A DNA stretch of 55,782 bases from Pseudomonadales bacterium (GTDB lineage: Bacteria; Pseudomonadota; Gammaproteobacteria; Pseudomonadales; Azotimanducaceae), in NCBI GenBank assembly GCA_017854255.1, contig JAFMIA010000015.1:1-55782 (forward strand), written 5' to 3'. Shown one piece after another: positions 1 to 55,782 of this stretch. The position numbers and the translations under genes are program-made. Positions within the stretch are counted from its first letter, which is position 1, and each line of letters starts with the position of its first letter. The notes beneath the pieces were generated by a model. The model searched no databases. It worked only from the letters and a program-made list of their open reading frames with translations, and was not told the origin of the DNA.

Positions 1-2
1 AA

Positions 3-233
3 TCTCAACTGACTGCGCGCGATTTGGCCTCTCGATTGGGGTTGTGCAAGAGCACGTTATCCACTGCGATCGAAGGCTTGGTGGCGTCGCAGCAGCAACT
101 ACATGTCCGCGTGGACCCCAACGATGACCGTATGAAACGATTATCGCTCGTACTGAATAACGAGAGTGTCCAGAGGCAGCAAGATCTCATTCGGACCTTC
201 TTACAACCTTTATTGGTCCATCCGGGTGTGTAA
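3..233 (+). CDS. MarR-family transcriptional regulator, C-terminal part (5' end outside window)
   Basis: The reading frame is open from the first bases and stops at TAA 231-233, giving about 76 residues. It contains a winged-helix core: LTARDLASRLGLCKST looks like the recognition helix, followed by a variable wing and VDPNDDRMKRLSL, which matches the MarR wing pattern (D-x-R-x-K/R-x-x-L-S-L). About half of a normal 140-150-residue MarR protein is present; the upstream half lies outside the window. MarR dimers usually bind near their own promoter and respond to small aromatic or lipophilic ligands. The target here is unknown. The stop codon directly abuts the left 46-bp direct repeat, so the C-terminal end could have been changed by the event that created the repeat. 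Confidence 0.6.
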   Translation, partial: SQLTARDLASRLGLCKSTLSTAIEGLVASQQQLHVRVDPNDDRMKRLSLVLNNESVQRQQDLIRTFLQPLLVHPGV

Positions 234-279
234 GCGGGTAGTAAGAATAATCACCCTTTTTCAACATTCAGAAAAGTAT
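234..279 (+). repeat. 46-bp direct repeat, left copy
   Basis: Positions 234-279 match 5556-5601 in the same orientation at 42 of 46 bases (differences at 238, 251, 258 and 261 of this copy). The core includes TAGTAAGAATAA and CAACATTCAGAAAAGTAT. It starts immediately after the MarR stop codon. I saw no third copy. Between this repeat and the tRNA relic (280-564) there is no convincing gene: minus-strand frames give only short, unrecognised peptides. Confidence 0.85.
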
Positions 280-564
280 TGTCATCTCCGGAAGTTACCC
301 GCAATCCCCTCTTTCCACGCTTTCCGTCACGAGCTGAATGATTTGGTCATCAGAAATTCGGCGATTTGTCTCTAGAATTCGAGTTTTGGCTGATCGCGAC
401 CGTCACCGATGCGCAGTCGATGGGCTGGAATTCAGAATAACGTTGTTTGTTGGCCCGTGCGCCAAGTGCAACAATTAGTAAAATCAGGGCTAAAAGACGA
501 ATCAGTAACGATACTGTGTCTAACTCGACACGATCGTGAATGCTTCGAAGTGAACTACAGCGTC

Positions 565-638
565 GCAGTATAATGATGGTTGTGCCCGCAACTTGACCAA
601 GGTACAGGCCGTCAGTTCGAACCTGATTTCCTGCTCCA
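565..638 (+). pseudogene. Decayed tRNA-Gly (GCC-type) relic
   Basis: A 74-base segment follows the backbone of gammaproteobacterial tRNA-Gly(GCC). The 3' side is well kept: a T-arm with stem GTCAG/CTGAT around a TTCGAAC loop, acceptor strand TTCCTGC, discriminator T and an encoded CCA at 636-638. CCAAGGT of the anticodon arm is also recognisable. The 5' side is eroded: GCAGTAT pairs only partly with the acceptor strand, the D-arm GCTC/GAGC stem is gone, and the anticodon loop carries an extra base. A poly-T terminator follows, as behind real tRNA genes. It could be a dead tRNA copy or the tRNA 3' end left at an old integration site. Confidence 0.6.
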
Positions 639-644
639 AACACC

Positions 645-675
645 GTTAAACCCCTGCTTGTCAGGTTTTTTTTTT
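645..675 (+). terminator. Rho-independent terminator after the tRNA relic
   Basis: A short stem CCTG/CAGG, flanked by AA/TT with a small bulge, is followed by ten T residues at 666-675. It sits a few bases after the tRNA-like CCA end, so it probably ended the former tRNA transcript. Confidence 0.55.
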
Positions 676-862
676 GACTCAATGGTCTCGCCAGCCCAAG
701 AACTCGCAGTCTAAGCAGTCTAAAGAATCCCCTGTTAGCGGCAAGGCAAGCTGGATCGCTTCATCTCGCAATCAGCTTGGTTTATGGTGGACCCTAAATT
801 CTGCTCGGACGCGCCTAGGAGCGCAAGGCTCCGAGACCCACACCAATCATGGGAGATCCCTA

Positions 863-1729
863 ATGAGTTTGCGAACCGGCAACTACTGTGGCTTTACAAT
901 CGCGGGGCACGAGCATGGTATCGTGACCATTGCCTTTAATCGCCCAGAATCGCTGAATGCCTCAACCGCGCCGATGAAGCGCGATCTCGTCGAAGCGCTT
1001 ACACAGATACAAATGGATGATTTGGTCCGAGTCGTAATCCTTACTGGCGAGGGCGATGCCTTCTGGGCGGGGGATAACCTTAAAGGCCCTGCGGGTGAGA
1101 AAAGCACAGAGGTCCCGCCCATTCACGGCGGACACCATCGTGAAATAGGCACCTATAATGGTCTGAGAACGATTTCTCAAAACGTTAACACGGCGCTGCG
1201 AAACCTCGACAAACTGACCATCGCTGCAATAAACGGGTTTGCAATCCAGACCGGGTTTTCAGCTGCGCTGTGCTGTGACTTTAGGATCGCAGCGAGGTCC
1301 GCCAAGCTCGGCAGCGCAACCCTTCGTTTTGGGCTATTGCCAGACGAAGGGGGTCAGTGGCTGCTTGTGCGACTGCTTGGGGCAGCCAGAGCGATGGAAT
1401 TCATGATGCGTCGGCGTATTGTCAGCGCACAGGAAGCTCTTGATCTTGGCTTGGTAACCGAAGTCGTTGAGGATGATGCGCTGGCGACCGCCGCCATGAG
1501 CCTGGCGGTAGAACTCGCCAACGGTCCACAAATCGCGATGAGAATGCTCAAGCGATCCACTTATTTGGCAACAGAGTTGACCTGGGAGCAAGCGCTGGAC
1601 GAAATTGCCTCAAAAACGGCGATCACGGACCATCACGAAGATGCCAAGGAAGGCGGCCGAGCATTTCTCGAAAAACGACAGCCTGTTTTTAACCAATGGC
1701 TCGATACGCTGGAGAACAAATCCGAGTAA
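863..1729 (+). CDS. Enoyl-CoA hydratase/isomerase (crotonase family)
   Basis: 288-residue crotonase-fold protein acting on CoA thioesters. Crotonase landmarks are in order: FNRPESLNA near residue 30, the oxyanion-hole region FWAGDNL near 72, AAINGFAIQTGFSAALCCD near 125, and GLLPDEGG near 155. The two catalytic glutamates of classical hydratases are missing: Ser replaces the first (before AALCCD) and Thr the second (GSATLRFG). The Asp of PDEGG matches the catalytic Asp of PaaG/isomerase-type members, so an isomerase or unusual hydratase is more likely than a standard beta-oxidation hydratase. The start was chosen at ATG 863 behind GGGAGA; the frame is open back to about 674, but that part has no family similarity. 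It lies alone inside the repeat-bounded block. Confidence 0.85.
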   Translation: MSLRTGNYCGFTIAGHEHGIVTIAFNRPESLNASTAPMKRDLVEALTQIQMDDLVRVVILTGEGDAFWAGDNLKGPAGEKSTEVPPIHGGHHREIGTYNGLRTISQNVNTALRNLDKLTIAAINGFAIQTGFSAALCCDFRIAARSAKLGSATLRFGLLPDEGGQWLLVRLLGAARAMEFMMRRRIVSAQEALDLGLVTEVVEDDALATAAMSLAVELANGPQIAMRMLKRSTYLATELTWEQALDEIASKTAITDHHEDAKEGGRAFLEKRQPVFNQWLDTLENKSE

Positions 1730-1824
1730 TGTTCAAACGCCATGCTGCCCACCGGCCAAATGTGGCCGAACCCGGGTTGTGAACTCACCCAAGAGCACAA
1801 GAACGACAGCCCCGCAGTCACACC

Positions 1825-2226
1825 TTAACTTACCGGCAGCTCTTCAAGCCCTTCATCAATCGCACACCAATCAGGGGCGTTGTTCCTTCGGTGATTGTGT
1901 GTCGGTTTGAAGTGCGACCCGCCGTCGAGGGCCATGCCATTGACGCTGGCGACGCCAGACTCAAGTTCAGCCCAGCACCGACTTCCGCAGTCACGACAGA
2001 AGTATCGCGTATTGGTCCGGCCCTGGTCGGACAATACAGCGTAATGTCCAGGTTCACCCCTGAGACGCACCAACTCCGTTACGGGTACGACGTACGCGTT
2101 GTAGCTGTTCGCCCCACTAATAACCTGACAATCAGCACAAAAGCACAAGGTCTGTACAAGCGGTTGTGCGGGCACTTCGAACTGCACGGCCTGACACAAA
2201 CAACTTCCTTGGATTCGATCGCCCAT
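1825..2226 (-). CDS. GFA-fold (glutathione-dependent formaldehyde-activating-like) zinc protein
   Basis: 133 residues with the conserved cysteine pattern of the GFA/CENP-V family: GSCLCQAVQFEV near the N-terminus, CFCADCQ near residue 40 and YFCRDCGSRCW near residue 85, which bind zinc in characterised members. The founding member was described as combining formaldehyde with glutathione, but most homologues have no proven reaction. The start is ATG 2226 with AAGAGGAGG upstream; GTG 2280 is a weaker alternative. It is convergent with the upstream enoyl-CoA hydratase (95-bp gap). No formaldehyde or glutathione pathway genes are adjacent, so the role stays open. Confidence 0.8.
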   Translation of the reverse strand: MGDRIQGSCLCQAVQFEVPAQPLVQTLCFCADCQVISGANSYNAYVVPVTELVRLRGEPGHYAVLSDQGRTNTRYFCRDCGSRCWAELESGVASVNGMALDGGSHFKPTHNHRRNNAPDWCAIDEGLEELPVS

Positions 2227-2352
2227 CAAACGCCTCCTCTTAATCACTTGTCCGACAAAAATCTTAAGGGTTGAGTGCACGTTCCTAGTACATCAGCGCT
2301 GTTCAGTCTCTAGCCCTGCTGTTGGCTTGGCACTGATAACCTCAACTCAGCT

Positions 2353-4584
2353 TTAGACGCTAAACCCGACGTCAGAGATCGGCATTTTGCGGACCCTCCG
2401 TCCCGTAGCTGCAAAAATCGCATTGGCAACCGCAGGCGCAAGTGGCGGCAGCGCTGGCTCACCCAAACCCGTTGGATCAAAATCGCTTTGGATAAAATGC
2501 ACATCAATCTCCGGCGCTTGACCGATACGAAGCACTGGATATTGATCGAGATTCGTTTGCTGAACTCGACCATTTTCCATAGTGATTTTTTGACCCGCCA
2601 TCGTACTGTAACCATCGATAATGGCGCCCTGCACCTGGGACATCGCCCCGCTCATATTGATAATTGGCCCTACATCGACCGCTGCCGTCACCTTATGTAA
2701 CGTAACACGATCATTCTGATCGACACTGACCTCTGCAATTTCTGCGACGTGGGCCGCATGACAAAAGTAAAAGGCAAACCCCAAGCCTTGGCCCTTTGGC
2801 ATGGGTCGTCCCCATTGCGCTTTCTTTGCAACTGTATTGATCACGTCAATAGCTCGCCCTGTGTTCAGCGCTCTGACGTCATCCGGGGTTATCCAGCGGC
2901 GTTCTCCCATCAGCTCAAGCATCAGCTCAATTGGGTCTCGGCCCGCGAGAGTGGCGAGCTCATCAAAAAAACTTTGCGACGCAAAGGCATGGGTATTCGA
3001 ATACGGCGCGCGCCAAGGGCCTACCGGGGTATCCATCTGGCGCGTGGTCAGCGAAGCCCGAATATTTTTCATGGTTGAAAACGGGAAGGCCGACGCCCAA
3101 GGACCGGTAAAACGGGAAGGTTTACCTCCGGGGGCCACGCCAATGACGTGCTCTTCGATGGCCACCACGCTACCATCAACATCCACAGCACCCTTTAGAC
3201 GAGTAAACCCACCCTCTCGCAGAAAGTCATAGCGAACGCTGTCTTCTCGGTTCCAGGTGAGCTTGACCGGCCGGCCCGCGCGCTGGGAAAGCTCAACCGC
3301 TTCGATGACATATTCTTGGCTCGTACGTCGCCCAAAACTGCCGCCCATTCGCTTCATATGGATACTGACTTGATCTTGATCGAGTCCATATCGAGACTTC
3401 GCCATTTCCTGAACTCTTGGACCACTCTGGGTTGGTATCCAGAGCTCAAGATGATCGCGTCCATTCTCATCTTTACGAAAATCAGCGGTGCAGTTCATTG
3501 GCTCCAAACACAGGTGACTGACATAGGGATACTCATAGAGCTGACTCAAGACTCTGTGACCTGGATCCGTAAATGCAGCATCCACATCGCCCACGTCTAC
3601 CACCACTTTCTCGCCCGTTTGATCCTGGGCTTCGGCGAACGCAACGAAGGCCTGCCAGCTGTCCTTTGAGGCCTTTGTTTCGTCCCATTTAACGTCAAGA
3701 ATTTCCCGAGCCTTAAACACCGACCAGGTATCAGTGCCGACAATTCCAACACCGTCCATCAGTTCTCGCACATTACCGTTACCTTTAATGGACCAAGCAT
3801 CAATGATGCCCGGGGCGCTCTTAATGTCATCGATGTTGGCTGAGACCAACTCTCCTCCAACCGCCGGACACTTCACGTAACAGCCATACAGCATGTTTGG
3901 CACTTTCGTATCAATGCCAAAATCACCGACACCTGTAACGATCTCAAGAGAATCGACTTGACTGATGGATTGCCCAAGTATTTTGTAATCTTCCCGATCT
4001 TTAAAAACCAACGTCTCTTTACTGGGGACCGGTTGTCTGTGCGCTAGCGCCGCCAACTCTCCAAAAGACCGCACCTGACCGGTCGGCACGTGAGTGACTT
4101 GGCTGCCCTCGGCTTTAAGCTCAGACCTTGGCACCTCAAGCGCAACGGCCGCCGCTGCGATGAACATATCTCTTGCTGTTGCACCCATCTCTCGCATGAG
4201 ATTCCAGTTGAGGTAGAGCGTATAAGAGCCCCCGGTAGACTGACGGCCATACAGCTCTGTATTGACCTCAGGGGCCTGAATGACTTCAACATCATCCCAA
4301 TTCGCCCCCATCTCCTCTGCCACTATCATGGGCAAAGAGGTCTTAATGCCTTGACCCATTTCTGGACTTCCGGAGTAGATGATGATCTTGCCGTCACCGC
4401 GAACTTGAACGTAGGCGTTGAGCTCAGCAGACCCTACCAGCGTTGGGGATTCTTCACCGAAACTGGGAAACGATGCGGCCAGCAAAAGGCCACCCCCCGC
4501 AGCACCAGATAGCTTTAAAAATCCTCTTCGGGACAGCTGCCCACCCAAACTTTGAATTTCGATCAAAATGTCGTTGTGCTTCAT
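2353..4584 (-). CDS. Molybdopterin-dependent aldehyde/isoquinoline-type oxidoreductase, large subunit
   Basis: 743-residue catalytic subunit of the xanthine dehydrogenase superfamily, closest in layout to IorB-type proteins. It begins with a twin-arginine signal (SRRGFLK at about 18-24, then a glycine/alanine-rich hydrophobic stretch), so the folded enzyme is probably exported by Tat with its partner. Family motifs include [41 protein letters not shown] and, near the end, [15 protein letters not shown], in the region that holds the conserved active-site Glu. These enzymes hydroxylate N-heterocycles or oxidise aldehydes and pass electrons through the 2Fe-2S subunit. The start overlaps the stop of the small-subunit gene (ATGA), indicating translational coupling. 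No cofactor-insertion XdhC gene is adjacent. Confidence 0.9.
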
Positions 4585-5060
4585 GCTTTATCTCCCGCAT
4601 TGTAATAGGCGGCAGCCGCATGGACAGCTTCACGAATTCGGATATATGTTCCGCAGCGACAGTAATTTCCTGACATCGCTTGATCAATGTCTTCATCACT
4701 GGGCGAGGGGTTCACGTTCAGCAGCGCAGTCGCCGACATAATCTGACCCGCTTGGCAGTAACCACACTGGGCAACATCTGTTTCGATCCAAACCTTTTGA
4801 ACCGCACTGAGCTGACCACCATCCGCAAGGCCCTCGATTGTCGTGACCGATGCGCCTGCCGCGGCTGACAACGGCAAGAGACAACTACGCGTTGGCGCAC
4901 CATTCACATGAACCGTACAGGCGCCACACTGACCAATTCCGCAGCCATACTTGGTCCCTGTCAGGCCTTGTAAATCCCGCAGGGCCCACAGCAACGGCAT
5001 ATCAGCTGCCGCCTCAATCACAGCAGCTTCCCCGTTTATCATCAACTCATACTTCGCCAT
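4581..5060 (-). CDS. 2Fe-2S subunit of molybdenum hydroxylase (IorA/CoxS type)
   Basis: 159 residues with both iron-sulfur sites of the family: the plant-ferredoxin-like site [17 protein letters not shown] with the distal RSCLLP, and the C-terminal four-helix site QCGYCQAGQ plus [15 protein letters not shown]. It carries electrons from the molybdenum subunit encoded directly downstream. ATG 5060 (MAKYEL) was chosen because GGAGGG lies about 9 bases upstream; ATG 5069 sits right against that GGAGGG and is too close. As in other Ior systems it has no signal and is probably exported piggy-back with the Tat-tagged large subunit. The leader has a 14-bp tandem duplication and an 18-bp palindrome that may control it. 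Confidence 0.9.
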
Positions 5061-5080
5061 ACCCCTCATCCCTCCGATAA

Positions 5081-5108
5081 AACCTTTCTATGAAAACCTT
5101 TCTATGAA
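5081..5108. repeat. 14-bp tandem duplication in the leader of the Mo-hydroxylase operon
   Basis: AACCTTTCTATGAA occurs twice head to tail (5081-5094 and 5095-5108). On the minus strand each unit carries AGAAAGG, just upstream of the ribosome site of the 2Fe-2S subunit gene. It may be a simple slippage duplication. Confidence 0.8.
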
Positions 5109-5119
5109 AACCGTTTTGC

Positions 5120-5137
5120 TGAAACAATTTTGTTTCA
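5120..5137. promoter_or_regulatory. Perfect 18-bp palindrome, candidate operator of the Mo-hydroxylase operon
   Basis: TGAAACAATTTTGTTTCA has two perfect 8-bp arms around a 2-bp centre. It lies 60 bp upstream of the 2Fe-2S subunit start, where a TetR/AcrR- or MarR-type dimer would be expected to bind. No regulator gene is adjacent except the truncated MarR gene at the window start, so the binding partner is unknown. In the rest of 5138-5397 I see no gene. Confidence 0.45.
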
Positions 5138-5397
5138 AATTTTGTTACTGGCAACTGACAAAAAAGCAGGTTGTTGCGACATCACGGCGATTTAATCCGT
5201 AGACGCTGAACTTAGTTTCAGTTACCCGGTTTCCAATCCCAGCACCGATATGGGACCCAGAAAATACCTGACAACATCGCCGATCGCGTGCCTCACGATG
5301 AAGCATCGTGACGTTTTTAAGTGGCTCGCAGCCCCCTCTAACGCCCAACAGAAGGCCTAAAAATCGACGTTCTCCCCTCCGCAGAAATAACAATGCT

Positions 5398-5532
5398 TCA
5401 GATCAAAAAGCCTAAGACAATAAAAAGGATGCTGTCCGCGACAGTACTGAGTAACGAGGGTGTACGCAAGGTCGGCGATGACACACCGAGCCAGACCCCC
5501 GAGATCAAAACGAACAAGAATCCAAGCGCCAT
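5398..5532 (-). CDS. Possible small membrane protein (44 aa), unrecognised
   Basis: ATG 5532 to TGA 5398 encodes 44 residues with two hydrophobic stretches (MALGFLFVLISGVWLGV and STVADSILFIVLGFLI) separated by a short polar loop. The frame remains plausible for ten codons upstream (YNDLQKL) and then meets a stop at the edge of the right 46-bp repeat, so this may be the tail of a larger, truncated membrane protein. No clear ribosome site is visible. It may also be non-coding. Confidence 0.3.
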   Translation of the reverse strand: MALGFLFVLISGVWLGVSSPTLRTPSLLSTVADSILFIVLGFLI

Positions 5533-5555
5533 GAGCTTTTGAAGATCGTTATACC

Positions 5556-5601
5556 GCGGTTAGTAAGAATAAACACCCTGTTACAACATTCAGAAAAGTA
5601 T
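5556..5601 (+). repeat. 46-bp direct repeat, right copy
   Basis: Second copy of the element at 234-279, same orientation, 42/46 identical. It separates a minus-strand membrane peptide that stops at its left edge from a plus-strand RDD fragment that begins at its right edge, so it marks a junction between broken coding sequences. Confidence 0.85.
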
Positions 5602-5603
5602 GA

Positions 5604-5798
5604 CTAAAAGTGCAGGTGGTGGATGCCGAAAGTGGGAATGCGATGACCAACGGGCAAGCCGTTGGTCGATATTTTGCGTACCTTGCATCGTCGTTACCGC
5701 TGGGTCTTGGCTTTGTTTGGATCGTGTTTGATTCAAAAAAGGGGGGTTGGCACGACATCATTTGCCGAACCGTGGTGATTAAACGCGAAGCGGGGTGA
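5604..5798 (+). pseudogene. RDD-family membrane protein, C-terminal remnant
   Basis: After a TGA at the repeat edge, the frame reads about 64 residues containing VVDAESGNAMTNGQAVGRY, SSLPLGLGFVWIVFD and KKGGWHDIICRTVVI. These match the last part of RDD-family proteins (order: VVD...G...GQA..RY, SSLPLGLGF.W..FD, K.GWHD....T.VV). A full RDD protein has about 150 residues and starts with the Arg-Asp-Asp helix; that half is missing. A GTG at 5610 could initiate but has no good ribosome site. The head was probably lost by the recombination that placed the repeat here. Confidence 0.65.
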
Positions 5799-5915
5799 CG
5801 GCTCCGTTTTAAAACGTACAGAGGGTCAGACTGACACAGCGAGACTCAAATGAATCAGTGATGCCGCATGTGGCCCGCTTGTGGGAGAATGGGGTTTGAT
5901 TAATGAGGAGTCGAT

Positions 5916-7598
5916 ATGCTGAAACAGCAAAAACCCTTTATTGCGCTCGTTCTGGCCTGTTTCGTGAGCGCAGGTCGTGCTGATACCTTGTACGAAGGCG
6001 CGCTGATTTATTCGATGGACGCGCGCGCGCCGCACCCCAGTGGGCTATGCGTTGGATCCAATGGCCGCTTAATCGATCTTGAGGCTTGTCAGCCGGATGA
6101 AACCGTTAACTTAGCCGGCCAGGTTGTCATTCCAGGACTGATTGAAGGCCACGGCCATCTCATGGGGTATGGTCAGTCGCTGCTCAATTTAAACCTGGCG
6201 ACGGCGAAAAATCTGACCGAATTGGTTGATCAGGTATCGGCTGCCGTGGATCAAGCGGCGCCCGGGGAGTGGATCCTGGGACGCGGCTGGCACCAAAGTA
6301 AATGGTCGCCCCAGCCTGCAATGATCAAGGGTTTTCAATCCAATGATTCGCTCAACGCGGTCTCACCAGATAATCCCGTTTTTCTAAAGCACGCCAGCGG
6401 TCATGCCGCATTTGTGAACGATCGTGCTTTAGCCCTTGCGGGGATTACCGCGGACACCCTCGTCGGTGGTGATGGTGAAATCATTCTCGACGACAAAGGT
6501 CAACCCACTGGGGTCTTGAACGAACGGGCCCAGCGGTTGGTGTCAAAATTCATCCCAACACTGAGTCTTGCTCAGCGCCAGCGGGCGCTGCAGTTGGCGC
6601 TAGCGAGTTTAGCGAGTCTCGGGATCACCAGCTTTCAAGATGCTGGCGCAACCCAAGCCGATATCAATCTGTATCAAGAATTTTTGTCGGCCAAACAGCT
6701 AACAAGCCGCGTGTACGTCATGATTAATGGCTCGGACCCCGAGCTGCTTGCGAGCTGGATGCAACGAGGCCCGTTGATCGATGTCGATCAGCGCATGTTG
6801 ACCGTGCGCAGTATCAAGTTGGTGGCAGATGGGGCATTAGGTTCTAGAGGCGCGTGGCTGCTCGAGCCCTATAGCGATCGCGCGGGTCATAACGGCTTGC
6901 CCACAATGCCGGTGAGCGAGATGCAAGATATCAGTCATTTGGCGTATCGAAACGGCTTTCAAATTGCGATCCATGCCATTGGCGATCGCGCCAATCGAGA
7001 GGTGCTGGATATTTTTGACGCCTTATTTGACGGCCGTGATCGAGGCGTCCGGTTTCGGGTTGAGCATGCCCAGCACATTCATCCAAGCGATATTGGCCGG
7101 TTTGCTCGTTTGGGCGTCATTCCGTCCGTTCAGGGGATTCATATGAGCTCTGACCGACCTTGGGCAATCGATCGCTTAGGGGCGGCGCGGGTTGAATCTG
7201 GCGCCTACATGTGGCGGAGCTTGATCGACTCTGGGGCGGTTTTGGTGAATGGGACCGATGTGCCTGTTGAACCGGCGGACCCCTTTGCCTCCTTCTATGC
7301 TTTGGTGACCCGAAAAACCTTGCAGGGCACGCCGGAAGGCGGCTTTGAACCGCAGCAAAAGATCACGCGGGTTGAGGCCTTGCAAGCAGATACGTTAAAC
7401 CCCGCTTTTGGCGCTTTTGAGGAAAGTTTTAAAGGCCGTCTTGCGCCGGGCATGGTGGCGGATTTTGTGGTTCTGGATCGCGATATTATGACGATTCCTG
7501 CAGCTGAAATTCTTCAAACCAAAGTCCTGCAAACGGTTATGAATGGCCAAGTGGTCTACACCCGGCCGGATGGCCTGATTGCTGATAAGGAGCGCTAG
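5916..7598 (+). CDS. Exported amidohydrolase, YtcJ-like (Amidohydro_3)
   Basis: 560 residues. It starts at ATG 5916 behind ATGAGGAG and has a short signal peptide ending near VSAGRA. Metal-dependent hydrolase landmarks: GLIEGHGHLMGYG (HxH metal ligands) near residue 75, AIHAIGDRANREVLD near 350, RVEHAQH near 380, NGTDVPVEPADPF near 445, and a C-terminal GMVADFVVLDRD of the composite beta-sandwich. Members of this group cleave amide or related C-N bonds of small molecules; substrates vary widely and cannot be predicted here. The stop overlaps the GTG start of ppnN by one base, so the two are cotranscribed, possibly only by position. Confidence 0.85.
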   Translation: MLKQQKPFIALVLACFVSAGRADTLYEGALIYSMDARAPHPSGLCVGSNGRLIDLEACQPDETVNLAGQVVIPGLIEGHGHLMGYGQSLLNLNLATAKNLTELVDQVSAAVDQAAPGEWILGRGWHQSKWSPQPAMIKGFQSNDSLNAVSPDNPVFLKHASGHAAFVNDRALALAGITADTLVGGDGEIILDDKGQPTGVLNERAQRLVSKFIPTLSLAQRQRALQLALASLASLGITSFQDAGATQADINLYQEFLSAKQLTSRVYVMINGSDPELLASWMQRGPLIDVDQRMLTVRSIKLVADGALGSRGAWLLEPYSDRAGHNGLPTMPVSEMQDISHLAYRNGFQIAIHAIGDRANREVLDIFDALFDGRDRGVRFRVEHAQHIHPSDIGRFARLGVIPSVQGIHMSSDRPWAIDRLGAARVESGAYMWRSLIDSGAVLVNGTDVPVEPADPFASFYALVTRKTLQGTPEGGFEPQQKITRVEALQADTLNPAFGAFEESFKGRLAPGMVADFVVLDRDIMTIPAAEILQTKVLQTVMNGQVVYTRPDGLIADKER

Positions 7599-8950
7599 TG
7601 GAACGCGTCAATATTAAATTGAACCCGAAGGGACAGCTCGATGTGTTGTCGAAGCGTGAGGTCCAACGATTGCTCGACAGCTCGCAGACGGGTTTATATC
7701 ACTTGTATCGAAACTGCTCTTTAGCGGTACTGAACACCGGTACCGATCCGGATGACCCACGTCGGATGTTGGCGGCATTTTCAGATTTTGAGATTGAGTT
7801 GCTACAGCAGGATCGCGGTATTCGATTGGAATTAAAACAGGCGCCGGAGACAGCCTTCGTCAATGGCAAAATTTTAACGGGTATTCGGGAACATCTGTTC
7901 GCAGTCCTTCGAGATATCCTTTATGTGAACGCGTATATGCAAACAGAACTCCCGCCCGGAGAGGGTTTTACCCACGGTGTTTTTGATATCCTTCGAAATG
8001 CGAATGTCCTAAGAACGGATACGTCGCCAAAAGTCGTCGTCTGCTGGGGTGGCCATAACATCCCTCGGGGCGAGTACGAATATACCAAGGATGTGGGTTA
8101 TCAAATTGGTCTGCGGGGCTTGGACATCTGCACGGGTTGCGGTGATGGCGCCATGAAAGGCCCGATGAAAGGCGCGGCGATTGGGCATGCTAAGCAGCGC
8201 ATTAAAACGGGGCGTTATCTGGGTATCTCAGAGCCGGGGATCATTGGGGCCGAGCCGCCGAATCCGATTGTTAACGAGCTGGTAATCTTGCCGGATATTG
8301 AAATGCGGCTGGAGGCGTTTGTCCGGACCGGCCATGCCTTTGTTGTGTTTCCGGGGGGGGTTGGCACCGCCGAGGAGATTTTTTACCTAGTGGGCTTACT
8401 ACTGCGGGATAGTAATCGCCAGATGCCGTTTCCGCTTATTTTTACGGGACCAGAAAGTGCGAGAGCTTATTTTGAAAAGATCGATGCCTTTTTAGTGCAG
8501 ACCCTCGGCGAGTCCGTTCGAGGGCTGTATACGATCGTGATTGGGGATGCAGAAGCCGCCGCTGAGTTGGTGCTGGATGGCGTTCGACAGGTTCGAAAAT
8601 TCAGACGCGCCCGAGGCGATGCCTACTACTTTAATTGGTCCTTAGAGGTCCCTGAAGCGCTGCAAACTCGGTTCGTGCCGACCCATGAATCGATGGCCGC
8701 GCTGAATCTGACGCGGGCGCAGTCTGCGGCCGACTTAAGCTTTGAGCTGCGTAAAGCGTTTTCCGGGATTGTCGCAGGTTCCATCAAAGCCCAAGGCTTG
8801 GCTCAGATTGAAGCGCATGGCCCGTTCCAGCTGCGGGGTGATCCAGAAATCATGACCCCGCTTGCGGAACTCTTACAGGATTTTGTTGACCAGAAGCGCC
8901 TGACGCTACCGATCGACAACGCTAAACCCTGTTACGAAGTCGTTGATTAA
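7598..8950 (+). CDS. ppnN: Nucleotide 5'-monophosphate nucleosidase PpnN
   Basis: 450 residues, the usual length of the YgdH/PpnN family. The central LOG-like Rossmann domain shows CWGGHNIPRGEYEYTKDVG, CTGCGDGAMKGPMKGA and PGGVGTAEEIFY, the nucleotide-binding and catalytic motifs; N- and C-terminal PpnN-specific regions flank it. The cytoplasmic enzyme hydrolyses the N-glycosidic bond of purine and pyrimidine monophosphates to free base and ribose 5-phosphate, and the E. coli enzyme is regulated by (p)ppGpp. It starts at GTG 7598 with a one-base overlap to the amidohydrolase stop. It converges with the following thiolase gene (25-bp gap). Confidence 0.93.
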   Translation: MERVNIKLNPKGQLDVLSKREVQRLLDSSQTGLYHLYRNCSLAVLNTGTDPDDPRRMLAAFSDFEIELLQQDRGIRLELKQAPETAFVNGKILTGIREHLFAVLRDILYVNAYMQTELPPGEGFTHGVFDILRNANVLRTDTSPKVVVCWGGHNIPRGEYEYTKDVGYQIGLRGLDICTGCGDGAMKGPMKGAAIGHAKQRIKTGRYLGISEPGIIGAEPPNPIVNELVILPDIEMRLEAFVRTGHAFVVFPGGVGTAEEIFYLVGLLLRDSNRQMPFPLIFTGPESARAYFEKIDAFLVQTLGESVRGLYTIVIGDAEAAAELVLDGVRQVRKFRRARGDAYYFNWSLEVPEALQTRFVPTHESMAALNLTRAQSAADLSFELRKAFSGIVAGSIKAQGLAQIEAHGPFQLRGDPEIMTPLAELLQDFVDQKRLTLPIDNAKPCYEVVD

Positions 8951-8975
8951 GTCCTGCGTCAAGGGCTCGCAAGGT

Positions 8976-10166
8976 TTACAGCGCTGCCGCATTCTCAATC
9001 AACATTGCCATGCCTTGCCCCGCGCCCAAGCACATTGACAAGATCGCATACCGGCCGCCGGTGTCCTGTAAGTGCTGGGTTGCATTGAGCATCATGCGCA
9101 GCCCGGTGACCCCCGGCGGATGCCCAACCGAGATGCCGCCACCGTACAGGTTATGGCGATCTCGGGAGATGCCCAATTGCGCTTCTGCGTGTAGGTTGAC
9201 CACGGCGAAGGCTTCATTGATTTCAAAATAGTCAATGTCGTTGATGCCAAGATCGACCCGCTTGAGCAATTGTGAGATGGCCGGCACGGGACCGTGGCCC
9301 ATGAGACTTGGCTCAACGCCCACCACCGCCCAGTCCACAATTTTCGCAACAGGCGAGACACCACACGCCCGCATGCGATCTAAACTGCCGACAACCATGG
9401 CGGCTGCGCCATCGGTGACGCCGGATGAATTGCCGGCCGTCACGTTGCCGTCTGCCTTAAAGGCCGGCTTGAGGCTTGCTAGCTTTTCAAGGGTGAGTCC
9501 GGCTCTGGGCGACTCATCGATTGCAAATTCAACCTGCGAGCGACCACTGGGTACCATGACGGGTTGGATCTGGCGCCCTAAGAATCCAGATTCAATCGCG
9601 GCTAAGGCGCGTTCTTGGCTCTGCAGGGCATACTCATCCATTGGCGCTCGTTCGTAGCCATATTTCTCGGTGAGGTTCTCTGCGGTATCACCCATGTATT
9701 CGAGCGAAAACGGACAGCGGTAGCACCACTCAAGCATATCTTCGAGTTGCTGGTGACCCCGCGCTTGGCCCCATCGACTGGTGGTTACTGCAAAGGGTGC
9801 GCGGCTGAACATTTCTGAACCCGCCGCGATCGCCAGATGGCTGTGGCCGGTCGCGATCTGCTGCCCTGCCGCCAAGATGGCTTGCAGTCCGCTGGCGCAG
9901 GCGCGAGACACATCCAGCGCGCCGGCATCGGCTGGCAAGCCGCTTTTCATCCCGACCACCCGAGCCGCAAACAGCGAGTCTTTATCGGTTGGACACGTTG
10001 TGGTGAAGACCAAGTGGTCAAAATCGGAGGCCGCGGCGCCAGATCGTTTAACGCAGCTTTGCACGATTTCTGAGGCGAGTTCGGTCATGGGTTTGTCTTT
10101 GAGCGTCCCGCCAAAATTGCCGAGCGCGGACCGCACGCCGGCGGCGACATAGATTTCTTGGGTCAT
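8976..10166 (-). CDS. Thiolase (acetyl-CoA C-acyltransferase)
   Basis: 396 residues. The nucleophilic Cys is in SRACASGL at about residue 90, the His loop in NEAFAVV, and the C-terminal elements are GGGISVGHPPG and CLGAGQG with the second catalytic Cys. It is a degradative-type thiolase cleaving 3-ketoacyl-CoA with CoA, or the reverse. ATG 10166 was chosen behind CGGAGG; a TTG one codon earlier is less likely. It is divergent from the MDR reductase at 10419; their shared 250-bp region includes three tandem TCTGGG units near 10214-10232. The chain-length preference is not visible. Confidence 0.9.
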   Translation of the reverse strand: MTQEIYVAAGVRSALGNFGGTLKDKPMTELASEIVQSCVKRSGAAASDFDHLVFTTTCPTDKDSLFAARVVGMKSGLPADAGALDVSRACASGLQAILAAGQQIATGHSHLAIAAGSEMFSRAPFAVTTSRWGQARGHQQLEDMLEWCYRCPFSLEYMGDTAENLTEKYGYERAPMDEYALQSQERALAAIESGFLGRQIQPVMVPSGRSQVEFAIDESPRAGLTLEKLASLKPAFKADGNVTAGNSSGVTDGAAAMVVGSLDRMRACGVSPVAKIVDWAVVGVEPSLMGHGPVPAISQLLKRVDLGINDIDYFEINEAFAVVNLHAEAQLGISRDRHNLYGGGISVGHPPGVTGLRMMLNATQHLQDTGGRYAILSMCLGAGQGMAMLIENAAAL

Positions 10167-10418
10167 CAAGACCTCCGATGTTGACAGATGTGAAAGTGCA
10201 TCCTAGCACTGCTTCTGGGTCTGGGTCTGGGTGCAATGCCAGTTTGAACAAAGCAGGCCAAGGAATGTGATGCGGATGCATGCCAAACGGTTTGGTGCCC
10301 TGTTGACCCTGCGCTTTGGGTTGGGAGGAGATGAAACGATTGAACCGATCCAGCGAACCGCGTAGGGTTCTCTGGCTAAATCTTATTTTTGACAAAACAC
10401 TTAATGGGAGTAACAAAC

Positions 10419-11546
10419 ATGGCTGAGCAAGGCTTACAGTTTCAAACGTGTATTAGTGCGGAAGGCGAATTAACCCTTTCCTTGGTCAATGTTGATTTTC
10501 CAGATCCGAAAGAGGATGAAGTGCTGGTTCGGGTTGACGCCGCACCGATCAATCCGTCAGACCTCGGGCTCTTATTCGGACCAGCCGATATCACTGCAGC
10601 AACCTATAGCGAGGTCGATGGCCGGCCTTCGGTCACGGCGATGGTGCCTGAGGCGATGCGTCGGCATATTGGCGCCAGAGTCGGTCATGCAATGCCTGCG
10701 GGTAATGAAGGCGCGGGCGTCGTCATTCAGGCGGGCAGCAGTGATGCGGCGCAGCAATTGATGGGCAAAACCGTCGCGGTTTTAGGCGGCGCGATGTACT
10801 CCCAATATCGCGTTTTGAAAGTGAGTCAGTGCTTATTGATGAACGAAGGCGTATCGGCGAAGCAAGGAGCGTCTTGCTTTGTGAATCCGCTCACGGCCTT
10901 AGGCATGGTTGAGACCATGCGTCAGGAAGGGCACACGGCTTTGTTGCATACCGCCGCGGCCTCAAATTTGGGCCAAATGCTGGTGAAAATCTGTCTCAAG
11001 GACGGCGTCGAATTGGTGAATGTTGTTCGCAAACAAGAACATGTGGACCTGCTCAAGGGTATTGGCGCCGCCCACGCTTTGAATTCTAGTGATCCCGGTT
11101 TTATGGGTGATCTGGTGAGTGCGCTGACCGCAACGGATGCGACCTTGGGCTTTGATGCAACCGGTGGCGGCACCTTAGCCGGTCAAATCTTAACGGCGAT
11201 GGAAGTGGCGCAGAATGCGAAAATGGGTGAATTCTCTCGCTACGGTTCAACCACCTATAAGCAGGTTTATATTTATGGCGGGCTCGACCGTTCGCCGACC
11301 ACCTTGAATCGAGCCTTTGGTATGGCCTGGGGTTTAGGGGGCTGGCTCTTAACGCCGTTCTTGCAAAAGATTGGTCAAGCTGGCGCGGACGCGCTCAGGC
11401 AACGAGTGGCCGATGAAATCACCACAACGTTTGCCAGTCACTATACCTGTGAGATTTCGTTAGCCGAGATGCTGACGCAGGCACACCTTGAGGGCTATGC
11501 CAAGCAAGCAACCGGTGAGAAATACCTCGTCACACCGAATGCTTAA
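10419..11546 (+). CDS. Zinc-free MDR alcohol dehydrogenase/quinone reductase-like protein
   Basis: 375 residues of the medium-chain dehydrogenase/reductase superfamily. It shows the GroES-like N-terminal half (VDAAPINPSDLGLL, GNEGAGVVIQAG) and a Rossmann half with HTAAASNLGQMLVKI as the dinucleotide site. Zinc-site cysteines of classical alcohol dehydrogenases are not visible, so a NADPH-dependent enoyl or quinone reductase-like role is likely. ATG 10419 follows GGGAG. Its stop overlaps that of the convergent CoA transferase by 3 bp. The context (thiolase, CoA transferase) suggests a step in CoA-ester or carbonyl metabolism. Confidence 0.8.
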   Translation: MAEQGLQFQTCISAEGELTLSLVNVDFPDPKEDEVLVRVDAAPINPSDLGLLFGPADITAATYSEVDGRPSVTAMVPEAMRRHIGARVGHAMPAGNEGAGVVIQAGSSDAAQQLMGKTVAVLGGAMYSQYRVLKVSQCLLMNEGVSAKQGASCFVNPLTALGMVETMRQEGHTALLHTAAASNLGQMLVKICLKDGVELVNVVRKQEHVDLLKGIGAAHALNSSDPGFMGDLVSALTATDATLGFDATGGGTLAGQILTAMEVAQNAKMGEFSRYGSTTYKQVYIYGGLDRSPTTLNRAFGMAWGLGGWLLTPFLQKIGQAGADALRQRVADEITTTFASHYTCEISLAEMLTQAHLEGYAKQATGEKYLVTPNA

Positions 11547-12739
11547 GGGTTTTTAGCCCGATCATTGGCATCAGATAAGACAACGCCCTGGTCCGCCAGG
11601 GCTGTGATCTTCCCCTCTGGCAAAGCCAACCATTGTCTTAAGACTTCGTCGTTGTGCTCACCACGATGCGGCGCCGGCCCGCGAACCCCGCTTTTTGCAT
11701 TGGAAAACCGATACGGCGATTGCGTGATGGGTCGAACCCCGCCGGCGCGATCATCAATATCAACAATGCTGCCGCGGTGGGCGACGGTTGCCTGTTGTCG
11801 AATACTGGATGGGTTGCGCACGGTCCCCCAAGCGACATTAATAGATCGCATTAAGGCATCAAACTCGGCTTCCGTGGTTTGCGCCTGCAGCAATTGGTAA
11901 ACGGCGCCGCGTCTCAACCGAATCTTGTCTTCAAGACTTGCGCCCTTTGGACTGGGGTCGGTTAGGTGACCGTGATCGATGAGAAGCTTGAACAAAAGCC
12001 GAAAGTCCGTTGAGATCAAGACCGAACTAAACGCCAAGGTATAGATTTCATTGCGCATGGGGCCGGTGTCCCCTGAGGCCTCAAGGTCGTAATGCATTTT
12101 GTCGTCGGTGGCGATGGTGGCATCGATCATTGCAATATCGATGTGTTGGCCTAAGCCCGTTTGGTTTCTCAAAATCACCGCGGAGAGCACGCCGATCAAG
12201 CCGTGCAGCGATGCATTGGTATCGGCAACCGATAAGGGCAGGTCTTGAAAATCCGGATCGGTTTGGCTCAGAGCGGCCTCTTGATGGCTGCGATAAATGA
12301 GGCCCGCTTCAGAATGAATGACCGGCGCATACGCGGCTCGGCGAGATTCCGGGCCGTCATGACCAAAACCGCTAATCGATAACATGATCAATTTTGGATT
12401 AATCTGGCTCAGATCCTCATAGCCAATTCCGAGCCGACCCATGACATCGGGCCGATAATTTTCAATGAGGATATCGGCTTCCGCCACCAAGGCGTTCACC
12501 AGCGCCTTAGCATCAGGATGCCGTAGGTCGATACAAATATTGCGTTTGCCCGCGTTTTGTTGATGGTAGTAACCGGGTAAGTGCGCAATGACCTTGCCCC
12601 AAAATCGGGTAACATCGCCTTCAGGCGGCTCAATCTTTACGACATCCGCGCCCAGGTCGGATAACATTCTGCCAGCGAAAGGTCCGGCAAGAACTCTCGA
12701 AAAATCGAGGACTTTGAGTCCTTCAAGTGGAAACTGCAT
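11543..12739 (-). CDS. CaiB/BaiF-type family III CoA transferase
   Basis: 398 residues with the family opening GLKVLDFSRVLAGPFAGRMLSDLGADVVKIE, here judged in pieces: VLAGP, LGADVVKIEPPEGD and RNICIDLRHPDAK. The catalytic Asp is expected in LSVADTNASLHGLIG near residue 165, which fits the pattern. Such enzymes move CoA between carboxylic acids, often activating a substrate for beta-oxidation or racemisation. It is convergent with the MDR gene and divergent from the exported protein at 12841. The specific acid is not readable; neighbouring thiolases suggest a fatty or branched acid. Confidence 0.9.
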   Translation of the reverse strand: MQFPLEGLKVLDFSRVLAGPFAGRMLSDLGADVVKIEPPEGDVTRFWGKVIAHLPGYYHQQNAGKRNICIDLRHPDAKALVNALVAEADILIENYRPDVMGRLGIGYEDLSQINPKLIMLSISGFGHDGPESRRAAYAPVIHSEAGLIYRSHQEAALSQTDPDFQDLPLSVADTNASLHGLIGVLSAVILRNQTGLGQHIDIAMIDATIATDDKMHYDLEASGDTGPMRNEIYTLAFSSVLISTDFRLLFKLLIDHGHLTDPSPKGASLEDKIRLRRGAVYQLLQAQTTEAEFDALMRSINVAWGTVRNPSSIRQQATVAHRGSIVDIDDRAGGVRPITQSPYRFSNAKSGVRGPAPHRGEHNDEVLRQWLALPEGKITALADQGVVLSDANDRAKNP

Positions 12740-12840
12740 GATGTGTATTGGTCCTGGTTGTGGACAAGCTTTGATAGTAGATCAAGCCTTTGATAAAAGC
12801 ATTAGCGCAAGCTTTAACCCTCTGCGCGAGTTTGAGTGAG

Positions 12841-13518
12841 ATGGCTCGACTGATGTCGTTCAGCCTAAGCGCTTGTCTTTTGTTGTTAGGCTTGCTGCCA
12901 AGCCTGCTGCGAGCAAATGATGCGCCCGAGTTTTCGGAATTTCTAGGCCATTGGGAAGTCGACTTTGCTGCGAGCGAGGCGCCGAACGATAAATTACGGT
13001 ATTTATATGACGTCACGCTCAGCGATCATCAGCGGCGTTTGGCCAGTGGTCAGAACCGCATCGGTGAAACCCCCTTTCAGGCGATTGATGATCTTCGAGG
13101 GCTGGTGAATTTGGGGCGCTTGGGCGAACAAATTACGCGAACCGCTGTTTTGAACGTGCGGATGCAGGGCAACACTTTGTATGTTGATCGGGATGACAAC
13201 TTCAGCCTGCGCTGTGAGGTTGGTGGCCTCGCTGAGGAAGCTGAAAACCTAGGTTACAGCCGCTGTCGGATGAGCGATCGGGCCTTGGTCTTCTGGCTAG
13301 GTTTGCCGGGCGGTTTTGGCATTGAGCACCGATTGATTCTGTCTGAACGTGGTGATCGGTTAAGTATTGCAACGACGGTTGCCGCCGATGGGGTATCCCA
13401 GGCCTTCTCAGTTAGCCGCGTCTATCAGCCCTTCGAGCCTGTCACAGAGGGCATCCAATGCCAGTACACTTTAGGCAAAGGCAAAGTCTGCACGTTAAAC
13501 GGTGGGTTTAATGATTAG
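12841..13518 (+). CDS. Exported protein of unknown function
   Basis: 225 residues; I do not recognise a family. An N-terminal signal peptide (MSFSLSACLLLLGLLPSLLRA) is followed by a probably beta-rich domain. Single cysteines occur at LRCEV, SRCRM, IQCQY and VCTL, which could form two disulfides in the periplasm. ATG 12841 follows GAGTGAG; an upstream TTG at 12790 would add a non-signal-like extension. It overlaps the next lipoprotein gene (ATGATTAG), so the pair is translationally coupled. It is divergent from the CoA transferase. Confidence 0.65.
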   Translation: MARLMSFSLSACLLLLGLLPSLLRANDAPEFSEFLGHWEVDFAASEAPNDKLRYLYDVTLSDHQRRLASGQNRIGETPFQAIDDLRGLVNLGRLGEQITRTAVLNVRMQGNTLYVDRDDNFSLRCEVGGLAEEAENLGYSRCRMSDRALVFWLGLPGGFGIEHRLILSERGDRLSIATTVAADGVSQAFSVSRVYQPFEPVTEGIQCQYTLGKGKVCTLNGGFND

Positions 13519-14599
13519 AGTCTGGGTCCTGCTGTTTGGGTTAGCCGGGTGTGCCTCAACGCCCTCGCCTGCGCCCGCGCCGCGCCCGGATGAGCCCACA
13601 ACGCTCAATCGCGCATCAATCATGGAAGGCAATCTTGCTGGGTTGAACCTGAGTCTGACGCCGTTTTCCCATTTGGGCGGCTCGATCAGTCCCGTGCGCG
13701 CTGAGTTGCTCGCGGCCGAACGACGGTACTTGCCTTACCTGCTAAAGACGACCCTTACCGAAAGTGGTTTCTGGGGCGCGGTCCGCGTGACGCCTGGCGT
13801 CGATGTCACGGCGGAACTCAATTGCCAAGGGCAGTTGCTGGCCGCCAGTGCCGCCGTCCTTGAATTACAGCTTATCTGCCGAGACGCGCTGGGCAAGTTA
13901 TGGTTGGACGACCGGTTTGATACTCGCATTGCGCGCGATGCCTACAGGCAGTCGGCGGTAGACGGCCCGGATCCGTACCAGGGCATTATGATTCGTATTG
14001 CAAACCGTTTGGCGGATGGCTTAGCGCTGTTAACAGATCAGGATCGACGGCGGCTGCGGGACGCCGCCTTACTGCGCTACGCGCAGACGTTGTCGCCGGA
14101 GGGATTTGATGGGTACCTGGCGGTCAATGCTGAGGGCCGGATGCAGGTACAAGGGCTGCCCGCATCATCGGATCCAATGGTTGCTCGGGTGCGACGAATC
14201 CGGGACAGCGAGTATCAATTTATTGATGCGATGGATGAGCAGTATCGATTGATCTATCAGCAAATGAACGTGCCTTACCGGTTATGGCGGCAGTATCAAT
14301 ATGAGTTTGAAGACTACAATACCAGTTTGGGAGATCGGTCTGCGGGCGCTCAGCGTCGCGCGGTCGCCAGTTACGAGGTCATGCTCGCAACCTATAAACG
14401 CTACCAAGATTATAAGCGTAACGAAGATGAACTCAGTGAAATGGCGCAGTCTTTGGTGCGGGCTCTGTCGCCAACGCTGGGTCAGGTTGAAGGTCAGGTC
14501 GTCGAACTGACGGGCAACTTGGAGCAGCAGTATGAACTCTGGCGGAGCTATTTACTGCGTTTGTATCAAGCCGAATCTAGCCCTCGGGCGCCAGAGTGA
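13511..14599 (+). CDS. Lipoprotein of unknown function
   Basis: 362 residues. The start at ATG 13511 overlaps the stop of the upstream exported protein. MIRVWVLLFGLAGCAS is a lipoprotein signal with lipobox LAGC, followed by a Pro/Ala-rich linker. The C-terminal half is helical with many Tyr, Arg and Gln residues (MDEQYRLIYQQMN, LWRQYQYEFEDYNT), suggesting a coiled-coil or helical-bundle region. The N-terminal domain resembles curli-assembly/GNA1162-like folds only loosely, so I give no name. Its stop region overlaps the convergent TPR-type gene by 23 bp. Confidence 0.65.
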   Translation: MIRVWVLLFGLAGCASTPSPAPAPRPDEPTTLNRASIMEGNLAGLNLSLTPFSHLGGSISPVRAELLAAERRYLPYLLKTTLTESGFWGAVRVTPGVDVTAELNCQGQLLAASAAVLELQLICRDALGKLWLDDRFDTRIARDAYRQSAVDGPDPYQGIMIRIANRLADGLALLTDQDRRRLRDAALLRYAQTLSPEGFDGYLAVNAEGRMQVQGLPASSDPMVARVRRIRDSEYQFIDAMDEQYRLIYQQMNVPYRLWRQYQYEFEDYNTSLGDRSAGAQRRAVASYEVMLATYKRYQDYKRNEDELSEMAQSLVRALSPTLGQVEGQVVELTGNLEQQYELWRSYLLRLYQAESSPRAPE

Positions 14600-15725
14600 A
14601 TAGGGGCTCATTGAGCCCGGTTTTCGCTAAATCGAGCAACCACCCCGAATTAAAGTTGTTTTCACTCGCAATCACGGTTTGATATTTTTCAATCGCGCCC
14701 GGGCGGTTTTGTTGAAAATCCAGGACCAGGCCTTGGGCCAGGGTAAACCAATCCATGGCCCAGCCTGGAATGTCCGGAGGCTCGATAGCAAGCAATGCCT
14801 TTTCGATATCCTGCGGTATGGGCTGTTTCAAATATTTCAAACTATAGACTGCCCAGATATGACCGATATTTTGAAAGGCGCTATCGGTGTCGACGTTTAG
14901 CCTTAAGGGCCCGAGCGCATCATAGGCTGCTCGCCATTGATCGCTGTAGGCGTAGCTTGCAATCAGGGCCAGGTGTAGCCGCGGGTTCATCGGATAACGC
15001 TCGGTTAATCCCTGCAGCGTTTGGATTGCCTCTGGCATGAGCTCGGGGGCTTGCTGGGTAATCAAGTCGCTGTAGATGAATCGTGCCGCATCGGCATAGG
15101 CGCCTTCCGTTGCGATCACTTCCTGAATGTAAGGCAAGCTCTTGTCTGAATTGCCGGTTGGGATAAACCACAGCAGCGGCGCCATAAATTTTACGAATGC
15201 CGGGAGGTGGTCGGCGTAAAAATAAGCCATGCCAAGTGGAAGCTTCACGTCTGTGAGCCCTGGATCTTGCTGCAAGGCCGCTTCAAAGGCGTCAATGGCA
15301 TCACTGCCGTGGGTCCCGGCCGCGTAGAATTTACTGTCCATAGCGGATAAATAGGATCTCGCAAAATGACCGCGTCCGCACAGGAATAACTGATTGGCGG
15401 TGGGTTTCGTCCCTTTGGGTTTACATTCTTTAATGAGCCGATTGGTTTGCCGGATCATGTCTTGGGTGGCAACGCTTTTTTGAGCATCCCAGGACAAGGC
15501 CGTCAGCTGGGTGTCAAGTTCCAAGGCAATCCCGAGGCCCTCTGCGCCTGGGATGGCTTTGAGCTTTGCGCACAAGGCCAAGGCCTGCGGGTAATTGCCC
15601 TCCAGCCGCTTGGTGAGAATATCTTCCTCGAGCGCTCGGATGGTTTGATCAATGTCACTGGCATGGCTTAAGTTTGCGCTGGACCAAAGCAGGGCCGTGA
15701 TCAGGATGGGTAAGATAAACCGCAT
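14577..15725 (-). CDS. Exported TPR-like protein
   Basis: 382 residues with a signal peptide ending near LSHA, then helical repeats spaced like tetratricopeptide units (NYPQALALCAKLKAI, AIDAFEAALQQDPGLTDV, MPEAIQTLQGLTERYP, WRAAYDALGPL). The periplasmic location and repeats suggest a scaffold or binding role. It faces the lipoprotein gene and overlaps its 3' end by 23 bp, so antisense effects are possible. No enzyme motif was seen. The 185-bp region to the aminotransferase is a divergent promoter region with a small AGCCC/GGGCT inverted repeat. Confidence 0.65.
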   Translation of the reverse strand: MRFILPILITALLWSSANLSHASDIDQTIRALEEDILTKRLEGNYPQALALCAKLKAIPGAEGLGIALELDTQLTALSWDAQKSVATQDMIRQTNRLIKECKPKGTKPTANQLFLCGRGHFARSYLSAMDSKFYAAGTHGSDAIDAFEAALQQDPGLTDVKLPLGMAYFYADHLPAFVKFMAPLLWFIPTGNSDKSLPYIQEVIATEGAYADAARFIYSDLITQQAPELMPEAIQTLQGLTERYPMNPRLHLALIASYAYSDQWRAAYDALGPLRLNVDTDSAFQNIGHIWAVYSLKYLKQPIPQDIEKALLAIEPPDIPGWAMDWFTLAQGLVLDFQQNRPGAIEKYQTVIASENNFNSGWLLDLAKTGLNEPLFTLAPEG

Positions 15726-15910
15726 GATGTGATTGTCGATGATTTTGAAAAAATAAGTCTAATGTAGTTCGACCAAGGGATAAATAACGTAAGCCCGCAA
15801 ACAGTGCGTAAGGGCTCTATATTTTGGCCACAACATGCGAGAAGATTGCAGCAAAGATCAATTGTATTGTATTGCTGTCATGCCCTGTCATCGGGTCAAG
15901 GAGCGTCATA

Positions 15911-17242
15911 ATGGATGAATCAAAAACGGGTCTCACGCAAGCGCAGCTTGATGCCTACTGGATGCCGTTTACAGGCAATCGGCAATTCAAATCCGATCCA
16001 AGGATGATCACGTCGGCCGACGGGTGTTACTACACGGATGGCGATGGCCGGAAAATTTTTGATGGCTTGTCGGGTCTTTGGACTTGCGGTTTTGGCCACA
16101 ATATTAAGGCGATTAATCAAGCGATTGCCAAGCAGTCCGAGACGCTCGATTTTAGCCCGACGTTTCAGTTTGGCCATAAAGGGGCTTTTGAATTGGCAGA
16201 GCGGATTACCCAGTTTATGCCGGCTGGCATCGATCGGGTTTTCTTCTGCGGCTCGGGATCTGAAGCGGCTGATACTGCGCTTAAAATCGCACGCGGTTAT
16301 TGGCGCGCAAAGGGTCAAGCGAGCAAAACGCGGTTAATTGGTCGGGCCAAGGGTTATCACGGTGTCAATTTTGGCGGTATTTCAGTTGGCGGTATTGGCG
16401 GCAACAGAGCGAGTTTTGGTGAGGGTATTGCCTCGGATCATTTACGGCACACCTGGCTAGCTGAAAATGCCTTTACGCCAGGGGTGCCTGATAAAGGGGC
16501 AGAGCGAGCCGATGATCTGCTGGATCTCATCGCACTGCATGATGCATCGAACATTGCAGCTGTGATTGTCGAGCCCCTCGCCGGCTCTGCTGGGGTCTTC
16601 CCGCCGCCAGTGGGTTATTTGAAACGACTCCGTGAAATCTGTGATCAGCATGACATCCTGTTGATCTTTGACGAGGTGATTACCGCGTTTGGTCGTATGG
16701 GCGCCAATACGGGTTCTGAGGCGTTTGGGGTCACGCCCGATATCATCAATGTTGCAAAGCAGCTCACCAATGGCGCGATGCCCATGGGCGCCGTGGTCGT
16801 CAAACGCGCAATCTACGATTGTTTTATGGACACCAAGGCCCCTGAATATGCGCTGGAAGTCCCCCATGGTTACACTTACTCGGCGCATCCGTTAGCGTGC
16901 GCGGCGGGCCTTGCCGCCCTTAAGATTCTTGAAGACGAATCGATGATTGAGCGGGTGCAGGCGATCGCGCCTGTGTTTGAAAAGTCGATTCATGAGCTCG
17001 GCAACGCGCCGCGGGTGGTGGATATTCGTAATTACGGTTTAGCCGGTGGTTTAACCCTTGCGCCCTATGAAGGCGAGCCGCTTAGACGACCCTTTGAGGT
17101 CGCGATGTCGATGTGGAAGAAAGGGTTTTATGTCCGTTATGGGGGCGACACGATTCAGTTGGGCTTGCCCTTTGTTGTGAAAGAGCAGGAAGTGACATCG
17201 CTGATGAGCGCATTGGGTGATAGCCTATCGGAATGCGCCTGA
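15911..17242 (+). CDS. Class III aminotransferase, omega-amino acid:pyruvate type
   Basis: 443 residues. It opens with WMPFTGNRQFKSDPR and DGLSGLWTCGFGHN, as in omega-amino acid/beta-alanine:pyruvate aminotransferases. PLP-site elements are FFCGSGSEAADTALK, LLIFDEVITAFGRMG and the Schiff-base Lys in NVAKQLTNGAMPMGA near residue 280. ATG 15911 follows CAAGGAG. It transfers an amino group from an omega-amino acid or amine to pyruvate, using PLP in the cytoplasm. An SDR gene follows 85 bp downstream on the same strand, a common pairing for turning the resulting semialdehyde or ketone over, but this link is inferred. Confidence 0.9.
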   Translation: MDESKTGLTQAQLDAYWMPFTGNRQFKSDPRMITSADGCYYTDGDGRKIFDGLSGLWTCGFGHNIKAINQAIAKQSETLDFSPTFQFGHKGAFELAERITQFMPAGIDRVFFCGSGSEAADTALKIARGYWRAKGQASKTRLIGRAKGYHGVNFGGISVGGIGGNRASFGEGIASDHLRHTWLAENAFTPGVPDKGAERADDLLDLIALHDASNIAAVIVEPLAGSAGVFPPPVGYLKRLREICDQHDILLIFDEVITAFGRMGANTGSEAFGVTPDIINVAKQLTNGAMPMGAVVVKRAIYDCFMDTKAPEYALEVPHGYTYSAHPLACAAGLAALKILEDESMIERVQAIAPVFEKSIHELGNAPRVVDIRNYGLAGGLTLAPYEGEPLRRPFEVAMSMWKKGFYVRYGGDTIQLGLPFVVKEQEVTSLMSALGDSLSECA

Positions 17243-17327
17243 GCGCGTGCGTCAGCAGCAGCGGGCTTTGAAAAGGCGCCGCTAAAAAACCGATCATTGA
17301 GCCAAAGTGGTAGAAGGAGAGACGTTA

Positions 17328-18125
17328 GTGAGTCAACAATTAGCCCAAAAAGTCGCGGTGATCACCGGTGGGACCAGTGGGATTGGCGAGGCCACTGCGG
17401 AATGCTTTGTGGCAGAAGGTGCGCAGGTTGTGATCTGTGGGCGCTCGATTGACAAAGGCGAAGCGTTAGCCGAGCGGTTGGGCGAGCACTGCCGTTTTAT
17501 ACAAGCGGATGTGACCCAAGAAGCGGACATTGAACGCACGCTGGCCTTTGCACTTGAGCAGTTTGGCGGCTTGGACATTTTGTTTAACAATGCCGGCGGG
17601 CCGACCCGAGGCCTCGTCGACTCGGTCGAAGCCGATGCTATTCTCTATGCCACCGAGTTATTGTTCTCTAGCGCTGCCCTTGGCATGAAGCATGCCATTC
17701 CGTTACTCAGAGCACGCGGCGGCGGCGCGATTATTAACAATTCCAGTATTGCCGCGATTCGCGATAATCAAGGTGATTTAATTTATTCCGCGATCAAGGC
17801 GGCGTTAACCCATTACACGCGGCTCGCCTCCGTTCGCTTAGGGCCTGAAAATATTCGGGTGAACTGTATCTCCCCTGGTGCGATTGCCACGCCAATTTTC
17901 TGGGGCGGCTCTGCAAGAGCCAATACCTTATCCGCTGAAGAAAACGACCAAAAGATGGCCAAGCTTCAGGCCAACCTGGCCAAGGCAACACCCTTAACGC
18001 GCTCGGGTATTGCCCATGACATTGCCCAAGGCGCGCTGTATCTGGCCTCGGATGCCGGTGGGTTTGTGAATGGCCACGACCTAGTGATTGATGGCGGGCG
18101 CATTAATATGTTCAACGAGTCTTGA
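17328..18125 (+). CDS. SDR-family oxidoreductase
   Basis: 265 residues of the classical short-chain dehydrogenase fold: cofactor motif TGGTSGIGEA near residue 15, NNAG near 90, catalytic Ser in NNSSIAAI and YSAIK near 155, then NCISPGAIATP. GTG 17328 follows GAAGGAGAG. A second GTG at 17307 lacks a good site. It reduces or oxidises a carbonyl or alcohol with NAD(P). It is likely cotranscribed with the aminotransferase 85 bp upstream. Confidence 0.88.
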   Translation: MSQQLAQKVAVITGGTSGIGEATAECFVAEGAQVVICGRSIDKGEALAERLGEHCRFIQADVTQEADIERTLAFALEQFGGLDILFNNAGGPTRGLVDSVEADAILYATELLFSSAALGMKHAIPLLRARGGGAIINNSSIAAIRDNQGDLIYSAIKAALTHYTRLASVRLGPENIRVNCISPGAIATPIFWGGSARANTLSAEENDQKMAKLQANLAKATPLTRSGIAHDIAQGALYLASDAGGFVNGHDLVIDGGRINMFNES

Positions 18126-18224
18126 ATCCAGAGGCGGCCTGACCGCCTTTGATGCCAGATGGTGAGTGCTTGCTGCATCAGGGCCTTAAAAAACGGACGC
18201 GATGGCGCACTTTGGCCCGGGCGC

Positions 18225-19208
18225 TTATTTCAAATGGCCAAAGACCCGTTCTAAGGCATTGGGGGCGCCCATTGACCCATCGCCCGATATGGGATGATCG
18301 CCGCCGGCAAAGTCCGCTAAGGTGCTTTGTCCGTCCCGGATGCTTTCGGGCAGGGGCGCCGCAAGGACACCTTCTTTTTCGGTGGCAAACAACGGCGCAG
18401 AGCGCGCCCAATTCAAGCGCGCAAAATAACCGCCCCCCGCTTCGTGAATACTGGCTTCTGCTTGGCAGTCTTGGTGTGCAAGCCAGACCACCATTGCCGA
18501 GACTTTATCGGGTGATAGGCGCTGCATGACTTCAGCGGGTGCCTTACGAGCCGCCGGTTTGCCTTGCTGTACTCGACGCGCATCCACAGCGGCGCCGAAG
18601 TCTTGGGTCATGCGCGTATCGGCTTGGGGAATCAGAATGTTGCATTTGATGTCGAGTTTCAGCTTTTTGGCTTCGAACTGAAGTGAATTGGCGAGGCCGA
18701 TGACCCCGGCTTTACTGGCGGCGTAGGCGGCAACCCCCGCACCATAGACGGCAGGTGAAGACGTCACAATACAGCGCCCATACTGTTGCGCAACAAAGAC
18801 CGGCCAGGCCGCCTTCATGACCGAGAAAACGCCGGTTAAGTTGACGTTGAGCGTGCGTTGCCAAGATTCAAGCGTGAGCTCGGACCAAACTTCTGGGGTG
18901 AGGATGCCTGCGTTGTTAATGACGATATCAAGTCGGCCATGGGTTGCCATAACGTCATCGATAATGGCTTGGCCATTCTCGACAGAGTCATAGTTTGCCG
19001 TGGCCTTGCCGCCTTCAGCTTGAATGCGTGCAACGACCTCATCGGCGACACGACCGGTCGCGGCGCCCGTGCCGTCAAAGGCGCTTCCGAGATCATTAAC
19101 GACAACCGTGCAACCTCGGGCTGCGAGCAAACGAGCATGTGCTCGGCCCAGTCCGCGCCCTGCGCCTGTGACCAGGGCTACTTGTCCATCAAATCTAAGA
19201 TCGTTCAT
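18225..19208 (-). CDS. SDR, peroxisomal multifunctional enzyme-like (HSD17B4-type domain)
   Basis: 327 residues, longer than a classical SDR. Motifs: VTGAGRGLGRAHARLLA, NNAGIL, YAASKAG. The insertion VVVNDLGSAFDGTGA and the C-terminal extension of about 70 residues resemble the 3-hydroxyacyl-CoA dehydrogenase domain of peroxisomal multifunctional enzyme type 2, without its hydratase domain. A role oxidising 3-hydroxyacyl-CoA esters is therefore likely, in keeping with the thiolase encoded upstream on the same strand. The start has GAGAGA 6-11 bp upstream. Confidence 0.85.
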   Translation of the reverse strand: MNDLRFDGQVALVTGAGRGLGRAHARLLAARGCTVVVNDLGSAFDGTGAATGRVADEVVARIQAEGGKATANYDSVENGQAIIDDVMATHGRLDIVINNAGILTPEVWSELTLESWQRTLNVNLTGVFSVMKAAWPVFVAQQYGRCIVTSSPAVYGAGVAAYAASKAGVIGLANSLQFEAKKLKLDIKCNILIPQADTRMTQDFGAAVDARRVQQGKPAARKAPAEVMQRLSPDKVSAMVVWLAHQDCQAEASIHEAGGGYFARLNWARSAPLFATEKEGVLAAPLPESIRDGQSTLADFAGGDHPISGDGSMGAPNALERVFGHLK

Positions 19209-19569
19209 GTTGTCTCTCTCGTTGGGTTATTTGGCTGTCGTGTGGCATTACTCGGCTATGGTGTCGTTTTAAACTTAGAAATGGAACCCGGATCGTGCAC
19301 CGTGATGGGGTGTTATGACAGGTGCCGGTTGGATGGGCACTGATACGCTGGGTTGAATGTGGGCTTTTGGTAAGCAAGATGGCGCGAGCTTTGCGACATG
19401 GTATGACCCAGTCGAGCGCAAACATTCAGGCCTCACAATGGGTTGAATGGTTTATCGGGGGTGACCCAAGCGATGTAAAAAGGGTGGGCCGTGCGTTCAA
19501 GTGCCTGCTGAAAAGCAGTCTGTGAAAGTGCTTGGCGGAGTGGCTTGCTTTGAGGCAATGATTTCGCCT
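19209..19569. other. Intergenic stretch without recognised gene
   Basis: About 360 bp between the HSD17B4-like SDR and the thiolase terminator. Short frames on both strands give unrecognised peptides without ribosome sites. It probably contains the promoter of the SDR gene. Confidence 0.5.
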
Positions 19570-19617
19570 AAAAAGAGGGCGGGGTCTAAGCTGTGTTGCC
19601 ACAAATCCAGACCCCGC
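19570..19617 (-). terminator. Strong rho-independent terminator of the thiolase gene
   Basis: On the minus strand a perfect 9-bp stem GCGGGGTCT/AGACCCCGC (19617-19609 with 19587-19579) is followed by CCTCTTTTTA. It lies 19 bp past the thiolase stop and separates that gene from the SDR further downstream. Confidence 0.85.
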
Positions 19618-19635
19618 TGCGAGGCTTTTATCCGA

Positions 19636-20871
19636 TCAGATACGCTCGATGATAATGGCGGGCGCCATACCACCAGCAGCACACATGGTGACTAACCCGA
19701 ACTGCTGGTCACGACGTTCTAGCTCATCCAAAACGGTGCCAATCAGCATTGAGCCAGTGGCGCCAATAGGATGGCCTAGCGCCATCGCGCCACCATTGAC
19801 GTTGACCTTGTCACGGTCAAGGTTCAAGTCTCGGATAAATTTTTCAGCAACCACCGCGAAGGCCTCGTTGATTTCAAACAGATCGATATCACTGATCGAC
19901 ATGCCGGCCTTTTTAAGGACCTTCTTTGCGGCAGGCACTGGGGCGTTCAGCATCAAAGTCGGTGAGTCGCCCATATTGCACATGGCAACGATTCGCGCGC
20001 GGGGCTTTAGGCCATGCGCTTTCGCATAATCAGGCGACGACAACAGCACAGCGCCTGCGCCATCGACCACACCGGAGGAATTGCCCGCGTGGTGAAAGTG
20101 CTCGATCTGAAGATCGGGATAGGCCTGTTTAACAAGCTTTCGGAAGGTGGTCCCTTGCTCATCAAGCTCAATGTCCGCAATCACTTCGAAGGAGGGCTTT
20201 AATTGACCGAGGCCTTCGAGGGTTGTTTGTGGGCGCGGGAATTCTTCATGGTCCAGCGCGATCGAGCCATCTGTTTTATAAACAGTGATGAGGGATTTAT
20301 CGAAGTGGCCGTTTTTAATCGCGTGATCGGCGCGCTGCTGGCTAACCAAAGCGAGTTTATCCAGATCTTCACGATTGATGCCCTCAAGGGTTGCGATCGT
20401 ATCAGCGCAAACGCCCTGATGCGGTTGCGGGTGAACATCGCGCAGCCTGAAATTGTCGTTATCGAGAAACGGTGAGCCTTTTCCGCCGCCTGAGCCTGCG
20501 AGTGACATCATTTCGGTGCCGCCACCAATGGTTAAATCTTCCATGCCGGCCATGATATTAGCCGCTGCAATATTGACCGATGTAATCCCTGAACCGCAAA
20601 AACGATCGAGCGTCACGCCGCTGGCTTTAACATCGTAGCCTGCATCTAACGCTGCCATGCGCGCGAGATCACCGCTTTGGGGGCCGCGCTGTGAGCTGGT
20701 TCCGAAGACGATGTCATCGACGTCAGCGGTGTCAAACCCGACGCGTTCCTGCAAGGCTTTCAGTACGGCGGCACCCAAGTGTTGAGGATGTTCGTCGGCA
20801 AGGGCGCCTTTGCCTTTCTTGCCAATACCGCGTGGCGTTCTACATGCGTCAATAATCCAAGCTTCAGCCAT
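19636..20871 (-). CDS. Thiolase (acetyl-CoA acetyltransferase)
   Basis: 411 residues. Catalytic Cys is in DRFCGSGITSV near residue 92, followed by NEAFAVV, GGAMALGHPIGATG and VTMCAAGG. The opening AWIIDACRTPRGIGKKGKGAL and QRGPQSGDLARMAAL insert resemble the acetyl-CoA acetyltransferase subgroup often placed in steroid and fatty acid degradation clusters. ATG 20871 follows TTGGAGC; the frame is open to 20940 but that part does not look like the family. A strong terminator follows. It is the second thiolase in 12 kb, implying different substrate ranges. Confidence 0.92.
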   Translation of the reverse strand: MAEAWIIDACRTPRGIGKKGKGALADEHPQHLGAAVLKALQERVGFDTADVDDIVFGTSSQRGPQSGDLARMAALDAGYDVKASGVTLDRFCGSGITSVNIAAANIMAGMEDLTIGGGTEMMSLAGSGGGKGSPFLDNDNFRLRDVHPQPHQGVCADTIATLEGINREDLDKLALVSQQRADHAIKNGHFDKSLITVYKTDGSIALDHEEFPRPQTTLEGLGQLKPSFEVIADIELDEQGTTFRKLVKQAYPDLQIEHFHHAGNSSGVVDGAGAVLLSSPDYAKAHGLKPRARIVAMCNMGDSPTLMLNAPVPAAKKVLKKAGMSISDIDLFEINEAFAVVAEKFIRDLNLDRDKVNVNGGAMALGHPIGATGSMLIGTVLDELERRDQQFGLVTMCAAGGMAPAIIIERI

Positions 20872-21316
20872 CAGATTGCTCCAAAAATATTTTATGATCC
20901 GGCACCATAACCTTAAGGCCGGCCAGAATCCAGTCATCAAAAAACGGGGTTTTTGATCGATGTGGTTTTCACAATTCGAGTGGAAACCGCCAGATCTTTT
21001 TTGTCAGGCCCCCTAGCCGCCGCGTGACCTGAGGTGGCGTGCCGAGGCTGCGCCCAATCACGCGGTTTAACCATCGTAAGGCATCAGGCCGCAGCTGAGC
21101 AGGCTCTGGTCGGCACCGGGTTTAAACCAACCTGCGGATCAGCCGCGAGCGGCATCAAAAACTAAAGCGGCGCCAAGAAGCTTGGAAGCAGGCCGTGCGT
21201 GCTCGCAAAGCCTATCGCAGTCCTCGCCCTTCTCGGCACAGAAGGTTGGCAGGGTCAGCGGCCTTTGCGCCACGGTTTGCGGTGATTTGGTGATGGCCGT
21301 GCTGCTCGCGGCAGGA
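20872..21316. other. Intergenic stretch without recognised gene
   Basis: 445 bp between the thiolase and the MFS gene. A plus-strand frame ending near 21290 encodes an Arg/Lys-rich peptide (LKRRQEAWKQAVRARKAY) without a start codon or ribosome site; possibly eroded coding DNA. Nothing else seen. Confidence 0.4.
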
Positions 21317-22522
21317 TTACAGCGCGTTGCGCGGTAGTTTTAACGTTGCGAGCAATCCAATGACGCTCATGAGTGCCGCCAGCATAAATACCAGGGTAAA
21401 AGATCCGGTTAAATCTGCGAGGTAGCCACCAATCGGTGGTGAGATTGTTTGCGCGATGCCAAAGGCTAAAGTGGCCGCTGCAAAGCTAGGCCCGTAATCC
21501 TTTACGGTCGTGTTCTCAACGACATAAAGGGTGATCAGGGTGGGTAGTGCGCTGAACAAAAAGCCAAGCCCGATGCAGGCAAGCAAAGTCGGTGTTGGAT
21601 AACCCGTTATCACGATGCCGACGAAGATCGGCCAAAGGCCAAAGGCGGTTGCAAGGGCCAAGCGCACGCCGATTTTATGCGCCAGGGTAACGAAGGTTGG
21701 GCCGCCGAAAATCATGGCAAACCCCATCGCGCTGAAGGTTGAGGCAGCACTCTGAGTGGTCCATAGGCTGTCGTCTTCGAGCCGTGTGGTCAAGAATCCA
21801 AGCACCAGCAAATACATAAACCCAAACGTGGAGTAGGCAACGATGATGGGCAGCCACCCCGGCATTCGCCTTAGTGCGCCGACGCCGCCGATGCCCGCAC
21901 CCCCCGATGGCGCGGTTTGTTCATGTCGGACAATCAGCATCACCAGCGCGAGCAGCGCAAGCCCAATGAGAAATTGGATTTGATAAACCTCAGACCATGC
22001 GCCGTCGCCCTGAGATGACCGCAAACTGCCGCTCAGGATGCTGACAAACATAACCCCCAGCCCAATGCCCGAGCTCATAAGCCCGACCGCAATCCGCCGT
22101 CGATGGGGCGGTAGGGCATCGGCTGCAATGACGGGCGCGGGTATCCAGAGAAAGGCGCCGCCAATGCCTGCCACGAACAAGGCCATGGCCAATAACCAGG
22201 GGGAACTTGAAAGACTGGCCAACAGCAAACCCAGGGTTGCCAAGATCAGACCAACGCGCATGACGTTGATAAGCCGGTAGTGACTGGTCGCCCAGGCCAC
22301 CATAAGGGTCCCTAAAAGATAAGCGCCAACGTTCGCCGCGCCAATCAGGCCCGCCAAGGTATTGGTGATGCCCAAATCGTCGCGGACGGCTGGCAGTAAG
22401 ACGCCATAACTAAAGCGACCAAACGCTTGGCCCACAGCGGCACTGAGGGCGACAAGCATGACAGTGACCCATCCGACTTGAATTAAGCGAGTTTTGGGTT
22501 GATTTAATTGAGGTGATGTCAT
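21317..22522 (-). CDS. MFS transporter, YbfB/YjiJ-like
   Basis: 401 residues with 12 predicted membrane helices. The opening ALSAAVGQAFGRFSYGVLLPAVRDDLGI and NTLAGLIGAANVGAYLLG resemble the YbfB/YjiJ subgroup of the major facilitator superfamily. It is an inner-membrane secondary transporter; substrates of this subgroup are mostly unknown. It stands alone: 445 bp from the thiolase and 351 bp from the next plus-strand gene. The 22523-22873 region holds only short overlapping frames, one encoding a very basic peptide, with no convincing gene. Confidence 0.85.
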   Translation of the reverse strand: MTSPQLNQPKTRLIQVGWVTVMLVALSAAVGQAFGRFSYGVLLPAVRDDLGITNTLAGLIGAANVGAYLLGTLMVAWATSHYRLINVMRVGLILATLGLLLASLSSSPWLLAMALFVAGIGGAFLWIPAPVIAADALPPHRRRIAVGLMSSGIGLGVMFVSILSGSLRSSQGDGAWSEVYQIQFLIGLALLALVMLIVRHEQTAPSGGAGIGGVGALRRMPGWLPIIVAYSTFGFMYLLVLGFLTTRLEDDSLWTTQSAASTFSAMGFAMIFGGPTFVTLAHKIGVRLALATAFGLWPIFVGIVITGYPTPTLLACIGLGFLFSALPTLITLYVVENTTVKDYGPSFAAATLAFGIAQTISPPIGGYLADLTGSFTLVFMLAALMSVIGLLATLKLPRNAL

Positions 22523-22873
22523 GGCAGGCTGTTAAAAAAAGACCTGCTTATGCTAACCCATCAGGTCGACTAAAGGCGGTCTAGTTTGATCGGCCGACAG
22601 GCATGGCGCCGGTGATGTTCAGGCTGCTGAGCGTGACTTCCCCTCAGTTTTGGTGGGACTTGGGCCAAGGGTACAAAATGCGGCTCGCGCCGTGAAAGCG
22701 GTTGTCTGTTTCCTAAAAAAGTCGGTGCTATTTAAGGGCAGTTGCGTCGCGCGAGGCCGAGCAGCTAAAGCGCAAGATAAAAAAGCGAAGGCGCGCCGTG
22801 AATCCCGTCGTTTGGCTGGGGTCCCTGTTCTAAGCCTCGTCAACACAGTAACATCGGCAGTTCTTTACTGCCC

Positions 22874-23413
22874 GTGAGAAACGTCTTGAACCAATCTCGT
22901 TTGTGTCTGGTTATCCTCCTTTTTGGTCTGCTTCAGTGCGGGTTGCTTGGACTGATCGCGGTATTGCCCGCAGCAGAAAATGTGGGTGGTCTTGCCCATC
23001 CGCTCTTTAACAGCATGCGAGTTGGCGGCGACGGTGCGGCGCGGTTTCTGCCGGTTGCGGATTTGGCCTACTGGTTTCAAATTTTAGTGCTGGCGCAGAT
23101 TTGTTGCATGATTGCCCTGGGGGTTCGTCCAGATCGGCGTTCGAGCGGGTTTTGGGTTCAATTAGGGGCGTCTTTCGGTCTCCTCGCGGCAGCCTGGACC
23201 GTCATGTATCAGGCCTATGAAGGGTTCTTGGTCACGGGTCAAACGCAGATGATTGCGGGCTGGCCGTATCCAACGGCTTGGCAAGTCTATGCGATCTGGT
23301 TGTCAGGCTTTGGTTTGGTGGCGCTCTACGTCGTTGGGTTTAAAGCCTATGTCTGGTCTGATGACGACGAGACACGGTTTCGCGCCTTGGTTAAGCAATA
23401 CCCCGCTCGCTAG
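22874..23413 (+). CDS. Small integral membrane protein next to the SSS symporter
   Basis: 179 residues with about four hydrophobic segments (LCLVILLFGLLQCGLLGLI, FQILVLAQICCMIALGV, LGASFGLLAAAWTVMY, YAIWLSGFGLVALYVVG). No family recognised. The start is a GTG with no strong ribosome site. It lies 76 bp before the symporter on the same strand, so the two may form a unit, similar in arrangement (not sequence) to the small subunits that precede some solute symporters. Confidence 0.65.
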   Translation: MRNVLNQSRLCLVILLFGLLQCGLLGLIAVLPAAENVGGLAHPLFNSMRVGGDGAARFLPVADLAYWFQILVLAQICCMIALGVRPDRRSSGFWVQLGASFGLLAAAWTVMYQAYEGFLVTGQTQMIAGWPYPTAWQVYAIWLSGFGLVALYVVGFKAYVWSDDDETRFRALVKQYPAR

Positions 23414-23489
23414 CGGGCGGGCCCCACGGAATCAGTCAGCGCCGGAACCAAGCACTGGATTCATTTATTAAAAGAAAAAAGGATTTTTC

Positions 23490-24980
23490 ATGGAAGCCTT
23501 TCGGCAAGAGATCATTCTTTCGTCAGTCGTCATCTACATGGTTTTTTGTGTTGCAGTTGGCCTTTGGGCGATGCGTCGGACCCATTCGCCCAGTGATTTT
23601 TTTATTGCGGGCAGAAGTCTTGGGCCGCTCGTGGTCGCGCTGGCAATTTTTTCCAGCACGTTAAGCGGGTTTGGTTTCGTCGGCGGCCCTGGGTTGGTCT
23701 ACTCCCAAGGCGTCAGTTCATTTTGGATGATCATCCTTTCAACGACTGGGTATGCCTTAGGATTCTTCTTAGTCGCTAAGCGGATTCGGATGATTGCTGA
23801 ACTACGGGATGCGATTTCCCTGCCGGATGTGGTGGCGGCGCGTTATAAAAGTGAGGCCGTTCGGTTTTTGATGGCCTTAACGATTGTTTTGGGGGTGATG
23901 GGTTACCTTGCAACCCAGATTTTGGCCATGGCGGTCGTCATGAAATCCTTGTTGGGCGGCACGGTGATGTTTGCCGATATCAGTCTGATCAGTTGTGTCG
24001 TGGTGTCCTCGGCAGTTTTGATTTTTTACTGTGTGACCGGCGGCATCATCGCATCGGTTTATACTGATGTGGTTCAGGGCGCGATCATGATGGTGGCAGG
24101 GGTTTTAATCCTCTATACGGCAACTCAGGTCTTCGATGGCGGCTTCACCGAGGCGACCCAGGTCATTATGCAAGATGATGCCGAAGCGGTGATGCCTTTT
24201 GGCACCGCGGGGGTGATTGCGTGTCTGGGCTGGGCGTTTATTTTCGGTGTCGGGGTTGCCGGCCAGCCGCACCTCGTGACCAAAATGATGATGAACCGAA
24301 AGATCGCGGACAATCGGATTGTCTTGCCGGTGTCGGTTATGGGCTATGCCTTCGCGGCGCTCCTTTGGATCTCCATTGGCACGGTGATGAGGGCGCTGGT
24401 GATTGACGGTCAGGCAGAGCCCTTAACCGGGCCGGATCAAGCTGCACCGTTTTTCTTATCGGTTTTTGCCAGTCCGTTGCTGGCGGGCGTGGTCTTTGCG
24501 GGTTTGTTTGCTGCGATCATGTCAACGGCAGATGCCTTTTTAAATGTTGGGACCGCTGCCTTGATTCATGACATGCCCAAAGCCTTTGGCGCGACTGAAA
24601 TCAAAAACGAGCTGTTGAAAGCGCGGATCGTAACCGTGGTGCTGGCGGTTATGGCCGCGACCATTGCCTTGGTGAGCGATACCTTGGTGGCGTTGTTAGG
24701 CACGATTGGCTGGGCGACGTTTGCGGCCGCGATTTTCCCGGTTCTGGCGATTGGGCTGAATTGGAAGGGTGCCACGCACCAAGGCGCGATCGTCGCAATT
24801 GTGTCGAGCCTTTCGATTAATGTGGTGTTCAATGTGGCGTCCATCGGACTGCCCTACGGTATCAGCGCAGGTTTTTTGGCGTTTGTAACCTCGATTGTTT
24901 TGTTTGTTGGCGTTTCTTTTTTAACGCAGCCGAAGATCGATACCATGGATGAAGACATTCATCGCGCCATGGAGTTTTAA
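23490..24980 (+). CDS. Sodium:solute symporter (SSS family)
   Basis: 496 residues, about 13 helices. Family signs: SDFFIAGRSLGPLVVALAIFSSTLSGFGFVG as pieces (DFFIAGRSLG, SSTLSGFGF), the sodium-site region near helix 1, GVAGQPHLVTKMM, and FAAIMSTADAFLNVG near helix 8, which matches the conserved sodium-binding segment. It imports a small organic solute with Na+. ATG 23490 has an AAAAGGA site. The solute cannot be named. It is likely expressed with the upstream small membrane protein. Confidence 0.9.
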   Translation: MEAFRQEIILSSVVIYMVFCVAVGLWAMRRTHSPSDFFIAGRSLGPLVVALAIFSSTLSGFGFVGGPGLVYSQGVSSFWMIILSTTGYALGFFLVAKRIRMIAELRDAISLPDVVAARYKSEAVRFLMALTIVLGVMGYLATQILAMAVVMKSLLGGTVMFADISLISCVVVSSAVLIFYCVTGGIIASVYTDVVQGAIMMVAGVLILYTATQVFDGGFTEATQVIMQDDAEAVMPFGTAGVIACLGWAFIFGVGVAGQPHLVTKMMMNRKIADNRIVLPVSVMGYAFAALLWISIGTVMRALVIDGQAEPLTGPDQAAPFFLSVFASPLLAGVVFAGLFAAIMSTADAFLNVGTAALIHDMPKAFGATEIKNELLKARIVTVVLAVMAATIALVSDTLVALLGTIGWATFAAAIFPVLAIGLNWKGATHQGAIVAIVSSLSINVVFNVASIGLPYGISAGFLAFVTSIVLFVGVSFLTQPKIDTMDEDIHRAMEF

Positions 24981-25089
24981 GGCAGTTCCGCTGGCGCTGT
25001 GCGCGGTATTGGTCCCTTGCGCCGCCAGGCCTCTGGGTTACGTGCGGTAAATCGGCTCTAGGCGATGGTTTGGCTGCCGTGTGATAGCC

Positions 25090-25212
25090 CTAATCTTGCC
25101 CGTCGTTTTCGCGCAGTTTGTGGTCTTGCGAGGATTTTCGATTGGCGCTCAGAACGGCAATCAAAATAACAATGAAGACGACGATCACGCCGCCTATGGC
25201 GGAATTGTCCAT
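25090..25212 (-). CDS. Single-pass small membrane protein (40 aa)
   Basis: ATG 25212 to TAG 25090 encodes 40 residues: a short N-terminus, one clear transmembrane helix (GGVIVVFIVILIAVLSA) and a charged tail rich in Lys, Asp and Glu. A ribosome site CCAGGAG lies about 8 bases upstream. It follows the luciferase-like oxidoreductase gene by 33 bp on the same strand, so cotranscription is likely. No family recognised. Confidence 0.6.
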   Translation of the reverse strand: MDNSAIGGVIVVFIVILIAVLSANRKSSQDHKLRENDGQD

Positions 25213-25245
25213 ACAGGCTCCTGGCTTCAATGTTTGGGGATTGGG

Positions 25246-26268
25246 TTAGCGCGCTGCCCGCTTTGGTTCATCGGCCTGCGCGAGGTTTTGCATGGCGATC
25301 GCGCCAAGCTCATAGCTTTTCAAGCGCTGTTCGTGATCAAAAATCGACGATACCAACATCAGTTCATCTGCCCCGGTTTGGGCCAGAAAGGCGCCGATCT
25401 GGGCCTGAACCGTTCCCAGGTCGCCAACCGCTGAGCATTGACCGATGGCCTCAACCATCTGTTGCTCAGCAGGCGCCAGGCTCGCTTCAAACCCCTCGAT
25501 GGGTTCTGGCAGGGGGCCGGGCGCGCCGCGCCTTAGATTCACAAAGGACTGCAGCGAAGACGAGCGCAAAAAGTGCGCTTGCGCGTCGGTCTCTGCAGCG
25601 CACAGGTTAAAGCCCAGCATGACGTAGGGCACCTTCAAGGTTTCCGAGGGCTTAAATTGCTCACGATAGGTTTGGATCGCGGCCATTAGGTAGGTGGGCG
25701 CAAAATGTGAGGCAAAAGCAAACGGCATGCCGAGCATCGCGGCGAGTTGCGCGCCATATAAGCTCGATCCCAATATCCAGATTGGCACTTCGGTGCCCGC
25801 GCCCGGCGTTGCGCTCACGCGTTGTCCTGGCTGGACGGGTTTTAAGTAATGCTGAAGCTCCACCACGTCTCTGGGAAAGTCTTCGACGCTTGCGGCAAGG
25901 TTTCGTCGTAAGGCCTGCATCGTCAGGCCATCGGTGCCAGGTGCACGACCAATGCCGAGATCAATCCGGTTGGGATATAAGGTGGCGAGCGTGCCAAATT
26001 GTTCCGCCACCATCAGCGGCGCGTGGTTTGGCAACATGATGCCCCCGGAGCCCACCCGTATGGTTTGAGTGGCCGAGGCAAGATGACCGATCACCACCGC
26101 CGTGGCAGAGCTCGCAATGCCGGGCATGTTGTGGTGCTCGGCGACCCAATACCGATGATAACCCCAAGATTCTGCCTTAATTGCAAGCTGTTTGCTGCGC
26201 TCAAGGGCACAGGCTGCGTCGCTGCCAAAGGTGATGGGAACTAGATCGAGAATGCTGTGTTGCGCCAT
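25246..26268 (-). CDS. LLM-class flavin-dependent oxidoreductase (luciferase-like)
   Basis: 340 residues with the bacterial-luciferase-like TIM-barrel signature: [21 protein letters not shown], here [32 protein letters not shown] (IMLPNH) and [13 protein letters not shown]. It matches the MsnO8/YhbW-like group that uses reduced FMN. The substrate is unknown. A 40-residue membrane protein follows 33 bp downstream. No flavin reductase gene is adjacent. Confidence 0.88.
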
Positions 26269-26719
26269 AAGTCAGAGCTTTTGATTGCTTGTTAAAGAGT
26301 ATGCCAGATAATCGTGTCGGTAGGCATTGTGAGCCTGCGTTGATCTCGCGCTGACGCCGTGTAGGTAATAGGCGTGCGGACACGGGCCTCAAACCTTGAA
26401 TGTGGGTCAGAGCGTTGCAAGGTTTAACGCAAGCGCTGATGCGTATGGGCTCAATCAGGAACTGGGTCTGTCATTACCGATCAGCCAAACCTCGTGCGCC
26501 GCCGGCCTCGATTTTGAAAATTCCAATCTTTGGATGACGAACCGGCGTAAGACCGAAGGTGGAAAAGCCGATCAAAACGGCCGTTTTCATGACAAAGGTT
26601 GCCGGCGGCCGCCCGGTGTGTAGACTGGGATACAGTTCGATTAATCCTGTTGATGGTTCGGTTCGAACGTATGCGTTACGTCTTGGCCCACAACAAACAA
26701 GGCAAGGAGTTGTTCAACA
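26269..26719. other. Intergenic stretch, divergent promoter region
   Basis: 451 bp between the divergent LLM oxidoreductase and LON-domain genes. One plus-strand frame (26396-26623) is open but resembles no family and lacks a ribosome site. Nothing else recognised. Confidence 0.4.
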
Positions 26720-27358
26720 GTGCAAGAAATCGCGTTATTTCCCATTCCAGAGTTGGTGGCCTTCCCGGGCCATGAAGTCCCGCTCCATGTGTTTGAGCCG
26801 CGTTATCGCAAGATGGTGACGGATAGTGTGGCTGCCGAGCGGCCGATCGGTGTTTGCCATACCCGCAAACAAATCCGCGCGGCGCCTCAATTGAAGACAA
26901 CCGAAGAAGCGCTCAGCACCAATCAAGCGACCTACCTTCCTTATGAGATTTTCTCAGCAGGCCCATGCCGCATCCTAGAGACCCTTGATGATGGACGGAT
27001 TCATGCGGCGATCGAGATGCAAGCACGCTACCGCGTGATCTCAGAAGTGCAAACGCTGCCGTATAAAATTGTCCGCGCGGAGCGATTGATCGATGAGGAT
27101 GCTGAGCAGGAATACCCTGCCCTTCAAAGAGAGATTAACGACAGTCTGCTAGCCCTCATTGGCGAAGAGCATCAGCAGTTGCGAAAGATTCTGGCGGCTA
27201 ACAGCTGGCAAGAACAATCATCGTCGGTGTTCTCCTACCGCATTTTCCAATATTTAAAATTTGATGCCGATATTATGCAGCAGTTACTGGAATGTAATTC
27301 GATCGAAGCCCGGTTGCATTTGGTGGGCGGCCTGCTGAGCGGCACGCCGGTCCATTAA
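26720..27358 (+). CDS. Stand-alone LON substrate-binding domain protein
   Basis: 212 residues. The start LFPIPELVAFPGHEVPLHVFEPRYRKMV (in pieces: LFPIPELVAFPG, PLHVFEPRY) is the classic LON N-terminal domain opening. There is no AAA+ or protease part, so it is not Lon itself. The C-terminal half is helical. Such stand-alone proteins are common in proteobacteria and are thought to bind misfolded or specific proteins; their role is not established. GTG 26720 follows CAAGGAG. Confidence 0.85.
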   Translation: MQEIALFPIPELVAFPGHEVPLHVFEPRYRKMVTDSVAAERPIGVCHTRKQIRAAPQLKTTEEALSTNQATYLPYEIFSAGPCRILETLDDGRIHAAIEMQARYRVISEVQTLPYKIVRAERLIDEDAEQEYPALQREINDSLLALIGEEHQQLRKILAANSWQEQSSSVFSYRIFQYLKFDADIMQQLLECNSIEARLHLVGGLLSGTPVH

Positions 27359-27367
27359 GGCCCGGCT

Positions 27368-28705
27368 TTAATCCTTGGCGTAGCGGGCCTGCTTGCGGGC
27401 GACGAGTCGCTCCAGCCGTTGATGTAGCTTGGCGTTCAAAGGCCAGGTCACGCAGAGATAAAAAGCCACCACAAACATAAGGGTTGGCACAATTGCATAC
27501 AGGATGCCCAGCCACATGAGTTCTGTCGGCCCGTTGGTCACGTTTCTTGCAACCGAATAGCCTACGAGGCCAAGAATCGGCAGGGACAAGCCGCCGAAAG
27601 ACGCGGCGCACTTCGTCATAAATCCTAAAATCGCGAAATAGCTGGCGGGTCGGGCTGTACCCGATCGTACGGTATCGAAATCCACAACATCGGCCAGCAT
27701 GGCGCGCGGTAGGTAGGCAAACGCGCCGAAACAAAAGCCTTTTAAGGCAAACAAAACATAAAATTCAGTGATTTGGCCGTAGTCCAGCATAAAGCAAGCA
27801 ATGGCGATGATGCTCACCAGTACCATGGCGGTCGCTAAAGACTGATGCTTGCCAAACCGACGTGCAATCCAATCCCAAACCGGAATCGCCAGCAGTCCCA
27901 CGCCAAAATACAGCACATACAAGCGCCCGACTCGGTCCGCGCCGACGTAGTCTTGAACGAAAAAAAGCGACAGGGTATTTCTGAAGTTCTCGCCGCCGGC
28001 AATGAGTAATTCGATCATTAGCAATCGAAGGAAAAGCTTGTTTCGGGTCATTTGTCGCAGCGATGCCACAATCGAGACCCGAGGCGCTGCTGGCACCGCC
28101 ACTTCGGGCACCTTTAAGAGCACGATTAGCGCGGTGAGGGGTAACAGGGTCACGATCACCCACGAAAAATTACTGAGAACGAAACTGGCAGAACGATTAT
28201 CAAATACTTCCTCTGAAATCAGTACGATGGCGGAGGCGACAATCAAACCCGCCAGCACGTACTTCTCGCGCGCTGATTGGATCATGGTTCGAGTATGGTA
28301 TTCAGTCGATAGCTCCATGCCCCAGGCGGCATAAGGCAGGCCTAAAATGGTGGTTGCAAGCCGAAGCAAAATGAAAAACAGGGCAAGGTATAAAACCGTG
28401 CTGCCTTGATCCGGATTAAGCAGCATCCAAACGGCAACCGCGTAGATGGGTACACCAATTGCGATCCAAGGCTTGCGGCGTCCCCAACGGGTTTGAAAGC
28501 GGTCCGACATGAAGCCCATGGCTGGGTCAGAAATCGCATCGAAAATCGCCGCACAAAAGATCACCAGCCCAATCAAACCCAGATCAATGCCGATCTCCGT
28601 TGAATACAAGCGAGGGATCCAGACGGCTAGCGGATAACTGATGATCGCAAGGGGCAGGCTAACCGAGCCGTAGATCCAAGCCGTTGATCGCGTGATGGGA
28701 GTCAT
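27368..28705 (-). CDS. GPH-type (glycoside-pentoside-hexuronide) MFS symporter
   Basis: 445 residues with 12 hydrophobic segments. DAISDPAMGFMSDRFQTRWGRRKPWI carries the GPH family signature D-P-x-x-G-x-x-x-D-R-x-x-x-x-x-G-R-R-R/K-P. These carriers import sugars or, in marine bacteria, related solutes with H+ or Na+. ATG 28705 (MTPITRSTAW) fits the usual GPH opening just before helix 1; the frame is open to 28780, so an N-terminal extension is possible. It is convergent with the LON-domain gene (9-bp gap) and divergent from slyD. Confidence 0.85.
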   Translation of the reverse strand: MTPITRSTAWIYGSVSLPLAIISYPLAVWIPRLYSTEIGIDLGLIGLVIFCAAIFDAISDPAMGFMSDRFQTRWGRRKPWIAIGVPIYAVAVWMLLNPDQGSTVLYLALFFILLRLATTILGLPYAAWGMELSTEYHTRTMIQSAREKYVLAGLIVASAIVLISEEVFDNRSASFVLSNFSWVIVTLLPLTALIVLLKVPEVAVPAAPRVSIVASLRQMTRNKLFLRLLMIELLIAGGENFRNTLSLFFVQDYVGADRVGRLYVLYFGVGLLAIPVWDWIARRFGKHQSLATAMVLVSIIAIACFMLDYGQITEFYVLFALKGFCFGAFAYLPRAMLADVVDFDTVRSGTARPASYFAILGFMTKCAASFGGLSLPILGLVGYSVARNVTNGPTELMWLGILYAIVPTLMFVVAFYLCVTWPLNAKLHQRLERLVARKQARYAKD

Positions 28706-28846
28706 GTTGGTTTGCCGGTGTTCCTTAATGGCCAAGAAAACGTCTGCGGTGCCGCCCAATAGTGCCAAGGCTTTCATCAATAGTCCAACCGAGTTCCGCG
28801 GGCGAGCAGCCGCGCGGCCAGCCTTCCTAGGTATTCAGGGTGATTT

Positions 28847-28880
28847 CAGTTAACATGCTGGCCTCGCGTAATGTTAACTG
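28847..28880. promoter_or_regulatory. Perfect inverted repeat with two GTTAAC cores, candidate operator
   Basis: CAGTTAACAT and ATGTTAACTG are perfect 10-bp arms separated by 14 bp. Each arm itself contains the palindrome GTTAAC; their centres are 24 bp apart. The element lies in the divergent region between the GPH carrier and slyD. It could bind a regulator tetramer, or form a hairpin ahead of the T-rich stretch at 28881-28888. Confidence 0.45.
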
Positions 28881-29011
28881 TTTCTTTTGGTTCACTGTTT
28901 GTTATCAAGTCCGTGTAAAAAGCTCAGTTGATCGTATTTATTGATTGAATCTAGCTAGATCGTCGCGAGGGTTTCGCTTTGATTCCGGACCAGACGAATA
29001 GTGAGCCCCGC

Positions 29012-29479
29012 ATGAATATTTGTGACCACGCCGTTGTGGCGATGCATTACACCCTAAAAAATGCCGAAGGAGCGGTTCTAGATAGCTCCGAAGGACAAGA
29101 TCCGCTTACTTACTTACACGGCACCGGTGGCATTATCACCGGGCTTGAAGCCGCTTTGTTGGATAAGGTTGCGGGCGATCAATTGACGGCTGTGATCGAG
29201 CCGAAGGACGGGTACGGGGCGATTGACCCATCATTGGTTCAGGTTGTACCGCGGTCTGCATTTGCCGGCGTTGAGTTGATTGAGGCCGGGATGCGCTTTA
29301 CAGCGTCAGATGAGCAGGGTCAGCAGCAATCTGTTGCGATTGCGGCAGTAAACGGCGATGAAATCACCGTTGATGGCAATCATCCTCTGGCGGGTGAGAC
29401 CCTGCATTTCGAGGTTGAAGTGGTCAGTGTACGCGCCGCGACAGAAGAAGAAATCAGCCACGGACATGTGCATTCGTGA
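29012..29479 (+). CDS. slyD: FKBP-type peptidyl-prolyl isomerase, SlyD-like
   Basis: 155 residues. The FKBP half opens with VVAMHYTLKNAEGAVLDSSEG and LTYLHGTGGIITGLE; the inserted-flap chaperone domain follows (YGAIDPSLVQVVPRSAF), and the frame ends HGHVHS, a short remnant of the His-rich metal-binding tail of SlyD. It catalyses prolyl cis/trans isomerisation and acts as a chaperone in the cytoplasm. ATG 29012 was preferred over an upstream TTG 33 bases earlier. An RRM gene follows 71 bp downstream. Confidence 0.9.
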   Translation: MNICDHAVVAMHYTLKNAEGAVLDSSEGQDPLTYLHGTGGIITGLEAALLDKVAGDQLTAVIEPKDGYGAIDPSLVQVVPRSAFAGVELIEAGMRFTASDEQGQQQSVAIAAVNGDEITVDGNHPLAGETLHFEVEVVSVRAATEEEISHGHVHS

Positions 29480-29550
29480 TGGAAACCACCGGCGCCATAG
29501 CTGAGCGCCGGTTTGCACAGACAAGAAATCACGATTCATAAGGAATTAAC

Positions 29551-29811
29551 TTGAAAATATATGTCGGTAACCTTCCGTTTAAAATCTCACAGGGCGAACT
29601 GGCTGAAATGTTCGAAGCCCATGGTGCTGTCACGGATGCCGTGATCATCACCGATCGAGATACGGGTCGCTCGAAGGGATTCGGTTTCATCGAAATGAGC
29701 GAAACCGAAGCGGGCAATGCCGCCATTCACGCACTGAACGGCAAAGAATTTGACGGTCGTGCCCTCACCGTTAATGAAGCTCGTCCAAAAGAGGATCGGC
29801 CGCGTCGATAA
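29551..29811 (+). CDS. RRM RNA-binding protein
   Basis: 86 residues consisting of one RNA-recognition motif: RNP-2 KIYVGNLPF at the start and RNP-1 SKGFGFIEM near residue 47, each with the aromatic residues that stack on RNA bases. Such single-RRM proteins occur in many gammaproteobacteria and cyanobacteria and are often cold-linked. The start is TTG 29551 with AAGGAATTAAC before it, an unusual initiation codon that may limit expression. A SutA-like small gene follows 17 bp later. Confidence 0.88.
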   Translation: MKIYVGNLPFKISQGELAEMFEAHGAVTDAVIITDRDTGRSKGFGFIEMSETEAGNAAIHALNGKEFDGRALTVNEARPKEDRPRR

Positions 29812-29828
29812 CCGCAGCCCTTACGATT

Positions 29829-30008
29829 ATGTCAAAAAAATCAAATTCTGATGCCCTCGCACAACAATCGTTGCGCGATAAGATTGTTTCCGAAACCGAG
29901 GCGTTTTTGGCGTCCGGTAAAAAGATTCAAGAAATACCGAACGGTGTGAGTGGTCAGAATGCACAAAGTGGCTCTCGCCACATCAGAATCAGCACCAAAA
30001 AAGACTAA
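29829..30008 (+). CDS. SutA-like small protein (59 aa)
   Basis: ATG 29829 to TAA 30008 encodes 59 residues, Lys/Ser-rich at both ends, with a central helix RDKIVSETEAFLASGKKIQEI followed by PNGVSGQ; the piece EAFLASGKKIQEI resembles the EFLxxGGKVQEI motif of Pseudomonas SutA, an acidic RNA polymerase-binding factor active in slow growth. The acidic N-terminal arm of SutA is absent. It lies 17 bp after the RRM gene on the same strand, so the two are probably one transcript. The ribosome site is weak. Function is inferred from the motif only. Confidence 0.65.
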   Translation: MSKKSNSDALAQQSLRDKIVSETEAFLASGKKIQEIPNGVSGQNAQSGSRHIRISTKKD

Positions 30009-30150
30009 TTCGGCTGGTAGCGAGCGAGTGGTTGTTGGTGTGGTCTGTTTGCGAACATCTTAGTTGTGATCTCACGACTCGGGTGTTCTTTATGGTGTTT
30101 ATCGATTGGACAGTCGCCTGACTGAGCGCCCTGAACCGAGTGGCCCGCAT

Positions 30151-30180
30151 GATGCCTGTACCCCTTGATGCCTGCACCCC
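30151..30180 (+). repeat. Short tandem repeat in the acyl-CoA dehydrogenase upstream region
   Basis: GATGCCTGTACCCCTT is followed directly by GATGCCTGCACCCC. The surrounding 326 bp (30009-30334) hold no recognisable gene and probably carry the promoter for the acyl-CoA dehydrogenase pair. Confidence 0.6.
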
Positions 30181-30334
30181 GCCTTGCTTTTTTGCTGCCA
30201 ATGCCAATCCTGGTAATGCCCAATAATACAGGGCATGGATACCGCCGCATCACTGGGTGTCGGCGAGTGGTCAATGTCCTAGTTAGTCCTTATTATGGAT
30301 CTGTTAACCGGTTTGGTCCGATCAAGGAGTCTTT

Positions 30335-31531
30335 GTGAACGAGAATGAAATCAGTGAGTTTCGGTCGGATGTCCGAGCATGGCTTCAAGATAACAAGCCC
30401 GCCGCGCCTTCTTTTTTATTACCTGAAACGTTTATGGAGGTCGGCACCGATCAACAATTTGAGTTCCTAAGACGGTGGCAGCAAACGGTTTATGAGGCGG
30501 GCTATTTGGGGATGTCTTGGCCCGAGGCCTACGGTGGGGGCGGGCAACCCCAAGTCATGCAAGAGATCGTTAATCAAGAGATGGCAGCCCAGCGGGTGCC
30601 TTTCGTGCCGAATACGATTGGTTTGAATTGGGCCGGTCCATTGATTTTAGATATGGGTAGTGAGGCGGATAAGCAGCGCTACATTAAGAATATCCTGAGT
30701 GCCGAAGACATTTGGTGCCAAGGCTTTTCAGAGCCAGATCACGGCTCCGATCTGGGTAATGCGCAGGTTCGGGCAGTGAAGGACGGCGACGAATATGTGA
30801 TCAATGGCTCCAAGATTTGGACCAGCCTCGGCAGCTATGCCAAATATATGATTCTAATTGCGAGAACCTCAAATGAGGGTCCTAACAAGTATGCTGGGTT
30901 AAGCTTTTTCTTAGCGCCGATGACGGCTGACGGCATTGCGCCGACCCCGATTAAAAAACTGACTGGCGAATATGGGTTCTGCCAAACTTACTTTACCGAT
31001 GCGCGAATACCCGCCGATTGCATGCTTGGCAATGAGGGCGAGGGCTGGTCAGTTGCGATGAAAACCCTGATGTTTGAGCGCGGCGCTGTTGGCGGGCAAG
31101 CCGGTGGGTTATCTATGATGGATTTGAACATCAACGACATCGTTGAACTTGCGCGTCGCGCAACTCGAAATGGCCGCCCGGCTATTGAAGATCCTTTAAC
31201 CCGTGATGAGTTGGTGAAGCTTGTCTTGGAAGCCAAGGGCAATGCCGCAATGGGCTCGCGGGCGCGCATTCCAGCGCTTGGCGGCACCTACCCAACGGCT
31301 GTGGCAATGTCTGCAAAGCTCAGGAGTTCCGAGCTAAAGCGCAAGATGACTCGGTTTGCCGTGTCGTTGCAGGGCGCAAACGGTGCACGCTATATTAGTG
31401 AAGACGCCCTAGACGGCGGCAAGTGGCAGCGATCCTATTTGAATTCTTTTTCCGGCACCATCGGTGGCGGAACCACTCAGATTCAGAAAAACATTCTTGG
31501 CGAGCGGGTGCTCGGCTTACCGAAAAGTTAA
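30335..31531 (+). CDS. Acyl-CoA dehydrogenase, alpha-like partner
   Basis: 398 residues with the acyl-CoA dehydrogenase fold: CQGFSEPDHGSDLG near residue 128 (flavin/substrate loop), INGSKIWTS near 155, and C-terminal GTIGGGTTQIQKNILGERVLGLP. The MCAD-type catalytic Glu position (Y-E-G-T) is Gly here, so the base must lie elsewhere or on the partner. GTG 30335 follows CAAGGAG. It is directly followed, 10 bp later, by a second acyl-CoA dehydrogenase; adjacent unequal pairs of this kind form alpha2beta2 enzymes in steroid side-chain degradation, which is the likely arrangement. Confidence 0.9.
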   Translation: MNENEISEFRSDVRAWLQDNKPAAPSFLLPETFMEVGTDQQFEFLRRWQQTVYEAGYLGMSWPEAYGGGGQPQVMQEIVNQEMAAQRVPFVPNTIGLNWAGPLILDMGSEADKQRYIKNILSAEDIWCQGFSEPDHGSDLGNAQVRAVKDGDEYVINGSKIWTSLGSYAKYMILIARTSNEGPNKYAGLSFFLAPMTADGIAPTPIKKLTGEYGFCQTYFTDARIPADCMLGNEGEGWSVAMKTLMFERGAVGGQAGGLSMMDLNINDIVELARRATRNGRPAIEDPLTRDELVKLVLEAKGNAAMGSRARIPALGGTYPTAVAMSAKLRSSELKRKMTRFAVSLQGANGARYISEDALDGGKWQRSYLNSFSGTIGGGTTQIQKNILGERVLGLPKS

Positions 31532-31541
31532 GGAGTCGCCC

Positions 31542-32648
31542 GTGATTCGATTTTCTGAAGAACAAGCCATGCTATTGGATACGGCGCGCGAGTTTTGTCA
31601 AAAACGCGCGCCCATTGATGCGGTTCGGCAGGCTATCCAAGCAGGACAGCCGCTGGATGCAACGCTCTGGCAAACGATGGTTGATCTAGGTTGGCTGGGG
31701 GTCACCATTCCGGAAATCTATGGTGGACTAGGCTTGGATTTAGCAGACACGGTCCCCATTTTTGAAGCAATGGGTCGGCAACTCTTGGCAACGCCCCTGT
31801 TGGCCTCAACCCTTGCCGCTCAAGTCCTCATTGCGAATGGCAGCGACGACCAAAAAAACCAATGGCTTCCTAAAATTGCCGCCGGACAGATTGCAACCGT
31901 TGCCTTAACCGAGGCAAACGGCGCTTGGGACGCGGATCAAATCACCGCGCGTTTGAATCAATCCGCCTCCGGCGAAATGACGTTGACCGGCAGTAAAGCC
32001 TTTGTGCTCGACGCAGGCGTTGCCGATGTGATCTTGGTTTCGGCGTTGCAGGGTGAGTCCTTGCGCTGGTGCTTGGTGGATACTGGCGAGCTGCCCGACG
32101 GCGCGATCCAGCGTGAAGTCGTGATCGATGAAACGAGAAGGAGCTATAGCCTTGTGCTATCGGACTTATCGATTCGAGCAGATCAGATCCTGCCTGGCAC
32201 GGCGTTTAAAAAGATTGAGTTAGCGGCCATGTTGCTAATTACCGCCGAGATGTCGGGCGGGCTTGAAGGCGTGCTGGCCGTGATTGTCGGTTATCTTAAT
32301 ACCCGAAAACAATTCGATCGATTGATCGGTAGTTATCAAGCGATGAAGCATCCGACCGTGGATATTTTAATGGGCGCGGAAATGACGCGATCGTATCTTT
32401 ATCATGCGGCAACGGTATGGCGCGATGAAACGGACCTCGCGGTTGTCGAGTCAGCGGTTCGTATGGCGAAATGCTGTGCGAGCGAGCAGTTTTCGGAAGC
32501 CGGTGATCGTGGAATTCAGTTCCACGGCGGTTTCGGGTTTACCTACGAATGTGATGCTCAGCTGTATTTAAGGCGGGCGCTTTGGAGCCAATACCAGTTT
32601 GGGGATGAACGTCACCAACGCCAGAAATTGAGCGCGCTATTGTTCTGA
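31542..32648 (+). CDS. Acyl-CoA dehydrogenase, beta-like partner
   Basis: 368 residues. Motifs: WLGVTIPEIYGGLGLDLAD near the N-terminus, degenerate substrate loop (VALTEANGAWDAD), and QFHGGFGFTYECDAQLYLRRA near the C-terminus, typical of the shorter partner in paired acyl-CoA dehydrogenases. GTG 31542 follows AAGGAG, 10 bp after the stop of the preceding dehydrogenase. The pair probably makes one heteromeric FAD enzyme that introduces an alpha,beta double bond in a bulky acyl-CoA. Confidence 0.9.
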   Translation: MIRFSEEQAMLLDTAREFCQKRAPIDAVRQAIQAGQPLDATLWQTMVDLGWLGVTIPEIYGGLGLDLADTVPIFEAMGRQLLATPLLASTLAAQVLIANGSDDQKNQWLPKIAAGQIATVALTEANGAWDADQITARLNQSASGEMTLTGSKAFVLDAGVADVILVSALQGESLRWCLVDTGELPDGAIQREVVIDETRRSYSLVLSDLSIRADQILPGTAFKKIELAAMLLITAEMSGGLEGVLAVIVGYLNTRKQFDRLIGSYQAMKHPTVDILMGAEMTRSYLYHAATVWRDETDLAVVESAVRMAKCCASEQFSEAGDRGIQFHGGFGFTYECDAQLYLRRALWSQYQFGDERHQRQKLSALLF

Positions 32649-32711
32649 GTTCACCGTTTAGCGCCAAGGCCGGACCAAAGGGTCTTGGTATTTCAGGAGC
32701 GAGGGCGCGTT

Positions 32712-33734
32712 ATGACCCAGCGTGAGATTCGATCAGCACCGGTTACCGCATCAAGGCTGTCGCAGGCCCAGATCAGCCAATGGCGCGATCAGGGCTATAC
32801 CTTGGTCAACGGTTTGATCACGCCGGCTTTACAACAGCAGTTGCTGGATTTGGCGGATGCGACGTTTCCGGCGCCGGGTTCGGCGGCGGCTGACGAGGTG
32901 ACCGACTTCGGCAGCAATGGCGCGCTGGTGTTTCCCTCGCCGCATACCATCTTTAACGAAATCACGTTAGACGCTGTATTGCTGCAAGCGGTTGCGGACC
33001 TCCTCGGCACTGAAGTCGCTCAATTAAGAATTACCCAGTCGGATCTTTGGCCCAAGTACGGCCGTCCTGAACGGCAGTCTGAGCGAGATAATCGGGACCA
33101 GCGGATGCATGTGGATTATCCGAATCATTCTTTGGTGCATCCACCGCGGTGGGAGACGCCGGAGGCGGTTGAGTTGATCTTGTATTATTCGGACGCTGCA
33201 GATTGCGGCGGGGAGACGGCTGTCGTGCCACGGACAGGCCCACAGGATCCTGCTTATCGCTGGCCAATAATTGATGCACCGGGTATTGGGGATCTGAGGT
33301 TTATCAACGATCGAGTCGCTGCCGAAACCTATCTTTCAGCAGTGGCGCCCGAGGTTGCTGAATTTCGAGCGGCGCTGTACGAGCGCGAGGCGCGGGTTGC
33401 GTACAGGCCAGGAGATGTTCTGTTGTATCGGCACGACACCTGGCATCGTGGAACGCCCTTGAAGCAGGGGGCTCGGCGACTCGCGCACAATATGACGTTT
33501 CGAGTCGCGGCTGCTGAGTGGGTGAGTACACTGCATCCAGGATGGGCATGGTCGGCGTATCGAGAAAGTCAGTTCCTTGAAAGGTGGATTGGCAGAGCGA
33601 GTGTACTGCAGCGGTGCGTCATGGGGTTTCCAGCGCCGGGCAGTGCCTATTGGAACCCCGAAACGTTGGCTGCAGTGACGGCGCGATATGGCGTCTTTGG
33701 CTTTGACCCTGCCCCGTATGCGTTAGATTCTTGA
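32712..33734 (+). CDS. Phytanoyl-CoA dioxygenase (PhyH) family protein
   Basis: 340 residues of the non-haem Fe(II)/2-oxoglutarate dioxygenase fold. The iron ligands are visible as HVDYP (His-x-Asp) near residue 135 and the distal His in LYRHDTWHRGTPL near 240, with a following Arg (GARR) suited to 2-oxoglutarate. PhyH proteins hydroxylate CoA esters or other small molecules. ATG 32712 was chosen because it follows AGGAGCGAGGG; GTG 32685 is less likely. The position 63 bp after the dehydrogenase pair suggests the same lipid pathway. Confidence 0.88.
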   Translation: MTQREIRSAPVTASRLSQAQISQWRDQGYTLVNGLITPALQQQLLDLADATFPAPGSAAADEVTDFGSNGALVFPSPHTIFNEITLDAVLLQAVADLLGTEVAQLRITQSDLWPKYGRPERQSERDNRDQRMHVDYPNHSLVHPPRWETPEAVELILYYSDAADCGGETAVVPRTGPQDPAYRWPIIDAPGIGDLRFINDRVAAETYLSAVAPEVAEFRAALYEREARVAYRPGDVLLYRHDTWHRGTPLKQGARRLAHNMTFRVAAAEWVSTLHPGWAWSAYRESQFLERWIGRASVLQRCVMGFPAPGSAYWNPETLAAVTARYGVFGFDPAPYALDS

Positions 33735-33792
33735 CGCGAATCGAGGTCGGGGGAGGGTCCTCAGAAGGAGGATAGGGGCGCCGTAACTACAA

Positions 33793-33846
33793 CCGGCTCG
33801 AAGTCTCTGTAAAAACGCCTTTGGCCAGGCTGACCGATCGAGCCGG
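33793..33846. terminator. Hairpin between convergent PhyH and chrR genes
   Basis: CCGGCTCG (33793-33800) pairs perfectly with CGAGCCGG (33839-33846); inside lies a smaller GCCT/AGGC stem. There is no run of T, so it may be a bidirectional, non-classical terminator or an RNA-stabilising structure. Confidence 0.35.
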
Positions 33847-33851
33847 AGTCA

Positions 33852-34523
33852 TTAACTGGGGTTGAACTGCATGAATGGGTTCAGGACCTGCTTAATGCCG
33901 GTCAGCTTGATCGGTGCGGATAGCACTGACAAGCAGATGCACGCCTGGTCTTGGGTCGCAGACGGTCTGTGCACATCACCAGGCTCACGCATGAGGAAGT
34001 CGCCTTCGCGGTAAATGCCGTCTTCGTCGGAGAAGCTGCCCTTCAGGACAACGGTTAATTCGGTTCCTTTATGGTCATGAACTGGGGCCTTGCCACCAGC
34101 GTCAATTCGGTGCAGTGCGAGCTCATAATCGGTTTCGCCAACACTAATGGCAGCAACAGACAAAGTAGAGGACAAGCTTCGCCACTCAAGTTCTTGGGAA
34201 TTCAGAAACCGATGCAGGTACTTAGGAAGTTGACTTGCAAGGTCCGGGCAGAGACTGGACTTAGGGGTCTCCGCTGCCGTTTCGGCATTGGCCATCATCG
34301 GCGCATCGAGCATAGCCAAAGTTTGCGCTAATAAGTCTTCTGATAATTCAGCTTCGTCACATTCTGTAAGCAGCTCACCACCAAGGATGTTGAGACCGCT
34401 TACGGCTTCTCGACATTGGTCGCAAAACTGCAGGTGCGTTGTAATTGAAATAAGGGGCGCCATTGACAGCCCGCCTGTTGCGTAGTCCGTCAAAAGCTGC
34501 GTATTTGGATGATTATTGATCAT
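33852..34523 (-). CDS. chrR: Zinc-binding anti-sigma factor, ChrR type
   Basis: 223 residues. The N-terminal zinc anti-sigma domain carries HLQFCDQC (HxxxCxxC) near residue 30. The C-terminal half is a cupin with HDHKGTELTVV and GDVHRP, i.e. the His, His, Glu and His positions that bind zinc in Rhodobacter ChrR. ChrR holds its ECF sigma inactive until singlet oxygen or organic peroxide is sensed through the cupin domain. The start overlaps the end of the sigma gene by 4 bp, typical for sigma/anti-sigma pairs. Confidence 0.92.
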   Translation of the reverse strand: MINNHPNTQLLTDYATGGLSMAPLISITTHLQFCDQCREAVSGLNILGGELLTECDEAELSEDLLAQTLAMLDAPMMANAETAAETPKSSLCPDLASQLPKYLHRFLNSQELEWRSLSSTLSVAAISVGETDYELALHRIDAGGKAPVHDHKGTELTVVLKGSFSDEDGIYREGDFLMREPGDVHRPSATQDQACICLSVLSAPIKLTGIKQVLNPFMQFNPS

Positions 34524-35116
34524 GAAGCGTATACCACCTGTTCTTCCCCATCTGGGCTTATTTTTAGTTTTAATTTTTGCAGCGCAAGCCGCACTCTAGA
34601 TTTAACGGTCCCAAGCGGGATGGCGAGCTCATCGGCAACTTCTTGCCCCGACTTACCTTGAAAGTACATCAAGGTCAGGACTTGGAGCTGCTCTTGGGGC
34701 AAGCTATTTAAATGTTCTCTGATATTGCTGGCGTTGCGAGTCTGGATCAGCGCAGTGAAGGGCGAAGATTCCTCGTTCTCATCAAACAAATCCTCAGCAA
34801 CCAGCTCATCGGTTTGGTGGTTCTTTTTGGCGTGCTTTCTAAGCCAATCGATGCGCGTGTTTCGGGCAATGGTGTACATCCAGGTACTGGCCGCGGCTTG
34901 CGTCGGCGCGTAACTGGGCGCTTTGCGCCATACCTTAATCATGGTTTCCTGGACAAGCTCCTCAGCTTGCTCTGGTTCAACGCCGCCACCTTTGAGTAAG
35001 AAGCCTTTTAAAAGAGGCCCGAAGTGTGAAAACAAGGCGCCAAAGGCGGCCTTATCTTGGTGGCTTCCGACCTTCACAAGCAGGGCGTTCCAGTCTGGTC
35101 CACTAGGTTTGTTCAT
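34520..35116 (-). CDS. rpoE: ECF RNA polymerase sigma factor, RpoE of the ChrR-partnered (ECF11-like) group
   Basis: 198 residues. Region 2 (FGALFSHFGPLLKGFL, AEELVQETMIKVW, TWMYTIARNTRIDWLRK) and region 4 (LPQEQLQVLTLMYFQGKSGQEVADELAIPLGTVKSRV as the helix-turn-helix, cited here by key parts) are complete. It directs transcription of photo-oxidative stress genes when released by ChrR. ATG 35116 (MNKPSG) was chosen from family length; the frame is open to 35269, but a TGATCT-N16-CGTA promoter lies at 35179-35204, within that open stretch, so an upstream start is unlikely. ATG 35146 remains possible. Confidence 0.92.
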   Translation of the reverse strand: MNKPSGPDWNALLVKVGSHQDKAAFGALFSHFGPLLKGFLLKGGGVEPEQAEELVQETMIKVWRKAPSYAPTQAAASTWMYTIARNTRIDWLRKHAKKNHQTDELVAEDLFDENEESSPFTALIQTRNASNIREHLNSLPQEQLQVLTLMYFQGKSGQEVADELAIPLGTVKSRVRLALQKLKLKISPDGEEQVVYAS

Positions 35117-35178
35117 CTTGGCCTTGGATTTGATTAGAGTCGCCATTATTCGCGCTTGTCCGTCTGATTTCAAAGGTT

Positions 35179-35204
35179 TACGGTCAGTTGAGCGCATTAG
35201 ATCA
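35179..35204 (-). promoter_or_regulatory. Predicted ECF (RpoE/ChrR) promoter of rpoE-chrR
   Basis: On the minus strand TGATCT (35204-35199), 16 bases, then CGTA (35182-35179) followed by AACC. This is close to the TGATCC / CGTAA pattern known for ChrR-partnered sigma factors. It lies directly behind the lipocalin stop and 63 bp before the sigma start, so the sigma would activate its own gene. The same spacing and -35/-10 core recur before folE. Confidence 0.6.
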
Positions 35205-35207
35205 TTA

Positions 35208-35837
35208 TTAATCATTGCGATTGATGTTCGACTCAGTTTCTTGGACCTGTAACGAGCGCATGGGCTCATGAATGCGGATTTGAGAGAGATCGTACCCCAA
35301 GGTTTGGACGGTTGTCATAAGGGTTGCAAAGGTTTTGGGATCAATGGCAGGCGTTCGCGCCATCACCCAGACAAAGTCGCGCTTGGTTCTACCGATGATG
35401 GTTGTTTGGTAGTCGTCATCGAGATACACCACCCGGTATTCAGCTTTGACGGGCCAGAAAATTTGCATGCCCCAAATTGCCGGTGACTCGGCTGAGACGA
35501 ATCCCTTCAGATTGCGCTCGCGCAGAGGGCCGTCAGGGCTGCCCTCTCGATAAGAATAAGTCGTCTCGACCACGCCGCCCGGGGCAAGTTTGTAAGTCTC
35601 AAGGGGGTTGACCGCATTACGATCAAAGGGGGTCGCGATATCAGCAAGCACGTGCCAATCGCCCATAAAGCGCGTTAGGTTTAGGTCAGCAACGGTATTC
35701 ATAGGCGGTCTCGGTTGAGCGCTGCATCCATTCAGCAGAAGTACGGCGAGCCCAAATCCAATCTGGACGAATCTGGACAGTTTACGCGATGCTTTTTGGG
35801 TTGGATCAGCCGCGGCGCTCCAAAACAAGCCGCTCAA
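35208..35837 (-). CDS. Outer-membrane lipocalin (Blc-like lipoprotein)
   Basis: 209 residues. A lipoprotein signal with lipobox LLNGC near residue 38 is followed by a lipocalin fold: [11 protein letters not shown] (the conserved G-x-W strand), then [28 protein letters not shown] as parts ([19 protein letters not shown]). Bacterial lipocalins bind lipids and are often produced under membrane stress. The start is TTG 35837 overlapping the folE stop (TTGA); no ATG occurs before the lipobox. It is cotranscribed with folE, upstream of rpoE-chrR. Confidence 0.85.
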
Positions 35838-36511
35838 CTGAGGAATTCGGCTCGAGCGGTCGGGTTGGCCTTGAACTGGCCGCCCAATGCGGTTGTTTCG
35901 GTTTGGGAGCTCGTGTCCATGACGCCTCTCGACTTCACGCAGTAGTGGGTGGCTTTGATGCGGACGGCAACACTGTCCGTGTCGAGAAGGGTTTGTAAGG
36001 CCACTAAGATCTGCTGGGTCAAGCGCTCTTGAACTTGCGGTCTTTGAGCGAAAAAGCGCACGATACGATTGATTTTAGACAGGCCAATAATCTTTTCATT
36101 GGGAATGTAAGCAACATCAGCAACACCATCGATGGTCACGAAGTGGTGCTCACAGGTGCTGGTGAGGTTGATGTCAGTGATTTTGACCATCTCCTCAACG
36201 CCCATCTTATTTTCGATGACTGAAATCTTGGGAAATTGACTGTAATCCAGTCCGGAGAAAATTTCGTCGATATACATTTTGGCAATGCGGTGCGGTGTCT
36301 CTGTTAGGCTGTCGTCACTGAGGTCGAGCCCCAAGGTGGTGACAACATCGCGCATAGCGGCCTTGATCCGAAGATACTTCTCATCGCGAGTCAGGCCAGT
36401 TTCAAGCATCGGCGTCTCAAGTCCTTTGAGCACCAAAGCGTCTTTAACGGCGGCAGCTTCGGTGCTGATTGCAGTTTTTCGGGTAATTGATGAGGCGGCA
36501 AGTGACGTCAT
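35834..36511 (-). CDS. folE: GTP cyclohydrolase I
   Basis: 225 residues. Zinc and active-site motifs of type I GTP cyclohydrolase are present: [36 protein letters not shown] (in pieces: [16 protein letters not shown]) and [10 protein letters not shown]. It converts GTP to dihydroneopterin triphosphate, the first step to folates and pterins. ATG 36511 follows AAAGGA. In this place, next to a photolyase and an RpoE-ChrR switch, it may supply the methenyl-tetrahydrofolate or pterin antenna of the photolyase; light-inducible folE copies next to photolyase genes are known from pseudomonads. An ECF-type promoter precedes it. Confidence 0.95.
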
Positions 36512-36544
36512 GTCTAGGTCCTTTTCGTGACAGGTAGAAAAAAA

Positions 36545-36570
36545 TACGAGGCTTTGATCAAATCAGATCA
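36545..36570 (-). promoter_or_regulatory. Predicted ECF (RpoE/ChrR) promoter of folE-lipocalin
   Basis: On the minus strand TGATCT (36570-36565), 16 bases, then CGTA (36548-36545) followed by TTT, 34 bp upstream of folE. It is the second copy of the pattern before rpoE. The -35 element is also part of the palindrome TGATC-TGATTT-GATCA (36555-36570). Confidence 0.55.
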
Positions 36571-36716
36571 GTGTGAGTTGAGGCACAATGTGACTATAAC
36601 TGGTCTCTTTGTTGGAATGGCTCGTTGAAGACAGGGTTGGTCGCCCCTGATGATCGGCCAGTAAAAAGGGCCGGGAGGGGCTCTGGGTTAAGATTCGATA
36701 AGGATAAAAGGTAAGA

Positions 36717-37025
36717 ATGGCATTTAAAAAGATAAACCTGGTTGATTTGATCCAGCGGGCTCGAAACGAGTCCGTGAATCTGCTGATCCAAAGTCAAGAT
36801 CCTGAGATTTATTTGGTCGAGGCGGATGTAGGCGGTGCGCGCTACGCCGTGATAACAGACAATGGTCAGCGACTCATGACCCGAAGTTTGGGCGCGATGA
36901 AGCGAGCGCTCGTTGGGATTGAATATGGTGCTGCGACCTTGAGACATCAAAGTAGTTTTGATGAAATGATTGGCAATCCAGTTGCCGGCAGCGATCTTGC
37001 CTTAGAGATGCCGCTTAAGCTGTAG
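36717..37025 (+). CDS. DUF6482-like small protein
   Basis: 102 residues with the pattern of small Pseudomonas DUF6482 proteins: helical N-terminus (LVDLIQRARNESVN), LLIQSQDPEIYLVEADVGGARYAV as a beta unit (IYLVEADVGG), then ARYAVITDNGQ and a helix before a charged tail. Function unknown; no signal or membrane segment. ATG 36717 follows AAAAGGTAAG. It opens the plus-strand group that includes the photolyase, divergent from folE. Confidence 0.6.
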   Translation: MAFKKINLVDLIQRARNESVNLLIQSQDPEIYLVEADVGGARYAVITDNGQRLMTRSLGAMKRALVGIEYGAATLRHQSSFDEMIGNPVAGSDLALEMPLKL

Positions 37026-37103
37026 CGCAAGCAGCGAGTAAAAACGGCTTCGCCTTGTCACACCTTGTTAGTAGTCCAGTATGATCAAAAGAGGATCGAT
37101 CCT

Positions 37104-38000
37104 ATGCCGCTTCAGACCCAGCTCGTGGGGCAGTGCACGTCGCCAAGACACCACGCGGTTGATACTCGTTGGACCATGGCCTACGCGGCCGGTCTGCAAG
37201 ACGAGAATCCGCGATTGCGCGATACCACCCAAGCAAGCCTCTGCGTACATCCCTTGTTTCCGGTGTGTTTGGAATGGCCCAGTGTCTTGGATAGCCGAGC
37301 ACTACCCGGACACGATGGCTTGAGCGATGACGAGCTTGCCCGGGGGGTTCATGCAACCCATGATTTGCATGTGATAAAGCCGATTGTGCCTGGGCAGGCT
37401 TATCAAACCACCGCGAGGGTCGTTGATTTGCAGGCAGGTCAGCAGGGCGCTAGGGTCTGTTTACAGCTTGATACCTATGATGAGGCCGGTGACTTGGTGA
37501 CGAGAACCTGGCAAACCAATGTGAGCCGGGGCGTGACGATCGAGGGTCCCGCGGCAACGCCCATTGCGCAAGCGCCCGCCTGGCCAGACATTCATCTGAC
37601 GCAGCAAGCGGTCGACGCGAGAAGGGAAATACCGATCGCGGTTTCAGCAGGGCTCGGCAACATCTATACCGAGACGGCAAGAATTTACAACCCGATTCAT
37701 TCCGATCGAGCCTTTGCGCTGGCGGCGGGCTTGCCAGACATTATTTTGCATGGCACAGCATCGCTTGCACTGTCGGTGACTGCCTTGAGCCGTGAGCTGC
37801 TCGATGGCGCGGTGGATCAGGTCACCCGGCTGGGTGGGCGTTTTACCAGTATGGTCTTGATGCCTCAGACTTTAACGCTGCACATTACGGCGCAAGGCTC
37901 GGATTGGGCGCTGTTCGAGCTGCGCAATGACGTTCAAGCGCCGGTCATAAAAGATGGGTTTATGGTTTGGTCACAAGCGTCGGCCACGGCAATAATTTAA
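37104..38000 (+). CDS. MaoC-like double hot-dog hydratase
   Basis: 298 residues. The second hot-dog domain bears the hydratase-2 signature in IYNPIHSDRAFALAAGLPDIILHG: an Asn-Pro-Ile-His segment, with Ser-Asp following, and a downstream Leu-His-Gly. The first half is a degenerate hot-dog (WPSVLDSRALPG). It probably hydrates or dehydrates (R)-3-hydroxyacyl-CoA esters. ATG 37104 follows AGAGGA; the frame is open to 37065. It lies 78 bp after the DUF6482-like gene and 34 bp before the photolyase, so it is likely in the same transcript. Confidence 0.82.
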   Translation: MPLQTQLVGQCTSPRHHAVDTRWTMAYAAGLQDENPRLRDTTQASLCVHPLFPVCLEWPSVLDSRALPGHDGLSDDELARGVHATHDLHVIKPIVPGQAYQTTARVVDLQAGQQGARVCLQLDTYDEAGDLVTRTWQTNVSRGVTIEGPAATPIAQAPAWPDIHLTQQAVDARREIPIAVSAGLGNIYTETARIYNPIHSDRAFALAAGLPDIILHGTASLALSVTALSRELLDGAVDQVTRLGGRFTSMVLMPQTLTLHITAQGSDWALFELRNDVQAPVIKDGFMVWSQASATAII

Positions 38001-38034
38001 TAGTCAAAACAACATTGATGCGAGGCGAAATGTA

Positions 38035-39453
38035 ATGCGAACCCTTCACTGGTTTAGAAACGATCTTCGGTTGCAGGATAACCCAGCGTTGCTTGCAGCT
38101 TGTCAGCAGGGCGAGGTGTTACCGGTTTTTATATTGGACACCGATGAGCCCGTGCGGTCGGTGCTGGGCGGTGCTTCTCGCGCTTGGCTCCACCAATCTT
38201 TAACGGCGCTGGATGCAAGTCTTAACAATAATCTGGTGATGCTGAAGGGCTCGGCTCAAACCCTGATTCCAGATTTGTGCGCGCGCTATCAGATTGAGGC
38301 CGTGACCTGGAATCGCGGCTATGAGCCGTGGACGATTCAGCGCGACTCAGGTTTAAAAGCAGCGCTAAAAGCCAACGGTCTTTCGGTTACCAGTTATAAC
38401 GGTGCACTCTTGTTTGAGCCTTGGGACACGGTAAAAAAAGATGGATACCCTTACCGCGTGTACACGCCTTTTTATAAGCATTGTATGGCGAATCTAGCCA
38501 CCCGAACGCCGGGCGTGCTCAACACGGCTCGGATTCAGGTGGTGCCACATGGGGAACAAGCGGGACTTGAATCGCTCGCGTTACGCCCGAAGGTGGCATG
38601 GGACGAGGCGATGTTGATGGACTGGACGCCGGGTGAGCAGGGCGCGCAGGGTCGGTTGCAGCATTTCCTGGCAACCGGAATGGGCGATTATCGAGAAGGT
38701 CGAGACTTTCCTGCCAAGCGTTCGGTTTCTGGTTTATCTGCGCATCTCCATTTCGGAGAGATTTCACCGCATCAAATCTTAGCAAGCGTGCGCGCCGAGT
38801 CGCCCGCTGATGATAACCAAACGCATTTTATTAAAGAGTTGGTTTGGCGCGAGTTTTCTTACAACCTGTTGTATCACTTCCCCACGTTGCAAGAGAAAAA
38901 CCTGCAAGCGAAATTTGATCATTTTCCATGGGAGACCGACGAGACTTTCCTGAAAGCCTGGCAGACCGGGCAAACGGGTTATCCGATTGTGGATGCAGGC
39001 ATGCGTGAATTGCGGCAAACCGGCAGCATGCACAATCGGGTCCGCATGATTGTGGCCTCGTTCTTGATCAAAAACCTGAAGCTGCACTGGCACCACGGTG
39101 AGCGGTGGTTTTGGGACTGTTTGGTAGACGCTGATCTCGCCAGTAACAGCGCCAGCTGGCAGTGGTGCGCCGGTAGCGGCGCGGATGCAGCGCCCTATTT
39201 TCGGATTTTCAATCCGATTACCCAGGGTCAACGATTTGACCCCGATGGGGCGTACACGCGGCGTTATGTGCCTGAGCTAAAGCGGATGCCCAGCAAATAT
39301 TTGTATGAGCCTTGGGCGTGCCCGGTTGAAATCAGCCGCGCGGCCGGGGTTGTCATTGGCAAAGATTATCCAGCGCCGATCGTTGAGGTGAAGGCCTCCA
39401 GAGAGGCTGCGCTTGCGGCGTTTAGTGAAATGAAACGTCGCGCTGAAAGTTAG
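38035..39453 (+). CDS. phrB: Deoxyribodipyrimidine photolyase (class I CPD type)
   Basis: 472 residues, the usual photolyase length. The N-terminal antenna domain opens LHWFRNDLRLQDNPAL. The FAD domain shows LHFGEISPHQIL, ELVWREFSYNLLYHFP, IVDAGMRELRQTGSMHNRVRM (parts IVDAGMREL and MHNRVRM), and ASWQWCAGSGADAAPYFRIFNP (parts). The enzyme repairs cyclobutane pyrimidine dimers with blue light. GAGGCGAAATGTA lies before ATG 38035. Its placement with folE and RpoE-ChrR suggests control by light or singlet oxygen. Confidence 0.93.
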   Translation: MRTLHWFRNDLRLQDNPALLAACQQGEVLPVFILDTDEPVRSVLGGASRAWLHQSLTALDASLNNNLVMLKGSAQTLIPDLCARYQIEAVTWNRGYEPWTIQRDSGLKAALKANGLSVTSYNGALLFEPWDTVKKDGYPYRVYTPFYKHCMANLATRTPGVLNTARIQVVPHGEQAGLESLALRPKVAWDEAMLMDWTPGEQGAQGRLQHFLATGMGDYREGRDFPAKRSVSGLSAHLHFGEISPHQILASVRAESPADDNQTHFIKELVWREFSYNLLYHFPTLQEKNLQAKFDHFPWETDETFLKAWQTGQTGYPIVDAGMRELRQTGSMHNRVRMIVASFLIKNLKLHWHHGERWFWDCLVDADLASNSASWQWCAGSGADAAPYFRIFNPITQGQRFDPDGAYTRRYVPELKRMPSKYLYEPWACPVEISRAAGVVIGKDYPAPIVEVKASREAALAAFSEMKRRAES

Positions 39454-39462
39454 TTAACTGTG

Positions 39463-39915
39463 ATGCCAAGCTGGCAAGATCGAAGTGTTTGGGTGCCTGC
39501 ACTAACTTATTTAGGGCTATTGCCGTTTGCCGCCTGCATCGTTGCAGACCAGCTATTTCAGGCGCCCTTGGCAAGCCAAATTTTCCAAGTGTATGGTCTT
39601 GCTATCGCTGCGTTTTTGTTGGGCAGCTGGTGGGGGATCGCGCTGACTCGCACGGCATTGGGGCACATGCCTTGGTTTGAGATCGGGCTCAGTAATGCCT
39701 TAGTGATCCTGGCCGTGATGATTTTTTTAATGCCCCCCGTATGGGGATTGCTCGCCCAGGGCGGGTTGTTTGTCGGGCTCTTGGCGGTTGAGCGTTGGCG
39801 CTCGGTGTTTCGGTCGGCGCCAAGCTACTATCAAAGAATGCGTCACGGCGTGACGGTGCTGGTCGCGCTGCTGCATGGCCTAATGGCCGTTCTTCAAATG
39901 AGTACAACCGGTTAG
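39463..39915 (+). CDS. DUF3429-like integral membrane protein
   Basis: 150 residues with about five hydrophobic helices (WVPALTYLGLLPFAACIVA, VYGLAIAAFLLGSWWGIAL, IGLSNALVILAVMIFLMPP, GLLAQGGLFVGLLAVERW). SYYQRMRHGVTVLVA near the C-terminus resembles the end of DUF3429 proteins, which are often encoded next to photolyase and LitR/ChrR-controlled genes. The function is unknown. It follows phrB by 9 bp and is thus part of the same transcript. GTG 39460 is an alternative start. Confidence 0.7.
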   Translation: MPSWQDRSVWVPALTYLGLLPFAACIVADQLFQAPLASQIFQVYGLAIAAFLLGSWWGIALTRTALGHMPWFEIGLSNALVILAVMIFLMPPVWGLLAQGGLFVGLLAVERWRSVFRSAPSYYQRMRHGVTVLVALLHGLMAVLQMSTTG

Positions 39916-39916
39916 G

Positions 39917-40696
39917 TTATCCCCACATGTTGGTGCCGCCACAAACCGTCATGGCCTGGCCAGTGATCCAACTCGAGGCGTTCGAGCCCAAGAAGACCGC
40001 AATACCTTTAAAATCATCGGGCTCGCCCAGTCGGCGCAGGGGCGTTATTTCATTGGCGCGCCGCTCGCCTTCAGGATTGTCCCAAAGCGCCTTGGCAAAA
40101 TCGGTTTTAACCAGCCCGGGACAAATCGCGTTGACCCGTATGCCATGGGGTCCAAGTTCCATCGCCAGGTTTCGAACCAGTGCGATGTCGGCAAGCTTTG
40201 AGATGTTATAGGTTCCCAATACGTCTGAAGGTCCAAAGGCGCCAGTGCTTGCGGTAATGGCAATCGAGCCGCATTTTTTCTCGATCATATCCGGGGCAAC
40301 CATCTTGGCGAGCCACAAGTTCGAGCGGACATTACTCTCCATAATTTTGTTGTACGCCTCATCCGGGATCTCAAGGATTGATCCGTAGTAGGGATTCACG
40401 CCGGCATTGCCGATCAAAAAATCTATGGGGCCCAATTGTCGATGCGTTTCGTCAACCAAATTCTGAAGTTGCTCTTTGTAACCGATGTTGCAGGCCACGG
40501 CGATGGCTGATCCTGGACCACACCGATCGTTAATTTCAGCCGCGGTTTCCTCGCATTGATCTTGCTTGCGACTGGAAATCACAACTTTCGCGCCGTGCTC
40601 GGCAAGACCCTCTGCCATCGACTTACCCATGCCTTTAGAGGCGCCAGTAATCAGGGCAACTTTTCCAGAAAGATCAAATAAGCTTGTATCGACCAC
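39917..40696 (-). CDS. SDR-family oxidoreductase
   Basis: 259 residues: TGASKGMGKSMAEGL near residue 18, GNAGVNP near 95, YNISK near 165, and NAICPGLVKTDFA. The last part (SSWITGQAMTVCGG) is the usual classical SDR end. GTG 40696 follows TAGGAG. It oxidises or reduces a secondary alcohol or ketone with NAD(P). It is convergent with the DUF3429 gene (1-bp gap) and divergent from an acyl-CoA dehydrogenase; such SDR-ACAD neighbours are frequent in fatty-acid pathways. Confidence 0.88.
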   Translation of the reverse strand: MVDTSLFDLSGKVALITGASKGMGKSMAEGLAEHGAKVVISSRKQDQCEETAAEINDRCGPGSAIAVACNIGYKEQLQNLVDETHRQLGPIDFLIGNAGVNPYYGSILEIPDEAYNKIMESNVRSNLWLAKMVAPDMIEKKCGSIAITASTGAFGPSDVLGTYNISKLADIALVRNLAMELGPHGIRVNAICPGLVKTDFAKALWDNPEGERRANEITPLRRLGEPDDFKGIAVFLGSNASSWITGQAMTVCGGTNMWG

Positions 40697-40963
40697 GATG
40701 GCTCCTAGGGGTAATTCATGAAGTTAAGACGGCACTATAACTGAATCAATCCGGTTTGAGCCAGCGCTTGCGGGTTGAACGAGAAGTCGTTACGTTTAAG
40801 AGGGGCTTGATGGGAATGTCGTCAAAATCGAGCGTCGGGGCGTTGTTGATGACGGACGCGACGCAAGGGTTCTGCCAAAAAAATTAAGGGCGTTGTCTAA
40901 ATCGCGCGCTGGACAGCGCCGAAAAAACGATGTGGATTAATAACAATAAAAAAGGGGCTAAAG

Positions 40964-42262
40964 ATGGCTTGGGATTTTGAAACAGATGCGGAATATCAAG
41001 TTTTGCTGGATTGGACGGCGGACTTTGTGGAGAAAAAGGTGGCGCCGCTCGACATGGTTCTGGGCTCGGCCATGGAATATCAAGATCCGGACTTCATCCG
41101 CTTGGTGCGTCCGCTGCAGCAGGAAGTTAAAGCAATGGGACTTTGGGCCTGTCATTTAGGGCCTGAGCTGGGCGGGCTGGGTTTTGGTCAATTAAAATTG
41201 GCACTGCTGAATGAAATCTTAGGTCAATCTCGGTTTGCCTCCGTCGTCTTCGGCTGCCAAGCGCCGGATACCGGCAACGCTGAAATCCTCGCCCACTATG
41301 GCAGCGATGAGATCAAAGCAAAGTATTTGCAACCCTTGCTGAATGGCGAGCTGGCGTCGAGCTATTCGATGAGCGAGCCCCAGGGCGGGGCCGACCCAAC
41401 CCAGTTCCGATGTATGGCGGTTGAGGATGGTGATGATTTTGTCATCAATGGCGAGAAGTGGTTTTCGTCGAATGCGCGGTTTGCGAGCTTTTTAATTGTC
41501 ATGGTGGTCACCGATCCAGAAGCGTCCGCCCATGGCCGGGCCAGTATGATTGTGGTGCCCACCGATACGCCGGGCGTTGAGATTATCCGTAATGTTGGTG
41601 TTGGAGATGAACCGCCCGGACACGGCACCCATGCCTATGTTCGATATACCGATGTACGGGTGCCAAAGCAGAACCTGCTGGGCCCGAGGGGCCAAGGTTT
41701 TGCCGTTGCGCAAACTCGACTGGGTGGTGGACGGGTGCACCACGCCATGCGTACCGTGGGGCAAATCAAGCGGGCCTTTGACATGATGTGTCAGCGCGCC
41801 TTGTCGCGCACAACAAAAGGCGAGATGCTGGCCGACAAGCAGATGGTGCAAGAAAAAATTGCCGACTCTTGGATCGAGATGGAAGCTTTTCGGCTTTTGG
41901 TGCTCCGAACGGCGTGGCGGATCGATCAGTTCAACGATTACGTGAAAGTTCGAAAGGATATTGCGGCGATTAAAGCCATGATGCCGAAGGTCTATCATGA
42001 CGTTGTGTCGCGGTGTATTCAGATCCACGGCGCGCTGGGGGTATCGAACGAGCTCCCCTTATCCGGCATGTTGTTGAGCTCTTATGTGATGGGCATCGCC
42101 GATGGTCCGACCGAAGTCCACAAGGTCACGATTGCGCGGCAAGTGCTCAGAGACTACGACAGCTCGGAGGCCTTATTTCCGGATTACACCTTGCCGAATC
42201 GACGCGCCGCGGCGCTGGATTTGCTGGGTCATGAAATTGAACGCGAAGTCGAGGCTTGGTAG
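40964..42262 (+). CDS. Acyl-CoA dehydrogenase, ACAD10/11-like
   Basis: 432 residues. The opening WDFETDAEYQVLLDWTADFV and the motif ADGPTEVHKVTIARQVL near the end are typical of the ACAD10/11-related group, where Asp replaces the MCAD catalytic Glu position. Flavin loop: YSMSEPQGGADPTQFRC; then FVINGEKWFSSNA. It probably acts on long, branched or 4-hydroxy acyl-CoA esters; eukaryotic ACAD11 itself carries a kinase domain that is absent here. ATG 40964 follows AAGGGG. Confidence 0.9.
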   Translation: MAWDFETDAEYQVLLDWTADFVEKKVAPLDMVLGSAMEYQDPDFIRLVRPLQQEVKAMGLWACHLGPELGGLGFGQLKLALLNEILGQSRFASVVFGCQAPDTGNAEILAHYGSDEIKAKYLQPLLNGELASSYSMSEPQGGADPTQFRCMAVEDGDDFVINGEKWFSSNARFASFLIVMVVTDPEASAHGRASMIVVPTDTPGVEIIRNVGVGDEPPGHGTHAYVRYTDVRVPKQNLLGPRGQGFAVAQTRLGGGRVHHAMRTVGQIKRAFDMMCQRALSRTTKGEMLADKQMVQEKIADSWIEMEAFRLLVLRTAWRIDQFNDYVKVRKDIAAIKAMMPKVYHDVVSRCIQIHGALGVSNELPLSGMLLSSYVMGIADGPTEVHKVTIARQVLRDYDSSEALFPDYTLPNRRAAALDLLGHEIEREVEAW

Positions 42263-42354
42263 CCCGCGTCGGCGCAGCAGCAACCAGGTCGGCCTGTCGC
42301 TGTCGATAACGCAGCGGTCAGCGCGTCCGGCCGCGATTAATGAGGGATTTATCA

Positions 42355-43617
42355 GTGGAACGAACGAAGCCAGAAAGTGTGGGCATCAGTAGCGCGCGGT
42401 TAAAACAAGTCGCCGCATGGCTGCAAACCCAAGTCAGTTCAGAGCGCCTCGCGGGCGCGAGTTTAGCGATTGCGCGACGCGGGCGGATCGTCTTTCAAGA
42501 AACCGCGGGTCTTTCGGACCAAGCCTCCGGGCAAGCCTTTGCCGGCGATACGATTGTGCGAATATTTTCGATGACCAAGCCGATCACAACGGTTGCGGCC
42601 ATGATGCTGTACGAGCGGGGTTGTTTTCAATTGGATCATCCTGTCGCCCGGTACATTCCGGCATTTGAGCAGACCCAGGTTTGGCTGGGCGGCGACCTGA
42701 CCAACACCGCGCCCCAAGCAACTCGGATGACGGTGCGTCAGCTTATGACGCACACGTCAGGGCTGACCTACGGCTTTATGAATCAGAATGTGGTTGATGA
42801 GGATTATCGCGCGCGCGGCCTGGATCAGAATAAAGAGACTTGTTTGGCCGACTGGGTGGATCAATTGGCGGCGGTCCCGCTCCTCTGCCAACCTGGCACT
42901 GAGTGGCATTACAGTGTTGCAACCGATGTTTTGGGCCGGTTGGTTGAGATTTGGTCCGGACAGTCCCTAGCCGACTTTTTTGAACAAGAAATCTTTGGTC
43001 CATTGGGTATGATTGATACTGGGTTTAGCGTGCCTGCGGATCAAGCCCATCGATTCTCATCGTTATATCGACCATCCTCTGGCGCGGTCATGGGCGCGAA
43101 GTCGCCGCCGGCGAACCCTTTAAAGGATCGTGATCCAGGATTATTGTTATTGGATCCTATGGCAACCAGCCCGTACTTTAAGACGCCGAAATTTCACTCG
43201 GGCGGCGGGGGCTTGGTGGCAACAATTGACGACTATTGTCGGTTCTGTCAAATGCTAATGAATGGCGGCATCTTGGATAAAGCGCGCTTGTTGTCGCCTA
43301 AAACGATCGATTATATGCGGCTCAATCAATTGCCCAATGGGGCTGACCTTGCGGCAATGGGGCAGGCAGTTTGGAGTGAAACCAACTACGAGGGGATTGG
43401 CTTTGGTATCGGCTGGGCCGTGGTGATCGATCCGGTCAAAGCCAATATTGTAGCCTCGGTTGGTGAGCATCACTGGGGCGGTGCGGCTAGCACGTTTTTC
43501 TGGCTGGACCCAAAAGAAGACTTATTTGTCGTGTTTTTGACGCAATTGTTGCCATCGTCGACCTATCCGCTGCGGCGTGAGCTGCGGGCGCAGGTCTATC
43601 AGGCATTGCTAGATTAA
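42355..43617 (+). CDS. Beta-lactamase-fold serine hydrolase (EstB/class C-like)
   Basis: 420 residues. Ser-x-x-Lys is in IFSMTKPIT near residue 75, the Tyr motif in WHYSVATDVLG near 185, and the third element in VGEHHWGGAAS near 365 (HWG in place of the KTG of beta-lactamases). Without a signal peptide it is probably a cytoplasmic esterase, not an antibiotic hydrolase. GTG 42355 follows GAGGG; ATG 42340 is possible. It lies 92 bp after the acyl-CoA dehydrogenase, with the same direction. Confidence 0.85.
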   Translation: MERTKPESVGISSARLKQVAAWLQTQVSSERLAGASLAIARRGRIVFQETAGLSDQASGQAFAGDTIVRIFSMTKPITTVAAMMLYERGCFQLDHPVARYIPAFEQTQVWLGGDLTNTAPQATRMTVRQLMTHTSGLTYGFMNQNVVDEDYRARGLDQNKETCLADWVDQLAAVPLLCQPGTEWHYSVATDVLGRLVEIWSGQSLADFFEQEIFGPLGMIDTGFSVPADQAHRFSSLYRPSSGAVMGAKSPPANPLKDRDPGLLLLDPMATSPYFKTPKFHSGGGGLVATIDDYCRFCQMLMNGGILDKARLLSPKTIDYMRLNQLPNGADLAAMGQAVWSETNYEGIGFGIGWAVVIDPVKANIVASVGEHHWGGAASTFFWLDPKEDLFVVFLTQLLPSSTYPLRRELRAQVYQALLD

Positions 43618-43782
43618 AGGGGTTGGAGAGGTTTTCTTAGCGCATTAAGCTTTTTTAAGATCGGCGCGCCGCCGAGGCCTTCTGCGCATTTTGTGTGATT
43701 ATTTTTGATTAGTTTGCATCGATCGCGCTTAATTCACTTATCTTTATTAAATCTTAACAAAACTCCTCAATAATGCGCATCG

Positions 43783-43888
43783 CATCAGACACCGCCCCCC
43801 CCGGGCAGTCTGATGATTTATTGAAGGACAAAGATTTTTCCTTCGGGTCGGCAGGGTCAAGGATGATTCTGTCGGCCCTTCTTTTTTG
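43783..43888 (+). ncRNA. Candidate small RNA with three hairpins, ending in a terminator
   Basis: Three stems follow each other without any open frame. Hairpin 1: CATCAGAC/GTCTGATG (8 bp, 43783-43790 with 43808-43815) around a loop with eight consecutive C. Hairpin 2: GAAGGA/TCCTTC (43823-43828 with 43839-43844). Hairpin 3: GGGTCGGCAG/CTGTCGGCCC (43845-43854 with 43869-43878, two G-U pairs) followed by TTCTTTTTTG, a classic terminator. Just upstream, single-stranded AACTCCTCAATAATG carries an anti-Shine-Dalgarno-like CTCCTC. A possible promoter is TTGCAT and TTATCT near 43706-43742. The nearest genes are more than 150 bp away on the left and almost 500 bp on the right. Confidence 0.55.
43845..43888 (+). 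terminator. Rho-independent terminator of the candidate small RNA
   Basis: 10-bp stem with a 14-base loop, then CTTCTTTTTT. It could alternatively end the transcript of the serine hydrolase 230 bp upstream. Confidence 0.75.
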
Positions 43889-44386
43889 TAACCTCTCTAA
43901 TTCTTATTTGCCGAACGTCATACTGTTCGGTGGCCGTTCTTGACTCGTAATTTTGATTTTCCCTATCGGGCCCATGTAATGCGCGAAGTACTTTACGTCA
44001 TGATGGTCGGCGTCACGGGTTTGAATAAAGACCCCTGCAGTGGGTATGGGGTCGCAGACGCTCGTGCGCGTAATATAGATTATTAAAAAATCCTCGGCGC
44101 CGAAAAAATCGGGTTTAGATCTCGGTTCAGAGCAGGATGCAGAGAAGCGTCATTCAAGAAGGGTACTGCGGTCAATCGCGAAGGCGGTCCTAACCTTGGT
44201 CCAGTATTTGAAAGCGCGCCGGGTTACGCGCTGGCGCTAAGGGGGTTTGCCCTTTAGATCGATCTGTTTTGGCTTCTAGTCGGTCGTTCTAAAGCCCCGG
44301 TTAAAACTCGTATGCGCCTTGAATTCATTTTAGGACTGCGCCACAGTCAGTGCAGACGCGTTAGCGCTTTACAGAGGAGACATCTC
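43889..44386. other. Non-coding stretch before the C69 gene
   Basis: About 500 bp without a recognised gene. It holds small inverted repeats: CCGAAC/GTTCGG near 43912-43930 and GACCCC/GGGGTC near 44029-44053. It probably carries the promoter and leader of the C69 gene. Confidence 0.4.
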
Positions 44387-45877
44387 ATGCCGTTCAAACA
44401 AATTTGCTCGATGTACCTCTGCCTTGTGTGCCTGGGCCTTGTCTGGACGCCCGCTGGCTCGGCGAGCTATGCGATCTATATCGGCAAGAACCTGACGAAG
44501 GACGGCAGTGTCTTGATTGGCGGCTCTGGTGACGAGGTATCGAGCCACTGGTTAGAGGTCGTTGCTGGCGCAACTCATGCGCCGGGCGCCAGCATGACGG
44601 TCGGCGTCACCAGCGAGGCCTTCATGCCCGGTCAGTTTTCAAAAATCCCCCAGGCGCCTCAAACCTATCGCTACCTGACCATGAACTATTCTGAGTACGA
44701 GGGCTTCCCGCCACCGCTGACCAACGGCGGTCTCAATGAACACAATGTCGCAGGGCGCGATGTCTGGTCACCGTCGCGACCCGAACTGGTCTCCATGACG
44801 CCCAATCCCCAGACAGGTCCCCAGTATAGTGACCTGTCACGGATCGCCATGGAACGGGCCAAATCTGCCCGGGAAGCAGTACAGGTCATCGGCGCCCTTA
44901 TCGATGAATATGGCTATTCCACCTACGGTGGCAATTCGCACCTATTCGCGGATGAAGAGGAAGGCTGGGTTCTTTTAAATTTTGCTGGCGGGCAGGGATT
45001 ATGGATTGCCGAGCGACTCGGACCCGATGACATCCGCATGTCCTATCCGGGTTATATCGGTGACATCCCCCTCGATTTTCAACAGCGTGATGACTTTATG
45101 GGCTCGGCCAACTTCATTGATTTCGCGGTTGCCCAGGGATGGTTTGATGCTGGTAGTGGCGACGCTTTTAATGTGACGAAGATCTATGGTGTTGAAGCTG
45201 AGCGTTATCCTCGTAGTGAAATGGAAGCCGAACTCCGGGCCGCGGCGCCCATTGACCTGCGTGCCATGATGGATGCCGTGCGGGATCCCCGCATTGCCAA
45301 AGATTCCACCGGCTATGGTCAGGTGGCCGCCCTCAAACGCAATGCCCATCCCGAGCTCAATCTGCTGTGGATCGCGCCGACAAGCTCGGTCACCGCGCCT
45401 TTTATTCCTTATCGTATTGGGGTGCAGTCCATCGCCCCGCAGTTTGGTAAACACCGCTACCTCACCAAGGGTGAGGCGGCGGGTTTCCTGCTCGAAGACT
45501 GGCAGATTCAAGAGGCCACCGAGTTCTCTGGACGCACCTTTAAACGTTTGATGTACTTCACATGCGATCATCCTGAACAGTTTTTACCCGAGGTCACAGA
45601 GGCGCTCATGGCTTTTGAGGCGCGACTGATGGCGGAGCAAGAGACGGTTGTCGAGATCGTCTCCACACTATTCAAAGCAGGCAAAGATAATCTAGCAAAG
45701 GACTACCTCACGCAGTACAGCGCTGACGCCGGTGCTGCTGGGTTACGGCTGGGGAATGCGCTACTGGCCAGCATCGAGGCGCGCACCGAAGTGCTCTACG
45801 GTTACCGAGCGCCCGAAGGCGACGTGGTCAGTGAACTGACCTATGATCGAATCAGTTGCCAGATAAAGTCTGACTGA
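44387..45877 (+). CDS. Exported C69-family (PepD-like) dipeptidase with predicted Ser nucleophile
   Basis: 496 residues. The signal peptide ends near TPAGSA, and the mature chain would begin SYAIYIGKNLTKDGSVLIGG. This aligns with the start of C69 dipeptidases (C-T-T-I-L-V-G-K...DGS), an N-terminal-nucleophile family whose first residue is Cys; here it is Ser. Further family stretches: SEYEGFPPPLTNGGLNEHNVA and YSDLSRIAMERAKSAREAV (pieces), YGGNSHLFADEEEGW. ATG 44387 follows AGAGGAGA. Codon use appears richer in C-ending codons than in the neighbours, and both flanks are long non-coding stretches, which hints at a separate origin. Confidence 0.8.
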   Translation: MPFKQICSMYLCLVCLGLVWTPAGSASYAIYIGKNLTKDGSVLIGGSGDEVSSHWLEVVAGATHAPGASMTVGVTSEAFMPGQFSKIPQAPQTYRYLTMNYSEYEGFPPPLTNGGLNEHNVAGRDVWSPSRPELVSMTPNPQTGPQYSDLSRIAMERAKSAREAVQVIGALIDEYGYSTYGGNSHLFADEEEGWVLLNFAGGQGLWIAERLGPDDIRMSYPGYIGDIPLDFQQRDDFMGSANFIDFAVAQGWFDAGSGDAFNVTKIYGVEAERYPRSEMEAELRAAAPIDLRAMMDAVRDPRIAKDSTGYGQVAALKRNAHPELNLLWIAPTSSVTAPFIPYRIGVQSIAPQFGKHRYLTKGEAAGFLLEDWQIQEATEFSGRTFKRLMYFTCDHPEQFLPEVTEALMAFEARLMAEQETVVEIVSTLFKAGKDNLAKDYLTQYSADAGAAGLRLGNALLASIEARTEVLYGYRAPEGDVVSELTYDRISCQIKSD

Positions 45878-46259
45878 GGGTTCGGCCTTGATGTTGCGAT
45901 GGGGCAGGAAAAATTCGGCACTGATCCGTGCAACTTTTGCGTATTGATTGATCGGGGTAAAACCTGCCTGAAACCAAAAGCGCCCGATCTGCTTTCTTCC
46001 CTAGGCCACTGGGCGAGCATCTTCCTTTCAATCACGACCCTCAAATCACTGCAACGTGTTACAGGTGCGTGACGGGCGCAAGATGCCGGCTTGGCGACAA
46101 CGTCAATCTGTTAGTTGTAGACTCTTCGAAATGAGGTGATTGACGCGACAATTTTGCCTTTCGATGCTAGCAGGCTGTGTGATCTAACCGTTGGCTTGAC
46201 GACGCTTTGCTTAAAGTAGGGCGCTTCTTTTAACACTTTGATGAATGGTGGTGGGTTTT
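45878..46259. other. Intergenic stretch without recognised gene
   Basis: 382 bp between two plus-strand genes. Only short frames; a loose TTGACG / TAGGGC promoter-like pair near 46196-46222. Nothing else seen. Confidence 0.4.
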
Positions 46260-48137
46260 ATGAAATTACCTTATTGCTGTAATACTGCTTACTTTTATCG
46301 TTGTTTTTCACGTTGTGGTTTGTTGGTGGCCGCGCTTTTTCTAAGCGGCTGCGATCGTGTTGACACAGAAGCGCCCGCGATGACCCTCAACGACTGGTTC
46401 GACGCGCGTTATGAGGAGGAATTACAGTTCTCGCCCATAAGCCTTACCTATATGGGCCGCAAAGACCGAAATGACGAATTGGATGATATAAGCTTTGAAG
46501 GGTTTAAAGCGCACCTCGCCTGGAAGCAGCAAACCGTTGCTGATCTTGATCGGTTGTTCGACTACGACAGTCTGTCTATGGAAGAGCAGACGTCATTTGA
46601 TATCTGGATCTATCAATATGAGCGTATGCGCGGGGCTGAGGATTTTTTCTATAGTGGCCTGACGTTTGACCAAATGAATGGTGCGCAGAGCCAGCTTCCA
46701 ACTTTTCTGATTAATATTCATGAAGTGGATGATGCCGAAGACATGACGGCCTACATCGCGCGGATCAAAGCGGTGGGGCCCTACATGAGGACGGCATTAA
46801 ACAATGCCAAACGCACCTCGGCGCTGGGTGTCACCACGCCCGGATTCGCTTTGGACGGCGTCATAGAACAATCTAAAGCGATTCTTAGTGGTGCACCTTT
46901 TGCGGCCAACGAGTCTACCGGCGCGTCCAGTGAAGACAGTCCGATTTGGGCGGATATTAAACAGGAAATTGCCGTTTTACTTGAAACCTCACGGATCACT
47001 GTTGACCAAGGCGATCAATTACTGAGCAGCGCAAAGTCAGCGCTGCTACAAGATTTTCAACCCGCCTATCAAGCGGTCATTAACTGGGCGGAGGCTGAAC
47101 AAGATAAAGTGCCGACGAAGTCGACGGGTGTTGGCAGCCAACCCAATGGCGCCGCTTATTATGAATATCGTTTAGCCAGCCAGACCACGACCAGTTTGAG
47201 CGCTGATGAGATTCATAACATGGGGTTGGCTGAAGTTGCGCGCCTGCGCGACGAGATGGCCTTGATCATGGCGGAAGTGAATCATGAAGGCGACCTCGAT
47301 AGTTTTATGGACACGGTGCGCCGCGGTGACTGGAACTATTACCCCAATACGGACGTTGGACGACAAGCGTATTTAGACGATGCCACAACGGCGATTAACG
47401 CCTTGAAGCAGCAGATCCCAGATTATTTTGGCCTACTGCCTAAGGCGGACTTGGTCGTCAAGCGGGTCGAGTCGTTTCGAGAGCGCGACGGTGCCGCCCA
47501 GCATTACTATCGAGGAACCGCTGATGGCGCGCGTCCAGGCGTTTATTATGCCCACTTGTCCGATATGACGACGATGCCAAAAAGTTTGTTGGAGGTTGTT
47601 GCCTATCACGAGGGTATCCCCGGCCATCACATGCAAATCTCCATTGCTCAGGAATTACAGGGGCTGCCATTGTTTAGAACGCGCGCTGGCTTTACGGTCT
47701 ATAGTGAGGGCTGGGCGCTGTACTCTGAGGTGTTGGCGAAAGAGATGCCAACAACCTACGTGAGCGCCTATTCGCGCTTTGGCCAGCTGACGTCTGAAAT
47801 ATGGCGCGCCATCCGTCTTGTGGTCGACACCGGGTTGCATGCTCGCGGTTGGACGGAGCAAGAGGCGATTGATTATTTTCTGGCCAACTCGCCCCAGCCT
47901 TTAGAGAACGTCCGGTCTGAAATACAACGCTATATCATCATGCCGGGTCAGGCGACGAGCTATAAAATTGGCATGCTGAAAATCCAAAGTCTGCGGACGA
48001 AGGCGGAATTAGCCTTAGGCGAAAAATTTGATATACGGGCCTTTCACGACACAGTACTTGGCGGCGGCGCGCTGCCCTTGTTTCTGCTGGAGCGGCGAGT
48101 AGACCGTTGGATCGAGCGTGCTCTGAAGCAGGCTTGA
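46260..48137 (+). CDS. DUF885-family lipoprotein, predicted metal-dependent peptidase-like
   Basis: 625 residues. A lipoprotein signal with lipobox FLSGC is near residue 31. The family mark VVAYHEGIPGHHMQI lies near residue 455; it resembles a HExxH-like metal site. The rest is helical, typical for DUF885 (600 residues). Members are exported or lipid-anchored and predicted to hydrolyse peptides, but direct evidence is scarce. ATG 46260 follows GGTGGTGGG; GTG 46245 is possible. Next to the C69 protein it may belong to a peptide-processing set. Confidence 0.85.
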   Translation: MKLPYCCNTAYFYRCFSRCGLLVAALFLSGCDRVDTEAPAMTLNDWFDARYEEELQFSPISLTYMGRKDRNDELDDISFEGFKAHLAWKQQTVADLDRLFDYDSLSMEEQTSFDIWIYQYERMRGAEDFFYSGLTFDQMNGAQSQLPTFLINIHEVDDAEDMTAYIARIKAVGPYMRTALNNAKRTSALGVTTPGFALDGVIEQSKAILSGAPFAANESTGASSEDSPIWADIKQEIAVLLETSRITVDQGDQLLSSAKSALLQDFQPAYQAVINWAEAEQDKVPTKSTGVGSQPNGAAYYEYRLASQTTTSLSADEIHNMGLAEVARLRDEMALIMAEVNHEGDLDSFMDTVRRGDWNYYPNTDVGRQAYLDDATTAINALKQQIPDYFGLLPKADLVVKRVESFRERDGAAQHYYRGTADGARPGVYYAHLSDMTTMPKSLLEVVAYHEGIPGHHMQISIAQELQGLPLFRTRAGFTVYSEGWALYSEVLAKEMPTTYVSAYSRFGQLTSEIWRAIRLVVDTGLHARGWTEQEAIDYFLANSPQPLENVRSEIQRYIIMPGQATSYKIGMLKIQSLRTKAELALGEKFDIRAFHDTVLGGGALPLFLLERRVDRWIERALKQA

Positions 48138-48208
48138 CCAATGATCAACGTCCAAAAGACTAAAAAGACCTTGTTAAGATCGAAAGAGGTGATCTAGAGA
48201 CCGTTGCG

Positions 48209-48637
48209 ATGGATGAAGTCGAACTTGTTGAATTAACGAAGAACGCTTGCACGCTCCTAGACCGGGTTGCGAGCGAGGTTTTTGATGGCCCGGTGGACCC
48301 TGTCCAACTGGCGGCCTTTATCGCTGATCCCCGCCATATTATGGTTTTGGCCGTCAAGGACGCTTGGGTTGTGGGCATGGGATCGGCTGTTGAGTACTTC
48401 CACCCGGATAAAAATCCTCAGTGCTGGATTAACGAAGTTGGGGTAGGCGCTGATTATCGTGGTCAGAGAATTGGGGTCATGATCACTGAGTGGTTAATAC
48501 AGCGGGCAAAAGCGCTCGGGTGTGACGCGGTTTGGCTGGCGACCGAGGCCGACAATTTGGCAGCGGAGCGGTGCTATCAGCGTGTTCAGCCTCAACCCAT
48601 TAGCACGCCCGTTGTGATGTACGATTTTAAGCTTTAA
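48209..48637 (+). CDS. GNAT-family N-acetyltransferase
   Basis: 142 residues. The GNAT motif A is visible in INEVGVGADYRGQRIGVMITEWLI (parts NEVGVGADYRGQRIG), giving the acetyl-CoA pyrophosphate loop RGQRIG. The end WLATEADNLAAERCYQRV is motif B, and DPRHIMVLAVKDAWVVG precedes it. The layout resembles the AAC(3)-I/small-molecule group, but the substrate is unknown. AAAGAGG stands before ATG 48209. It follows the DUF885 gene by 71 bp. Confidence 0.85.
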   Translation: MDEVELVELTKNACTLLDRVASEVFDGPVDPVQLAAFIADPRHIMVLAVKDAWVVGMGSAVEYFHPDKNPQCWINEVGVGADYRGQRIGVMITEWLIQRAKALGCDAVWLATEADNLAAERCYQRVQPQPISTPVVMYDFKL

Positions 48638-49121
48638 CAGGTTAGATAACCGGTTTGCCAAATGTCATGGTTGGGCGACGCGGCGTCAGCGTGTCTTCAA
48701 TCGAGCCGGCATAGCGTTATAAGTCGTGTTGGTTCGTGGTTATGATTTTAAGTTGTTGCCGGCAATGCCGATTGGGAGCACGCGAAGGTGCGCTGGACCG
48801 CCAACTGGATCCCTTCGAGCAGGTTCCTCATCACCGGTTGCTTGTTTTTGTGATTAACGGCGGTATTGGCCATTGCGAGTCAGGCAACAACCAAGCGTTC
48901 ATCGGTCTGTTGCCCGGGCATTAATTTATGCTGGACACAAATCAACCTTCAAAGTGATTTTGGCTCAGCGGCAGTAGAATTATGTCGCCAATTAATGCGC
49001 CAGCTATCTTTATCAGTAACCCTTTTTAGTCGCGCGTTATGTGATAACCTTCGCGAGGTCTGAGTTTGTGATGGTGATAGCAGATTGGACTTACTTTTTG
49101 TCACCAAAGGTAGATAGAGTT
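48638..49121 (+). other. Intergenic stretch including the cold-shock gene leader
   Basis: 484 bp before the cold-shock gene. No recognised gene. A long untranslated leader, as known for cspA-type genes, could fill part of it; I could not identify a classical cold box. Confidence 0.4.
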
Positions 49122-49328
49122 ATGAGTAAAGGTACAGTTAAGTGGTTTAATGCAGACAAAGGTTTCGGTTTTATTACACCAGAAGACGGCGGCAAAGATT
49201 TGTTTGTTCATCATTCAGAAATTCAAGCAGGCGGCGGTTTCGCAACATTGAATGACGGCCAAGCGGTTGAATTCGAAGTTGGTGAAGGCCAGAAAGGGCC
49301 TTGCGCTAATAAAGTGGTAGCCGTTTAA
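49122..49328 (+). CDS. Cold-shock protein (CspA family)
   Basis: 68 residues, a single cold-shock domain: [21 protein letters not shown] with RNP-1-like KGFGFI, FVHHSEI with RNP-2-like LFVHH, and an end at ANKVVAV. It binds single-stranded RNA/DNA and unwinds mRNA structure. ATG 49122 follows a weak site (GGTAGATAGAGTT); the frame is open from 49041. Standing alone, it is expected to be controlled through its long leader. Confidence 0.95.
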
Positions 49329-49819
49329 TTTTGTTGTAAAAAATTAGGGAAGTCGGTTGCGCTACGCGCGATCGCTTGCTTAAGGTTTGCGCAAATTTTT
49401 CTCAGGTTTTGGCAGTGCCCTGTAGGCACTTGCAGCAATATCCAGATAGTCTCTGGCGTTGGTGCGAAGATCTTAGCACTGCAGCCAGGTGAATAGACAG
49501 CGACTGGTCCTGTGTTCGTTCACGAATTGCAGGACGATTCGCATCCCAGGTTCAGGTTGGCCTCCTTACAATTCTGGCGTTTTGCGCCCGAATTGTTTTT
49601 TGTGGGCGAAAAGAAAGTTCCGCTTAGTTTGATGCAAGGCGCAAAACAGGCCGCGCGAAAGCGCCCTGTGGGCTTCGCCGTGATGAATGTCGACGCCAAG
49701 CAGGCTTCAGAAAAAGCAGAGGAAGGTCATCACGCAAGGCCCTTCCGCCAGCGACCGTCTAGGAATGCGCGCGATGTGATGACCGCTGACATTGACTCGG
49801 CATTATTGCCAGGCAAACC
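49329..49819. other. Intergenic stretch without recognised gene
   Basis: 491 bp. A plus-strand frame (49512-49892) is open but overlaps the opposite exported-protein gene and matches no family. Short hairpins: GTGCC/GGCAC near 49414-49430 and CGCCC/GGGCG near 49585-49615. Confidence 0.4.
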
Positions 49820-50254
49820 TCACTTTATCGCGAGATCGGCGGCCTCGAAGACAAGGGTTTTGGTCACGAAATTAAGCGTGCCGACCGCGTAGGTAAATTT
49901 GCCATTACTGGCTGCATCCAAGGTGTGTAGTTTAAATAGGTTGCCATCCTTAACGTAAACGCCTTGTAACGTTGCTGTGACGATATCCTCCCCGTTTTGT
50001 GTCCAGGCAAAACCCGTAAACTCGCCTCGATCGCCCAATGCCTGCTTGTCCGTAAAGACATACGACAGATAGGCGCGACCATAAGGTCCCGCTTCTCCTG
50101 AGGCCGATACCTCATAGTCCTTGCCGTCTCGGGTAAACGTGGAATCGATGGTAAATTGTGCTTGAAAATGATTGCTCAACTTCGGCGCAAGTGCGTCCCC
50201 TAACGCGCCCACTGACAAGACCAATCCCATAACCAACAACATTAAATGTTTCAT
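49820..50254 (-). CDS. Exported protein of unknown function (144 aa)
   Basis: The signal peptide (MLLVMGLVLSVGALGDALA) is followed by a beta-rich domain with many alternating hydrophobic/polar strands (FQAQFTIDSTFTRDGKDYEV, ATLQGVYVKDGNLFKL). No cysteine and no family recognised. A ribosome site AAGAGATG lies just upstream of ATG 50254, with GCAGGAAGAGA. It may bind a ligand in the periplasm, but nothing shows this. Confidence 0.65.
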   Translation of the reverse strand: MKHLMLLVMGLVLSVGALGDALAPKLSNHFQAQFTIDSTFTRDGKDYEVSASGEAGPYGRAYLSYVFTDKQALGDRGEFTGFAWTQNGEDIVTATLQGVYVKDGNLFKLHTLDAASNGKFTYAVGTLNFVTKTLVFEAADLAIK

Positions 50255-50434
50255 CTCTTCCTGCTCCTTGATGGTGAGGCTACAAGGCTAGGACGCGACT
50301 GCCCGTTGATCAAGTTTCGTTCGGGTTTGGTTAAGGCCTTATTTGGCTAACGCAAGGGTAACGGCTAGATCACCAGGAATAGGGACTCGTTTCTGCGCTC
50401 AAAATATGTTGGTATCCGCATCAGCCGCTCAGTC

Positions 50435-51244
50435 TTAGTTCATCTCCATGCCGCCTGCAACGGTGAGCGCGATACCGGTTACGTTATTGGCGCGGGCGAG
50501 ATAGAGCACGGCATCCGCCATATCCTGCGCGGTCTGGGCGACCCCCATCGGAATCAGCTGCTGGGTTTGGGTTGCGAAATCAACGGGTGTTGCATTGTCA
50601 GCATTGTTCTTTGGGATCAAATGATCCAGCCACATCGCGGTGCCGACGATGCCGGGGCAGATGGCATTCACTCGGATCTTATCCTGGGCAAGTTCCTGAG
50701 CCATAGACTGGGTGATCCCGATTGCCGCGAATTTCGAGCCGCAATAGGCGGCCATGTTCGACACGCCCTTCTTTCCCGCAATCGACGCCGTGTTAACAAT
50801 GCTGGCATTGTCGGCAACCAAAAGGTGCGGAATAGCGGCCTTCGACATCAGGAAAATACCCTTGGTGTTAACGGCAAAAATCCGATCCCAGGCCGCTTCA
50901 CTGAATTCTGTAATGGGGCCGGAGTCAACGATCCCGGCATTGTTCACCAGCAAGTTGAGTTGGCCAAAGGTCTCGATGGTTTTTTGAACGGCCTGCTCAC
51001 ACGCTGCGTTATTGGTGACATCGACCGTGCATACCGCGAAAGGCGGGGTGTTATCGGCGAGCGGCGAGTCGGTCTGTAGCGCCTGCGCGATATCGCTCGA
51101 TTGTCCGAGTTCATAGTTCCAGGCTTGGTTTGCCCCAAGATCTGCGGCCATGACGCGATAGCCTGCGGCGATGAGACTTTGCGCGATGGCAAGGCCAATC
51201 CCCCGGGCCGCGCCGGTGACCAAGGCAACAGGCGCTTGGCTCAT
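50435..51244 (-). CDS. SDR-family oxidoreductase
   Basis: 269 residues: TGAARGIGLAIAQSL, NNAGIVDSGP, YCGSK (in AAYCGSKFAAIG) near residue 170, NAICPGIVGTAMW, and the end AGGMEMN. The catalytic Tyr-x-x-x-Lys is intact. Start ATG overlaps the stop of the upstream esterase gene (ATGA), so the two are translated together. It would oxidise or reduce a product of that esterase or of the nearby BVMO pathway. Confidence 0.88.
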   Translation of the reverse strand: MSQAPVALVTGAARGIGLAIAQSLIAAGYRVMAADLGANQAWNYELGQSSDIAQALQTDSPLADNTPPFAVCTVDVTNNAACEQAVQKTIETFGQLNLLVNNAGIVDSGPITEFSEAAWDRIFAVNTKGIFLMSKAAIPHLLVADNASIVNTASIAGKKGVSNMAAYCGSKFAAIGITQSMAQELAQDKIRVNAICPGIVGTAMWLDHLIPKNNADNATPVDFATQTQQLIPMGVAQTAQDMADAVLYLARANNVTGIALTVAGGMEMN

Positions 51245-52218
51245 AAGGCTTCTCCTGCAAAGGCCGATTTCAGCGCGCTCACCACCGCTTCAAGCAGGCG
51301 GCGGCCGTCATCGGTGACCGGTGCCAGTTGCATCAGCAAATGCACTTGGCCGGGCCAGTTTGAAAGGGTCACGGTATTGCCAGCCTCGGTTAACCGGTTT
51401 GCATAAGCAATGCCCTCATCTCGGAGCGGGTCGAGTTCGCAGACCGCGATGTAGGCGGGCGCAAGGTTCGATAAGTCCTCAGCTAGAATCGGTGATAGGC
51501 GCCAATCGCTGGCGGACAAAGTCGTTTCTGATCCAGAAAGCGTCTCTCGCGCAAAAAACCGCATGGTCTCTAGGGTGAGCAATGGGCTGTCTTTGTTCTC
51601 ATCAATTGATGGGTAGGCGAAGTCGTGCACGTCATCGAGATAAGATCGGGTATCGGTGACGGGATACAGCAGGATCTGTAACGCGAGTGAGATTCCTTCT
51701 GCTCGCGCGCAAATTGCGAGATAAGCCGCGAGATTGCCGCCGGCTGAGTCGCCCCCAATCGCGATTTTCTTGGGGTCGATGTCAAATTCATCGGGGTTGC
51801 TTGCGATGTATCGCAGCGCATCGAGACTGTCGATATGACCCGAGGGAAAGGGGTGTTCGGGTGCAAGCCGATAGTCCACACTGATGACGGTCGCCCCGCT
51901 TAACTGCGCTAGCTGCCGGCACTGATGATCATGGGTGTCTAGATCTCCGATCACCCAGCCGCCGGCGTGATAGTACACAAGGCAAGGTGCTTCACTTTGT
52001 TCATGATCCCGGTAAATGCGGATCGGAATCTCGCCAAGTGAGCCTGCAATCGTGGTGTTTTGCACGCTTTGAAGCGCTGGCCCGGGCCCAAAGGCCGCGG
52101 CAATGCCAAGATAACCAGCACGAGACGTAGCAGGTGATGGCGGTCTGACTGGCGCCTCGGGATCAACGCCTGCAAAAAGCGTTGCTAAAAACGCAGCGGT
52201 TTGGGGGTTAAGGGCCAT
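51241..52218 (-). CDS. Alpha/beta hydrolase, HSL (hormone-sensitive lipase)-type esterase
   Basis: 325 residues. Oxyanion motif YYHAGGWVIGDLD (HAGG variant of HGGG) near residue 85, nucleophile elbow IGGDSAGGNLAAY near 155, Asp in CELDPLRDEG and His in GQVHLLMQ. It hydrolyses short or medium-chain esters, possibly lactone/ester products of the Baeyer-Villiger-type monooxygenase encoded 2 kb away. ATG 52218 follows TCAGGAG; an upstream start at 52248 is weaker. It overlaps the SDR gene by 4 bp. Confidence 0.9.
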   Translation of the reverse strand: MALNPQTAAFLATLFAGVDPEAPVRPPSPATSRAGYLGIAAAFGPGPALQSVQNTTIAGSLGEIPIRIYRDHEQSEAPCLVYYHAGGWVIGDLDTHDHQCRQLAQLSGATVISVDYRLAPEHPFPSGHIDSLDALRYIASNPDEFDIDPKKIAIGGDSAGGNLAAYLAICARAEGISLALQILLYPVTDTRSYLDDVHDFAYPSIDENKDSPLLTLETMRFFARETLSGSETTLSASDWRLSPILAEDLSNLAPAYIAVCELDPLRDEGIAYANRLTEAGNTVTLSNWPGQVHLLMQLAPVTDDGRRLLEAVVSALKSAFAGEAL

Positions 52219-52451
52219 ATAGCGTACTCCTGAGGGCAAGGTTGCCAAGCATCGCCCAGGCCTTGCTGCAGGTCAATCACGTGCCTGGCATCTGGGTATC
52301 AATAACCGCGCCGCTTGCGCTTACTCACTTTCTTGGTATGTCCGAATCGTTCAAGTGATCCCGCATCGGCAAAACCCGGTTCTTGGCGCAACAAAAGTGG
52401 CTCAGCTCAAGTATCATGGGTAGATTCAAAAATAATTTAAGGAGAACAGCG

Positions 52452-53522
52452 ATGGCGCCAATTCCTCAAGGTGGCACCGTAGCCGTAACAGGCAGCGCGG
52501 GCTTTATTGGCGGTTGGGTTGTGCACCAACTATTAGAGGAAGGCTATCGGGTGCGGGCTTGCGTGCGCGACGCGAATGACGACGACAAAGTGGGTTTCTT
52601 AAAAGCAATGCCCGGTTATGCCTCGGGTCGTCTGTCTCTGCATTCCGCAAACTTGGATGAAGCGGGCTGTTTTGATGAGATCTTTAAAGGCTGCCAGGGT
52701 GTGGCGCACTTATCTCACGTCAGCACCTACGATGACATGGAGTATGTGAAGCGGGTTTGCGATCACGTTATCAATAGCGTCAATCAGTCGGAAACGGTGA
52801 ATCGAGTGGTGGTGACGTCCAGTATTGCAGCGGTCATGTCCGAGTCCGATATGCAGGAACTTGTGCGCCGACCGGTGCTTTACGAAGACCGCTATCCCGA
52901 TGAGCAAAACCCGAAACGTCAAGCCAATCGCGGACAAGGTTATTCCATGGGCAAGGTGCTGGCTGAACGGGCCTTTGCCGATGCGGCTGAGGAGAGTGGT
53001 CGATGGGACGCGATTACCTGTTGTCCTGGGGATAACGTGGGGCCGATCCTGTCGGCGCATCAGAAGAATTTTGGCCCCTGGCAGCATCATATCGAGACCA
53101 TGCTGCTGGGTCAGTACTCACAGAACGTGATCGGTGCGTACCGGGCTTGGTTTACGGTTGACGTGCGAGACGTTGCCGAGGCGCACATCCGAATGCTTGA
53201 AAGCGTTAACGTGCAAAATGGCGAGCGATACATTGCTTGGTCGACCGAGACCCGCAATGTCGAAGACGTTTGCGCAAGTATCGATCGGCTGCTGCCAGAG
53301 CTGGGTTTTGCGGGTGCTGAACTCATTGACCCATTGCCTGAATCGGTGCAGGCGAAAGAGGCGCAATTTCGAGCCATTTGGGGCGGTTGCGATCTGCGCA
53401 ATGATCGCATTTGTGACACGCTCGGCATGGCGTTTCGGCCGCTGGACGTTTCCATTCGAGACTGTGTGGAAACGCTCATCTCCGTCGGGGGCGTTGAGCC
53501 CGTGCGAAGGCCGGGGTTTTAG
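52452..53522 (+). CDS. Extended SDR / NAD-dependent epimerase-dehydratase (DFR-like)
   Basis: 356 residues. Cofactor motif TGSAGFIGGWVVHQL near residue 12, substrate-side VVTSSIAAVM near 120, Tyr-x-x-x-Lys in GYSMGKVLAER near 160, and CCPGDNVGP after it. This is the dihydroflavonol reductase/3-beta-HSD-like group that works on NADPH-dependent ketone reduction or epimerisation. ATG 52452 follows AAGGAGAA; the frame is open to 52383. It is divergent from the esterase-SDR pair. The substrate is unknown. Confidence 0.85.
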   Translation: MAPIPQGGTVAVTGSAGFIGGWVVHQLLEEGYRVRACVRDANDDDKVGFLKAMPGYASGRLSLHSANLDEAGCFDEIFKGCQGVAHLSHVSTYDDMEYVKRVCDHVINSVNQSETVNRVVVTSSIAAVMSESDMQELVRRPVLYEDRYPDEQNPKRQANRGQGYSMGKVLAERAFADAAEESGRWDAITCCPGDNVGPILSAHQKNFGPWQHHIETMLLGQYSQNVIGAYRAWFTVDVRDVAEAHIRMLESVNVQNGERYIAWSTETRNVEDVCASIDRLLPELGFAGAELIDPLPESVQAKEAQFRAIWGGCDLRNDRICDTLGMAFRPLDVSIRDCVETLISVGGVEPVRRPGF

Positions 53523-53635
53523 CACGGGATCATTGGGTCTGCGAGACGACCCGATAGTTTGGAACAGATACTGAAGTGGGCCCTAATTGTACCCGGAAGT
53601 TGGCACTCAAAAAGCGCCTATAAAATCCGAATGCT

Positions 53636-54022
53636 TCAAAAAGGGATGTCGTCGTCAAAATCGGGTGGGATTTGGCTGTAGTCACCCGGTGGTGGTTCTT
53701 GTCTGCCGCCGCTTCCCGCGCTTAGGGAATCGATCTTCCAAGCTTGTAAGCTGGTAAAGCATTTTTCTGGGCGGTCGTTCCCGGTCCAAAGACGGCCGTT
53801 CAGATTGAACTGCGTACTAATCTCATCGCCAATTTGGTACTGGTCCATCAGGGCGCATTTGTCTTTGATCAGTTCCAAAGCAATATAGTTGGGGTAATCA
53901 CTATTTTCGCCCTCGCCCGTGAGCTTTAGAACAAACTCGCGTTTGGTAAAACCGTTTTGACCATACTCGGTGGTCTCGCCAATGGAATGAACAACACCCT
54001 GAACCTCAAAACTCTTCGACAT
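53636..54022 (-). CDS. DUF3127 protein with an SSB-like acidic tail
   Basis: 128 residues. An OB-fold-like N-terminal part (FEVQGVVHSIGETTEYG, KREFVLKL, YPNYIALELIKDKCALMD, YQIGDEISTQFNLNGRLW) is typical of DUF3127. A flexible Gly/Pro-rich linker follows and the chain ends DFDDDIPF, the same tip as E. coli SSB, which recruits DNA repair enzymes. A role in single-strand DNA handling or in competing for SSB partners is plausible, not proven. ATG 54022 follows TTAAGGGCC; a TTG one codon earlier is unlikely. Confidence 0.85.
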   Translation of the reverse strand: MSKSFEVQGVVHSIGETTEYGQNGFTKREFVLKLTGEGENSDYPNYIALELIKDKCALMDQYQIGDEISTQFNLNGRLWTGNDRPEKCFTSLQAWKIDSLSAGSGGRQEPPPGDYSQIPPDFDDDIPF

Positions 54023-54190
54023 CAAATGGCCCTTAAATCCTAATTTGCTAAAGGTTGCAGGACCTCATTTTCAGGTCTCAACCGCTTTGAGGTTGGAATT
54101 CTACACGCAATATCGGGGAATAAAAGTTTGTTCGGGTTTGTAGATCGGCTGAACGCTAAATTGGACACACAGATTCAAGACGAGGGTTAG

Positions 54191-54355
54191 ATGGCCACAT
54201 CAAATCGAGCGAGCGTGGGACGTGTTGTGGCAAATTTTGGATTAAAGGCTGAGCTTCATAACCGCCGTGTTTTCTGGCGAGTTGGCATCAGGTGTGGAAC
54301 AAGGCTGCCGCAAAGCCGAATAACGATACGGGCATGTATCTACGGCACGCGCTAG
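54191..54355 (+). CDS. Possible small ORF (54 aa), RsgA-N-terminus-like fragment
   Basis: ATG 54191 with GAGGG five bases upstream encodes 54 residues ending at TAG 54355. GRVVANFGLKAEL resembles the start of the OB domain of the ribosome GTPase RsgA; what follows is Arg-rich and no longer like RsgA. It overlaps the end of the opposite flavin monooxygenase gene by 4 bp. It may be a degraded gene piece or chance. The rest of 54023-54351 shows only small inverted repeats (GACCT/AGGTC and CAACC/GGTTG near 54060-54100). Confidence 0.25.
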   Translation: MATSNRASVGRVVANFGLKAELHNRRVFWRVGIRCGTRLPQSRITIRACIYGTR

Positions 54356-55782
54356 GCAACCTTGGTTAGAGCGGGCGAATCCATGGCAGGCGCCAGGTTG
54401 CCCGCGTCCGTAAAGACCAACACGCCATCTTCAATCGGCGCGCGCCGAATCATTTTCTTATCCAGCTTGTAGTCTTGGGTGTTGCGCCAAGGGCCTTGCC
54501 CCTGTTTTGGGAACAGGTGCATCATGCGGCGCATATAACCCGCCGAGAAGTCCTCGATCCAGTCGCCGGTTGGCATGTTGGCATCCTCAGGTCGCAGCGT
54601 GGGTGTTGCCACGGCTTGCTGGTGCGCGGTCATATGGTTGAGCAATCGGCAGACATATTCTGCTGTCAGGTCGGCGCGCAAAGTCCAGGAGGCATTGATA
54701 TAGCCAAAGGTATGGGCCATGTTGGGAATGCCCGAGTACATCATGCCTTTGTAGGTAAAGGTGTCTGGGAAGTTGATCGCTGTGCCGTCTAGATCAAAGG
54801 CAATGCCCGACATCACCGTCAGAGTAATCCCAGTTGCGGTGACGATAATGTCGCCAGTGACTTCGGTGCCGTCTTTCATTAAAAGGCCCTGCTCAGTCCA
54901 GGTTTCAATGTCGCCGGTGACAACCTCGGCGCTGCCTTCATTAATCGACGTGTATAGATCGCCATCCGGGATCAGGCACATCCTCTGATCCCAAGGGTTA
55001 TAGCTCGGCGTGAAATGCGCCTTAACCATTTCTTCGCCGAGATTGGCGGTGGCCATACCGAGCAGTTGCGCTTTGGTTTTGGCGGGCTGGCTTCGGGTTT
55101 GGCGGTAGAAATAACCGCTGAGGGTCGTGTTTTTCAGTCGAGTAATCGCATAGGCCCATTTCTCCGGGAGCCACTTGCGCAGGGTATTGGCAATTTTATC
55201 TTCGGCGGGCCGGGAAACCACGTAAGTGGGTGAGCGCTGAACCATGGTGACCTGGGCCCCTTTTTGCGTCATCGAGGGGACAATGGTCATGGCAGTTGCG
55301 CCACTGCCTATGACGATCACCTTTTTACCGTTGTAATCGAGGTCTTCTGGCCAAAATTGAGGATGTAGAACCTGGCCTTGGTAGCGTGATTCACCCGGGA
55401 ATTCTGGTCGATGGGGTTTGTCGTAACTGTAATAGCCGCCGCACATAAACAAAAAGTCGCCAGATATCTTGGTTGTGCTGCCATCGGATAGGGTGCTGGT
55501 TAAAACCCAGCGCGATTGAGTTGAATCCCATGACGCGGTCTGCACTTTATGATCGAAGCGAATATGTCGTCGAATATCAAACTCATCGGCCGTTTCATTC
55601 ACATAGTCGCGGATCGACGGTCCATCGGCGATGGATTTAGCCTGGGTCCACGGCTTAAAGCTATAGCCTAGGGTGTGCATGTCGCTGTCCGAGCGGATGC
55701 CGGGGTACCGAAATAGATCCCAAGTCCCGCCAACGGCCGCGCGGCCCTCAAGTAAGGTAAAGGTTTTTTCAGGACACTGCTC
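54352..55782 (-). CDS. Baeyer-Villiger-type flavin monooxygenase, partial (N-terminus outside window)
   Basis: 477 residues to the window edge, reading in from the right. GGTWDLFRYPGIRSDSDM near the edge, GQVLHPQFWPEDL (the F-x-G-x-x-x-H-x-x-x-W-P fingerprint with small changes) and VIVIGSGATAM (NADPH-binding GxGxxA) mark the FMO/BVMO family. The enzyme uses FAD, NADPH and O2 to insert oxygen into a ketone, yielding an ester or lactone. The FAD-binding N-terminus (about 40 residues) is beyond 55782. With the esterase and SDRs nearby this would fit degradation of cyclic or methyl ketones, but substrate choice is inferred. Confidence 0.9.
   Translation of the reverse strand, partial: EQCPEKTFTLLEGRAAVGGTWDLFRYPGIRSDSDMHTLGYSFKPWTQAKSIADGPSIRDYVNETADEFDIRRHIRFDHKVQTASWDSTQSRWVLTSTLSDGSTTKISGDFLFMCGGYYSYDKPHRPEFPGESRYQGQVLHPQFWPEDLDYNGKKVIVIGSGATAMTIVPSMTQKGAQVTMVQRSPTYVVSRPAEDKIANTLRKWLPEKWAYAITRLKNTTLSGYFYRQTRSQPAKTKAQLLGMATANLGEEMVKAHFTPSYNPWDQRMCLIPDGDLYTSINEGSAEVVTGDIETWTEQGLLMKDGTEVTGDIIVTATGITLTVMSGIAFDLDGTAINFPDTFTYKGMMYSGIPNMAHTFGYINASWTLRADLTAEYVCRLLNHMTAHQQAVATPTLRPEDANMPTGDWIEDFSAGYMRRMMHLFPKQGQGPWRNTQDYKLDKKMIRRAPIEDGVLVFTDAGNLAPAMDSPALTKVA

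Follow-up and report, generated by a model that had tools for sequence, protein, structure and literature searches.

Gene content and promoter sites of the locus

The window, by which is meant the whole 55,782-nucleotide stretch of DNA analyzed here, carries on its minus strand the genes folE (36511–35834), lipocalin (35837–35208), rpoE (35146–34520), and chrR (34523–33852), in that order. On the plus strand, divergent from folE, lie genes for a DUF6482 protein, a MaoC dehydratase, and a photolyase (together 36717–39453, assigned by Pfam), and for a DUF3429 protein. The rpoE product is an ECF sigma factor of the ECF11 group with the Pfam regions Sigma70_r2 and r4, and among solved structures its best match is R. 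sphaeroides RpoE (2q1z_A, E 7.5e-36, the runner-up reaching 1.8e-14). The start of chrR overlaps the rpoE stop codon, and its product, a zinc anti-sigma factor with a cupin domain (Cupin_7, “ChrR cupin-like” in Pfam), has R. sphaeroides ChrR as best structural match (2z2s_B, E 7.5e-28). All eight zinc ligands, taken from the list in PMC6852236, are retained (H5, H30, C34, and C37, together with H149, H151, E155, and H185); the N-terminal His and H-x3-C-x2-C of the anti-sigma domain are present, as is HxHx3E ... H of the cupin. A ChrR match accompanies 78 of the best 80 rpoE relatives, and at the two loci having none (L118 and L155) the sequence stops within or just past rpoE. Judged by its sequence, rpoE–chrR is a genuine ECF11/ChrR pair.

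The folE gene encodes a type IA GTP cyclohydrolase I of the E. coli kind (PF01227; 1fbx, E 3.7e-85), scoring 358 bits against a cut-off of 202 for the NCBIfam FolE equivalog NF006824, and is the second copy in the genome, the other being located on contig C53. The lipocalin gene (Lipocalin_2, PF08212, E 5.9e-29) is an open reading frame that, starting at TTG, overlaps the folE stop, and its start codon is uncertain; its translation contains a lipobox-like LLLNGC, identified by eye, consistent with a lipoprotein.

The earlier note on this DNA had described a matched TGATCT-N16-CGTA pair ahead of rpoE–chrR and folE. Both members are present as exact matches on the minus strand, one at 35179–35204, from which rpoE–chrR would be autoregulated, with 32 nt from CGTA to the rpoE ATG (35146), and one at 36545–36570, with 33 nt from CGTA to the folE ATG (36511). 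The two sites stand, but the set was incomplete: a third exact match on the same strand, TGATCC-N16-CGTA at 35808–35783, lies at the 5′ end of the lipocalin gene and had been overlooked. The arrangement expected of an ECF11 regulon, in which the sigma gene and its putative targets are each preceded by TGATC(C/T)-N16-CGTA, is thus found here, with three matches to TGATCY-N16-CGTA in 55.8 kb as compared with 0.12 expected, and with at least three matches in none of 100 dinucleotide shuffles.

The pattern had been called very similar to that recognized by known ECF sigma factors partnered with ChrR, and rightly so, in that motif and spacing equal both the consensus given for PSPTO_1043 of Pseudomonas syringae (TGATCC, 16 n, CGTA; PMC5507510) and the Shewanella RpoE2 promoters, which mostly have identical boxes and spacing, one having TGATCA, and for two of whose genes transcription starts have been mapped (PMC4336711). 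For V. cholerae, TGATC-N18-CGTAT is given in the text and a spacing of N16–18 in a legend (PMC5241685).

The divergent genes had also been regarded as probable members of the regulon, an assignment that found no support in the window, where the DUF6482, MaoC, and photolyase genes have no N16 site before them even when one mismatch is allowed. The nearest solved structure to the photolyase is 4u63 (E 9e-137), which we take to be the class III photolyase of Agrobacterium with a folate antenna. That the DUF6482–MaoC–photolyase group nonetheless shares the regulon is unlikely, but has some grounds: ECF11 targets include phrB-type genes in P. syringae (PMC5507510) and, by prediction, in Shewanella (PMC4336711), and a TGATCT-N16-CGTT variant occurs in the corresponding divergent region of two relatives, G051 and L101. 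The variants, however, stand at different offsets in the two relatives, and CGTA is invariant among the P. syringae sites printed in PMC5507510. The MaoC gene (37104–38000) has no match in the corresponding G051 and L101 clusters, which suggests that it was inserted in the present genome.

Occurrence of the motif in the genome and beside rpoE and lipocalin genes

A genome-wide excess of the motif, to which the earlier note had looked for confirmation, did not materialize. The whole genome contains eight strict N16 sites, whereas the 30 other spacings between 4 and 34 average 9.2 (285 sites over all spacings together; Poisson p 0.70), so the N16 count is not enriched. This result favors a narrower reading, in which only the autoregulation of rpoE–chrR is real and the folE and lipocalin sites are due to chance or have been kept by proximity. 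With respect to position, four of the eight N16 sites fall outside long open reading frames, as compared with five of the 27 sites at other spacings that were among the matches listed with loci (out of 285 places), a difference that is not significant (p 0.095); the rpoE site is scored in this comparison as covered, owing to an over-long open reading frame. Five of the eight lie at gene starts, namely those of rpoE, folE, lipocalin, a fasciclin lipoprotein, and a 59-residue open reading frame, and three lie inside genes, named by eye as lon, a TonB receptor, and a histidine kinase. None of the eight strict sites precedes a photolyase or furan-fatty-acid (cfa/ufa) gene, such as make up the core ECF11/ChrR regulon, or an rpoH gene. 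In this genome taken alone, position is the sole support for the sites, and the deciding evidence is comparative.

The fasciclin lipoprotein has three domains (PF02469, E 8.9e-90), and its gene lies behind the strict site at 1526–1501 on the minus strand of contig C90 (L005); in the relative G052 a secreted protein identified by eye as FAS1-like likewise lies behind a strict site (L285). The R. sphaeroides RpoE regulon includes the fasciclin protein RSP_1409 as well as the GTP cyclohydrolase gene folE2 (RSP_1852) (PMC7074977; PMC6852236). Strict sites in G052 and G022 also precede proteins named by eye as DUF1295-like and flavin-oxidoreductase-like. Two congeners have a strict site ahead of the short open reading frame, which comprises 59–60 residues and begins MLRLLALAAHFSP: the present genome, on contig C64 (L004, site 1526–1501, minus strand), and G051, on contig C69 (L284). 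Between the two, the first 36 codons differ at 10, 3, and 21 sites in codon positions 1, 2, and 3, respectively, a bias that, as expected, fits a translated and conserved small protein, and the remaining codons compared differ at 18, 16, and 18 sites, with no bias. A Pfam search with this reading frame gave no match.

Upstream of rpoE, the motif was examined at the best 80 named loci recovered with a profile from 11 RpoE sequences, over 350 bp upstream plus 60 bp. An N16 site is present on the rpoE strand at 48 of the 80, as against two matches in all at the 30 other spacings, and a strict site is absent upstream of rpoE at the other 32. The opposite strand of the same regions has 28 N16 matches versus four at other spacings, and in the rest of the flanks N16 accounts for 25 matches, the average for all 31 spacings being 3.2. 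The confinement to N16 upstream of rpoE, together with the excess in the flanks, points to the motif as the promoter of this sigma group, often shared by neighboring genes. G051 and L101 retain the rpoE site of the window but differ from it in the spacer. Sites facing away from rpoE occur at 28 of these 80 loci (L101–L180), suggesting that in many cases the divergent neighbor, too, is a likely target. Three members of the family (L079, L080, and L081) have a second, diverged sigma type (33–34% identical) adjoining ChrR, and in G014 and G046 (L079 and L080) a membrane protein identified by eye as DUF1295-like comes after this sigma–ChrR pair. The diverged sigma was missed at the RpoE cut-off of E ≤ 1e-30 in three genomes containing the window type of FolE, and a looser search placed it beside ChrR.

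G051 and L101 keep all three sites of the window, their spacers changed; L118 has a lipocalin gene with its own strict site on a contig with no folE match; and in G052 the lipocalin, rpoE, and folE genes each have a strict site in a rearranged gene order. In all four relatives the strict site occupies the corresponding end of the lipocalin gene, so that, with the window, it is present at five of six lipocalin genes seen near rpoE or folE, a sample that is not random because these genes were found via their neighbors. The sixth (G038, L044) follows a folE gene with a one-mismatch site. The lipocalin start codon of L118 and G052 lies 9 nt after CGTA. In the window and in G051 the site overlaps or abuts the presumed start codon, so a transcript from it might be without a start codon; in G051 an in-frame ATG follows CGTA by 2 nt and a further one falls within the spacer, and the translation start is accordingly uncertain in both.

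Sites before folE and its co-occurrence with ChrR

Relatives of folE were collected by a search of 61 genomes of the family, which separates FolE of the window type (10 genomes, 67–100% identity) from another FolE kind (≤42%), and by a search of 341 genomes of the order, which adds 69 loci in 68 genomes. Among the resulting 79 orthologues, the window included, a strict site lies within ∼260 bp of folE in 15, all with N16 and none at any of the 30 other spacings. A further 14 loci have an N16 site with one mismatch near folE, where each other spacing gives 0–5, and 11 more have a strict N16 site further upstream on the same strand, such that 40 of the 79 have some N16 site. The upstream regions scanned in the other 39 contain neither a strict nor a one-mismatch N16 site, a result that, like the genome-wide count, speaks for autoregulation of rpoE–chrR as the only real activity of the motif. 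Within 1.5 kb upstream of folE, in contrast, the 79 loci contain 26 strict N16 sites and two at all other spacings; the 26 sites represent 25 loci, L043 having escaped owing to an over-long open frame. The other FolE kind has a strict site at none of 21 loci, which is a weak control since only six of the 21 are in genomes with a close RpoE.

At several loci the site precedes an operon-like arrangement of pterin genes. In the f27 group of 14 loci, folM precedes folE in 12 and a strict site precedes folM in eight, and the orders site–folX–folE, site–folX–folM–folE, and site–folE–folM are found in G118, G144, and G105, respectively. The FolX proteins of L199 and L221 and the FolM proteins of L200, L209, and L221 pass the NCBIfam cut-offs; the remaining FolX and FolM names rest on phmmer matches to such proteins. 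At six loci (L041, L045, L225, L231, L233, and L238) folE directly follows rpoE–chrR. A DASH cryptochrome precedes folE at L212, and a photolyase-related protein follows it at L224.

The association of this FolE with ChrR extends to whole genomes. With a profile from 19 ChrR sequences, four of them from genomes of the family having the window type of FolE, and with at most eight candidates scored per genome, ChrR is detected in 178 of 341 genomes of the order at E ≤ 1e-25. These comprise 68 of the 69 genomes with FolE as compared with 110 of the 272 without it (Fisher 1e-21, kinship ignored), the lone exception being G069. At the level of genera the corresponding values are 31 of 32 and 35 of 100 (p 9e-11, ancestry ignored). 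When both searches are combined, 75 of 78 genomes with FolE have ChrR at E ≤ 1e-12; of the three others, G031 and G069 have neither ChrR nor a site, and G028, an 85% complete genome, has a site and no ChrR found. By their coordinates, folE and chrR are no more than 10 kb apart in 15 of the 78.

These observations make it highly improbable that autoregulation alone is real. The sites before FolE orthologues are confined to N16 (26 versus 2) also where folE is far from chrR, separate folE, lipocalin, and rpoE sites survive rearrangement in G052, and FolE occurs without ChrR in just one of the 69 genomes of the order sample. Still less probable is control of folE by a LitR/CarH-type light repressor and sigma-70 with the ECF11 motif playing a minor part, as suggested by P. 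mendocina, where light raises folE 1.6- to 3.3-fold and folM ∼2.5-fold (PMC9758184), in that a sigma-70 consensus scan of the window reveals no promoter-like site before folE and the ECF11 site there is exact and conserved. The confinement of the sites to N16, the co-occurrence of FolE and ChrR, and the retention of all three sites in two relatives indicate instead that the RpoE–ChrR regulon very probably includes folE and the lipocalin gene. In this respect the earlier note, which had joined GTP cyclohydrolase and lipocalin to a regulon of the ChrR type, is borne out by the comparative evidence on the sites.

The proposed circuit, known systems, and the role of pterins

With good confidence, the locus can be described as an autoregulated circuit of an ECF11 sigma factor and its ChrR anti-sigma factor with two neighboring targets, folE and the lipocalin gene, a description founded on sequence and comparison through the type of regulator, the promoters, their conservation, and the co-occurrence of FolE and ChrR. 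In the proposed mechanism, ChrR would keep RpoE inactive until an oxidative, probably photo-oxidative, signal releases it, and freed RpoE would then transcribe rpoE–chrR, folE, and the lipocalin gene from three separate TGATCY-N16-CGTA promoters; these putative promoters are on the same strand, and read-through is likely. Elsewhere in the genome, the fasciclin lipoprotein gene and the short conserved reading frame carry the same predicted promoter. The favored purpose of folE induction would be an extra supply of pterin or folate, as antioxidant pterins or as the folate antenna of photolyase, and that of the lipocalin may be maintenance of outer-membrane lipids.

FolE2 is an enzyme family different from the PF01227 FolE encoded in the window. 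This distinction applies to one of the closest parallels, the RpoE–ChrR system of R. sphaeroides, which resembles the window in having a homologous regulator pair and a regulon that includes a GTP cyclohydrolase and a fasciclin protein (PMC6852236; PMC7074977), but whose cyclohydrolase is FolE2; a further difference is the lack of strict sites before cfa, photolyase, or rpoH genes in the genome of the window. Induction of FolE2 is reported for R. capsulatus (PMC7074977). In P. syringae, PSPTO_1043/1042 is likewise an autoregulated rpoE–chrR pair with the promoter TGATCC-N16-CGTA, and its oxidative induction has been demonstrated; the system differs in that the main text names no folE, cyclohydrolase, or lipocalin, and in that the phrB operon is a target there and not demonstrably so in the genome of the window (PMC5507510). 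The rpoEc–chrR–chrA system of Stenotrophomonas maltophilia shares with the window a target of the lipocalin family, smlt2367, which is up 165-fold in a chrR mutant in an rpoEc-dependent manner, but which lies inside a nine-gene cluster with cfa genes (PMC11832516). That system serves against superoxide rather than singlet oxygen (PMC11832516), and the signal of ECF11/ChrR systems can therefore differ; singlet oxygen, to which the earlier note had tied the regulon, is a candidate signal in the present organism. The folM–folE–folX genes of P. mendocina resemble several of the relatives examined here in that a light-inducible folE lies beside folM and folX; the system differs in its regulator, LitR with a LOV protein, and the term “ECF” is absent from the main text (PMC9758184).

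GTP cyclohydrolase, as FolE2, and lipocalin are thus already known elsewhere as targets of ChrR systems. What appears to be new, in a modest sense, is that type IA FolE, frequently accompanied by FolX or FolM, recurs as a predicted ECF11 target in the order. The openly accessible literature covered, mostly at the level of listings, contains no report in which an ECF11 sigma factor controls PF01227 FolE, FolX, or FolM, and the text of a paper on pterins as bacterial signals (PMC13259868) mentions neither singlet oxygen nor photolyase.

A broader proposal, tentative and somewhat short of an even chance, is that RpoE–ChrR owns, across the order, a dedicated branch of pterin synthesis, consisting of an E. 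coli-type FolE that is almost confined to genomes with ChrR and often lies beside FolX and/or FolM, leading from GTP to tetrahydromonapterin. Tetrahydromonapterin was set aside as the product in the present organism, whose genome contains only one gene of the FolB/FolX type (PF02152); FolX is consequently probably missing, and the monapterin version of the proposal may not apply here. If the broader proposal is true, reduced pterins would be an effector of the photo-oxidative response, as quencher, cofactor, or supply for the photolyase antenna, which would explain why the unrelated enzymes FolE, in the present organism, and FolE2, in Rhodobacter, have been recruited to one regulon. By promoter spacing, gene linkage, and co-occurrence in several families, the ChrR circuit very probably takes in a committed step of pterin synthesis, and the role of the extra FolE and of tetrahydromonapterin thereby becomes directly testable in culturable relatives.
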